NCBI GenBank assembly: GCA_012270965.1
Contig: JAAXHJ010000026.1
Span: forward strand, 1 to 41,723
Origin: Candidatus Palauibacter poriticola
GTDB lineage: Bacteria > Gemmatimonadota > Gemmatimonadetes > Palauibacterales > Palauibacteraceae
DNA length: 41,723 nt
Reading direction: 5' to 3'
Position numbers and translations under genes: made by a program. The notes under the pieces are model-generated. The model ran no database searches, was not told the origin of the DNA, and worked only from the letters and a program-made list of their open reading frames with translations. Below are positions 1 to 41,723 of the stretch, one piece after another; positions within the stretch are counted from its first letter, which is position 1; each line of letters starts with the position of its first letter.

Positions 1-483
1 GATGCCGAGATCCGGCAGCGGATCGGGGAGGAGAAGGAAATGGAGCGGCGGGCCGAGATCCTGACCTCGATCCCGGGCATCTCCGACATCACCGCCGCGG
101 GACTGATCGTTCTGATGCCCGAACTGGGCATGCTCACCAGGGCGCGCGCCGCCAGCCTCGCCGGACTCGCCCCGGTCACCCGGGAGTCCGGAAACTGGAA
201 GGGACGGAGCTTCATCCAGGGCGGCAGGGACCGGGTCCGCACACTGCTCTACATGCCCGCGGTGGTCGCGGTCCAGCACAATCCCGACCTCAAGCGGAAG
301 TACGAGGCACTCCTCGCCAACGGGAAGCCGCCCAAGGTCGCCCTGACGGCCGTGATGCGGAAGCTCCTCGTCCTCGCCAACGCGCTGGTGCAGCAGGACC
401 GCACTTGGACGGCGCGTCCGCCGCGCGAATACTCCTGCCCGACCTTCCCGACGCCCAGCCCGGCGGGGAGCGTTCACGGATGA
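1..483 (+). CDS. IS110-family transposase, C-terminal part (5' end outside window)
   Basis: The reading frame is open from base 1, so the gene begins upstream; the first in-frame ATG (40) is internal. The visible 160 residues match the C-terminal Transposase_20 domain of IS110 elements: a 'SIPGISDITA' segment, 'LAGLAPVTRESG', then 'GGRDRVRTLLYM' and 'HNPDLKRKYEALL...GKPPKVALTAVMRKLL'. The N-terminal RuvC-like DEDD catalytic domain would lie upstream. The last 25 residues (after 'LVQQDRTW') look like an unrelated tail running to TGA 481-483. IS110 enzymes are guided by a bridge RNA encoded next to the transposase. Its position depends on subgroup and I could not identify one here. The family call is firm; whether the element is active cannot be judged from this end alone. 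Confidence 0.9.
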   Translation, partial: DAEIRQRIGEEKEMERRAEILTSIPGISDITAAGLIVLMPELGMLTRARAASLAGLAPVTRESGNWKGRSFIQGGRDRVRTLLYMPAVVAVQHNPDLKRKYEALLANGKPPKVALTAVMRKLLVLANALVQQDRTWTARPPREYSCPTFPTPSPAGSVHG

Positions 484-1131
484 TCGAACCGGGCAAGAAC
501 GGGCGCCGAAGCGGAAGCGTCGCAAAGGGGCGCTGCGAGGCAGGTTGCTTCGCGAAAAACGGGCGTCCGCTTGTGAGATGGATACTGACCACCGAAGCGT
601 GGCTCAAGCCAGCCCTGCCCCTGCCCGCGAACCCCGCCCCGTGCGCCGCCAGAGACGGCAGTGGCCGGGCCGTTGCGAGCGAGCTTGCGGTCGCGGCCCG
701 GTCGTCGGCGAACCGTCCGACGGCGACGGCCAACGCATCGGAGACAAGGGGCAGGGGCGGGTTCACCCCCCAACCTCTGGGAACCGGTCCGACTGCTCGC
801 CCGCCGGAATCTGGCGGAGCTTCCGCACGGCGCGCGACACGTCGCGGGCATCGGAGCGAATCAGGAGCCAGTCGTCACCGAACCGGGTCAGGCGGACCCA
901 ACACAACCCGCCCCCGGCCTCGTCGATGGCGACCACTTCGCGGGCGTGGATCTTCCGGCCGTAGGCTTCGCCAATTATGCCGCTGTCGCTCACGGTATTA
1001 CCTGCCCCATCCAATGCTGCACGGACGCGCTACTGCCGAGGGGCCTCGACAGTCTTCCCAGAGTAAGTCTAGTACTCCGCCCTCCACCCCGGAACATTGA
1101 CCGTCGATCCGAGCGTCGGATATCGTTAGGC
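484..1131. other. 648-nt stretch between transposase and propeller gene
   Basis: It should contain the right end of the IS110 element, but IS110 elements lack long terminal inverted repeats and I could not fix the boundary. Reading frames on the plus strand here are low-complexity, Arg/Pro/Ala-rich translations typical of non-coding GC-rich DNA. The only segment with protein-like composition is the minus-strand frame at 763-1014, listed separately. I see no tRNA and no clear terminator. Confidence 0.5.
763..1014 (-). CDS. Small hypothetical protein (83 aa), uncertain
   Basis: I do not recognise this protein. It is listed because its composition is protein-like while overlapping frames are not: 'DSGIIGEAYGRKIHAREVV', 'CWVRLTRFGDDWLLIRSDA' and 'RDVSRAVRKLRQI' alternate hydrophobic and charged residues as a small soluble beta-alpha protein would. 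The start is ATG (1012-1014). I see no strong ribosome-binding site. It lies between the IS110 remnant and the divergently placed propeller gene, so it could be a remnant of a gene interrupted by the element. No function is offered. Confidence 0.35.
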   Translation of the reverse strand: MDGAGNTVSDSGIIGEAYGRKIHAREVVAIDEAGGGLCWVRLTRFGDDWLLIRSDARDVSRAVRKLRQIPAGEQSDRFPEVGG

Positions 1132-2361
1132 ATGAACCGTTTGGACCGCATCACGTTGAAGCCGACTCCTCGTTACCGGCTCCGGCCGGAGCGCAACTGG
1201 CGAGCGATGATCGTCTTCGTGTTTGCCGGTCTCGGAGGCAGCCCGGACCAGGAGTGCGCCCAACTGGTCGAGCATGGCCGCATAGGTTCACTCGACGGTG
1301 CGCCTGAATACTCGTTCACGGAGATCAACTCCATCGCCGTCACCGAGTCGGGAACGGTGTATGTGGCCGACGCGCACGAGTCTTCCATCCGGGAGTTCGG
1401 GGCGGACGGGAGGTTCGTGCGCTGGATCGGTCGAGAGGGCGAGGGACCGGGCGAATTCCGATCAATCGCCGGTGTGTCGGTCCTGCCGGACGGTCGTCTG
1501 GCCGCTTGGGACCGGGGCAACCGAAGGATCACCGTGTTCTCCACGGATGGCGAGTATGAACAGGCCATCAGAACCGAAGGGGTGAATCCACCATATCCCT
1601 TCGTGGACCGAGCCTTCCTCACGGACTCCGCCGGTCGGTACTACCTGCGGATCTTTGCCAATTCGCCGTCGCTTGCCCCCGATCAGAGCGACATGGCCAC
1701 GGTGCAGTACGGCTACCTGCGCCTGTCGCCGGATGGCACCGTCCTCGACACCATCACGGCTCCCAAAGCGATGCCGCGCGGGCTGGCCGAACCCATCGTG
1801 ATCCACACTCGGGCGGGTCATCGCAGCCCCTTCCCGGAGGAGGCGTTGGACGCGCTGAGCCCGTTCGGCCACCTCGTGGCGGGGCACAACGCAACCTACG
1901 CGTTCTCGATTCTGGATCCTGCCGGAACGATCGAAGTGGAGCGGGAGGGATTCCGGCCCGTAGAGGTGAAGGCCGAAGAACGTGCGGAGTGGCGGGCGCG
2001 GGTCGCCTTCGCCGAGCGGAGGTCCCGTATGTCGTTCCGGGACGTTCCTACGCGCAAGCCCGCGTATCGAGGCCTGTGGGTCGATCTGGACGGAAGGATC
2101 TGGATCCACCGATACTCCGAGGCGCTCGATACCGGCGAGCCGATCCCGGAACTGTGGCTCGACTACCTCGAAGGCGACGAACCCCGGATCACATGGGCGG
2201 AGCCGTCGCTGTACGACGTGTACTCAGCGGATGGCCGCCTGCTCTACTGTGTCCAAGCTCCGGCCGATGCGGAAGTGGTGACGAGCCGAGGATCGCTTGT
2301 ATGGGGGATTCTGCGGGGTGCTTTCGACGAAGAGTACGTGGTTAGCTGGCGGATCGAATAG
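1132..2361 (+). CDS. 6-bladed beta-propeller (NHL-type) protein, probably exported
   Basis: The 409-residue product carries NHL/6-bladed propeller repeats: 'INSIAVTESGTVYVADAHE', 'SIREFGADGRFVRWIGREG', 'GEGPGEFRSIAGVSVLPDG', 'RLAAWDRGNRRITVFSTDG', and later 'GLWVDLDGRIWIHRYSE' and 'LYDVYSADGRLLY'. This is the pattern of propeller proteins that are numerous in Gemmatimonadota and Bacteroidota and usually sit in the cell envelope. The frame is open far upstream (to 661), but the upstream translation is low-complexity, so ATG 1132 is chosen. The N-terminus has a basic stretch followed by a short hydrophobic run 'MIVFVFAGLGG' near residue 26, an atypical signal sequence; ATG 1207 is an alternative start. 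Function beyond a scaffold or ligand-binding propeller cannot be inferred. Confidence 0.75.
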   Translation: MNRLDRITLKPTPRYRLRPERNWRAMIVFVFAGLGGSPDQECAQLVEHGRIGSLDGAPEYSFTEINSIAVTESGTVYVADAHESSIREFGADGRFVRWIGREGEGPGEFRSIAGVSVLPDGRLAAWDRGNRRITVFSTDGEYEQAIRTEGVNPPYPFVDRAFLTDSAGRYYLRIFANSPSLAPDQSDMATVQYGYLRLSPDGTVLDTITAPKAMPRGLAEPIVIHTRAGHRSPFPEEALDALSPFGHLVAGHNATYAFSILDPAGTIEVEREGFRPVEVKAEERAEWRARVAFAERRSRMSFRDVPTRKPAYRGLWVDLDGRIWIHRYSEALDTGEPIPELWLDYLEGDEPRITWAEPSLYDVYSADGRLLYCVQAPADAEVVTSRGSLVWGILRGAFDEEYVVSWRIE

Positions 2362-2570
2362 GCCAGCACTCGCATCCCCGGCCGATGAGCCCAGTCCCCC
2401 CACGATTTGCACTCACGGGGGACGCTCGCCACGGCTTGGCAGAAGTCCAAGGACCTCCGATGGCGTCGATTGAATTCCAGTCTGAGAAGAGGGACAGAAT
2501 GAGGTAATCACTCGATAGCCAAACCTGTAAGTGTTGCTATAGCAGTGGTTTAGATAAGCACATCACATCT

Positions 2571-2948
2571 TCACCGTCGCAGCCGCAGACAGACCAGGGC
2601 GAAGAGGAGGACGACGAGGACGGAACCCGCGATCCAGAGGGCTCCGAGAGCGTCCTCGAACCCGGCCCCGGTGAACATGCTCGCTCGCTGCCGGGCGAGC
2701 GGAGGAGCCGGTGCCCCGAGTTCATACAGGGCGCGGACGGGAAGAGCGAAGGGTCCAGGACCGCCCGCGATTGCCGCGGCGGGAAGGAATCGGGGAAAGA
2801 GCGGTGCCAGTCCACCGACCCCGAGGGCGCCGAGCCAGACCCACCGGGTCGGCCGACCGAGGGCTCGGAGACCCCGGTCAAGGAACCATGCGGCCCCGCC
2901 CATGAGGCCCGCGACGATCAGTCCATAGATCATCGTGGCCAGAGTCAT
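2571..2948 (-). pseudogene. Truncated BlaR1/MecR1-type (M56) membrane protein, N-terminal part only
   Basis: The 125-residue product has about three hydrophobic helices (approximately residues 4-22, 35-50 and 103-121). It looks like the N-terminal membrane portion of M56 (BlaR1-like) antirepressor peptidases, which is how it is identified, together with its position after blaI. The family normally continues into a cytosolic zinc-peptidase domain with an HExxH motif and, in BlaR1, an extracellular sensor. Here translation stops (TGA 2573-2571) just after 'LVCLRLRR', and no frame downstream to 2362 continues the peptidase. The start ATG (2948-2946) overlaps the blaI stop by 4 nt (ATGA), so it is translationally coupled. 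It may be a decayed sensor or a retained membrane stub. Confidence 0.65.
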
Positions 2949-3319
2949 GGCTCACCCTCCTCCAGTTCGTCGAGGATCCGCCGCATGCGCTCCAGTTCTT
3001 CCGGCGAGACCTCCCTGCCCGAGATGAGCTGGGCGAGAACGAGTTCCGCCGACCCGCCGAAGATCTTGTCCCGGATCCGGGCCAAAGCCGTTTCGCCCGC
3101 CGTCGCGGAGGCGACGAGCGGGAAGTAGCGATACGCCCGACCTTCTGCCTCGTGCCGGACGGCGCCCTTCTTCTCCAAGATTTGGAGGATCTTGAGGACC
3201 GTCGTGTAGCCCACCTCATCCTCGAGCGCGTCCAGGACCTCGCTCACGGAGCCGGACTCCCTGCGCCACAGGACGCTCATGATGTCCAGCTCGCGGTCGC
3301 TGAATCTCGCATCTCTCAA
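2945..3319 (-). CDS. blaI: BlaI/MecI/CopY-family transcriptional repressor
   Basis: The 124-residue product has the winged-helix pattern of the Penicillinase_R family: 'FSDRELDIMSVLWRRESGS', recognition helix region 'VGYTTVLKILQILEKKGAV' and wing 'EGRAYRYFPL', then a C-terminal dimerisation helix region ending 'EELERMRRILDELEEGEP'. The TTG start (3319-3317) is chosen because it follows GGAGG at 7 nt and matches the usual N-terminus; upstream in-frame sequence is low-complexity. It is the first gene of a two-gene operon with the truncated M56 gene. Family members repress their own operon by binding dyads; a dyad lies just upstream (3371-3414). With the M56 partner truncated, release by proteolysis may be lost. 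No beta-lactamase is adjacent; the divergent neighbour is aconitase X. Confidence 0.88.
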   Translation of the reverse strand: MRDARFSDRELDIMSVLWRRESGSVSEVLDALEDEVGYTTVLKILQILEKKGAVRHEAEGRAYRYFPLVASATAGETALARIRDKIFGGSAELVLAQLISGREVSPEELERMRRILDELEEGEP

Positions 3320-3370
3320 GGCTTCGCCTCCGTTCGGCACGGTCTCGGGCGGCTCCACCGCGTGGTGGGT

Positions 3371-3414
3371 CACCGGGCGTGTACGAACATCTTCGTAAGT
3401 AGAGATGCCCGGTG
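3371..3414. promoter_or_regulatory. Nested dyad symmetry in the blaI / acnX divergent region (candidate operator)
   Basis: Outer arms CACCGGGC (3371-3378) and GCCCGGTG (3407-3414) are perfect complements. Inside lies TACGAACATCTTCGTA (3382-3397), with 5-bp arms TACGA/TCGTA around a 6-nt centre. The inner dyad is placed as an autoregulatory BlaI-type operator would be, about 60 nt upstream of the repressor start and on the shared side of the divergent aconitase X operon. BlaI operators in other bacteria carry TACA/TGTA half-sites, so TACGA/TCGTA is similar but not identical. Assignment to BlaI is inference. Confidence 0.5.
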
Positions 3415-3515
3415 CGGCTTGCCCGGTCAAGGGAAGGTCGTCACACATGGTGCCGACTGTCGCCCACATGCACGGGGCCCTTGTGAATCCGCAGCCCGCG
3501 ACCGAGCCTCCCGGA

Positions 3516-4856
3516 ATGGATCTGACCCGAGACGAGCGAGAGGTTCTCGGCGGGAGCCGCGGGGAGATCCCCCGCAAGCTCCTCCTCACCATGGTCCGCT
3601 TCGGCGAGGCGATGGATGCGGAACGGCTCGTGCCGGTGGAGGGTCCGGGGCACCTCGTGATTCCGGAATCCACGCCCGGCGTGGGGGCGCGGACCGAGTT
3701 TCTGGAGTCGCTCGTCGAGGCCGGGGTCCGGGCCGCGCTTGCCTTCACGGCCGACCCGGCGACGATCCTCAACGAGACGCTGTCGGATCTGACCGACGAG
3801 CAGCGGGAGCGGCTCGACCGCGCGTACCCGATGGAGGTGCGCTACCGGGAGGCGCTCGCGAAGCTGGGCCTGCGCGACGCGGGCGGCCTCACCTGCACGC
3901 CTTGGTTTGAGGAGGTGGCGAACCGGCCCTCCTACGGCCAGATCGTGGCGTGGGCGGAGTCCTCCGCGGTGGTGTACGCGAACTCCGTCATCGGCGCGCG
4001 CACGCACCGGAATCCCGGGATCATCGACCTCATTTCCAACGTCGTCGGCAAGACGCCGCTCGCCGGCCTGCTGACCGACGAGGGGCGGCGCGCGAACTGG
4101 CTCGTCGAGGTCGAGGCGGCGGGGCCGATCAACGGCCAAGTGCTCGGCTACCTCGTGGGACGCGAGGTGGGGGACGGGATCCCGTGGGTGACGGGCCTCG
4201 CCGACATGCTCGAGGGCGGCGCACATCCGGCCAGCCGGAAGTTCCTGCGCGACTTCGGGACGAACGCCTCCGTGGGCGGCGGCGTCGGCCTCTTCCATGT
4301 GGAAGGCGTCACCGTGGAGGCGAAGCGCTACGGCCGGCGGCTCATCCGCGACGACGCTCGCCGGTTGACGATCGACCGGGAGGAGATCGAGTCGGCCGGG
4401 GCGTCGCTGACCGCCGACCCTCCGCTCGAGGCGTTGCGGCCGAACAAGGTGCTGCTCGGCTGTCCGCACCTCACCTACGACCAGCTCTGCGCGTGGACCA
4501 ATGCGGTGGAGAGCGAACTCGCGCGCGCCGGGCGCGACCGCCTCGCGGTGGAGACGGTCTTCGTCGCGGCCCCCGGCGTGGTGTCCCGCTTCCGGGCCGA
4601 ACATCCGGGCTTCGCGACCCTCGCCCTCGCCGGAGGACATGTGGGTTCCTTCTGCCTCGAGGCGTTCATGCAGGATCCGATCCTCGCGCCCGCCTGCGTC
4701 GTCACGAACTCGAACAAGCTCCGCTACTACAGCCGCAACGTGTACATGCTCGACGACGATGCACTCCTCCGGGTGATGGTGACCGGGGACACCGGCGCCG
4801 CCGCGGGAGCTTCCGACGGGGCGGGTGCCCTGTCCGACGGGGCTTCGGGCGCCTAA
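3516..4856 (+). CDS. Aconitase X catalytic (large) subunit, DUF521
   Basis: This is an aconitase-superfamily hydro-lyase of the AcnX class, large subunit. Family blocks are visible: 'YANSVIGARTHRNPG', 'GLFHVEGVTVEAK', 'LLGCPHLTYDQL' and the late 'VVTNSNKLRYYS'. Characterised AcnX enzymes include bacterial cis-3-hydroxy-L-proline dehydratase and archaeal mevalonate-5-phosphate dehydratase; which substrate applies here is not shown by sequence. The frame is open to 3405. ATG 3516 ('MDLTRDEREVL') is chosen because family similarity starts there; ATG 3447, preceded by GGGAAGG, is the main alternative. The stop overlaps the small-subunit start by 1 nt (TAATG). The last 20 residues are an Ala/Gly/Ser-rich tail. 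Confidence 0.88.
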   Translation: MDLTRDEREVLGGSRGEIPRKLLLTMVRFGEAMDAERLVPVEGPGHLVIPESTPGVGARTEFLESLVEAGVRAALAFTADPATILNETLSDLTDEQRERLDRAYPMEVRYREALAKLGLRDAGGLTCTPWFEEVANRPSYGQIVAWAESSAVVYANSVIGARTHRNPGIIDLISNVVGKTPLAGLLTDEGRRANWLVEVEAAGPINGQVLGYLVGREVGDGIPWVTGLADMLEGGAHPASRKFLRDFGTNASVGGGVGLFHVEGVTVEAKRYGRRLIRDDARRLTIDREEIESAGASLTADPPLEALRPNKVLLGCPHLTYDQLCAWTNAVESELARAGRDRLAVETVFVAAPGVVSRFRAEHPGFATLALAGGHVGSFCLEAFMQDPILAPACVVTNSNKLRYYSRNVYMLDDDALLRVMVTGDTGAAAGASDGAGALSDGASGA

Positions 4857-5293
4857 TGCCCCGCCACCGGGGCCGGGCGCTCATCGCCGGCGAGATCGCG
4901 GCACCCGCCGCCGTGTCCCGGGTCGGCTTCAACCCCTTCGCGAGCTTCTGCGACCAGTTCGACGGGGCGATCGACACCGCCGTGTGCGGGGATCCGCAGA
5001 ACGCCGCGCTCTTCGGCGAGCCACTCACGGGGCGGATCGTCATCGCGCCCTTCTGCGTCGGCTCGACATCGGCCGGGCCCTGCTGGGAGCGCATCGCGGA
5101 ACTCGGCCTCGCCCCCGCCGGACTCCTCCTGCCCGGGGATGTGGACCCGCTCACCGCCGGAGGTCTCATCCTCGCCGATGTCTGGCTCGACACGCCGATC
5201 GTGTGCGTGGACCGGCTGGGGTCCGAACTGCTCGATCAGGTCGAGACCGGCGACGAATTGCGCGTCAGCCGCGAGGGCGTGGTGACTTGGTAG
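4856..5293 (+). CDS. Aconitase X swivel (small) subunit, DUF126
   Basis: The 145-residue product corresponds to the AcnX swivel domain, which closes over the active site of the large subunit; in many bacteria the two are fused, here they are separate genes. Visible signatures are 'GRALIAGEIAAPAAVS', 'GFNPFASF', 'GRIVIAPFCVGSTSAGPC' (the conserved serine/glycine loop of the swivel domain) and 'PIVCVDRLG'. The ATG lies inside TAATG, overlapping the large-subunit stop, so production of the two subunits is likely coupled. The gene ends 55 nt from the stop of the convergent dehydrogenase-like gene. Confidence 0.88.
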   Translation: MPRHRGRALIAGEIAAPAAVSRVGFNPFASFCDQFDGAIDTAVCGDPQNAALFGEPLTGRIVIAPFCVGSTSAGPCWERIAELGLAPAGLLLPGDVDPLTAGGLILADVWLDTPIVCVDRLGSELLDQVETGDELRVSREGVVTW

Positions 5294-5348
5294 CCGGCGG
5301 CCGTCCGTAATCGGCCCCGTGGCACGCATCGGCCGGGGGATGCGCGAG

Positions 5349-6251
5349 TCAGTCGTCGGAGGCCGTGAGCCAGCCCTCCCGCTCGAAGGCGGGGGACGGG
5401 TACGTGTAGAATCCCTTCCCGGACTTCACGCCGAGTTCCCCGCGCTCGACCATTCGGTCGAGGAAGTCGGGCGGCCTGTCCGACGGGTCTCCGGAGACCT
5501 CGTAGTACACGTTCTCGATGGCGCGCACCACGTCGAGGCCGACCACGTCCATGAGTCCGCACGGCCCTATCGGCGTGCCCCAATCGAGCATCCACGCCCG
5601 GTCGATCTCCTCCGCGGTCAGATATCCACCGGCGATCAGGTGGAGCGATTCCTTCTTGACGGCGCGCCAGATCCGGTTGGTCGGATAGCCCTGGATCTCG
5701 CGGCGGGCGACGATCGGCACGAGGCCGAGCCCGCGCAGGAACCGCTTCGCCGCGTCGGTCGTCGCGGGGTCGGTGCCGGAGTGTCCCATGACCTCGACCT
5801 TGAGATCGTCCGGCGGGCCGAAGTTCATGTTCGTGAACCGCCCGGGACGGCCCGTCGACTCCGCCAACCACGAACCCGGCAGCGAGGAGGTGTTGGAGGC
5901 GATGAACGCGTCCGGCGGCGTCGCCGCACCGACTTGACCGAGAACGGCGCGTTTCAATGCGAGGTCTTCCGGGACCGTCTCGATGACCCAGTCCGCCTCC
6001 CTCACACACTCCTCGAGATCCCGGCATACCTCCACGAGCGCAACTCCCCCGGGGGCCCCGGGACCGTCCCCTCCGTCCGCAGCCTCGAGCAGCGCGCGCA
6101 CGTCCTCCATCGCCCCCGCGAGCGCAGCTTCGGAGACATCGTGCAGCCTCGCGCGCACGCCCCGCACCGCGCAGCCGTACGCGATTCGCCGTCCCATCGT
6201 CCCCGCGCCGATGATGGCGACGATTCGTGCAACGCGCTCCGTGCCGGACAT
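5349..6251 (-). CDS. 3-hydroxyacyl-CoA dehydrogenase-family protein with atypical active site
   Basis: The 300-residue product has an N-terminal NAD-binding Rossmann domain ('VAIIGAGTMGRRIAY', residues 10-25; 'IETVPEDLALK', 90-100; 'ASNTSSLPGSWLA', 118-130) and a C-terminal 3HCDH domain ('REIQGYPTNRIWRAVKKES', 'GPCGLMDVVGLDVV', 'GKGFYTY'). Length and layout resemble short dehydrogenases of the L-carnitine dehydrogenase type. The catalytic histidine of the family usually sits in a 'HFFNPV' motif; here the aligned segment reads 'NMNFGPPDDLKVEVM', with Asn143 in that place. ATG 6251 is preceded by AGAGGA. The gene is divergent from the beta-keto acid cleavage enzyme, which fits a 3-hydroxy acid to 3-keto acid to cleavage route such as carnitine breakdown, but the replaced histidine makes the reaction uncertain. 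Confidence 0.82.
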   Translation of the reverse strand: MSGTERVARIVAIIGAGTMGRRIAYGCAVRGVRARLHDVSEAALAGAMEDVRALLEAADGGDGPGAPGGVALVEVCRDLEECVREADWVIETVPEDLALKRAVLGQVGAATPPDAFIASNTSSLPGSWLAESTGRPGRFTNMNFGPPDDLKVEVMGHSGTDPATTDAAKRFLRGLGLVPIVARREIQGYPTNRIWRAVKKESLHLIAGGYLTAEEIDRAWMLDWGTPIGPCGLMDVVGLDVVRAIENVYYEVSGDPSDRPPDFLDRMVERGELGVKSGKGFYTYPSPAFEREGWLTASDD

Positions 6252-6374
6252 GGCATCCTCTTGTGAATCGGTGTGAGATTGCCGAGGCTCCCAACGGGTA
6301 AGCGGCATCCGTTGGCGTCGGAAGGCCGAGAACAACCCTCCCGTAACGTAGCGTAACCGTCCTCCGAGGAGCAC
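6252..6374. promoter_or_regulatory. Divergent promoter region between dehydrogenase-like gene and BKACE
   Basis: 123 nt separate the two divergently transcribed starts (ATG 6251 minus, GTG 6375 plus). Ribosome-binding sites are visible on both sides (AGAGGA for the minus gene, GAGGAG at 6366-6371 for the plus gene). I see no convincing long dyad. Divergent placement suggests coordinated expression. Confidence 0.4.
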
Positions 6375-7331
6375 GTGAGCAAGACTTGGAACTACGGCGA
6401 TCCCTACGCCTACATGGACAGAGTCGCCGACGGCATGCCCCCCGTCATTATCTGTCTCGCCGCAAACGGCGGCATCCAAGGCAAGGAGTACAACGACGCC
6501 CTCCCGGAGACGTCCGGGGAGCTGGCCGCGTCCGTGGGCGAGGCGTACGACGCGGGCGCTTCGATGGTGCACATCCACGCCCGCGACCCCGGGACGCTGT
6601 GGAAGGGGGCGACGACGAGCGAGGTGTGGCTCGAGGCGAACCGCCGCCTGCGCGAGCGCTGTCCCGATATCATCATCAACAACACGACCGGCGGCGACCT
6701 GTGGATGGACGATGAACAGCGCCTCTCCTGTCTCGACGCCAACCCCGAGGTCGCGTCGCTGAACCTCGCCCCGGACATGGGGAAGTTCAAACTCAAGCCG
6801 CGCGGGGAGGAGTACGCGCACCCCCGCCCCGCGATAGACTTCGACGACTGCACGCCCTTCTCCTACAAGCAGATCGCGCACTTCGCGGCGGAAATGAAGG
6901 CGCGCGGCATCAAGCCCGAACTCGAGACCTACCACCCCGGCTGCGGGTGGGTGATCCGCGACCTGATGGCGCAGGACCTCATCGAGCCGCCCTACTGGGT
7001 TCAGACCGTGATGGGCTACCAGACGTCGAGCTGGCCCACCGTCGACAACGTCGTGAACATGGTCCGGGAGTTCCCCGCGGGTTCCGTCTGGCTGTGCTCC
7101 GGAATCGGGCCGCACCAGCTTCCGATGACCACGCTCGCCACCCTCATGGGAGGACATGTCCGCGTCGGCCTGGAGGACAACATCTACTACCGCCGCGGGC
7201 AGAAGGTGGAGAGCAACCGCCAGCTCGTGGAACGGGCCGCCCGCATCGCGCACGAGCTGAACCGCGAGGTCGCAACACCCGCGCAGGCGCGCGAAATGCT
7301 CGGGCTCTCGGCCACGCCGTCCCGGTACTGA
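6375..7331 (+). CDS. Beta-keto acid cleavage enzyme (BKACE, DUF849)
   Basis: The 318-residue product is a zinc-dependent TIM-barrel condensing/cleaving enzyme of the BKACE family, which uses acetyl-CoA to split a beta-keto acid into acetoacetate and a new acyl-CoA. The zinc-binding His pair is in 'MVHIHARD' (His66, His68) and the late Glu is in 'HVRVGLEDN' (Glu267). Other family blocks are 'PVIICLAANGG', 'IIINNTTGGD' and 'LNLAPDMGKFK'. The start is GTG 6375 with GAGGAG just upstream. Known members act on 3-keto-5-aminohexanoate and on dehydrocarnitine; the divergent dehydrogenase-like gene and the downstream permease make a carnitine-like or other 3-hydroxy acid plausible, but the specificity residues cannot be judged by eye. 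Confidence 0.9.
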   Translation: MSKTWNYGDPYAYMDRVADGMPPVIICLAANGGIQGKEYNDALPETSGELAASVGEAYDAGASMVHIHARDPGTLWKGATTSEVWLEANRRLRERCPDIIINNTTGGDLWMDDEQRLSCLDANPEVASLNLAPDMGKFKLKPRGEEYAHPRPAIDFDDCTPFSYKQIAHFAAEMKARGIKPELETYHPGCGWVIRDLMAQDLIEPPYWVQTVMGYQTSSWPTVDNVVNMVREFPAGSVWLCSGIGPHQLPMTTLATLMGGHVRVGLEDNIYYRRGQKVESNRQLVERAARIAHELNREVATPAQAREMLGLSATPSRY

Positions 7332-7404
7332 CGTGGACCCATTCCCCCTGGAAGCTGGCATGCGCCCGCACCGCCCCACCTTTCGGCGTATCGGCTAGCG
7401 GACG

Positions 7405-8886
7405 GTGAACGACTTCAGGCGCAGAACTCCGGACGCCATCGGAGAGCGGCGGGAACTCGGGAGAGGGATCCGACTTCGGTCGCTCTTCTCGCTCGCCTTC
7501 GGCACCATCATCGGGGTCGGCTGGATCACGGTCATGGGGTCGTGGCTGAGCGGCGCCGGCGCGGTCGGCGCCATCCTCGGCTTCGTGGGCGGCGGCTTGG
7601 GCATGCTCGCGATCGGGCTCTGCTACTCGGAGATGGCGGCCGCGTATCCGGTCACCGGTGGCGAGGTCGCGTACGTGTTCGAGGCGTATGGGGCGCGCTG
7701 GAGTTTCGCCGCCGCGTGGTTCCTCGCCTTCTCCTACATCTTCACGACCTCCTTCGAGGCGATCTCGGTGGAATGGGTCGTGTCCGCTCTCGTCCCCGGG
7801 TTCGGCGGTCCGGTCATCTACACCTTGCTGGGGCAGGAGGTGCGGCTGTGGAGCCTGGCCCTGGGACTCGCCGTGATGGCCGGGATCACGCTCATCAACT
7901 ACCGCGGAGGGAAGACCGCCGCCTGGTTCCAGGATCTGATGACGGGCGGGCTCATCGTCCTCACTCTGATCTTCGTCATCGCGGGGGTGGGGGGGGGCAG
8001 CGTCGAGAACCTCGAGCCCATGTTCACGGGGACGACACCGGGGGCGGCGCTGGTCGGCGTGGGCATCGTGCTCGGGACCGCCGCGTTCTGGTACGCCGGT
8101 TTCGACACGATTCCGCAGGCGATGGAGGAGGTGGAGGAGGATGCGAAGCTGCGACTGCTGCCGCGCGTCATGGGTGCCTCGATCCTGTTCGCCCTCGTCT
8201 TCTACTGCCTCGTGATTCTGGCGACCGCGATGAGCATGCCCCGCGCTGAACTGCTTGCGTCGGAGCTGCCGGCCGCGGCGGCGATCGAGGCCGCGCTCGG
8301 TTCGCCGCTTCTGGGCCGGGTCGTGCTCTTCGCCGGACTCTGCGGGCTGATCACGACGTGGAACGCGATCTTCTTCGCCTCCACGCGGATCGTCTTCGCC
8401 ATGGCTCGCGCGCACATGATCCCGCACCGGCTCGCCAAGGTGCACGACCGCTACGGCTCACCGTCGGCCGCCGTGTTGTTCGTCGCCGTCATGGGGAGCG
8501 TGGGCACGCTGTTCGGCCGCAACGCCATCCTCGTCATCGTCGGAGGGGCGGCGATCTCGGCCGGGCTCGTCTTCCTGGTCGTCGTGCTGGGCGTGCTGCG
8601 GCTGCGGAGGACGCGACCCGGCCACCCGCGTCCCTACACCGTCCCCGGCGGCCGCGCCTTCCTGTATCCGAGCGCCGTCCTCGCCCTGGGGCTCGTCGGC
8701 GCCGCGATCTGGGAACCCTACCACGGGGCGGGGGGCCGGATCCCCGCCGAGTGGATCGTTCTCGTCGCCTGGGCGGCCCTGGGGCTCATCTTCTACCGCG
8801 CCGCCGCGCCCCTCCGCCGCGCGGTGAGTAACCGGGAACTCCGCTGGCTCATCCTCAGCGACGAGGATCCGCAGACGAAACCGTAG
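7405..8886 (+). CDS. APC-superfamily amino acid/amine permease
   Basis: The 493-residue product has about twelve or more hydrophobic segments and the APC hallmark in TM1 'LAFGTIIGVGWITVMG' followed by 'SEMAAAYPVTGGEVAYVFEAYG'. Further conserved blocks are 'FWYAGFDTIPQAMEEV' and 'RIVFAMARAHMIPHRLAKVH'. It is an inner-membrane transporter for amino acids or related amines. The GTG start (7405) gives a short basic cytoplasmic N-terminus before TM1. It lies 73 nt downstream of the BKACE gene on the same strand and probably shares its transcript, supplying the substrate of that pathway. Substrate identity is not evident. Confidence 0.88.
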   Translation: MNDFRRRTPDAIGERRELGRGIRLRSLFSLAFGTIIGVGWITVMGSWLSGAGAVGAILGFVGGGLGMLAIGLCYSEMAAAYPVTGGEVAYVFEAYGARWSFAAAWFLAFSYIFTTSFEAISVEWVVSALVPGFGGPVIYTLLGQEVRLWSLALGLAVMAGITLINYRGGKTAAWFQDLMTGGLIVLTLIFVIAGVGGGSVENLEPMFTGTTPGAALVGVGIVLGTAAFWYAGFDTIPQAMEEVEEDAKLRLLPRVMGASILFALVFYCLVILATAMSMPRAELLASELPAAAAIEAALGSPLLGRVVLFAGLCGLITTWNAIFFASTRIVFAMARAHMIPHRLAKVHDRYGSPSAAVLFVAVMGSVGTLFGRNAILVIVGGAAISAGLVFLVVVLGVLRLRRTRPGHPRPYTVPGGRAFLYPSAVLALGLVGAAIWEPYHGAGGRIPAEWIVLVAWAALGLIFYRAAAPLRRAVSNRELRWLILSDEDPQTKP

Positions 8887-8915
8887 GCGGCGCATAGAAC
8901 AAGGAGGCCGCGGAG

Positions 8916-10292
8916 GTGAACACGAGTCGACGAAGCTTCCTCCGCCGGTCCGTCGGCGCGCTGGCGCTGGCTCCGATCGTGCCCGTCGGGCGGCTGGCCC
9001 TGGACCCCGGCCGGGTCGGCGCGCTCCGCGACCCCGGTGCGCTGCCCGATCCCGGTGCGCTGCCCGATCCCGGTACGCGTTCACCCGCCGACCCGGTTTC
9101 GCGCCCCGTCGGCTCGCGCCCTCCGCAGGAAGCCTGGGTGGCGAGGGCGCGGGCCGAGATCCCTGCGGCGACGCGGAGCCTGTACTTCCAGACCGGCGGG
9201 ATCGGTCCCGCTTCCGAGGCGGTCATCGACCACGTCCAGGAACGGCTAGCCTTCCAGAACAGGAGCCCGGCCGAGCCCCGCATCTCGGCCGAGATGGCCC
9301 GCATCGAACCCGATCTGAGAGCGCAACTGGCGCGTCTATTCGGTGCCGAAACCGAGGAGGTCGCGCTCACGCACAGCACTTCCGAGGGGATCTCGATCAT
9401 CGCCTGGAGCGTGAATTGGGAGCCGGGCGACGAGGTCGTGATCTCCAACACGGAGCACCCCGCCAACGTCATCCCTTGGTACGTCCTCCGGGACCGGTTC
9501 GGGATCGTGATCCGCGAGATCGACCTGAGTCCCGGCACCCCACTCATCGACGAAGTCCGCGGCCAGCTCTCGGACCGGACGCGGATGGTGAGCATCAGCC
9601 ATGTATCGCGGAACAACGGACGGGCGCTAAGGGCCGGCGAGTCCGCCGAACTGGGCGACCTCCTGCGCTCCCGCGGCGTACGGTACCACCTGGACGGGGC
9701 GCAGGGCCCCGGCTGCGTCGTCACGGACTTCCGGGCTCTCGGCTGCGACGGCTACTCCACCTGTGGCCACAAGTGGCTGCTTGGCCCGAAGGGTACGGGG
9801 GCACTCTTCGTGCGCCGGGAACTCCTCGACGACGTGCGGCTGAGCTGGGCGGGCTCCCACAGTCACGCGACGATGGACTACGAAGGCGGCTACACGCTGC
9901 TTCCCAGCGCCGCCCGCTACGAATTCGGCACGCGCGCGCTGGCGGACTTCGCCGGCTTCACCCGCGCCGTGGAGTGGATGGAGGAGATCGGCCTCGAGAG
10001 GGTCGAAGAGCGGATCCAGTCGCTCGTCGACTACGCGATCGAAGTCGTCGACGCCGCGGAGGGGCTGGGGGTCGCGTCCCCGCGGACGCGCCCGGACCGC
10101 TCGGGCGTGTTCGTGGTTCGGCTCCCGGAAGGGTGCGACGCCACGCAGTTGTATGGCGACCTCCGCGAGGACGAGGGGATCCTCGGCTCGCCGGTTCGGG
10201 AGGAGCGCGACTTCCGCCTCTCAATCCACTTCTTCAACACCCGCGAAGAGATCGACGCCGTCGTCGCATCGATTGCGGCGCGCTGCAACTGA
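8916..10292 (+). CDS. Tat-exported class V aminotransferase / cysteine desulfurase-fold PLP protein
   Basis: The 458-residue product begins with a twin-arginine signal ('NTSRRSFLRRSVGALALAP') and then a Pro-rich linker containing near-repeats of DPGALP. The rest is an aminotransferase class V fold: 'EVALTHSTSEGISII' (about 148-162), 'SNTEHPANVIPWY' (His181), 'RYHLDGAQGPG' (Asp260, which contacts the pyridine nitrogen) and 'STCGHKWLLGPKGTG' with Lys286 as the PLP-binding lysine. The core residues are intact, so it is probably catalytically competent, folded with PLP in the cytoplasm and exported by Tat. GTG 8916 follows AAGGAGG. It resembles isopenicillin-N epimerase/selenocysteine lyase-like proteins; the substrate is unknown. 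Confidence 0.88.
   Translation: MNTSRRSFLRRSVGALALAPIVPVGRLALDPGRVGALRDPGALPDPGALPDPGTRSPADPVSRPVGSRPPQEAWVARARAEIPAATRSLYFQTGGIGPASEAVIDHVQERLAFQNRSPAEPRISAEMARIEPDLRAQLARLFGAETEEVALTHSTSEGISIIAWSVNWEPGDEVVISNTEHPANVIPWYVLRDRFGIVIREIDLSPGTPLIDEVRGQLSDRTRMVSISHVSRNNGRALRAGESAELGDLLRSRGVRYHLDGAQGPGCVVTDFRALGCDGYSTCGHKWLLGPKGTGALFVRRELLDDVRLSWAGSHSHATMDYEGGYTLLPSAARYEFGTRALADFAGFTRAVEWMEEIGLERVEERIQSLVDYAIEVVDAAEGLGVASPRTRPDRSGVFVVRLPEGCDATQLYGDLREDEGILGSPVREERDFRLSIHFFNTREEIDAVVASIAARCN
9030..9078 (+). repeat. 18-bp tandem repeat (about 2.7 copies) in the signal/linker region
   Basis: Units at 9030-9047 and 9048-9065 (GACCCCGGTGCGCTGCCC and GATCCCGGTGCGCTGCCC) differ at one base, and a partial third copy runs to about 9078. 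In frame they encode DPGALP repeats in the linker between the Tat signal and the PLP domain, where length is probably not critical. Such tandem units readily change copy number. Confidence 0.85.
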
Positions 10293-10304
10293 CCGGGAGG
10301 GGGA

Positions 10305-11570
10305 CTACACCACCCGTCTCGGGAGGCGCGGATTCATGGACTGGATGATGCCGAGGAAGCCGCGCCCCGTCCGCTCGGCGACCGTGTGGGGAAGCACGGA
10401 CGGATGATCGGGGCCGACGAGGGTGGCAACATCGCCGACGTCGACCGTCTTCTCGGAACCAATGTCGAGAATGGTGTGCGCGGAATTCACCCCTCCGGCG
10501 ACCGGGTACGGACGGCCTTTGATCAGCACCTCGCAGGTTCCGTTCGCTTCGGACGGATAGCCGTCGGTGCGGCCGACCGGCAGCAGCGCCACCCAAGTGG
10601 CCCGGTCGGCGGTGAACGTGCGGTAGAAGCCGGCGCCGTCGCCCGGTTCGAGGCGTTCGACCCGCACCACGCGCGCGTTCAGGCGGAACACGGGCTTGAG
10701 GTCGGCCATCTCCCCGGCGCCTTCACCGCCGGGGTGGTTCCCGAACAGCGCGTTCCCGGGCCGCACCATGTCGTAGTGCGCCTCGGGCAGGTGGAACAGC
10801 TCGAATGAGGGTGAGGCGTGGAGGGTGCCGAGCGGAAGGTTCCTCCCGCGGGCCCAGGCGAGGAGTTCCTCGAAGCGGGCGAGCTGCTCCCGGTCGAAGT
10901 CCAAGTCGTGCGTGAACATGGTGTAGGTGCCGTTCACGTCGGCGTATTCGCTTTCCACGAGTTCCTCGATCCAGCGGCGCGCGCGGGTGTACGGCATTCC
11001 CTCCCGGTTCATCCCCGTGTCGATGAAGAGCTGGACGGGTACGGGACGGCCGATTCGCCTGGACACGTTCCGCAGCCGCTCCGGGGCATCGTCCAGCCAG
11101 ACGGACGGGAGCACGCCGTGCCTCGCCAACTCCTCGATCTCGTTCTCGGATCCCTCGGCCATGACGACGATGGGCTTCGTCACCCCTTCCTCCCGCATGG
11201 CGAGCGCTTCCTCGACGCGCACGGCGGCGATACCACCCACCTCGGGCATCTCGGCGAGGAGCGGTCCGACCGCGCGGTCGCCCAGGCCGTACGCATTGTT
11301 CTTCACGACCGCGAGGATGGGGCGGCCACCCGCCAGCCGCGCGGCCTCGCGCACGTTGTGGGTCCAGGCGGCGCGGTCGAGTTCGATCCACGGGTCGAAG
11401 CGCTGGGGAGTGTAGTTGCGGTCGGTGGTTGCGCCGGCGGACGATCGCCCGGTTCCCGTATCGCGCGTCCTCGCGGCGGTCGCGCAGGCGGAGGTCGCGG
11501 CGAGGCCCAGGGCGGCACCCGCCAAGTTGAGGAAGCGACGGCGCGGTAGAGGGGATGACGGGCGATCCAC
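10305..11570 (-). CDS. Tat-exported alanine racemase-fold protein, divergent active site
   Basis: The 421-residue product has a twin-arginine signal ('LPRRRFLNLAGAALGLAA') with a possible lipobox cysteine at 'ATSAC', then a fold-type III alanine racemase: 'PILAVVKNNAYGLGDRAVG' with the PLP lysine at Lys90, 'QLFIDTGMNREG' and 'MVRPGNALFGNHP'. The C-terminal domain departs from the family. The motif that carries the catalytic tyrosine reads 'GAGFYRTFT' (Phe315-Tyr316), the usual GYADG reads 'VGRTDGYP', and the usual GRVCMDQ-like motif reads 'GGVNSAHTI'. GTG 11570 is preceded by GGAGGG. It could be a periplasmic broad-specificity racemase variant or a PLP protein with another activity. Stop-to-stop it converges on the class V PLP gene with 12 nt between them. 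Confidence 0.82.
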   Translation of the reverse strand: MDRPSSPLPRRRFLNLAGAALGLAATSACATAARTRDTGTGRSSAGATTDRNYTPQRFDPWIELDRAAWTHNVREAARLAGGRPILAVVKNNAYGLGDRAVGPLLAEMPEVGGIAAVRVEEALAMREEGVTKPIVVMAEGSENEIEELARHGVLPSVWLDDAPERLRNVSRRIGRPVPVQLFIDTGMNREGMPYTRARRWIEELVESEYADVNGTYTMFTHDLDFDREQLARFEELLAWARGRNLPLGTLHASPSFELFHLPEAHYDMVRPGNALFGNHPGGEGAGEMADLKPVFRLNARVVRVERLEPGDGAGFYRTFTADRATWVALLPVGRTDGYPSEANGTCEVLIKGRPYPVAGGVNSAHTILDIGSEKTVDVGDVATLVGPDHPSVLPHTVAERTGRGFLGIIQSMNPRLPRRVV

Positions 11571-11877
11571 GGGGCCCTCCGGGCTTGGCGGAGTGATGTT
11601 GCCATCTTTTTCCTTACGACACTACGGCTCGGCCACGGGCATCATCAACATCGCGCACTCCGGAGACATCTCGCCCCCCGCACCGATGAAGTCAGCCGGG
11701 ACCGCTTCGTGGCGCCTCCGCCGGACCCAAGTCCGGAGGACCAAGGCTTGGTCACGCACTACGTCCGGGCCGGTGGCGTGCTGCCGCAGGCGGCAGGGTT
11801 GGAAATCGAGCGTTCGGAGGAGGATGTTTTCGAGGTAGCATGTGCCCGCGGTAAGATTCGCGACGCGCATCCGGACT
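11571..11877. other. 307-nt stretch between alanine racemase-like and aldo/keto reductase-like genes
   Basis: I recognise no gene here. A minus-strand frame (11622-11870) has no family-like motif. A short GC-rich hairpin, CCGGAC (11721-11726) and GTCCGG (11731-11736) around a 4-nt loop, could help terminate the minus-strand aldo/keto reductase transcript, but no T-run follows it. The promoter of the alanine racemase-like gene must lie near its 11570 end. Confidence 0.45.
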
Positions 11878-12816
11878 TCAGAAATCTTGGACCAGCTCCC
11901 GCATGCGCCGCTTCGCGGCGTCGTCCGGGAGGCGGCCGAAGGCGGCCCCGATGTTCTCCGCCATGTGCTCCGGGTTCGTCGTCTCGGTGAGGGCGCACAT
12001 CACGGCAGGGTGGGAGAGGATGTACTTGAGGGAGAACTGCGCCCAGCTCGCACAGTCGAACTCGGCTGCCCATTCCGGCAAGTCGCGCCCGCTCACGCGG
12101 CCGAAGTAGCTGCCGTTCATGAACGGTCGGTTGATGAGGACGGCCAGCCCGAGGTCCTGCGCGAGCGGCAGGAGCCGCTCCTCCGCGTGCGGCTCCATCA
12201 CCGAGTAGTTGATCTGCACGAAGTCGAGGGGCTGCGCCCGCATGAAAGATTCGAACGTCTCGTGCTGGGGAATGCTGGAGGTGGTGACGCCGATGTAGCG
12301 CGCCTCGCCCGAGTCCTTCCATCGGAGCACGTTGGGCCAGTGCACGTCCAGATCGCGCATGCTCTCGACCTCGAGCAGATCCAGAGTGCGGCTTCCGACG
12401 AGCCGCTGGTTCTGCCGCATCTGTTCGATGCCCGAGGCTTCCCCGTCCGCGTTGATCTTCGTGGCGACGAAGAGGCGGCCGCCGAACTCCGGCGCCGTCA
12501 GGACCGTGCCGAACTCCGCGTCGATCTCCGGCGTGCGCGGCGAGGTGTCGACGACCCGCCCGCCGTGCTCGAGGAGCACCCGGATCACGCCGGCCACGGG
12601 CTCCGTCCCCTCGGTCGGGATCTCGAGCACGGGCTTCGAAGAGCCGAACCCGACGATCGGCAGCGTCTCCCGTGTTCCCGGGATGGGACGCGTGGGCAGC
12701 GTTGCCTGGACCGGTGGCGTGCGTCCCAGCAGCCGGGCCGGAGTGGCTATCGCGGCTCCGAGGCCGGCAAGGTTGAACAGAAAGTCGCGGCGCGTCGTGT
12801 CAGTCAGGTTCGCCAT
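11878..12816 (-). CDS. Tat-exported aldo/keto reductase-fold protein with incomplete catalytic tetrad
   Basis: The 312-residue product carries a Tat signal ('DTTRRDFLFNLAGLGAAIA') and an aldo/keto reductase TIM barrel ('PIVGFGSSKPVLEIP', 'RLFVATKINADG', 'GEARYIGVTTSS', 'VQINYSVMEPHAEERLLP', 'LKYILSHPAVMCALTETTN'). Of the classical tetrad (Asp, Tyr, Lys, His), Asp90 and Lys120 are present. The segment after Asp90 reads 'DTSPRTPEID', giving Thr95 where Tyr is expected, and the strand that should end in His reads 'LDLLEVESMRDLDVHWPN', so the His is displaced or missing. ATG 12816 follows GAGGAAGG. It may be a redox-inactive binding protein or use another chemistry; exported AKR-like proteins of this kind are not well characterised. 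Confidence 0.82.
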   Translation of the reverse strand: MANLTDTTRRDFLFNLAGLGAAIATPARLLGRTPPVQATLPTRPIPGTRETLPIVGFGSSKPVLEIPTEGTEPVAGVIRVLLEHGGRVVDTSPRTPEIDAEFGTVLTAPEFGGRLFVATKINADGEASGIEQMRQNQRLVGSRTLDLLEVESMRDLDVHWPNVLRWKDSGEARYIGVTTSSIPQHETFESFMRAQPLDFVQINYSVMEPHAEERLLPLAQDLGLAVLINRPFMNGSYFGRVSGRDLPEWAAEFDCASWAQFSLKYILSHPAVMCALTETTNPEHMAENIGAAFGRLPDDAAKRRMRELVQDF

Positions 12817-12853
12817 CGAGACCTTCCTCGGGAGGTGGCTTGGACGCCGTACA

Positions 12854-14101
12854 TCAGGGCCCCAGAGCGCCCACGGGCATCACGCTCACTCCATCCTCGC
12901 GGGTGTAACCATACCCGCTGCACACGATCACGCCCAAGGCCGCCGGCTTCCCCATCCGATCCGGGTCCACCTTCCGCGCCAGGCGGAGCAGGTTGTCCGC
13001 AGCTTCGTCCACCCTCCCCTCGCCGAGCTTGACCTCGAAAGCCGCCCAGCGACCGTCGTTGCACTGTATGATCGCGTCTACCTCGAGGCCAGCCTTCTCG
13101 CGGTAGTGAAACACCTCGGCGTCCGCCGCCTGGGCGTACATCCGCAGATCCCGCACGACCAGAGACTCGAGAAGCCCCAGGAAGTCGAGGTCGCGGAGGA
13201 GCCGCGTGGGAGTCGCACGGATGGCCGCTACGGCGAGAGAGGGATCCGCAAGGTGCCGGATCGGCTTGTTTCTCAGCACCGACCGGGATCGCAGGTGAGT
13301 GGGCCAGGCGGGCTGGTTCTCCATGATCATGATGCGTTCCAACGCCCTCAGATACTCGGCGGCCGTGTGCTGCTTGATGGCGGACACGCCTTCGCCGGCG
13401 TCGGAGGCGAGGGTCGCGGTCGCGGCGGGCGTTGCGACGTTCCGGGCCACGGACCGAAGAAGCATGCCCACCCTTACGGGATCCCTCCTCCTGCCATCGC
13501 CGTCGGCGATGTCCAGACGACGAATCTCGTCCAGGTGATCCCTGCTCGCCCCAAGCGCGACTTCGGTGCCGCATTCGAGGTTCAGAGGCCAGCCACCGAT
13601 GCAGATCAGTTCCGCCAGATCCTCAAGCGGGATCACCGACCGGCCCGCCCCGGCATGCACCCCTCCAAGGAGGCCCGCCAGCGAGACTTCGCCGGAAGAG
13701 CGACCCAGTTCGAAGAATGAGAACGGACGCATGCGAAGCCGTGTCAGGCGTCCGGCCCCGGTGTTGCGCGTCGCGTCATCGGCTGGAACGGCGGACCCCG
13801 CGAGAATGAACTGACCCGGGAGGCCACGATCATCGACGGCCCTCCGGACGTGATTCCAGATCGCCGGCTCCAGCCGCCATTCGTCGATCAGCCCGCCACG
13901 TCGCCGATCAGGACGCGGGCGGGCTCGAGCCTGGCCAAGCGTCGGGCCACATCATCAACGTCCAGCCGCGCCCCGCTGGCGGCGATTCGCCGCGCCGTGG
14001 TGGTCTTTCCACAAGCCCGGGGACCCTCGATTACCACGGCTCCGGTAGCCCTCCAGACGCTCGGCGAGCTCGCGGTCGACGATTCTGGAATGATAGGCCA
14101 A
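12854..14101 (-). pseudogene. AAA (AAA_14) / DUF4143 ATPase broken by two frameshifts
   Basis: Joining three minus-strand frames rebuilds a full protein of this family: N-terminus 'YHSRIVDRELAERLEG' (about 14092-14045), then after a first shift near 14040-14052 'TGAVVIEGPRACGKTTTARR' (Walker A GPRACGKTT) to 'ARVLIGDVAG', then after a second shift near 13891 'LIDEWRLEPAIWNHVRRAV', 'GQFILAGSAVP' and on through 'LRMRPFSFFELG' into an intact DUF4143 domain ending at 12854. The C-terminal nuclease-like part keeps 'GLEVDAIIQCNDGRWAAFEVKLG'. Both shifts are single-base, so sequencing error is possible, but two in one gene favour decay. A TTG near 14101 is the likeliest original start. An intact relative is at 32420-33574. 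Confidence 0.82.
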
Positions 14102-14342
14102 TGGAGCACCCGCACCGGTTGGATCGGATCGTTGTTGGGGCAGAATCGTAATCGTTCAGAAAACCCCGACGCCTTCGATTTCGACGGTCGACGGCCTCAG
14201 GTCGCTGGGGACCCGGGAGAGGTGGAACCGCCGCGTTCACCGGCCTGCGGCGAACGCACGGACGGCCGAGCGACCTTGACAATGGCCTGCGCTTGGGCCG
14301 ACGCTGCGGCGAGGAGTCCCTGATCGAACCCTCAAGCGGAGA

Positions 14343-15863
14343 GTGACCGGCATGCCCCGTACGGCTGGTACGAGCACGGAGGCCGACACGGAGCCGAGCG
14401 GCCGGGCCGCGGTGGCCGCGATCCTGGTCGGCGCGCTCACAGGCTGCGCTCCGGGCGGGGACGGCGGGGTGGCCGCCCGGGTCGACGCCGTCTTCGCCGA
14501 ATACGCCGGCGCCGACGGGCCCGGCTGCTCGCTGGGCGTGATCCGGGACGGCCGCCTGATCCACGCCGTCGGCTACGGCACCGCCAACCTCGACTACGGG
14601 ATCCCGAACGGCCCCGCGACCATCTACCGCACCGCGTCCGTTTCCAAGCAGTTCACGGCCGGCGCGGTCGCCCTCCTCGCCCTCCGGGGAGAGGTGGATC
14701 TGGACGCTCCCGTCCAGCGCTACGTACCCGAATTCCCCGACTACCCCGACCCGCCCACCGTCAGGCACCTCATCCACCACACCTCCGGCGTGCGCGACTA
14801 CCTGGGGCTCTTCTCCCTGGCGGGGAACCGGAGCGAGGACTTCATCACCAGTCAGGACATCCTCGATGCGATCGTCCGGCAGCGCGAGCTCAACTTTCCT
14901 CCGGGTTCCGAGTACCTGTACAGCAACTCCGGCTACGTCCTGCTCGCCGAGATCGTGGCCAGCGTTTCCGGGCAGAGCCTGCGGGAGTTCGCCACCGCCG
15001 AGTTCTTCGACCCTCTGGGCATGCCGCGCACGCATTTCCACGACGACCACAACGAGGTCGTCCCCGACCGGGCGACGGGCTATGCGCCGACCGATGATGG
15101 GTTCCGGATCAACATGACCACGCTCGACGTGGTCGGGGACGGCGGCATCTACACTTCGGTGGAGGAATGGGCCGCGTGGGACCGCAACCTCACCGAGGGT
15201 ACGGTCGGCGGACCCGAATGGATCGCGCTCATGCACGAGCGGGGCGTGCTCACCTCCGGCGACACGATTCCCTACGCTTTCGGTCTCTCCCACGGTGAGC
15301 ACCGGGGGTTGGCCACCGTCGGACACAGCGGTTCGTGGGTGGGTTACCGAACCGGCGTGTCTCGCTATCCCGACGCCGGCTACTCGTTCGTCGCTCTGTG
15401 CAACCGGTCGCGGATCGATCCCATGGCCCTCATCGCGAGCACGGCCGAGATCCACTTGGAAGACGCGATGGATCCGCCCCGGGACATCGCGGAAGATGAG
15501 GAGGGGGAGCCTGCGGATGCGGAGACCGCAGAGGAGGAGGCTGCGGAGGAGGCCGCGGCCGGGGACGACGCCCCGGACGCTCCGCCAGACCGTGAGATCC
15601 CGAATCGCTCGCGTTACGCCGGGTCCTTCTACAGCCCCGAGTTGGACGCCACGTATCGGATCGACGAGGAGGGCTCGGCGGGGCTCACGCTGCACGTCGG
15701 CCCGCGGGACCCGATCCCGCTCGTGGCCGAAGCGGACGGGCAACTCACGACCGAGGACGGACCGACCCTCCGCTTCTCCGGACTCGTCGGCGGCCAGTAC
15801 GAGGCCATGATCGTCGACGCGGGGCGGGTCGGGAACCTACGGTTCACGCGGACGGACGGGTAG
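14343..15863 (+). CDS. Beta-lactamase-like serine hydrolase (class C/PBP4* fold), lipoprotein
   Basis: The 506-residue product has a signal region with lipobox 'LVGALTGC' and a serine beta-lactamase/transpeptidase fold: nucleophile motif SxxK in 'RTASVSKQFTAGAV', YxN in 'YLYSNSGYVLLAEI' and HxG in 'ATVGHSGSWVGYRTG'. After the catalytic domain comes an acidic low-complexity linker ('EEAAEEAAAGDDAPDAPP') and a C-terminal beta domain ('YAGSFYSPELDATYRI'...'MIVDAGRVGNLRFTR') of the kind seen in CubicO-type esterases/peptidases. It probably acts on a peptide or ester substrate at the envelope; true beta-lactam resistance is not implied. The start may be GTG 14343 or ATG 14352; both follow GCGGAGA. 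Confidence 0.88.
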   Translation: MTGMPRTAGTSTEADTEPSGRAAVAAILVGALTGCAPGGDGGVAARVDAVFAEYAGADGPGCSLGVIRDGRLIHAVGYGTANLDYGIPNGPATIYRTASVSKQFTAGAVALLALRGEVDLDAPVQRYVPEFPDYPDPPTVRHLIHHTSGVRDYLGLFSLAGNRSEDFITSQDILDAIVRQRELNFPPGSEYLYSNSGYVLLAEIVASVSGQSLREFATAEFFDPLGMPRTHFHDDHNEVVPDRATGYAPTDDGFRINMTTLDVVGDGGIYTSVEEWAAWDRNLTEGTVGGPEWIALMHERGVLTSGDTIPYAFGLSHGEHRGLATVGHSGSWVGYRTGVSRYPDAGYSFVALCNRSRIDPMALIASTAEIHLEDAMDPPRDIAEDEEGEPADAETAEEEAAEEAAAGDDAPDAPPDREIPNRSRYAGSFYSPELDATYRIDEEGSAGLTLHVGPRDPIPLVAEADGQLTTEDGPTLRFSGLVGGQYEAMIVDAGRVGNLRFTRTDG

Positions 15864-15931
15864 CAGGGCTGGTCGCGAGGCTCCTCTCCGGCGGCAATCC
15901 GCAAATCCCGAAGGGTGACGGGGACGAGCCG

Positions 15932-16276
15932 GTGCGGGCGTACATCGCGGCCATGCCGGGCTGGAAACGCGAGGTCGGCCGCCTGTTGGACGGGCTGATC
16001 GAGCGGAGCGTGCCCGATGTCCTCAAGGCGGTTCGGTGGAACTCGCCCTTCTACGGCATCGAGGGCCAAGACTGGTTCCTCTCGTTCCACTGTTTCACGC
16101 GGTACATCAAGGTGACCTTCCTCAACGGCGCCTCGCTGAATCCCGTGCCGCCGGTGGAATCCAAGCACGAACAGGTGCGCTACTTCCACATCCACGAGGA
16201 CGACGAACTGGACGAGGACCTCTTGGCGGACTGGCTCCAGCAGGCATCGGCGCTCCCCGGAGAGGACCTTTTCTGA
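15932..16276 (+). CDS. DUF1801 domain protein (YdhG-like)
   Basis: The roughly 114-residue cytoplasmic product matches DUF1801: 'VRAYIAAMPGWKREVGRLLD', 'VPDVLKAVRWNSPFYGIEG' and 'FHCFTRYIKVTFLNGASL'. Function of the family is unknown. Similarity appears to continue upstream of the GTG at 15932 in the same frame ('GGNPQIPKGDGDEP'), as is usual for the family. No ATG, GTG or TTG is found there before the end of the beta-lactamase gene (15863), so either a CTG near 15869 is used or the N-terminus is shorter than normal. It is likely co-transcribed with the upstream hydrolase. Confidence 0.75.
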   Translation: MRAYIAAMPGWKREVGRLLDGLIERSVPDVLKAVRWNSPFYGIEGQDWFLSFHCFTRYIKVTFLNGASLNPVPPVESKHEQVRYFHIHEDDELDEDLLADWLQQASALPGEDLF

Positions 16277-16438
16277 TGCTTGAATGGCCGGGGATCGGCC
16301 ACTTGGACGAGGGCTTCCTCGCCCTCTTGATCGCCCTCGTGCTCGGCTATTGCGCCAACCCCTGGGCCTGGACCTCATCCCCGGCATCTGTTGGTGCCGG
16401 GGCAACGACGAGTCATCCACGAGGAGGCTGTGAGAGAG

Positions 16439-17164
16439 ATGTCATCCATGTCCGGCTGGTCGCGGAGGCGGTTTCTGGGAAGCGGTTCGGCGGCTGCGGC
16501 GGTCGCCGCCGGTTGGGGCTGTGCACCCGACGAGGGGATGCCGGTGCGCGCGGGTAGGCCATCGGCGTCGCACACCGGACCTCGCCGCTCGCTTGCGGAG
16601 CCCGGTCCGATGCTTCCCCCCGTCCCGGCGATCCTGCTCACCGTGAACGGGCGGCCGGGCGACCCGGACGAGATCTCGGTGCTGTGGACGTTCGTCGTGA
16701 GCGGCGACCCGCCCCAGATAGGGGTGAGTGCGGGCCTCGAGCATCAGGCGAGGGAACTTCTGGAGACCCACGGCGAGTTCGTGCTGAACGTCCCGCTCGC
16801 GTCGATGGTCGAGGCGTTCGACACCGTCGACATGAACTCCGGACGCGTCGCCGACAAGTTCGAACTCTCGGGGCTGACGCGGGGCGCGGCGACCGCCGTC
16901 GATGCGCCCACGGTGGAGGAATCCCCCGTCCATTGCGAGTGTCGGATCTTCGACTCGCTCGAGGCGCCGCCCGAGCGGAGGGTCTTCCTCGCGGAGGTCG
17001 TGGCGACAACCGCCATAGAGAGCGCGGTCGACGACGCCGGTCGCCTGATCGTGCCCGCGGTGGACTTCTTTGGAATGACCGCCGGGAGCGGCGAGCACTA
17101 CACGATGGGTCGGAGGGTCGGCAACATCGGGATGACGGTCGGCCGGAGCGACATCAAGTACTGA
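16439..17164 (+). CDS. Tat-exported flavin reductase-like (FMN-binding split-barrel) protein
   Basis: The 241-residue product has a twin-arginine signal ('SGWSRRRFLGSGSAAAAVAA') ending in a possible lipobox 'GWGC'. The remainder is a flavin reductase-like split barrel: 'PAILLTVNGRPGDPDEISVLW' and 'GDPPQIGVSAGLEHQARELL', then 'GEFVLNVPLASMVEAFDTV', 'KFELSGLTRG' and 'VHCECRIFDSLEAPPERRVF'. It would bind FMN in the cytoplasm and be moved out folded. Partners for periplasmic flavin reduction are not evident nearby. ATG 16439 is preceded by GAGGAGG (16421-16427); GTG 16430 is an alternative closer to it. Confidence 0.8.
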   Translation: MSSMSGWSRRRFLGSGSAAAAVAAGWGCAPDEGMPVRAGRPSASHTGPRRSLAEPGPMLPPVPAILLTVNGRPGDPDEISVLWTFVVSGDPPQIGVSAGLEHQARELLETHGEFVLNVPLASMVEAFDTVDMNSGRVADKFELSGLTRGAATAVDAPTVEESPVHCECRIFDSLEAPPERRVFLAEVVATTAIESAVDDAGRLIVPAVDFFGMTAGSGEHYTMGRRVGNIGMTVGRSDIKY

Positions 17165-17241
17165 CGGATCGACTCGGCGTTCGGCCCCCTCGTTCAGCCT
17201 ATTCGTCGTCTCCCCGCCAACGCTTGGTCCGCTAAGCCGAG

Positions 17242-17500
17242 TCAGCCGCGTAGGCATCGTTTGGATCGGGTGTGTCGGTGAGGAGAACTTGGAGAATCTC
17301 CGCCCGACCGACGTTCGAGATAGCTGAGCGCCGCGCGCGCCAGCAGGCCGGACCCTGACTGGCGTTCTAGGCACCGCGGCCCGATCCACGATGGCCAGGA
17401 CCCCCTCGGGCAGCGCGGTGTTGATTCGTTTCGTCTTGCTCGAAAGTTTCGAAAAAACCACGTCGACAAATCGCCCACGCACCACCTCGGTAGTCGTCGT
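17242..17500 (-). pseudogene. hicB: Degenerate HicB antitoxin (C-terminal half, frameshifted)
   Basis: One minus-strand frame reads 'VDVVFSKLSSKTKRINTALP' and continues 'EGVLAIVDRAA' (to about 17374). The next frame continues 'GSGLLARAALSYLER' (about 17358-17313). Together these are the end of HicB (the RHH-like segment 'xRINITLPexLLxxIDxxA...SRSgFLARAAL'). The frame just upstream shows 'RGGAWAI', which normally precedes the VDV segment, so at least two frameshifts are present. The N-terminal RNase H-like half of HicB is missing. The product cannot be a working antitoxin. Confidence 0.75.
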
Positions 17501-17539
17501 TCTCCTGGTGCGTTTCCAGCGAGGTCCCAGCCGGGACAG

Positions 17540-17692
17540 GGCCTGCCGGAAGATGCTGCGAAGCGTCCCGGTCGGAACGTCCTTGCGGGGATGCTTCACC
17601 GTCGCCCGACCGGGCTTGTCGGGATGAGCGAACCGGTGGTGGCTTCCACGGGTGTTCCGAAAGCGTCCAAGCCATCCGAGCGTGCGGCTTGA
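17540..17692 (-). pseudogene. hicA: Degenerate HicA toxin
   Basis: The frame reads 'TRGSHHRFAHPDKPGR', then 'ATVKHPRKDVPTGTLRSIFR'. This is the core of HicA, a small mRNA interferase with a dsRBD-like fold; the catalytic His is in GSHH. Upstream, 'LGWLGRF' sits where the 'LExxGW' start of HicA is expected, but no start codon fits and the spacing is wrong, so the 5' end has been lost or rearranged. The frame then runs into the hicB remnant without a normal HicA stop. Order (hicA then hicB, minus strand) matches a standard hicAB operon. The palindrome at 17714-17738 begins where hicA should start. Confidence 0.75.
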
Positions 17693-17713
17693 CAGCGCCA
17701 GTTCTGCTTCCGC

Positions 17714-17738
17714 ACTTTGTTCGGTGCCCGAACAAAGT
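17714..17738. promoter_or_regulatory. Perfect palindrome upstream of the glucan operon (candidate operator, copy 1)
   Basis: Arms ACTTTGTTCGG (17714-17724) and CCGAACAAAGT (17728-17738) are perfect 11-bp complements around TGC. It lies about 70 nt upstream of the first lipoprotein gene of the plus-strand operon. The same 10-bp arms occur at 32098-32120, upstream of the minus-strand operon of the same locus. Sharing between the two outward ends of one pathway strongly suggests a regulator-binding site; the ROK protein at 22899 is the only regulator inside the locus and the natural candidate. Confidence 0.8.
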
Positions 17739-17805
17739 CTGTGGCGTGACTCGGGGTGACTCCATTTTGGCAGGGGCACGGGCCGGAGCTTCCGACCAAA
17801 GCGGG

Positions 17806-19803
17806 ATGGTGAAGATGACAGCGAGGACCGCATGCCGGAGGTGGGGCGGCGCAGGAGCCGCCGTGCTCGCGGCACTCGCCGTCGGCACCGCGTGCGGGAG
17901 AGACCTGACGAGTCTGGATCCGGCCTCCTTCCCGCCCGAGGCCGAGATCTTCTACGACGATTTCGGTCCGGGACTCGAATATTCGGCTTTCGGGGGGTCC
18001 AAGGTCGACGCGCTGGACATCGAGCGCGACGAGGTCTACCGCGGGACCGCTGCCCTGCGATTCACCGTTCCCGCACCGAGCGATCCAGCGGGCGGTTTCG
18101 CGGGGGGCGCATTCTTTTCGACGGTGCCCCGGGACCTCTCCGGGTTCGACGCACTCACCTTCTGGGCGCGCGCGAGCACGGCCGCCACGCTGGACCGGGT
18201 CGGGATCGGCAACGACAACACGGACTCCTCCCGGTTCCCTGCCAATCTTGACAACGTGCCCCTCTCGACCCGCTGGATGAAGTACGCGCTCCCCCTGCCC
18301 CTACCCTCGGTGCTCACCGAGGAGCGCGGACTCTTCCTTGTTGCGGACGCGTCGGAGTATGAGGTCGGCTACGACCTCTACTTCGACGACGTACGGTTCG
18401 AGCGGCTCGGCACGATCGCGCATCCGCGGCCGGAGATCCCCACCCAGACGGTTAGCGGCGAAATCGGCGGCACGCTGACGGTCCACGACACGCGGGTGAT
18501 CTTCGACGTGAACGGGACCGACGTGACGGTGGGGGCCGCGCCCTCGTACTTCACCTTCACGTCGTCGGACCCGGCCGTCGCTTCGGTGTTGCCGGACGGC
18601 TCGATCTCGCTGCTCCGCGCGGGCACCACCACGATCACGGCCACACTCGGATCGACCCCCGCTGCGGGAGCGCTCACGGTCAACATCGATTCCCCGCCGT
18701 CGGGCGTGCCTCCCGTGCCGGTGGTGCCGGCAGAGGATGTCATTTCCCTGTTCAGCGACGCCTACGACGACGTCCACGTCGACACCTGGTCGGCGGAGTG
18801 GGACCAGGCGGACGTGGCAGACGTGGTGCTGGCGGGGAACCCGGTGAAGAGGTACGGCAACCTCGCCTTTGCGGGGATCGAGTTCACGTCGTCGCCGATC
18901 GACGCGACATCGATGACGCACATCCATGTGGATCTGTGGACGAATGACGCCTCGGACTTCCGCATCAAGCTGGTGGACTTCGGGGCCGATGGGGCCTTCG
19001 GCGGGGGCGACGACCGCGAGCACGAGATCTCCCTCGGTCCAGCTTCGACGCCCTCGATCGCGCCGCGAAGCTGGAACACGCTGGACATTCCGCTGGAAGC
19101 CTTCAGCGGACTCGGAACGCGCGGCCACCTCGCACAGCTGATCATCTCCGGTGCGAGCCCCACCGTCTATCTGGACAACATTTTCTTCTTCCGAACCGAG
19201 ACGCCCGATCCGCCCGATCCGTCTGGCCCGCCCGAGCCCGCGCCCTCGCCGACCGATGCGGCGGCGGACGTCATCTCGCTCTTCAGCGACGCCTATTCGG
19301 ATGTCGCGGTCGATACTTGGTCGGCCGAGTGGGACGTGGCCGACGTGGAGGACGTAGCGATCGCCGGCAACGCGGCGAAGAAGTACGCGAACCTGGTCTT
19401 TGCCGGCATCGAATTCACGTCGCAGACCTTGGACGCGTCGGGCATGTCGCACTTCCGGATGGACATCTGGACGCCGAACGAGACGGCGGGGGCGTCATTC
19501 AAGGTGAAGCTGGTCGACTTCGGCGCCAACGGCGTCTACGACGGGGGCGGTGACGACAGCGAGCATGAAGTCACGATCCGGGCCGCCGATGGGTTGGCCA
19601 CGGGCGAGTGGGTGCGACTCGACCTCCGCTTGGCGGACTTCACGGGGCTAGCGGCGAAAGAACACCTCGCACAGCTGATCATCTCGGGAGACCTGAACAC
19701 GGTGTATGTGGACAATGTCTACTTCCGGCGGCCCGCAGGAGAGGCCGCGCGAGTGCGCCCCACCCGACCCATCAACAGAGACCCAATCGGAGAGAAGCCA
19801 TGA
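17806..19803 (+). CDS. Modular surface glycan-binding lipoprotein-like protein (two 'FSDAY' modules)
   Basis: The 665-residue product is probably exported: a basic N-terminus and hydrophobic run 'GAGAAVLAALAVGTAC' with a weak lipobox cysteine. Order of parts: an N-terminal beta-rich jelly-roll-like domain ('AEIFYDDFGPGLEYSAFGGS' to 'YDLYFDDVRFERL'), a Big2-like Ig domain ('FTFTSSDPAVASVLPDGSIS'), then two copies of a module of about 155 residues starting DVISLFSDAY and ending 'VYLDNIFFF' / 'VYVDNVYFR', separated by a Pro-rich linker. No catalytic motif is seen, so a glycan-binding role at the surface is inferred. Related modules occur next to GH16 enzymes in marine bacteria, to my knowledge. 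ATG 17806 and ATG 17815 are both possible starts. The stop overlaps the next start (ATGA). Confidence 0.8.
   Translation: MVKMTARTACRRWGGAGAAVLAALAVGTACGRDLTSLDPASFPPEAEIFYDDFGPGLEYSAFGGSKVDALDIERDEVYRGTAALRFTVPAPSDPAGGFAGGAFFSTVPRDLSGFDALTFWARASTAATLDRVGIGNDNTDSSRFPANLDNVPLSTRWMKYALPLPLPSVLTEERGLFLVADASEYEVGYDLYFDDVRFERLGTIAHPRPEIPTQTVSGEIGGTLTVHDTRVIFDVNGTDVTVGAAPSYFTFTSSDPAVASVLPDGSISLLRAGTTTITATLGSTPAAGALTVNIDSPPSGVPPVPVVPAEDVISLFSDAYDDVHVDTWSAEWDQADVADVVLAGNPVKRYGNLAFAGIEFTSSPIDATSMTHIHVDLWTNDASDFRIKLVDFGADGAFGGGDDREHEISLGPASTPSIAPRSWNTLDIPLEAFSGLGTRGHLAQLIISGASPTVYLDNIFFFRTETPDPPDPSGPPEPAPSPTDAAADVISLFSDAYSDVAVDTWSAEWDVADVEDVAIAGNAAKKYANLVFAGIEFTSQTLDASGMSHFRMDIWTPNETAGASFKVKLVDFGANGVYDGGGDDSEHEVTIRAADGLATGEWVRLDLRLADFTGLAAKEHLAQLIISGDLNTVYVDNVYFRRPAGEAARVRPTRPINRDPIGEKP
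18736..19731 (+). repeat. Two tandem copies of the FSDAY carbohydrate-binding-like module
   Basis: The copies start at 18736 (DVISLFSDAYDDV) and 19267 (DVISLFSDAYSDV). Conserved positions in both are the SDAY start, 'VDTWSAEW', 'YxNLxFAGIEFTS', 'KLVDFGA', 'EHLAQLIISG' or 'GHLAQLIISG', and the closing 'VYxDNxxF'. The pattern is that of a beta-sandwich module with several exposed aromatic residues. Confidence 0.85.
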
Positions 19804-22800
19804 ACTCGCTCTGCCACCGTTCGTTTCCGGTCCGGCGGTTGCCGGAATCTTCCGCGCGGCACCCCTGGTTCGCGCGATCCCGGGCTGGCGCGGCAGCCGC
19901 TCTCGTCGCCTGTACCGTGCTGGCGTGCGGGGGTGACGATGATCCTGGCCCCGTCGCCCCGCCGACGCCCGCGGCCACGACCATCGAAGTGGCCCCGGCG
20001 GCGGCTCAGCTCACAGCCCTGGGCCAGACCGTCCAGTTGAACGCCACCGTGCGCGACCAGAATGGAGGCGTCATGTCCGGAGCGTCCGTCACCTGGACCT
20101 CCGGGGACGCAGCGGTCGCAACGGTGGACGCGGCAGGACTGGTGACCGCAATGGCGACGGGCACGGCGACGATCACCGCTTCGTCGGGCTCCGCGAGCGG
20201 CACGGCGTCCGTGACCGTGACGCAGGCGCCCGCCCAGGTCTCGGTCACCCCGGAGTCGGCGACACTCGCCTCGGTCGGGGACACGGTGCGGTTCACCGCC
20301 AAGGTACAAGACGCGAACGGAAACGCGATCGCGAACGCCACGGTGAACTGGGCCTCGGCGGACGAAGGGGTCGCGACGGTGGACGAGATGGGGCTGGTCA
20401 CCGCGGTAGGCCCCGGCACGGCGATGATCGAAGCGATGTCGGGCACGGCCGGCGGCAGCGCAACCGTCGCGGTCATGCAGGAAGCGGCGACGCTCACGGT
20501 CACGCCCGACTCGCTTCGTCTGACGGCGCTTGCCGAGCAGAGGCATCTCGCCGTGGAAGCGACCGACGCCAACGGGAACGCGATTGTCGAGCCCGTAGTC
20601 AGTTGGGCATCGGACGATGAGGGCGTGGCGACGGTTGACGCCGCCGGGGTCGTGACCGCGGTCGGCAACGGCGAGACCACGGTCACCGCGACGTCCGGAG
20701 GCGCGAGCGCGAGCGCAGCCGTGACCGTCATGTCTCAGGCCGTTCCCTCGGTCGGACCTCCGGCGCCAATGCACCCGGCGGACAGCGTGATCTCGCTCTT
20801 CAGCGACGCCTACGACGACGTGTCGGTGGACACCTGGTCGGCGGATTGGGACGAGGCCGAGCTCACGGACATCGAGATCGCGGGCAATCCGGCCAAGCTG
20901 TACACGAACCTCTCCTTCGCGGGAATCGAGTTCACGTCGGAGACCGTGGACGGGACGGGCATGGACTACTTCCGCATGGACATCTGGACACCGGATGAGA
21001 CCGCTCTGCCGGCGGCGTTCAGGGTGAAGCTCGTGGACTTCGGCGCGGACGGCGCGTTCGGGGGTGGAGACGACAGTGAACACGAGGCGACGATCACGAC
21101 CGCCGAGGGGCTGGCGTCCGAAGAATGGGTGCAACTTGACCTGTGGCTGAACGACTTCGCGAACCTCGCGTCGCGGGCGAACCTGGCGCAGTTGATCATC
21201 TCCGGAGGCCCGAACACGGTCTACGTGGACAACGTCTACTTCCGGCAAGGTGCTGCGCCGACGCCGGAGCCGGAGCCGACCGAGCCGGCGCCGACGCCGG
21301 AAGACGCGGCGGATGACGTGATCTCGCTCTTCAGCGACGCCTACGACGACGTGGCGGTGGACACGTGGTCGGCGTCGTGGGATCAGGCTGCGGTGGAGGA
21401 CGTGGAGGTTGCGGGTGACGCAGTGAAGAAGTACACGGGCCTGACGTTCGCGGGCATCGAGTTCACCTCGTCGACGCTGGACGCCTCCGACATGACGCAT
21501 TTCCGGATGGACATCTGGACGCCGGACGAGACGGCGTCGGCGGCGTTCAAGGTGAAGCTCGTGGACTTCGGGGGGGACGGTGTGTGGTCCCCCGCCGTCG
21601 ATGACACCGAACACGAGGTCACGATCACGGCCGCCGAGGGATTGGCGACTCGTGAGTGGGTGTCCCTGGACCTGTCGCTCGGGGACTTCGCCGGTCTCGC
21701 GTCGAGAGAACACCTCGCGCAGCTGATCATCTCGGGCGACCCGAACACGGTCTACGTGGACAACGTCTACTTCCGCGGCGGAGAGCCGCCCGCCGCGCCC
21801 GAAGCGCCAGCCGCGCCCGCGCCCACGCCGAACCGCTCGTCGGACCACGTCATTTCCGTCTTCAGCGACGCGTACACGGACGTCACGGTGGACACCTGGT
21901 CGGCCTCGTGGGACCAAGCCGACGTTGAGGATGTGGTGATCGAGGGCGACACCGTGAAGAAGTATACGAACCTGACGTTCGCGGGCATCGAGTTCACGTC
22001 GCGGACCATCGACGCCGAGTCGATGACGCACCTGCACTTCGACGTATGGACCCCGGACCCGACCGACGACCCGGCCGCCTTCAGGGTGAAGCTGGTCGAC
22101 TTCGGTGCGGACGGCACGTTCGGCGGAGGCGATGACGCGGAGCACGAGGTCTCGCTGACCGCCAACTCGGATCCCGCGCTGAGCACGGGCCGGTGGGTCA
22201 GCTACGACCTGCCGCTCGCCAACATGACGAACCTCACCGCGCGGGGCCACCTCGCCCAACTCATCATCTCGGGCGATCCGAAAACCGTGTTCCTCGACAA
22301 CATCTACTTCTTCGAGCCGCCGCCCGGCGAGCCGAGCGAGGCGGCCCCGGCACCGTCGCACGCCGCCGACAGCGTCATCTCGTTCTTCAGCGACGCCTAC
22401 GACGACGTGACGGTCGACACCTGGTCCGCCACGTGGGACCAGGCCGACGTCGAAGATGTCGATATCTCGGAGAACGCCGTCAAGAAGTACACGAACCTGA
22501 CGTTCGCGGGGGTCGAATTCACTTCGCAGACCGTGGACGCCACGGACATGACGCACTTCCGGATGGACGTCTGGACGCCCGACCCGACCGGCGCCCCGGC
22601 CGCCTTCCGCATCAAGCTTGTCGACTTCGGCGCCGATGGCGCGTTCGGCGGGGGCGACGACTCCGAGCACGAGATCTCGTTGACCGCGGCGTCGGAACCA
22701 GCGGCGCTCGCGACGGCCCGGTGGGTGAGCTTCGACATACCGCTCTCCGAACTCGCCTCACTCGCGAGCCGAGGCCACCTCGCGCAGCTGATCATCTCGG

Positions 22801-22847
22801 GCGATCCCAACACCGTGTTCGTCGACAACGTGTACCTGCGCAAGTGA
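19800..22847 (+). CDS. Large modular surface glycan-binding lipoprotein-like protein (three Big2, four FSDAY modules)
   Basis: The 1015-residue product has a signal region 'GAAAALVACTVLAC' with a good lipobox (VLAC), then three Big2 Ig-like domains of about 85 residues ('VTWTSGDAAVATVDAAGLVT', 'VNWASADEGVATVDEMGLVT', 'VSWASDDEGVATVDAAGVVT'), which usually act as stalks holding a binding domain away from the membrane. Four tandem copies of the FSDAY module follow. No glycosidase signature is present. ATG 19800 overlaps the upstream stop by 4 nt (ATGA) and follows GGAGAG. With its neighbour it seems to replace the SusD/SGBP role of Bacteroidota glycan loci; this is inference. Confidence 0.82.
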   Translation: MNSLCHRSFPVRRLPESSARHPWFARSRAGAAAALVACTVLACGGDDDPGPVAPPTPAATTIEVAPAAAQLTALGQTVQLNATVRDQNGGVMSGASVTWTSGDAAVATVDAAGLVTAMATGTATITASSGSASGTASVTVTQAPAQVSVTPESATLASVGDTVRFTAKVQDANGNAIANATVNWASADEGVATVDEMGLVTAVGPGTAMIEAMSGTAGGSATVAVMQEAATLTVTPDSLRLTALAEQRHLAVEATDANGNAIVEPVVSWASDDEGVATVDAAGVVTAVGNGETTVTATSGGASASAAVTVMSQAVPSVGPPAPMHPADSVISLFSDAYDDVSVDTWSADWDEAELTDIEIAGNPAKLYTNLSFAGIEFTSETVDGTGMDYFRMDIWTPDETALPAAFRVKLVDFGADGAFGGGDDSEHEATITTAEGLASEEWVQLDLWLNDFANLASRANLAQLIISGGPNTVYVDNVYFRQGAAPTPEPEPTEPAPTPEDAADDVISLFSDAYDDVAVDTWSASWDQAAVEDVEVAGDAVKKYTGLTFAGIEFTSSTLDASDMTHFRMDIWTPDETASAAFKVKLVDFGGDGVWSPAVDDTEHEVTITAAEGLATREWVSLDLSLGDFAGLASREHLAQLIISGDPNTVYVDNVYFRGGEPPAAPEAPAAPAPTPNRSSDHVISVFSDAYTDVTVDTWSASWDQADVEDVVIEGDTVKKYTNLTFAGIEFTSRTIDAESMTHLHFDVWTPDPTDDPAAFRVKLVDFGADGTFGGGDDAEHEVSLTANSDPALSTGRWVSYDLPLANMTNLTARGHLAQLIISGDPKTVFLDNIYFFEPPPGEPSEAAPAPSHAADSVISFFSDAYDDVTVDTWSATWDQADVEDVDISENAVKKYTNLTFAGVEFTSQTVDATDMTHFRMDVWTPDPTGAPAAFRIKLVDFGADGAFGGGDDSEHEISLTAASEPAALATARWVSFDIPLSELASLASRGHLAQLIISGDPNTVFVDNVYLRK
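20781..22843 (+). repeat. Four tandem FSDAY modules
   Basis: Copies begin at 20781, 21315, 21843 and 22368. Each is about 155 residues and separated by Pro/Ala/Glu-rich linkers. DNA similarity between copies is visible by eye (for example the repeated ttcagcgacgcctacgacga), so recombination between copies is possible. The third and fourth copies share 'WTPDPT' where the first two have 'WTPDET', suggesting successive duplication of pairs. Confidence 0.85.
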
Positions 22848-22898
22848 TCCCGGACCACGATCCCGCGAGACCGCGACGGGGCGCGGACGGCCGCCGCC

Positions 22899-24125
22899 AT
22901 GCCATCCGGTAGGCGTCCGCGTCCCGCCGCCGTGTTGGACAACGATCTGACCAGGACAGTCCTAAACGTGGTCTGGAAGCGGCGCGAGATATCCCGCGCC
23001 GAGATCGCGCGCGACTCGGGACGGTCCCGCTCCACCATTTCCGATGTTGTCGGGCGGCTCCTTGGCACGGGTTTGGTGGCTGAGGTGGGGAGCGGAGAAA
23101 GCCGGGGAGGGCGGCGTCCCATTCTGGTCGGGTTCCAAGACCAGGCCGGCGTGATTTTGGGTGTGGATGTGGGAGCAACCCATGTCTCGGTGATCCTCAC
23201 GGACCTCCGCGGGCGGACGCTGGCCTGGCGCGAACGCGCCCACCCCGCACACGGCGATCCCAAGGGTGCCGAGGCCGTCATTGCGGCGCTTGGGGAGGCT
23301 TGCCTGGCCGAATGGAACGGGGAACGGTCGCGACTCATGGGTATCGGCGTGGCGGTACCCAGCCCCGTCGATCCCGCCTCGCCGGACCGGGTGCTCGAAC
23401 GGGTGTTGCCCGCTTGGCGCGGGCATGGGGTCTTGGACCGGCTCAAGACGGCGTTCGGCGTGCCCGTGTTCGTGGACAACGACGCCAACCTCGGCGCGGT
23501 GGCGGAACGCTGGTGGGGCGAGGCGGTCGGGATCGACGATTTCGTGTATCTGAAGGTCGCCACCGGGGTGGGGGCGGGCCTCATGATCGGTGGAAGGATC
23601 TACCGCGGGGCCACCGGGGTCGCCGGCGAAATCGGTCACGTGGCGATCGACCCCGGTGGACCCGAGTGCGTATGCGGGAACAACGGCTGTCTCGCGACCC
23701 TTGTGGGCACGCGCCAGCTCGTCGACCGCGCCCGCGCCCTTCTGAAGCACTTCCCGGACAGTGCTCTCGCCGGGAGCGATCCGGACATCCGCGCGATTGA
23801 GGACGCCGCGCTCCGTGACGACCCGCTCGCCCTGCAGGTCGTCAACGAGGCCGCGCTTCGCCTTGGCATCGTCGTCGCCGGCGTGCTCAACGTGCTCAAT
23901 CCCAGCTCGGTGATCATCGGCGGGAGCCTTGCGCGGGCAGGCACCCGGCTGGTGAGACCGCTCCGCGAAGCTGTCGCCACCCGCACGCTCGTGGATTCGG
24001 CGGCGGCATCCGAGATTCGAACGAGCGATCTGGGCGAACGCGCGGTGGCGTTGGGAGCCGCCACGCACGTACTGGTTGCGGCGCTCGCAAATCCACGCCT
24101 CTTTCCCTCCGCAAACTCGGCATGA
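22899..24125 (+). CDS. ROK-family transcriptional regulator (NagC/XylR type)
   Basis: The 408-residue product has an N-terminal winged HTH ('REISRAEIARDSGRSRSTIS', about residues 28-47) and a ROK sugar-kinase-like domain: phosphate loop 'GVDVGATHVSVILTDLRG', 'VGAGLMIGGRIYRGATG', 'EIGHVAIDPGGPECVCGNNG' with the zinc-binding Cys pattern CxCGxxGC, and 'LNVLNPSSVIIGGSLA'. ROK regulators sense a sugar and release their operator. It sits inside the glucan operon, 51 nt after the large modular protein, and its stop overlaps the GH16 start by 4 nt (ATGA). The palindromes at 17714 and 32098 are the likely targets (inference). No clear ribosome-binding site precedes ATG 22899. Confidence 0.9.
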   Translation: MPSGRRPRPAAVLDNDLTRTVLNVVWKRREISRAEIARDSGRSRSTISDVVGRLLGTGLVAEVGSGESRGGRRPILVGFQDQAGVILGVDVGATHVSVILTDLRGRTLAWRERAHPAHGDPKGAEAVIAALGEACLAEWNGERSRLMGIGVAVPSPVDPASPDRVLERVLPAWRGHGVLDRLKTAFGVPVFVDNDANLGAVAERWWGEAVGIDDFVYLKVATGVGAGLMIGGRIYRGATGVAGEIGHVAIDPGGPECVCGNNGCLATLVGTRQLVDRARALLKHFPDSALAGSDPDIRAIEDAALRDDPLALQVVNEAALRLGIVVAGVLNVLNPSSVIIGGSLARAGTRLVRPLREAVATRTLVDSAAASEIRTSDLGERAVALGAATHVLVAALANPRLFPSANSA

Positions 24126-24928
24126 CCTCCACCGAACACCGGCTCGCGGTTTTTGTCCTCGCCGCCTGGCACATCGGCTGCGGCAGCCTCGGCACGGAGC
24201 CGAACCCCGACTGGACCCTCGTCTGGAGCGACGAGTTCGATGGTCCGGCCGGGCAGCTGCCCAACCCCGCCAACTGGGCGTTCGACGTGGGCACCGACTG
24301 GGGTAACCGGCAGCTCGAGTTCGACACCGACCGGCCTGAGAACGTGTCGCTGGACGGCGAGGGCAACCTGGCGATCACCGCCCGCCGGGAATCCTACGGG
24401 GGCAGCGCCTACACGTCGGGAAGGATCAAGACGCAGGGCCTGTTCGAGCAGGCGTACGGCCGCTTCGAAGCGCGCATCCGGCTGCCCCTCGGACAGGGCA
24501 TCTGGCCCGCGTTTTGGTTGCTGGGCAGGAACTTCGCCACGGTAGGCTGGCCCGAGTGCGGCGAGATCGACGTCATGGAATACCGTGGCCAGGAGCCGAC
24601 GATCGTCCATGGCACCGTACACGGACCCGGGTACTCCGCGGGCCGCGGCCTCACTGCCCGCTACCTGCTCCCCGGGGACCGCTTCGACACGCGCTTCCAC
24701 GAGTTCGCGATCGAGTGGACGGAGGAGCGCATCGTGTGGTTCGTGAACGGCCAGCGGTATCTTACCGTCGACCGAGACGACCCGCCGGGCCGCTGGGCCT
24801 TCGACCAGCCCTTCTTCATCCTACTGAACGTCGCCGTGGGTGGCACCTTCGTCGGACCTCCGAACGAATCGACGAACTTCCCGCAGTCTATGCTGGTCGA
24901 CTGGGTGCGCGTCTATCAGGCCAAATGA
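24122..24928 (+). CDS. GH16 endo-beta-1,3-glucanase (laminarinase-type), lipoprotein
   Basis: The 268-residue product has a short signal with lipobox-like 'HIGC' (Cys20) and one GH16 jelly-roll domain: 'WTLVWSDEFDGP', 'WGNRQLEFDTDRPENVSL', 'YGRFEARIRLP', 'GIWPAFWLLG' and the catalytic ExDxxE motif 'ECGEIDVMEYRG' (nucleophile Glu148, acid/base Glu153). The one-residue bulge (EIDVME) fits beta-1,3- or mixed-linkage glucanases rather than agarases or carrageenases. 'WVNGQRYLTV'-type and 'FFILLNVAVGG' blocks complete the fold. Unlike many marine laminarinases it has no attached binding module; those are supplied by the neighbouring proteins. It cleaves the polymer outside the inner membrane. Confidence 0.92.
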   Translation: MTSTEHRLAVFVLAAWHIGCGSLGTEPNPDWTLVWSDEFDGPAGQLPNPANWAFDVGTDWGNRQLEFDTDRPENVSLDGEGNLAITARRESYGGSAYTSGRIKTQGLFEQAYGRFEARIRLPLGQGIWPAFWLLGRNFATVGWPECGEIDVMEYRGQEPTIVHGTVHGPGYSAGRGLTARYLLPGDRFDTRFHEFAIEWTEERIVWFVNGQRYLTVDRDDPPGRWAFDQPFFILLNVAVGGTFVGPPNESTNFPQSMLVDWVRVYQAK

Positions 24929-24931
24929 TCC

Positions 24932-27049
24932 GTGAGCCACCGGACGGCCCCCGAAGACCGCATCTCCTTCCCGCACAAGATCGTCTACGGTATCGGCGGG
25001 TTCACGAACAACCTGCTGGCGCAGGGTATCGGCAACATGATGGCCGTGCTGACCCTGGCGCTGGGCATGGACTTCCGGGCAGTCGGACTCCTCGGCGGCC
25101 TCCCTCGCTTCTTCGACGCGCTCACCGACCCCCTCGTCGGTTTCGTGTCGGACAAGACGAGATCCCGGTGGGGGCGGAGGCGACCGTTCCTCTTCATCGG
25201 CGCGATCTCGGCGGGAGTCATCTTCGCGCTGCTCTGGCAGATGCCGGCACCGACCCAGTTCAGGCTCAAGTTGGTCGACTACGGCGCAGACGGAGTCTAC
25301 GGCGCCAACCAGGCGGACGAGTCCGCGGGCTGGCTGGCGGCCGCGGGCGATGCTCTTCGAGCGATCTTCACGGTGGAGGCCGTCGACGACTCCGAGGACG
25401 AAGTCAGCGTCCGCCCGCCGGGGTTGGTCACAGGTACCTGGGTGAGTTTGGACCTGCCCCTCGCCGACTTCGACGAACTCGCCACTCGCGCTCATCTCTC
25501 GCAGATCCTGATCTCGGGTGACCTCGCCGAAATCTACGTGGACAACGTCTACTTCTACCGTTCCTCCGACACGGAGACGGAGGAGCCGACTTCGGGGTCC
25601 ACGCCGGCGGTTTCTCCCGGACAGGATGTAGAAGGCCTCGCGGCACCGAACATCGCCGCGCCGACGCCGACGGTACCGCCGGTAGACGTGATCTCGCTTT
25701 TTAGCGGCGCCTACGAAGACATTCCGGTGCAGTCATGGTCCGCCCACCCGGACGAAGCCCAGGCGGCGGACGCCGAGGCCGGTGGAGACGATGTCAAACA
25801 CTATACGGGCCTGCGGCTGGCCACGATCGACTTCGGCGCAAACCCCGTTGACGCCCGTGGTATGACGCACATCCACATGAACATCTGGACCCCCGAGGAA
25901 ACCGGTCAGGGCTGGAGCCAGCGCAGCTACTTCTGGTACTTCCTCATCGGATCGTTCGTCTTCTTCCTCGCCTACACTGTCTTTGCCACGCCCTGGGTGG
26001 CGCTCGGGTACGAACTCACCCCCGACTACAACGAGCGCACCCGGCTGATGGGCGTACAGAACTTCGTATCCAACACCGTTTTCGTCATCGGTCCCTGGTT
26101 CCTCGCAATCGTGACGAACGCGGCGTGGTTCCGAAACCAGATGGATGGGGCCCGGTTTCTGGCGCTGGCGATCTGCGTGACGACCATCGCGCTGGGCGTG
26201 CTGCCCGCGATCTTCCTCCGTGAGCGCGTGGTCGCGGGAAACGGCGGCGCAGGATCGGACCGGGACGGCGGGGGCGCGGACCGGGACGGCCCAGGCCCGG
26301 GAGAAAGCACCGTGGAGTTCCTCCGGGGGCTGTGGCAAACCGTAAGGACCGGTCCCTTCCTGATGCTCTGCATCGCCACCTTCCTGATGTTCAACAGCTT
26401 CATCATGATCTCGCAGTTCCAGTTCTGGGTGTTCGCCTACTACGTCGCCGGCGGTAACGTCGCGGAAGGGGCGGGCCTCGCCGGAGTGGTCGGAAGCCTA
26501 GGCACCGTCACCGGCTTCCTGGTGATCGCCATCGTCACCTGGCTGGGGGCTAGGATCGGGAAGAAGAATGCGTTCTTCGTGTCCACCGGCATTTCGATGC
26601 TCGGCTACGCGTTGAAGTGGTTCTGCTACACGCCCGAGTATCCGCTGCTCGCGCTGTTGCCCGCCCCGTTCCTAGCTTTCGGACTGGGCGGACTGTTCAC
26701 TCTCATGGGGTCGATGATCGCCGATGTGGTCGACCTCGATGAACTCGCCACCGGCGAGCGCCGCGAGGGAATGTTCGGATCGGTCTTCTGGTGGATGGTG
26801 AAACTCGGCCAGAGCGGCGCGATCCTGGTCGGCGGGTTTCTTCTCTACTCGACGGGTCTCGATGCCTCGCTCGGCGCGAACCAGCCCGATGCGACAATCT
26901 TCTGGCTCCGGTTCTACGATGCGTTCGTGCCGCTTGCCGCCTCCGCGGTCGCGATCTACGCCGTCTACAGGTACCCGATCACGGAGCGGAGCGCGCTGGA
27001 GGTTCGGAACGAGCTGGAGCGGCGGCGGGGGGTGGCGCTGCCCGCATAG
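24932..27049 (+). CDS. GPH-type (MelB-like) sugar:cation symporter with an inserted FSDAY glycan-binding module
   Basis: The 705-residue product is a glycoside-pentoside-hexuronide symporter: 'FPHKIVYGIGGFTNNLLAQG' (TM1), 'PRFFDALTDPLVGFVSD', the family's cytosolic loop 'KTRSRWGRRRPF', TM3 to 'LLWQMPA' (residue 106), then TM4 'YFWYFLIGSFVFFLAYTVFA', 'ALGYELTPDYNERTRLMG' and the remaining helices. Relatives are about 450-500 residues and join 'LLWQMPA' directly to 'GWSQ'. Here about 220 residues (107-326) intervene. The loop follows TM3, whose preceding loop is the conserved cytosolic one, so the insert should be periplasmic. The frame is open throughout. The start is GTG 24932, 3 nt after the GH16 stop. 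It would import oligosaccharides made by GH16. Its stop is 1 nt from the stop of the convergent GH3 gene. Confidence 0.9.
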   Translation: MSHRTAPEDRISFPHKIVYGIGGFTNNLLAQGIGNMMAVLTLALGMDFRAVGLLGGLPRFFDALTDPLVGFVSDKTRSRWGRRRPFLFIGAISAGVIFALLWQMPAPTQFRLKLVDYGADGVYGANQADESAGWLAAAGDALRAIFTVEAVDDSEDEVSVRPPGLVTGTWVSLDLPLADFDELATRAHLSQILISGDLAEIYVDNVYFYRSSDTETEEPTSGSTPAVSPGQDVEGLAAPNIAAPTPTVPPVDVISLFSGAYEDIPVQSWSAHPDEAQAADAEAGGDDVKHYTGLRLATIDFGANPVDARGMTHIHMNIWTPEETGQGWSQRSYFWYFLIGSFVFFLAYTVFATPWVALGYELTPDYNERTRLMGVQNFVSNTVFVIGPWFLAIVTNAAWFRNQMDGARFLALAICVTTIALGVLPAIFLRERVVAGNGGAGSDRDGGGADRDGPGPGESTVEFLRGLWQTVRTGPFLMLCIATFLMFNSFIMISQFQFWVFAYYVAGGNVAEGAGLAGVVGSLGTVTGFLVIAIVTWLGARIGKKNAFFVSTGISMLGYALKWFCYTPEYPLLALLPAPFLAFGLGGLFTLMGSMIADVVDLDELATGERREGMFGSVFWWMVKLGQSGAILVGGFLLYSTGLDASLGANQPDATIFWLRFYDAFVPLAASAVAIYAVYRYPITERSALEVRNELERRRGVALPA
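25250..25909 (+). other. Circularly permuted FSDAY module inside the symporter
   Basis: Order within the insert is: C-terminal half of the module ('FRLKLVDYGADGVYG' to 'EIYVDNVYFY', residues 109-209), a Pro/Thr/Glu-rich linker of about 41 residues, then the N-terminal half ('DVISLFSGAYEDIPVQSWSA' to 'MTHIHMNIWTPEETG', residues 252-325). In the neighbouring proteins the halves are in the opposite order. The break falls exactly between 'WTPEET' and 'FRVKLVDFG'. Relative to its neighbours the copy is diverged ('SGAY', 'LATIDF', 'LSQILISG') and has an extra stretch after 'GVYG', yet stays in frame. Confidence 0.88.
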
Positions 27050-27050
27050 G

Positions 27051-28853
27051 TCAGTCTGGCCGCAATCCATAGCCGCGTGGAAAGAGCACTCCGTTGCCGC
27101 CCGTCCCGACTCTTCCATTCACGCCGGGCATCTCGCTCGGCCACGACATCGGCAGCCGGCCGTTGAAGGGGTGGTGCCCGAACAGGACATCGGCGACGCC
27201 GGCCCCCTCCGAGCCCGGCAGCCACGCGGCCACGAAGGCCGACGACGCGGCCAGCTCTTCGTTCACTACGAGCGGCCGTCCCGAGATCAGCACGGTCACC
27301 ACGGGGATCCCCCGGGCAGCCAGTTCGCGTATGGTTCGCAGGGCCTCCGGGTGCCGCGCCGCGAATTCCAAGGTGTCGCCGTACGGTTGAAGCGTGCCGG
27401 GGGCCACCGACACGTGCGCCCCCGGACGCACGGGGCTCGGGTGACGGATGTCGCCCAACCCCTCCGCGTACGGCTGCTCGCCGACGATAACCACGCCCAC
27501 GTCGAAGTCCCGCGCATCCGAGATCTCCCCCTCGCCCTCCCACAGCACTGCCTGCGGCGCCACGGCGCGGATCCCCTCCCACATCGACGTGCCTCCCTCG
27601 ATGGCGGCGTTGCCGGACACGCCCTGCCACTCGATGGTGAAGCCGCCGCACTGCCGCCCGCGGTCGTGTGCGGCGGATCCCGCCACCAGGATGCGCGCGC
27701 CCTTGTCCAGCGGTAGCCGCCCGTCTTCGTTCTTGAGCAGGACCAGCGACTTCCGCACGGCGTCGCGGGCCACCGCGCGGTGCTCGCGCGACCCGAACCC
27801 GATGCCGTTCGACGCCGGCCGCGCCGCCGGCCGCGGGCGCTCGAAGAGGCCGCACGCAAACTTTACCCGCAGAATCCGCGCGACCGCGTCGTCGATTCTC
27901 GCGATCGGCACGACCCCCCGCTTCACCTGCTGCTTCAGTTCGGCGATGACCTCCCGCCACGTCTCGGGCACCATCAACATGTCGATCCCGGCGTTCACCG
28001 CCATTGCGGCGGCCTCACCGTAGGCGGCGGCGAGTGGATCGACACCGTTCCAATCCGACAGCACAAACCCCGTGAACCCCATTTCCCCCTTTAGCAGATC
28101 CCGGATCAGGTAGCTGTGGGCATGGCACTTCTCGCCTCTCCAGCTGCTCAGCGACGCCATCACGGTGGGCACTCCGGCCTCCACCGCCGCCGAGTACGGC
28201 GCCATGTGCACGCGGCGCAGCTCCTCCTCGTCGACCACCGTGTCGCCCTGGTCCACACCCGCCTCGGTGCCTCCGTCGCCGACCCAGTGTTTCGCACACG
28301 CCAGGATCCCCTCTCCCTGCAGCCCCCGCACGATCCTCGCCGCGTACCCTGCCACCACGCCGGGATCCTCCGAGTAGCTCTCATAGGTGCGCCCCCAGCG
28401 CGGATCGCGGGCCACGGCCAGCGTAGGCGCGAACGTCCAGTCGACGCCCGCCGCCAGAACTTCCCGGGCCGTGACCCGCCCGGCCCGTTCGAGCAGTTCG
28501 GGATCGCCCGCCGCCCCCAGCCCGATGTTGTGCGGGAAGACGGTGGCGCCCCGGACGTTGGCGTTACCGTGGACCGCGTCGACGCCGTAGAGGATGGGAA
28601 TCGCCAAGTGGCCGGCGTCCTCCTCCATCGACGCCGCCCAGTACGCGTCGTTCATCGCGACCCAGTCCGACGGGCGGTTGTCGGCGGGGCAGGAACCGCC
28701 GCCGCTAAGCACCGAACCGATGTGGTATGCCTTCACCTCGGCCGGAGTGACGTGGAGCCGCTCCGGCTGCGTCATCTGCCCGATCTTCTGGTCGAGACTC
28801 ATGCGCGCGAGGAGCGCCTGGACCCGCTCCTCGACGGCACCCGCTGGCGACAC
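27051..28853 (-). CDS. GH3 beta-glucosidase, cytoplasmic
   Basis: The 600-residue product is a two-domain GH3 enzyme: 'IPILYGVDAVHGNANVRGA', 'ARDPRWGRTYESYSEDPGVV', 'ACAKHWVGDGGTEAG' (Lys188-His189) and the nucleophile Asp267 in 'GFVLSDWNGVDPL'. The second alpha/beta domain follows ('KSLVLLKNEDGRLPLDKG' to 'PLVVNEELAASSAFVAAWLP'), with no C-terminal FnIII domain. The GTG start (28853) sits in TAGTG, overlapping the upstream glycosidase stop, and gives no signal peptide, so the enzyme should act in the cytoplasm on imported oligosaccharides. The frame is open to 28925 but that would overlap the upstream gene by 73 nt. Confidence 0.92.
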   Translation of the reverse strand: MSPAGAVEERVQALLARMSLDQKIGQMTQPERLHVTPAEVKAYHIGSVLSGGGSCPADNRPSDWVAMNDAYWAASMEEDAGHLAIPILYGVDAVHGNANVRGATVFPHNIGLGAAGDPELLERAGRVTAREVLAAGVDWTFAPTLAVARDPRWGRTYESYSEDPGVVAGYAARIVRGLQGEGILACAKHWVGDGGTEAGVDQGDTVVDEEELRRVHMAPYSAAVEAGVPTVMASLSSWRGEKCHAHSYLIRDLLKGEMGFTGFVLSDWNGVDPLAAAYGEAAAMAVNAGIDMLMVPETWREVIAELKQQVKRGVVPIARIDDAVARILRVKFACGLFERPRPAARPASNGIGFGSREHRAVARDAVRKSLVLLKNEDGRLPLDKGARILVAGSAAHDRGRQCGGFTIEWQGVSGNAAIEGGTSMWEGIRAVAPQAVLWEGEGEISDARDFDVGVVIVGEQPYAEGLGDIRHPSPVRPGAHVSVAPGTLQPYGDTLEFAARHPEALRTIRELAARGIPVVTVLISGRPLVVNEELAASSAFVAAWLPGSEGAGVADVLFGHHPFNGRLPMSWPSEMPGVNGRVGTGGNGVLFPRGYGLRPD

Positions 28854-31800
28854 TAGATGGCGATGTGAAGGTAGGTCCGGATCTCCCACTCGCGCCCCAG
28901 ATCTCCGCCGATATCCGGGTTGCACTCCATCCTGCCGAATTCATCCGGGCTCAGCCCGGGACAGTAGCGCGGAGAGTACTCGTTCAGGGACCGCCAGGTG
29001 GCGCGCACGCCGAAGCGGGTCTGCGGCAGGTCGAACCAGTCGGGGATCCCCAGCGTGAAGGAGATGTCGCCCGTGAGCTGCAGCGGGAAGGTGAGGTTGA
29101 AATCGCGGTGGTAGTCGTACGGCCCCCAGTCGTTGAACCGTGCCATCCCCTGGAACTTGAGCGACCCGCTGATCACGCGCAGGTCGATCCCGGCGCGCTG
29201 GATCACGCGGTCGTCATCTCCGTTCGGCTCGCCGGTTCCCGCGTATACGTCGGCGATCAGGCCGGGGCCCGCTCGCCGCTTCGATACGACGCGCGCCTTG
29301 ACTTCCCACAGATCGCGCGGGGGAGGGGCGCCGGGGAAGGCAAAGGTGGAGCGTCCGTCGGCGAAGATCCCGATCCCGGCGTCCTGGGTGGTCGGAAAGT
29401 TGTAGTACACGAAGCCGAGTGACGCCGCGAGGGCCGCGTCCTCCCGTCGGTCGCTGTCCCAGTTGTACATCCAAGTGGCCGGCGTGGGGTCGTAGGTAAA
29501 TAGGATCTCGGCCGCCCGGGTCTCCCGGTTGCCACGCACCGCGAAGGGGTCGTCGAGGACGTTCCGCGGCCGCCCCGGCGCCGGCGCATCGACCGGGACC
29601 GGCCCGACGAGCGGCTTGCGCCAGAGGAAGTTGGGCGCGACCTGCCAGTTTCCCGCGAGGACCGTGAAGCCGGTGATCACGTTGCGCTGGTTGCCGCTTC
29701 CGGTATCCTTTAGAGTCCAGCCGGTGAAGGTCTGGGTCTGCGTCATGCCGCCATCGGCAACGAGCCCCATGGCCGCACCCTGCAAGTACCAGTTCACGCG
29801 CCCCGTCGCGTAGCTGATCTTCGCCTTCGCGCCGAATGCGTCCGAGGTTCGAATCTCGTCCTGCAGGACCCGGTAGCTGCCAAGCTCTCCGTCGACCACT
29901 TGGAAGGTCTCGCCGACCTTGGTACCACCGGACATGATGCCGCCTACCTCGAACGTCGCGCCGTCCCGCGTCGTGGCCAAATGCACTGTGGCCTTGCGTG
30001 TGGGGGGCAACGGAATCGCGAAGGAACTCGTCGCCGCGCCAGCCTCCGCCAAGTCCTCCTGATACATGACGGCGGTCTCGACGGGCCCGATCCGGGACTG
30101 GTGCTTGACGAGCACAGCGGGGTTGGCGCCCCACCACAGTTCGGGACCGATCGCCACCTTCAGTCCACCGAGGAGGCGCTTGCCCGCGATCTCCATCCCG
30201 ACCGGCGCCAGCCCGTTGTAGATGTCAATGTTCGGCCCGTAGTTGGCTTCCTGGTACAGTCCGAAGAAGTCTCCTTCGTAGCCCCAGTGGTAGTGTCCGG
30301 TACGGTAGAACCCCTCCAGATGGAACCACTTGTCGTCCCAGGACACGCCGGCGTTGTAGACCTTGAGCCGTTCGATGTCCCGCAGCGCGAAATCCTCGCC
30401 GTCGACCCTGACGTTCCGCGGACGGCCCCGGTTCTCGTAGAAGAGTTCGTCGATCGGGTTCGTGGGTACGTCGCCAAGCGCATTGAACGACACGTTCGCG
30501 AGCATGTTCCGCGTGGGTCGTGCCGCGAAGTCGGCGTAGAAGGACTGCAGCCTGTCGAAGCCGCGGAAGCTCGGGTACGAGGGATTCCGCTCAGGTGGCA
30601 CCTCCGGGGTGCTCACCAGGGACCCGCCGGTGCTGTAGGTCTCCAGCTCGATGCGCACGCCCCTCAGGTGGACCCGGTCGAGTGCCGACGCAAGCAGCGC
30701 GGACCGGTCACCTTGCGCTTGTAGTGCCATGGCGGCTGGCTGGATGTTGGCGAAGTGCTCGCGGATGGCCGTGAGGTCGGTGCCGGGCGCGTACGGGTCC
30801 AGGGTGTACGCCTCCCGCAGGGCATAGTAGGCGGCGCGCGGGAAGATTTCGTAGAGGTTGTTGAACTCCGTGGGGCCCTTGGCGACGATCCCCCACCACT
30901 CTTCGTTCATGTTGTTCTCCCCCGCTACGAAATCCTCGACGTAGCCGCCGTTCGCCCAGGAGGCGTTCGTGTCCTGGATGTCGAGCCGGTCCTCCTGGCC
31001 GAATTTCCACCAGCCGTCCGTCCACTGGAAGGTGAATCCGCCGATCGAGTTGCCGACCATGCCCTTCCCGGCCGACTGCTCGTAGATCTCGCGCCATTGC
31101 CCGAGCAGGTACCTCGCCTGGGTAACCTGGTCCTCGCGCATGTTCCTCGCGTCCCACGCATCCGCGCCGAACTCGGTGAACATCACGGGGCGATCAAGCA
31201 CGTCGCGCACCTCTTGGAACAACTGCCCGAAGGAAATGCCCCTGTACACGTTGGCACCGAACACGTCCACGTCCGGAACCTCCTCGTGGAGGATGTCGAG
31301 GTACTGGAGATCGCCGTTGGCCATCGCGACCGGACGCGACGGGTCGATCTCCTTGATCCGCCGGGCCACCTCCCCGAACAGCGAGTACATGTGGCGCGCG
31401 CGGACCGCGTTCGCTTCGCCCTCGGGCAGGTCCTCCGTCTCGGCCGAACTCCACGCCAGCCCGTAGTTGTTCTCGTTGCCGAGGAGCCACATGAGCAGGC
31501 CGGGCGTGTCCTTGAACTCGTCTACCATCTCCTCAATCTCAGCCTTCAGCACCTCCCGGGCGCGCGGGTTCGAGTAGTCCGTATTCGCGCTGAAGACGCC
31601 GCCCACGGTTACGCCGTAGCGGCCCAGCGCATGGTTCAGGATCGTGTGGATGCCGTAGCGCTCGTAGATGTGCCGAACCCACCTCGGCGTGATCCCCACA
31701 TAGGTGCGGATCGCATTGCCCCCCATGGCCTTGAGCACCGACATCTCGCGCTGCAGCGCCGCCTCGATGATGTGGTCCGGCTCGGTCCAGAAGTTGTAGT

Positions 31801-32068
31801 TGTAGGTGGTGCCGCGGGGGAAATAGTCCCAGTTGACGCCTTGGATCATCATGTCCCGGCCGTCCACCCGAAGGCGCGTGCCGGAACCGTCTCTGACGAG
31901 TTCGATGACGGGCATGGGGCCCGCGGCGTCCTGCGCGGCAGCGGGGGGAAGTGGCGCGAGCACCACGAGCAGGAGCGCCGACAGCAACCCGCGCAGCCCC
32001 CCGTAGCCCTTGGGAGCAACCGGAACCGACGCGGTGAAACGGTCGGTGTCAGTACGAATCGAACTCAT
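28853..32068 (-). CDS. Exported clan GH-A glycosidase with a long beta-rich (barrel-like) C-terminal region
   Basis: The 1071-residue product has a signal peptide ('LLSALLLVVLAPLPPAAAQD') and a TIM-barrel glycosidase domain (about residues 55-470): 'MIQGVNWDYFPRGTTYNYNF', 'MGGNAIRTYVGITPRWVRHI', acid/base Glu199 in 'WLLGNENNYGL' and nucleophile Glu299 in 'PVMFTEFGADAWDA', the clan GH-A pattern, closest to GH2-type barrels. From about residue 560 to the end the sequence is Gly/Tyr/Trp-rich with alternating residues ('KWFHLEGFYRTGHYHWGYEG', 'NWYLQGAAMGLVADGG'), ending 'REWEIRTYLHIAI', which suggests an outer-membrane beta-barrel or large beta domain. Similar 'glycosidase' proteins exist in marine Bacteroidota, from memory. 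ATG 32068 follows GGGAG and lies 29 nt from the operator palindrome. Confidence 0.8.
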   Translation of the reverse strand: MSSIRTDTDRFTASVPVAPKGYGGLRGLLSALLLVVLAPLPPAAAQDAAGPMPVIELVRDGSGTRLRVDGRDMMIQGVNWDYFPRGTTYNYNFWTEPDHIIEAALQREMSVLKAMGGNAIRTYVGITPRWVRHIYERYGIHTILNHALGRYGVTVGGVFSANTDYSNPRAREVLKAEIEEMVDEFKDTPGLLMWLLGNENNYGLAWSSAETEDLPEGEANAVRARHMYSLFGEVARRIKEIDPSRPVAMANGDLQYLDILHEEVPDVDVFGANVYRGISFGQLFQEVRDVLDRPVMFTEFGADAWDARNMREDQVTQARYLLGQWREIYEQSAGKGMVGNSIGGFTFQWTDGWWKFGQEDRLDIQDTNASWANGGYVEDFVAGENNMNEEWWGIVAKGPTEFNNLYEIFPRAAYYALREAYTLDPYAPGTDLTAIREHFANIQPAAMALQAQGDRSALLASALDRVHLRGVRIELETYSTGGSLVSTPEVPPERNPSYPSFRGFDRLQSFYADFAARPTRNMLANVSFNALGDVPTNPIDELFYENRGRPRNVRVDGEDFALRDIERLKVYNAGVSWDDKWFHLEGFYRTGHYHWGYEGDFFGLYQEANYGPNIDIYNGLAPVGMEIAGKRLLGGLKVAIGPELWWGANPAVLVKHQSRIGPVETAVMYQEDLAEAGAATSSFAIPLPPTRKATVHLATTRDGATFEVGGIMSGGTKVGETFQVVDGELGSYRVLQDEIRTSDAFGAKAKISYATGRVNWYLQGAAMGLVADGGMTQTQTFTGWTLKDTGSGNQRNVITGFTVLAGNWQVAPNFLWRKPLVGPVPVDAPAPGRPRNVLDDPFAVRGNRETRAAEILFTYDPTPATWMYNWDSDRREDAALAASLGFVYYNFPTTQDAGIGIFADGRSTFAFPGAPPPRDLWEVKARVVSKRRAGPGLIADVYAGTGEPNGDDDRVIQRAGIDLRVISGSLKFQGMARFNDWGPYDYHRDFNLTFPLQLTGDISFTLGIPDWFDLPQTRFGVRATWRSLNEYSPRYCPGLSPDEFGRMECNPDIGGDLGREWEIRTYLHIAI

Positions 32069-32097
32069 GGCGGCGCTCCCAAGCGTACCCGAACACC

Positions 32098-32120
32098 CTT
32101 TGTTCGGTCGCCGAACAAAG
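32098..32120. promoter_or_regulatory. Palindrome upstream of the minus-strand glucan operon (candidate operator, copy 2)
   Basis: Arms CTTTGTTCGG (32098-32107) and CCGAACAAAG (32111-32120) surround TCG. The arms are identical to those of 17714-17738; only the 3-nt spacer and the flanks differ. It lies 29 nt upstream of the ATG at 32068, overlapping the expected promoter or leader, as repressor operators often do. Confidence 0.8.
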
Positions 32121-32379
32121 TGCGCGGGCGCTTCAACTCCTGTCAAGAAGACGAACCGGAAGTGGGCTGGCCGCGCCACCGTCAGCGAGGCACCGAGCAG
32201 CGAGAGCTCGCTCCAGGGATTCGGATAGGCGAAGAGTCGGCGCCCCTTCCCGAGCCGACGGCGCCCCCGTGGCCGGACGCCGAGCTGCCCGCTCGACCGG
32301 TAACGGGACGACGTACCGGCACACTACCTGCGCTCCGGGCGGATACGTAGCCCCCGGCAACCGGCGGATTTCTGACAAT

Positions 32380-32401
32380 ATGAATTGCGACCGCAATTCA
32401 T
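32380..32401. promoter_or_regulatory. Palindrome just upstream of the DUF4143 ATPase gene
   Basis: Arms ATGAATTGC (32380-32388) and GCAATTCAT (32393-32401) around GACC are perfect 9-bp complements in a locally A+T-rich stretch, 18 nt before ATG 32420. It may be a promoter-proximal operator or a leader hairpin. No regulator gene is adjacent. Confidence 0.5.
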
Positions 32402-32419
32402 CATGATAGATTGCAGCGC

Positions 32420-33574
32420 ATGTTCGAACGATCACTGATTCTGCCGAGCGCCGGCAGCGAGACGTTTTTCCTGTGGGGGCCGCGCCAGGCCGGCAAGACC
32501 ACCCTCTTGCGGCAGCGCTATCCGGACGGGCGCTGGGTCGACCTGCTTAAGAGCGACGAGTTCCGCCGCTACCTGACGAACCCGGAGTTCCTGCGCCAGG
32601 AAATCGAAGCGGAGGGGGCTCACCGGAACCGTCAGATCGTCATCGATGAAGTCCAGAAGGTGCCCGCGCTCCTGGACGAGGTTCACTGGCTCATGGAGAA
32701 CCGGGGCCTCAGCTTCGCTTTGTGCGGATCGAGCGCGACCAAGGTGAAGCGGGGCGCCGCCAATCTCCTCGGAGGTCGGGCTGTCCGCTACGAGCTGCTC
32801 GGGATCACCGCAACCGAACTCGGTGACGACTTCGACCTGACCCGCCTGCTCAACACGGGCTATCTCCCCCGCATCTACGAGGCCCCCCACCCCGTCCGCC
32901 TCCTGGACGCCTACATCAACGACTACCTCGTCCAAGAGGTCGCCGCGGAGGGAGTGGTCCGGCAACTCCCGGCCTTCTCACGCTTTCTGGACGCGGCTTC
33001 GTTGAGTGACGGAGAGATCGTCAACCTCTCCAACGTCGCCGCTGAGTGCGGCGTCTCGCTGCATACGGTGAAGAATTACTTCCAAGTCCTGGTGGACATG
33101 CTTCTAGCTCGCTGGGTCCCGTCCTATCGCGCGCGCCCCAAGCGTCGGGTCATCCGGGCACCGAAGTTCTATTTTGCGGATGTGGGGATCGTGAACCGGC
33201 TCGCGCGGCGTGGTTCCCTGGCTCCCGGCTCGGAGTTGTACGGGAAGGCCTTCGAGAACTGGGTGTGCCACGAACTGTCGGCTTGGCTCAGCTACCGCGA
33301 ATTCGATGGCGAGCTTTCATACTGGCGGCTCGCGGGCGGGACCGAAGTGGATTTCGTGGTTGGCGACATGCGGCTGGCGGTCGAGGCCAAGGCGAGCGCG
33401 AACATCGGCTCGCGCCATCTCCGGGGACTCCGCAGCGTCATTCGGGATCATCCCTCGATCGGGCGCCGAGTCATCGTTTGCCTGGAAGCTCGCGCCCGGC
33501 AAACATCCGATGGTATCAAAATCCTGCCCGCCGAAGAGTTCACCCGGCAACTCTGGCAGAACCGCCTGGTGTGA
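32420..33574 (+). CDS. AAA (AAA_14) / DUF4143 ATPase
   Basis: The 384-residue product has Walker A 'FLWGPRQAGKTTLL' near the N-terminus, Walker B-like 'RQIVIDEVQKVPALLDEVHW', sensor-like 'LSFALCGSSATKVKRG', then a winged-helix-like part ('NLSNVAAECGVSLHTVKNYF') and the C-terminal DUF4143 nuclease-fold domain ('GKAFENWVCHEL', 'ELSYWRLAGGTEVDFVVGD', 'RLAVEAKAS'). The D-x(n)-ExK arrangement at the end is that of PD-(D/E)XK folds. Family function is poorly known; members are common single-gene accessory ATPases, often near mobile or toxin genes. ATG 32420 is preferred; TTG 32411 is in frame. It is intact, unlike the related gene at 12854-14101. Confidence 0.88.
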   Translation: MFERSLILPSAGSETFFLWGPRQAGKTTLLRQRYPDGRWVDLLKSDEFRRYLTNPEFLRQEIEAEGAHRNRQIVIDEVQKVPALLDEVHWLMENRGLSFALCGSSATKVKRGAANLLGGRAVRYELLGITATELGDDFDLTRLLNTGYLPRIYEAPHPVRLLDAYINDYLVQEVAAEGVVRQLPAFSRFLDAASLSDGEIVNLSNVAAECGVSLHTVKNYFQVLVDMLLARWVPSYRARPKRRVIRAPKFYFADVGIVNRLARRGSLAPGSELYGKAFENWVCHELSAWLSYREFDGELSYWRLAGGTEVDFVVGDMRLAVEAKASANIGSRHLRGLRSVIRDHPSIGRRVIVCLEARARQTSDGIKILPAEEFTRQLWQNRLV

Positions 33575-33632
33575 GGACGATGTCGTCGCGAGCCGTCGGC
33601 GGGCGGGTTTCGCACGGGGTCTCACTCCCGGT

Positions 33633-34085
33633 TCAATCGCCGAGACTCAGAGACCAGTTGTTCCACTTGAGGTCCGGCGAGGCGCCCAGGGATCGGTAGA
33701 AGCCCTCGGCCGCGCGGTTCCCGTCCATGACCGTCCAGATCAGTTCGGCCGCACCGATGGACTCGGCGTGCGACACCGCCGCCGCCATCAAGGCCTTCCC
33801 CGCCCCCGCGTTGCGCGCACTCTCTTCAACGAACAGCTCCTTGAGCACGACCTTGGGCCGCAGCGTATAGGTCCAAGGGATCGTGTAGACCACCGCCATC
33901 CCGACGAGACCATCGTCGCGCTCGACAACGAACGCGGTGAACAGACGCGCGTCCCCGAACCCGTGCTTGAGAACGCTCTCCCGCGTCACCGCGAAGTCAT
34001 CGATATACTCCTCGAACCGCGCGAGCCCTCGCATCAACTCCAGCAGCCGATCCACATCCCCTCTCTCAGCCAGCCTCACACGCAT
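33633..34085 (-). CDS. GNAT-family N-acetyltransferase
   Basis: The 150-residue product shows the GNAT layout: beta strands 'MRVRLAERGDVDRLLELM' and 'FTAFVVERDDGLVGMAVVYT', the 'LKELFVEESARNAGAGKALM' motif A (acetyl-CoA pyrophosphate-binding loop, here RNAGAG) and 'ELIWTVMDGNRAAEGFYRSLG' motif B. It resembles diamine/small-amine acetyltransferases in length and in the 'NxxAxxFYxxLG' ending. It is monocistronic, convergent with the DUF4143 gene and upstream of the tRNA cluster. The acceptor substrate cannot be read from the sequence. Confidence 0.9.
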   Translation of the reverse strand: MRVRLAERGDVDRLLELMRGLARFEEYIDDFAVTRESVLKHGFGDARLFTAFVVERDDGLVGMAVVYTIPWTYTLRPKVVLKELFVEESARNAGAGKALMAAAVSHAESIGAAELIWTVMDGNRAAEGFYRSLGASPDLKWNNWSLSLGD

Positions 34086-34240
34086 GCGGTGGTACTCCGT
34101 TCTTTGGGAAAGCGTTTAAGCAGGTCGACCGCTCGCCGAATGATCGCCCGGCCAAACTCCGAACTCGGCGAGAGGGCGAAGCCCCGAAGCGCGGCGAATC
34201 TCTCGCTGGTGCGGTCGACTTCCGAGGGAAAGGGGGGGAA

Positions 34241-34314
34241 TGCGCCCGGGAGAATTCGAATCCCCAACCTCCTGATCCGTAGTCAGGTGCTCTATCCAGT
34301 TGAGCTACGGGCGC
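34241..34314 (-). tRNA. tRNA-Arg (anticodon ACG)
   Basis: On the minus strand the acceptor arm GCGCCCG pairs with CGGGCGC, followed by discriminator A. The anticodon stem CCTGA/TCAGG encloses CTACGGA, giving ACG. The T-arm carries TTCGAAT. The 3' CCA is not encoded. 74 nt. Confidence 0.95.
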
Positions 34315-34354
34315 TCGGAGCCGGCCGTCCCGCGACCGGCGATGTCATGCCGCA

Positions 34355-34439
34355 TGCCCAGGAGAGGATTCGAACCTCCACGTCCTAACCGGACACTAGC
34401 CCCTCAAGCTAGCGCGTCTGCCAGTTCCGCCACCTGGGC
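34355..34439 (-). tRNA. tRNA-Leu (anticodon GAG)
   Basis: Class II tRNA with a long variable arm. Acceptor GCCCAGG pairs with CCTGGGC, discriminator A. Anticodon stem CTAGC/GCTAG encloses TTGAGGG, giving GAG. T-loop TTCGAAT. CCA not encoded. 85 nt. Confidence 0.93.
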
Positions 34440-34444
34440 CTGAA

Positions 34445-34530
34445 TGCTCGGGGGGGGAGTCGAACCCCCACGGGAGTTTAATCCCACAGGATCCTGAATC
34501 CTGCGCGTCTGCCATTTCCGCCACCCGAGC
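34445..34530 (-). tRNA. tRNA-Leu (anticodon CAG)
   Basis: Class II tRNA. Acceptor GCTCGGG pairs with CCCGAGC, discriminator A. Anticodon stem CAGGA/TCCTG encloses TTCAGGA, giving CAG. Long variable arm, T-loop TTCGACT. 86 nt, only 5 nt from the Leu-GAG gene. Confidence 0.93.
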
Positions 34531-34597
34531 CTGCACCCCCGACCCACGGGTCCAGAGCCGCCGCACGGCCCGGTGCCTCCCGCTCCGCCGGGACGAA

Positions 34598-34672
34598 TGC
34601 GCCCGACAGGATTCGAACCTGTGACCTCTTGCTCCGGAGGCAAGCGCTCTATCCAGGCTGAGCTACGGGCGC
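34598..34672 (-). tRNA. tRNA-Arg (anticodon CCG)
   Basis: Acceptor GCGCCCG pairs with CGGGCGC, discriminator A. Anticodon stem CTTGC/GCAAG encloses CTCCGGA, giving CCG. T-loop TTCGAAT. 75 nt. It shares its whole acceptor stem with the Arg-ACG gene 280 nt away. Confidence 0.94.
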
Positions 34673-34760
34673 AGACACGAAACGCGCCGCCCCGAGGCGA
34701 CGCGCCGCAGCTACAATCTAAACGGATCGGGGGCCGGTGTCCACCACGGAACGGATCGAC

Positions 34761-35489
34761 TCAGATCTCCCATGCCTCGCTGGCGAGCGGCTCCCGAGCC
34801 AAGGCGTCGACCCGCTGGCGCCACTGCGGCATCACGCGGTCGAGGATGCTTCGGAAGCGGTCGCCGTGGCTCCGCTCGATCAGGTGGACCATCTCGTGCA
34901 CGACGACGTACTCGAGGCAAGCGACGGGCTTCTTGGCCAGTTCCGAGTTGAGCCAGATGCGGCGCGCCTCCTGGTTGCAGGTCCCCCAGCGCGTCTTCAT
35001 GCGCCGGATGCGCCAGTCGGCCACGAGCACGCCGATTCCGGGTTCCCACTTGGCGATGATCTCGGGGATTCGCTCCCGCAGCCGGGCCCGGTACCAACGA
35101 TACGGCATGGCTTCCCGAGCGTCGCGGCTCGCGCCAGGCCGCACTCGCATCTCGATCCAAGCCGCGTTGCGCAACCGAACGCCGGTTTGCCGGTGGGACA
35201 CAGCAACGTCCAGCCGGTACCGACGTCCCTCGAAGTAGTGGCTCTCGCCGCTGACAAACTCGCGTCGCGATTGGCGGTCCTGCCGCCCAAACTCGTCGCG
35301 GCGCCGGCGAATCCAAGCCAGCCGCGAGATCACCGCCAGCCGCACCGCCTTGTCGTCGAGGCGCAGCGGTGCCGCGACCCGCACTCTTCCCTCCGGTGGG
35401 TAGACCCCCAGATGCAGGTGCTTGATGTCCTTGCGGACCACCTCCACGACAAGGCCGTGGATCTCAATCCGGGAGGTGTCGGTACTCAT
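34761..35489 (-). CDS. YgjP/SprT-like zinc metallopeptidase-fold protein (DUF45)
   Basis: The 242-residue product has the DUF45 pattern: an N-terminal beta domain ('EVVRKDIKHLHLGVYPPEGR', 'RVRVAAPLRLDD'), 'RMKTRWGTCNQEARRIWLN' and the zinc site HEMVH in 'LEYVVVHEMVHLIERSHGDR' with a third His at 'SHGDRF'. Genes of this family are often found with type I restriction-modification systems, as here: its start (ATG 35489) overlaps the end of the hsdR remnant by 26 nt, so it was the last gene of that operon. The role of the family is not settled (a pyrophosphatase activity has been proposed). The frame is open to 35552, but the extra residues lie in the hsdR remnant. Confidence 0.87.
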   Translation of the reverse strand: MSTDTSRIEIHGLVVEVVRKDIKHLHLGVYPPEGRVRVAAPLRLDDKAVRLAVISRLAWIRRRRDEFGRQDRQSRREFVSGESHYFEGRRYRLDVAVSHRQTGVRLRNAAWIEMRVRPGASRDAREAMPYRWYRARLRERIPEIIAKWEPGIGVLVADWRIRRMKTRWGTCNQEARRIWLNSELAKKPVACLEYVVVHEMVHLIERSHGDRFRSILDRVMPQWRQRVDALAREPLASEAWEI

Positions 35490-36146
35490 GCTGCCGCGTA
35501 ACGATGTTGAAGACCGCCCGTGCGTGTTGCTCGCCGTCTGGGCCGAGGGCATCGCGGATTGCCCTCTGGATTCTGCGCTCCTTGATGGGATTGCCGCGCC
35601 ATCCGTCCATCAGGGCTTTCCGAACCGCCTGATCAACGGCCAGCGCCCCAACTTCTCGAGGATCAGCCAAGGTTGCGCACCGGGCTCGGCCACGCGTTCC
35701 GCGAGTAACTCGTCCGGCAGGTTGTCGTAGATTGCCCGGAGCGCCGGCGTGTTGATGTCGGAGGGATAGGAGCCGCCGTCCTCGCCACCTCTTACCTTGG
35801 CGGCCAGCGCACTCACCTGCATCAGGTAGTCCTCGTAGGCGATCGCCTCCTCGCGCCGTTGCCGGATCAACGCGTCGAGCAGGCTGGACATCCGTTCGTA
35901 GTACCTCGGGTTGACGGACATCTCATCCACGATCAGGCGGCGGACGTTGTTCTCGATGGTCTCCGCGACGGAGCGCCCGTTCCCCCGGATCCCACCGGGC
36001 AGCGAATCCACGGCCTCCTCGGGGCGCTCGACCAGCAGATCGACGAGCGTCATGTCATCGAAGGTGGAGAGGACCTTGGACTCGTCGGCCCGGATGTAGG
36101 CGTCCAGAAGATGCCGCATCGCGGGCTCGAACATCTTCAGGTCCAC
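35464..36146 (-). pseudogene. hsdR: Type I restriction enzyme HsdR, C-terminal remnant (frameshifted)
   Basis: Only the C-terminal helical domain of HsdR remains: 'MFEPAMRHLLDAYIRADESK', 'VSALAAKVRGGEDGGSYPSD', 'INTPALRAIYDNL'. The frame breaks at 'WLILEKLG'; the next frame continues 'ALAVDQAVRKALMDGW', 'KERRIQRAIRDALG' and 'VFNIVTRQHEY', the normal HsdR end. Restoring one G in the run at 35646-35649 (CCCC on the plus strand) joins them. The translocase and nuclease domains (about 750 residues) are absent, so this cannot cleave DNA whatever the status of the frameshift. A GTG at 36146 directly follows the stop of the upstream fragment. Confidence 0.82.
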
Positions 36147-36413
36147 CTAGTCGCCGCTCGAATCTGCTCTGCCGCCGCTTTCCTGGGTAGCGTCGTCGGT
36201 TTCCTGGGTAGCGTCGTCGGTTTCCTGGGTGGTCTTGGCGAGTTGTTGGGTAGTATCGCGGCCTTCTTGGGTAGTCCTTCGCCGGGCACCTCGGGTTTCC
36301 TGGGTAGTCGCGCGATCGGAACCAAGCTGCTTGCCGTTGCCGGTCGCCCGCCAGATTCGGGTGGTGAAGCCTGCGCCCACCTCGAAATCGGGCTCCGGCA
36401 GGCCCGCCTCCGT
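36147..36413 (-). pseudogene. C-terminal fragment of an AlbA/RecG-like ATP-binding protein with TTQE repeats
   Basis: The frame reads 'TEAGLPEPDFEVGAGFTTRI' then 'WRATGNGKQ', the usual end of the AlbA-type ATP-binding domain of RecG-like regulators, followed by a run of TTQE-type units ('TTQETRGARRRTTQEGRD', 'TTQQLAKTTQETDDATQETD', 'DATQES'). Such Thr-Gln-rich repeats are common in linkers of this protein class. It has no start of its own: upstream the frame is closed by a stop at about 36415 and the DNA becomes hsdM. It is therefore a gene fragment spliced between hsdM and hsdR remnants. Confidence 0.65.
36179..36230 (+). repeat. 21-bp tandem repeat (2 full copies plus part)
   Basis: The unit tttcctgggtagcgtcgtcg plus g occurs at 36179-36199 and 36200-36220 without mismatch, and a third copy starts at 36221 (tttcctgggt). 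Further degenerate tcctgggtag/ttgggtag units continue to about 36310. On the minus strand it encodes the TTQE/ATQETDD repeats. Confidence 0.88.
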
Positions 36414-36414
36414 T

Positions 36415-36840
36415 CAGCAGGTCGTCGCCTTGGGCGCGGTTCGCCCGGAAGTCCAGCCTCTCGAAGATCCCCACCAGCTTCGTGAGCCGGTCCGTCATCT
36501 CGCGGCCCCTGCCGAGCCTGCTCTCGTCGTTGAAGTCGGCCTGGTCGATTACGCCCTTTAGGAGGAAATCGTTGGCGTCGGCGAGCTTCCGGATTACGAT
36601 GTTGATTCCATCGCCGATTTCCTTGCTCCCCTTCAGGGCCACCATGTCCGCGAACCCGCCGCCGGACGGCACCTTGATCTCGGAGAACTCGTCGTCCGCG
36701 CCCGCGTACTTGTCCGACACGTACTTCATGAACAGCAGCGTCAGGACGTAGTCCTTGTACTGCGAGGCGTCCATGCCTCCGCGAAGCTCGTCGCAGCTCT
36801 GCCAAAGGGAGGAGTAGAGGTGCGATTTCCTAAGGGGCAT
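36415..36840 (-). pseudogene. hsdM: Type I methyltransferase HsdM, N-terminal remnant
   Basis: The first 142 residues match the HsdM N-terminal helical domain: 'LYSSLWQSCDELRGGMDASQ', 'YKDYVLTLLFMKYVSDKYAG', 'GVIDQADFNDESRLGRGREM' and 'LVGIFERLDFRANRAQGDDL'. Just after 'GDDLL', where HsdM should continue 'GDAYEYLM' into the SAM-binding domain with the NPPF motif, the sequence switches to unrelated DNA (next fragment). The frame stays open to 36055 but encodes nonsense after the junction. Methylation cannot be supported. ATG 36840 lies 3 nt after the stop of the VapC-like gene. Confidence 0.85.
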
Positions 36841-36843
36841 GGG

Positions 36844-37296
36844 TTAACTTTGTCCGCTCGGAGGTTGGGGGGAGGACAGACCCGGGGACAGAAGCGGAAT
36901 CCGCTGCCGCCGGTTCCTGCGGTAGATCGTGAAGTCGCGGTCCAGGGTAAGTACCGGACCGGCGCGGTGCAATTCGGACATGCGGACCACGCAGGCATCC
37001 GCAAGGGACATCGGGACATCGCGGTACTTCGTCACGAGGCGAACCACCGCGTCGATCTCGTCGGAGAGGGAAAACGACAGGTCGAGCGCTCCGCGACGGA
37101 CGATTTCGAGTATGCTACTCTGGCCACCCCGCGTGAGGCGGCGGGCGAGAAAGCAGGCTTCAACGACCACCGCCTCGCAAGTGAGCAACGGGGGGTCGAG
37201 CATGCCCCACTGCTCGCACACCCAGCCGTGATGTGGATCGCGCGAATTGAGAAGGGCGACCAAGGGGCCGGTGTCGAGGATGATCTCCCGGCTCAC
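36844..37296 (-). CDS. VapC-like PIN-domain toxin (ribonuclease)
   Basis: The 150-residue product has the PIN-domain acidic quartet: Asp in 'EIILDTGPLVALLNSRD', Glu in 'LTCEAVVVEACFLARRL', Asp in 'VPMSLADACVVRMSEL' and Asp in 'PVLTLDRDFTIYRRN'. PIN toxins are Mg-dependent RNases, usually cutting tRNA or rRNA. The GTG start (37296) overlaps the antitoxin stop by 4 nt (GTGA), the usual antitoxin-first TA layout. All acidic residues are present, so it is probably functional. The last 15 residues are a Ser/Pro-rich tail beyond the fold. Its stop is 3 nt from the hsdM remnant start. Confidence 0.88.
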   Translation of the reverse strand: MSREIILDTGPLVALLNSRDPHHGWVCEQWGMLDPPLLTCEAVVVEACFLARRLTRGGQSSILEIVRRGALDLSFSLSDEIDAVVRLVTKYRDVPMSLADACVVRMSELHRAGPVLTLDRDFTIYRRNRRQRIPLLSPGLSSPQPPSGQS

Positions 37297-37532
37297 TCAC
37301 CGAAGCCTTCCATGTACTTCTTGTTGGTGGACAGGTCTTCAGGTCCTTCGCAGGATCCTGCGAGATCGGCCACGATGTCCAAGGCCGATCTCGGATGACC
37401 GACTTCATCCGCGCCCAGGAACGTCTCGATGGCCTCCCGAATCAGCGCCGACTTGCTCACGCCCCTTCGGTGAGCGACGGCGGCGACCTCGGCGGCAAGC
37501 TGCTCCGGCATCTTCAGTGAGATGGCTGCCAT
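37293..37532 (-). CDS. Ribbon-helix-helix-type antitoxin (VapB-like)
   Basis: The 79-residue product starts 'AAISLKMPEQLAAEVAAVAH' and 'GVSKSALIREAIETFL', a ribbon-helix-helix DNA-binding domain in which the first strand contacts DNA and the S-x-S-x-x-I-R helix dimerises. The C-terminal 35 residues ('DIVADLAGSCEGPEDLSTNK') are the toxin-binding tail typical of antitoxins. ATG 37532 is preceded by GGAGGG at about 7 nt. It overlaps the toxin start by 4 nt and probably represses its own promoter upstream of 37532. Confidence 0.87.
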   Translation of the reverse strand: MAAISLKMPEQLAAEVAAVAHRRGVSKSALIREAIETFLGADEVGHPRSALDIVADLAGSCEGPEDLSTNKKYMEGFGE

Positions 37533-37600
37533 GACGCTTCCCTCCTCCGATCCCGGCCTCGCGTCCGGCCTTCCGATCCGCCGGCGTTGAGCGCCCTCCG

Positions 37601-38887
37601 TCATCGCGATCCGGATGACGCCGCGGCGGCCCCGTCGATCGAGCCGATGACGAGGTCGAGCAGGCCATCGATGGCCCCGCCGGGGATCCAGCGCGCCACC
37701 ACGACCAGATCGTTGACGGGGTCGCAGTAGATCATGTTCGTGCCGTTTCCGAGGTGGGCCCACGCCTCCTCCGGGGCGCTCGGGTAGCGCTTGTTCCCCT
37801 CCTCATCCGCGACGTTGAGCATGAAGTTCATGAACCCGTAGGAGCCGTTCGCCGGGCCGGGAGTCGTCGCGAGATCGAACCATGCCTCGGAGAGAAGCTG
37901 CTGGTCACCCCAGGTCCCGCGCCGCAGGGTGAAGAGGCCGAAGCGCGCCTGATCGCGGGCGCTGATGAACATGCCGCCGCCCCAGTGGCCGCCGCCGCTC
38001 ACCGACTGCACGCGGCGACCGTCGATCGTAACCCACGAGTTCTCGTAGCCGTTCCAGCGCCAAGTCGGAGAGGCGCCGATCGGCCCCATCACGCGTTCGT
38101 GCAGAACCTCGGGCAGCGGGCGCCGGAAGACGCTCATCGCGGCGAGCGCAAGGAGGTTCACCCGCGTGTCGTTGTACTCGTACACAGTGCCCGATGGGTG
38201 GCGGTCGCGCGTCAGCCAAGTAGAGGGGTCGCCGCTGGGGCGGTCCGCCCAGTCCGGCTTGCCCCACAGCGTGCCCTCCCAGTCGGAGGTCTGCCGCAGG
38301 AGGTCGTCCCACGTGATCGTGCGGTTGTGCTCCGACTCGAACATCGTCGTCGGGTCGGGCTTGCCGAACCCGATGCGGTCCACGCCGGGCTCCCCGTCGC
38401 CCGGGGGCACGTCGATCGGGGCCATGTACTCGCGCACGGTGTCGTCGAGCGAACCGATGAGTCCCTCGTCCCACGCGAGTCCCACCGACGTCGAGAGGAA
38501 GGACTTGGTCACGCTGTACGTCATGTCGACGCGCCTCGTGTCCCCCCACTCCGCGACGATGTAGCCGTGCCGCACGATCATCCCGGCCGGACCGCCCCGT
38601 ACGTTGAAGGGGCCGATCCCCTCCCCGAGCGGTTCGCGCCCGAAGCTCCGGCTGTGCTGAAACTCCCGGTCGCGCGCCTGGCTCGTCTCGTGCTCGAGCG
38701 CGTATTCGACCGCGGCCTGAACGCCCGCCGCGCTCATCCCCACCTGATCGGGAGTGCGCGTCTCCCACGCGTCTCCCCGCCCCGGCAAGTACTGCGCGGC
38801 CACCACGCCTGGAAGTGCGACCACTGCGGAAACCGCAACAACTCCGGCCCAAAGCGCACCACGCTGTGCGCTGATCATGCCCTGCAT
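37601..38887 (-). CDS. Beta-lactamase-like serine hydrolase (class C fold), exported
   Basis: The 428-residue product has a signal peptide ('GALWAGVVAVSAVVALPGVV', cleavage near AAQ). Serine hydrolase motifs are SxxK in 'TYSVTKSFLSTSVGLAWDEG' and YxN in 'VYEYNDTRVNLLAL'. The third motif region is 'EAWAHLGNGTNMIYCDP', where HxG is replaced by HLGNG. Length and the DUF-like preface ('DQVGMSAAGVQAAVEYALEH') fit secreted CubicO-type esterases/peptidases. ATG 38887 follows GGAGG at 8 nt. It is not closely similar to the lipoprotein hydrolase at 14343. The substrate is unknown. Confidence 0.87.
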   Translation of the reverse strand: MQGMISAQRGALWAGVVAVSAVVALPGVVAAQYLPGRGDAWETRTPDQVGMSAAGVQAAVEYALEHETSQARDREFQHSRSFGREPLGEGIGPFNVRGGPAGMIVRHGYIVAEWGDTRRVDMTYSVTKSFLSTSVGLAWDEGLIGSLDDTVREYMAPIDVPPGDGEPGVDRIGFGKPDPTTMFESEHNRTITWDDLLRQTSDWEGTLWGKPDWADRPSGDPSTWLTRDRHPSGTVYEYNDTRVNLLALAAMSVFRRPLPEVLHERVMGPIGASPTWRWNGYENSWVTIDGRRVQSVSGGGHWGGGMFISARDQARFGLFTLRRGTWGDQQLLSEAWFDLATTPGPANGSYGFMNFMLNVADEEGNKRYPSAPEEAWAHLGNGTNMIYCDPVNDLVVVARWIPGGAIDGLLDLVIGSIDGAAAASSGSR

Positions 38888-39152
38888 GAGAACACCTCCC
38901 GACTCGGATCGATCACGCCCAAGGGATGGTAACGACTGAGACACGCTCGGCACACCGGGAGCGGAGGTGGTCGGTCGGGAGCGCGCCGTCGTTGGCGGCG
39001 TCCCGCGAAGAGCCCCCGACGCGGGAGTGGGCGCCCTCCGCCTACCGCGGGGAGAAGCGGCTGTCCACGCGCACTCCGTGCCAGCTCGCGAGCGGCGCGT
39101 CCGTGAGCCTGTCTCGTCATCGGTCCATCATGCCGGTCGGCCCGATGTCGGC

Positions 39153-39740
39153 TCAAGGTGCTCGGGAGGACCGGGACCGAAGCCGTCCGATCCATCGGCG
39201 GACCCAGCGGATCGACACGCTGGAGCCGACAGCGAGCAGGCTCGCCAACAGGTCGAATCCGATATCGAACCAGTCGAACGTGCGGCTGGGTAGGAAGAAC
39301 TGGATGCACTCGTCGATCACGCCGACGAGCGTCGTCCCCGCGATGGCCAGCGCGGCAGGCACCGGGACGTGCCGACCCTGACGCCTCCGCTCCACCAGAG
39401 CTTCGTGCAAGATGAGCGCCAGCACCGCGTACTCGATGAGATGAGAACGCTCGGCCGCGCTGATCCCGCGTGCGAATCCGATGACGGCGATCCCCGCGAC
39501 GCCAAGCCCGAACCCGACCTCCACGCCGCGCGAGCGCTCCCTCAGCCCCTGAACCAGGATCATCGCCCCGATCAGGAGCATGCCGCCGCTGAACAGCATC
39601 GCTACGGACTCGAGCAGCCCGCTTTCGCGCAGCGCGTCGGCCAGCGTCCGCGCCAGGTCGGCCGTCGAATAGATCGCCACGACCACCGCCAGCGCCCAGA
39701 TCCACAGTCGCCGCTCCCGCTTCGACGAGAAACGCGGCAT
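39153..39740 (-). CDS. VanZ-like membrane protein (copy 1)
   Basis: The 195-residue product has four to five hydrophobic helices and the VanZ-like signature 'AERSHLIEYAVLALILHEAL' and 'TTLVGVIDECIQFFLPSRTF', followed by 'DWFDIGFDLLASLLAVG' (the D-E-x-x-Q and D-x-x-x-N/D pattern of VanZ). The function of most VanZ-like proteins is unknown; VanZ itself gives low-level teicoplanin resistance. ATG 39740 is preceded by GGAGGT. A paralogue lies 69 nt upstream on the same strand. Confidence 0.85.
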   Translation of the reverse strand: MPRFSSKRERRLWIWALAVVVAIYSTADLARTLADALRESGLLESVAMLFSGGMLLIGAMILVQGLRERSRGVEVGFGLGVAGIAVIGFARGISAAERSHLIEYAVLALILHEALVERRRQGRHVPVPAALAIAGTTLVGVIDECIQFFLPSRTFDWFDIGFDLLASLLAVGSSVSIRWVRRWIGRLRSRSSRAP

Positions 39741-39809
39741 TGATACCTCCAGTTCATTCGCCTGATGGAGAGCCGTCAACGACCTCCGGTCGATACACAC
39801 ACTGCGCGA

Positions 39810-40391
39810 TCATCCCCCGCGGCGGAACTTGCCGGCCTGCCTCCGTGTCCAGCGGAGGGATCCGCACGAAACGACTGCTCCCAGCGCCGCCCCGAAGTCG
39901 AACAGGATGTCGAGGGGGTCGAACGTACGGCTGGGGAGGAGGAACTGGATGCATTCATCGACCACGCCGACGAGCGTCGTACCCAGGACGGCGAGCACCG
40001 ATGGTACGGGCACGCGGAGGCCCTGGGTTGCTCGCTCCGTCAGCGCCTCGTGAAGGATGAGGGCGAGGACGGCGTACTCCATGAGGTGCGAGCGTTCCTC
40101 CGGGGCCCCCAGCCGGGCAAAGCCGAGGACGCAGATGGCCGCCACCCCGATGGCGAATCCCATCTCGACGCCCCCGGAGCGTTTCTTCAGCCCCTGCACA
40201 ACAATCGTCGCCCCGCTGAGGAGCATACCGGTGGCCACCAGGTCGGCGGCGAACTCGAGCAGGCCGCTTTCTCGCAGCGTGTCGGCCACGACCCTTGCGA
40301 GGCCGAGGGTGGAGTAGATCAACGCGACCGCAGCCAGCGCCCAGCCCCAAAGACGCCGTTCCCGATCCGAGGAAAAACTCGGCTTGCGCAT
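39810..40391 (-). CDS. VanZ-like membrane protein (copy 2)
   Basis: The 193-residue product is clearly paralogous to the gene at 39153-39740 along its whole length: 'SSDRERRLWGWALAAVALIY' against 'SSKRERRLWIWALAVVVAIY', 'RESGLLE' in both, 'ERSHLMEYAVLALILHEALT' and 'TTLVGVVDECIQFLLPSRTF'. Tandem duplication is the simplest origin, and the level of divergence visible by eye suggests it is not recent. ATG 40391. The gene is divergent from the secreted protein gene at 40508. Confidence 0.85.
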   Translation of the reverse strand: MRKPSFSSDRERRLWGWALAAVALIYSTLGLARVVADTLRESGLLEFAADLVATGMLLSGATIVVQGLKKRSGGVEMGFAIGVAAICVLGFARLGAPEERSHLMEYAVLALILHEALTERATQGLRVPVPSVLAVLGTTLVGVVDECIQFLLPSRTFDPLDILFDFGAALGAVVSCGSLRWTRRQAGKFRRGG

Positions 40392-40507
40392 CTACGCGTC
40401 GATCCGGTTCACGCACACCCCGTGAACCATCTTCCAAAGAACCATATGATGTGGGATGTTTCGACCTCTTCATGTCGCCGAGACGCCGAACTGCGGAGGA
40501 CGTTCCG

Positions 40508-41599
40508 ATGAAGGTAACCACCATTCGAGCTTTGGTCGCGCTGGCGCTGGTCGCCGCGGTGTCGATTCCCTTCGCGCTGGCCCAGGACGGCGGCGCGGTG
40601 CCGCGCACGCCGGACGGGCGGCCCGACCTGCAGGGCAACTGGACGAACGGGACGATCACGCCCATCGAGCGACCGCAGGGGTTCGAGGCCGTGCTCACGC
40701 CCGAGCAGGTCGCCGAGATCGAGGGTGGACGGCAGGAGTGCATCGAAGCCCACTCGCAGCTCAGCGACCCCGACCGCGGCGCGCCGGCGGCCGGCGGCGT
40801 CAGCCTCGGTTGCGATTTCGTACTGGACGCGGCGGCCGGGGGCACCGGCGGCTACAACGTCTTCTACCTCGACCGCGGCGATCGGGTCGCAATCGTGGAC
40901 GGCGAGCCGCGCAGCTCCCTCATCATGGCGCCGGAGGACGGCCGCATCCCCGCGCGCACCGCCGAAGCGCAGCAGCGGCTCGGCCAGCTCATGGCCGCCC
41001 GCGGCCGGCACGGCGAGTACGACAACCCCGAGAACCGGCCCCTCTCCGAGCGCTGCATCGTCTCCTTCGGGTCCAACGCCGGCCCTCCGATGCTCCCGAA
41101 CTACTTCTACAACAACAACTACACCATCGTGCAGACGCCGGCCCACGTCGTGATCATGACGGAGATGGTGCACGACGCCCGCATCATCCCGATCGGCGTC
41201 TCTCCCGACTCCGGCGAGGCCGACGGGACCGGGGCCCCGCCACCGTTTCCGGATGCGATCCGGCCCTGGTTCGGGGATTCCCGCGGCTGGTGGGAGGACG
41301 ACACCCTCGTGATCGAGACGTCGAAGCTCAACCCGCAGCAGCTCACCGGCTACCGCGAGTTCTTCGGCGCGAGTCCGAACATGAGGATCACGGAGCGGAT
41401 CACGCGCGTGGACGCGAACACGATCAACTACGAGTTCCTGATCGACGACCCCGACACGTGGGAGAGCCCGTGGGGCGGCGACGTCCCGTTCGTGAGGATG
41501 GACGACCTGCTTTACGAGTACGCCTGCCACGAGGCGAACTACGCGCTGGAGAACGTCCTCCGCGGCGCGCGGGCGCAGGAGCGCGGCGACAACCGCTGA
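40508..41599 (+). CDS. Secreted protein of unknown function ('PRTPDGRPDLQGNW' type)
   Basis: The 363-residue product has a clear signal peptide ('IRALVALALVAAVSIPFALA', cleavage before QDGG) and begins the mature part with 'VPRTPDGRPDLQGNWTNGTI', a start typical of a large uncharacterised secreted family in Acidobacteria, Gemmatimonadota and Proteobacteria. Further family-like blocks are 'CIVSFGSNAGPPMLPNYFYN', 'HVVIMTEMVHDARIIPI', 'WFGDSRGWWEDDTLVIETS' and 'ITERITRVDANTINYEFLID'. Two Cys are conserved-looking (in 'RQECIE' and 'SLGCDF'). ATG 40508 follows GGAGGA. No catalytic motif is recognised. Confidence 0.82.
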   Translation: MKVTTIRALVALALVAAVSIPFALAQDGGAVPRTPDGRPDLQGNWTNGTITPIERPQGFEAVLTPEQVAEIEGGRQECIEAHSQLSDPDRGAPAAGGVSLGCDFVLDAAAGGTGGYNVFYLDRGDRVAIVDGEPRSSLIMAPEDGRIPARTAEAQQRLGQLMAARGRHGEYDNPENRPLSERCIVSFGSNAGPPMLPNYFYNNNYTIVQTPAHVVIMTEMVHDARIIPIGVSPDSGEADGTGAPPPFPDAIRPWFGDSRGWWEDDTLVIETSKLNPQQLTGYREFFGASPNMRITERITRVDANTINYEFLIDDPDTWESPWGGDVPFVRMDDLLYEYACHEANYALENVLRGARAQERGDNR

Positions 41600-41622
41600 G
41601 GCGGACGTGGAAGCCGTGAAGG

Positions 41623-41664
41623 AGCGGCAGACTCACGGGAAGAAGCGGCGGACTCACGGAAGGA
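41623..41664 (+). repeat. 21-bp direct repeat, two copies
   Basis: 41623-41643 (agcggcagactcacgggaag + a) and 41644-41664 (agcggcggactcacggaagg + a) are adjacent and differ at about three positions. They lie between the secreted protein stop and the tRNA-Lys 3' end. No function is evident. Confidence 0.7.
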
Positions 41665-41682
41665 GCCGCCGCAAGCGGGAAG

Positions 41683-41723
41683 TGCGCCGTCAGGGAGTCG
41701 AACCCCGAACCTACTGATTAAGA
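41683..41723 (-). tRNA. tRNA-Lys (anticodon CTT), 3' part, cut by window edge
   Basis: On the minus strand the visible 41 nt run from the anticodon loop (TCTTAAT, anticodon CTT), through the variable region and the T-arm (GGGGTTCGACTCCC), to the acceptor 3' strand ACGGCGC and discriminator A. The 5' half lies beyond base 41723. CCA is not encoded. Confidence 0.85.

Follow-up and report, generated by a model that had tools for sequence, protein, structure and literature searches.

A GPH-type transporter from Gemmatimonadota with a permuted CBM-like module in its TM3-TM4 loop, predicted to be periplasmic

A gene in a beta-glucan locus of Candidatus Palauibacter poriticola (Gemmatimonadota) encodes a GPH-type transporter that carries a permuted, CBM-like FSDAY module in its TM3-TM4 loop. 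We assign a probability of roughly 60% to the reading that this module, which is likely periplasmic, would hold beta-1,3-gluco-oligosaccharides at the entrance of the transporter. Comparison at the sequence level gives a full-length permuted module that was inserted without loss into a 25-residue loop, is carried by one clade and is kept under purifying selection. The circular permutation of the insert, a second insert family in the same loop, and an additional segment of about 25 residues common to the FSDAY inserts measured are new observations made here.

The locus and its transporter

The DNA analyzed (the window) is the 41,723-nucleotide contig JAAXHJ010000026.1, from an assembly of 3.56 Mb in 99 contigs that is 94% complete. 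The transporter gene lies in the following setting.

17806..19803, + strand: lipoprotein-like gene with two standard FSDAY modules (18736-19191, 19267-19728); we read the start as the Met before a lipobox-like GTAC
19800..22847, + strand: lipoprotein-like gene with Big_2 repeats and four standard FSDAY modules (20784-21245, 21315-21776, 21846-22313, 22371-22841); the start is our reading
22899..24125, + strand: ROK-family regulator (PF00480)
24122..24928, + strand: GH16 endo-beta-glucanase-like protein (PF00722)
24932..27049, + strand: GPH-type (PF13347) transporter with inserted module, 705 aa (Pfam, alignment to solved relatives, fold search)
27051..28925, - strand: GH3 beta-glucosidase-like protein (PF00933, PF01915)
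28853..32179, - strand: GH158-like TIM-barrel protein with a long C-terminal part (9oro GH158, E 1.5e-8; PF02836)

Six standard FSDAY modules lie upstream of the transporter, two in the first lipoprotein-like gene and four in the second; the total of six is the one given when the locus was first described. A known beta-1,3-glucan locus has GH16, GH158 and GH3 as its enzymes (PMC7157763, excerpts). No SusC/SusD gene was recognized among the 18 window ORFs scanned, which are part of the window's ORFs. In the GH158-like protein, about 600 residues past the barrel are without a Pfam match at E 0.1, and judged by its sequence this C-terminal part looks like an outer-membrane beta-barrel; relatives of the protein occur in many of the compared loci.

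The transporter ORF starts 3 bases past the GH16 stop codon and runs from a GTG start through 705 codons without an internal stop. Its product is, by sequence, a GPH-type MFS transporter. PF13347 (MFS_2) matches it in two stretches that flank the insert (184.7 bits against a cut-off of 27), and MFSD2A and MelB are the best solved relatives in a sequence search. The foreign stretch comprises residues 107-326, between 'LLWQMPA' and 'GWSQRSYFWYF'. The uninterrupted ORF and the divided PF13347 match bear out the original prediction that a GPH/MelB-type transporter is broken at these two motifs by 220 residues. The two parts of the transporter are:

24932..25249, + strand: N-part, residues 1-106, predicted TM1-TM3 (alignment; TM3 at 84-101 in the model)
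25910..27046, + strand: C-part, residues 327-705, predicted TM4-TM12 (Pfam, model, fold search)

Residues D62 and D66 in the N-part align with MelB D55 and D59, which we take to be the Asp pair of the cation site, and are invariant in 95 sequences. The position of MelB D19, presumably a sugar-site residue, is occupied by N27, and therefore the substrate would differ from that of MelB. TIGR00792, the NCBI gph model, scores 136.3 bits against a cut-off of 231.35, so we call the protein GPH-type and do not place it in that NCBI subfamily. The insert does not account for this low score, since four insert-free relatives also fall under the cut-off, at 161-188 bits.

The insert is a circularly permuted FSDAY module

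Profile matching divides the insert into two module halves in reversed order, separated by a linker.

25250..25561, + strand: second half of the FSDAY module, residues 107-210, module positions 75-155 (profile match from residue 105)
25286..25384, + strand: 33-residue stretch within the second half, residues ~119-151, that includes the insert-specific extension (length count; helix predicted at 135-146 with low confidence)
25562..25684, + strand: Pro/Thr-rich linker, residues 211-251, 41 residues (profile boundaries; low pLDDT)
25685..25909, + strand: first half of the FSDAY module, residues 252-326, module positions 1-74 (profile match)

The insert had been predicted to match the FSDAY module of the operon. 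The kinship stands, with the operon modules matching the insert at 44-61% identity and the best module match at E 2e-34, but the order is permuted and an extra segment is present. The permuted order of the profile match rules out a plain in-order module. The two halves jointly span all 155 profile positions. The score against a six-module profile rises from 167.8 bits for the insert as it is to 181.2 bits with the halves put in standard order, and in the reordered sequence a single matching stretch, positions 1-106, crosses the old break. On these alignments the insert is a complete, circularly permuted FSDAY module (second half, linker, first half), in which the linker connects the old C-terminus of the module to its old N-terminus.

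The host loop can be compared directly with that of insert-free relatives. In 31 of 33 of these, the loop segment between equivalent flanks is 25 residues long (29 in the other two), and the two flanks in the window, of 11 and 14 residues, also sum to 25. Therefore, no host residue was lost, and the insertion is, by this count, lossless for the host loop. On the standard-module model, the cut site maps to the loop that joins strands 62-68 and 78-84, so the new ends of the module would be loop ends. The likely source would be one period of the operon's own tandem FSDAY array: cutting within the loop at module position 74/75 would release exactly second half, linker and first half, and the position of the cut would then account for the permutation. 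A quick tree of 130 modules with SH-aLRT support only (121 standard modules and nine inserts, from ten insert rows picked with P0106 left out) groups the inserts together with support 100 and singles out no donor module.

Predicted fold and membrane side

An AlphaFold2 model built on a 95-sequence alignment has 12 membrane helices (mean pLDDT 80.1, pTM 0.75); the insert, which lies between TM3 (84-101) and TM4 (330-362), is modeled as mostly beta. The ten-residue blocks of the insert have pLDDT values of 64-92, except for 121-160 (30-50) and 211-240 (33-68), and values are low over the linker stretch 213-231. Foldseek matched the model to MFSD2A (E 1.6e-11) and MelB (E 1.4e-8), the alignments spanning some 700 columns and running across the insert. 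The model thus predicts an MFS 12-TM fold like that of MelB and MFSD2A, and Pfam, sequence relatives and Foldseek agree on the GPH-type fold originally proposed.

The L2-3 loop has six K/R residues, and the insert has nine K/R and 37 D/E. These charges lead us to predict, as was first suggested, that the insert-bearing loop lies on the periplasmic side; a cytosolic loop is not favored, with both charges and fold pointing outside. A hydropathy scan with a cut of 1.2 gave no hydrophobic stretch in the insert (maximum 1.06), which is weak support given that the same scan also missed some of the model helices. Structure prediction, one of the checks named at the outset, thus models the insert as a mostly beta domain in a loop on the predicted periplasmic side.

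Foldseek results depend on the order of the chain, and a module in standard order was therefore chosen for the fold search. The model of one such module (window 21315-21776; 116 sequences) has a pLDDT of 96.2 and a CBM11/CBM30-type beta-sandwich fold, matching CBM11, CBM30, CBM8 and the laminarin-binding CBM X584. The search also matched, for example, ciliary proteins and complex I assembly intermediates, for which we know of no sugar binding. From the model, the FSDAY module is predicted to fold like beta-glucan-binding CBMs. At E <=0.01 in Pfam, CBM_11 matches three of 116 modules and CBM30 one of 116, alongside chance-like families, and the window module has no CBM_11 or CBM30 match at E 0.01; we therefore describe the module as CBM-like and do not file it as CBM11 or CBM30. 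A PDB sequence search with the FSDAY module, as a single sequence or a profile, returned nothing of note.

Distribution, phylogeny and selection

Homologues with the same insertion had been named as a check, and they are readily found. Among the 120 proteins listed in a search with the insert region (477 matches), 62 are transporters, the window's own counted; all 62 have the same order of parts and are longer by 210-250 residues. The remaining 58 carry several FSDAY modules and no transporter parts. In a scan of 395 Gemmatimonadota genomes, 49 had a match with an E-value of at most 1e-60. Of these, 20 span the insert, 28 look insert-free, and one (G400), a fragment entering the insert, was left uncounted. 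Half of the 28 insert-free calls were read in sequence (nine of L130-L139 and five, L014-L018) and the rest come from match coordinates; within this set, G117 (L130) has no N-part in frame, and G017 and G272 are at contig edges. The scanned genomes overlap with our named records, L040 and L050 probably being G046 and G102. The insert is present in three single-contig genomes (G046, G102 and G113). Among 16 genomes of the same genus, two (G009 and G012) have an insert-bearing transporter, one (G013) has an insert-free transporter and 13 have no match. Two genomes, G099 and G402, each hold two insert-bearing copies. In two records (L052:7992-9932 and L129), the frame of an insert-bearing transporter is broken in the C-part, either from an error in sequencing or because the gene itself is broken.

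Of the 83 transporter cores placed in a tree, 26 have the FSDAY insert, 17 have another insert described below and 40 have none. Each insert type forms one clade with 100/100 support, and two changes, the minimum possible, account for the whole tree; none of the 26 rows in the FSDAY-insert clade is insert-free. The tree took in 10 of 62 and 15 of 94 database transporters; L052 was omitted for its broken frame, L001 as a duplicate of the window, and L019-L024 as distant rows. Long branches meet in this tree, the second-insert clade among them.

Pairwise dN/dS values for 16 sequences are 0.24 and 0.32 for the insert halves and 0.16 and 0.17 for the flanks, of which the C-flank takes in the fast L6-7 loop. 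The linker, at 0.44, has the highest value of the three insert parts. Judged by these ratios, the insert is under purifying selection and is constrained less than the transporter.

A second insert family in the same loop

Two transporters, in L106 (1456-3444) and L077 (7953-9944), have about 180 different residues at the same TM3-TM4 loop, and that of L077 lies within the same FSDAY-ROK-GH16 locus type. A search with the insert region of L106 found 94 proteins (P0122-P0215), every one of which matches PF13347; some of them carry the name Marinimicrobia, and one is named Planctomycetota. The 90 proteins that have both flanks show gaps of 162-416 residues. The domain occurs twice in 13 of these 90, all of them over 700 aa, with the second copy split in three. 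An hhalign comparison of the second insert with the FSDAY module detected no kinship (probability 0.1, E 0.51), leaving the idea of a distant FSDAY module unsupported. The two insert types form separate clades and are not detectably related; therefore, this loop acquired a domain on two occasions in transporters of one kind.

Residues and extension specific to the insert

When 62 inserts were compared with 116 standard modules, the near-invariant module residues W18, K38, Y40, W68, D84, D96, D97, E101, W115, D149 and N150 were kept in at least 98% of inserts. Other module-conserved residues are replaced: D16, E49 (D in 61), F63, F85 (Y in 60) and H100 (D in 56). W22 is retained in 33 of 62 inserts and is P in the insert of the window. 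The distant carriers L123, L126 and L127, which are 64-65% identical to the window protein, keep W22 and 'EHE' and are nearer to standard modules, which suggests drift or retuning of the module after insertion.

The spacing from 'LVDxG' to 'DDxExE' is 32-36 residues in all 69 inserts measured versus 7-12 in the standard modules measured (80 of 116 modules that fitted the length pattern, plus 120 occurrences among the FSDAY proteins listed). The 69 inserts thus have in common an extension of about 25 residues that those standard modules lack. Several of nine inserts inspected have amphipathic stretches in the extension, and pLDDT is under 50 over residues 121-155 of the transporter model, which cover it.

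Proposed function and alternatives

The GH16, GH158-like and GH3 enzymes of the locus make the holding of beta-1,3-gluco-oligosaccharides at the transporter mouth the likely job of the insert. GH16 and the GH158-like enzyme would release short beta-1,3-glucans, which the insert module would bind. Binding would enrich the oligosaccharides at TM4, the putative cavity-lining helix that directly follows the insert, and the transporter, with its conserved MelB-type Asp pair, would import them by cation symport for cleavage by a presumably cytosolic GH3. Independent hints that the cargo is beta-1,3-glucan oligosaccharides come from C-terminal fusions to other GPH-type transporters: a full GH3 beta-glucosidase in L074:6431-9769, and a GH17-like domain in L075:7980-10355 and L084:7980-10340, and in L061:441-2834 just below the Pfam cut-off (27.7 vs 28.2). 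The GH17-like domains fused to the L061, L075 and L084 transporters are expected to be cytosolic. Sugar capture by the insert is likely, with the binding itself putative and several module-conserved residues changed.

Those changed residues also speak for a docking role, which we consider unlikely. The periplasmic module would pair with the FSDAY lipoproteins, with GH16 or with polymer held by them, and would cluster the degrading machinery at the transporter. The same domain family is present in both lipoprotein-like genes of the operon. In a comparison of 17 insert-bearing loci, FSDAY genes lie upstream in 14, and the remaining three loci are of insufficient length for a call. There is also a precedent in PepT1/PepT2, where trypsin is proposed to pair with the extracellular domain of PepT1 (PMC4597091, in the excerpted text). 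However, contact between one FSDAY module and another is not known, and the same FSDAY and GH16 genes stand beside insert-free relatives, the FSDAY-GH16-transporter core recurring around insert-free transporters in Gemmatimonadota, Calditrichota, Ignavibacteriota and others.

Alternatively, the module may have lost sugar binding and now shape the periplasmic mouth as a gate or steady the fold, with the extension resting on the transporter or the membrane. The uniformity of the changes at conserved module positions and the extension found throughout the measured inserts, with amphipathic stretches in several of the nine inspected, would fit such a role, but the majority of conserved module residues are retained and the extension is modeled with low confidence, and we regard this explanation as improbable. 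A neutral passenger domain, retained because its removal needs an exact deletion, would be consistent with relatives that have the same kind of locus without the insert, with the fast-evolving linker and with an insert that evolves faster than its flanks. It is very hard to reconcile with purifying selection on both insert halves, with a clade of 26 rows free of insert-free members, and with a domain not detectably related at the same loop in another clade. An assembly or binning artefact from repeated modules, conceivable for one contig of 99 that holds six related repeats, has a negligible chance of being correct and is ruled out for the family, since the insert is at most 61% identical over a short stretch, and 52% over long ones, to anything elsewhere in the genome, and since the same junctions recur in 20 genomes (three of them single-contig) and 62 listed proteins, which, for the family, disposes of the objection that the junctions might be unsound.

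Capture of oligosaccharides at the transporter mouth thus remains our preferred reading. A wider proposal, on which we are evenly divided, is that GPH-type symporters gained extracytoplasmic TM3-TM4 domains at least twice independently, as a permuted CBM-like module from a neighboring array in Gemmatimonadota and as a different single or tandem domain in Neomarinimicrobiota and others, and so became one-chain machines for the capture and import of beta-glucan oligosaccharides. A binding-type module stands within the chain directly before TM4, is kept across the sampled clade and is paralleled by a separate insertion elsewhere. With this system one can test directly if tethering a binding domain makes a better symporter. 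It also provides a natural circular permutation that could be explained by cutting a tandem array, and a hint for sugar-uptake engineering, as the TM3-TM4 loop accommodates domains of about 160-420 residues in nature. The locus points to beta-1,3-glucan use in Gemmatimonadota.

Comparison with known systems

The transporter resembles MelB and other GPH-type MFS_2 proteins in its predicted 12-TM fold, a PF13347 match above cut-off, a SDKTRSRWGRRRP-type L2-3 loop and the Asp pair; it differs in having N27 for D19, a 220-residue L3-4 insert and a TIGR00792 score below cut-off. The module in standard order is predicted to share the fold of CBM11, CBM30, CBM8, CBM29 and the laminarin-binding CBM X584 (8qx6), but it has hardly any sequence match to CBM11 or CBM30 and is permuted inside a transporter. 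The locus is like the Bacteroides beta-1,3-glucan loci (GH16_3, GH158, GH3) in its GH16, GH158-like and GH3 enzymes and in having more than one glycan-binding-type lipoprotein (excerpts of PMC7157763). Compared with the loci as described there, it has a ROK regulator and a GPH-type transporter, and no SusC/SusD was recognized in the 18 ORFs.

The original prediction held that no GPH or MFS transporter with such an insert is known to have been described. A keyword search of the open-licence literature found no description of a GPH-type transporter with a binding-domain insert, nor of a prokaryotic, permuted, CBM-like insert in one. For the MFS at large the statement is too broad: mammalian PepT1/PepT2 (POT/SLC15) carry extracellular beta-sandwich domains in the core itself, where two triple-helix repeats meet between TM9 and TM10 (PMC4597091, excerpts). 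These are two Ig-like domains that bind trypsin, which indicates that a partner enzyme can be gathered (same excerpts of PMC4597091). The window protein is likewise an MFS transporter with a predicted beta-sandwich domain inside the core, presumably between triple-helix repeats. The PepT insertion, as it is described in that source, lies in the C-bundle, whereas that of the window protein lies between predicted TM3 and TM4 in the N-bundle and consists of one permuted CBM-like module in a bacterial protein. The TM3-TM4 position would be the N-bundle place pseudo-symmetric to TM9-TM10 of PepT.

Secondary sugar transporters are usually bare 12-helix proteins. Tethered substrate-binding domains, with the solute-binding-protein fold, occur in the ABC importers GlnPQ and OpuA. 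The window protein shares with these a binding domain and a transporter in one chain, and would be alike in its working if the proposed capture holds; it differs in being a secondary transporter with an internal CBM-like domain. If the wider proposal is true, these symporters would match, on the side of secondary transport, the ABC importers that have binding domains tethered to them.
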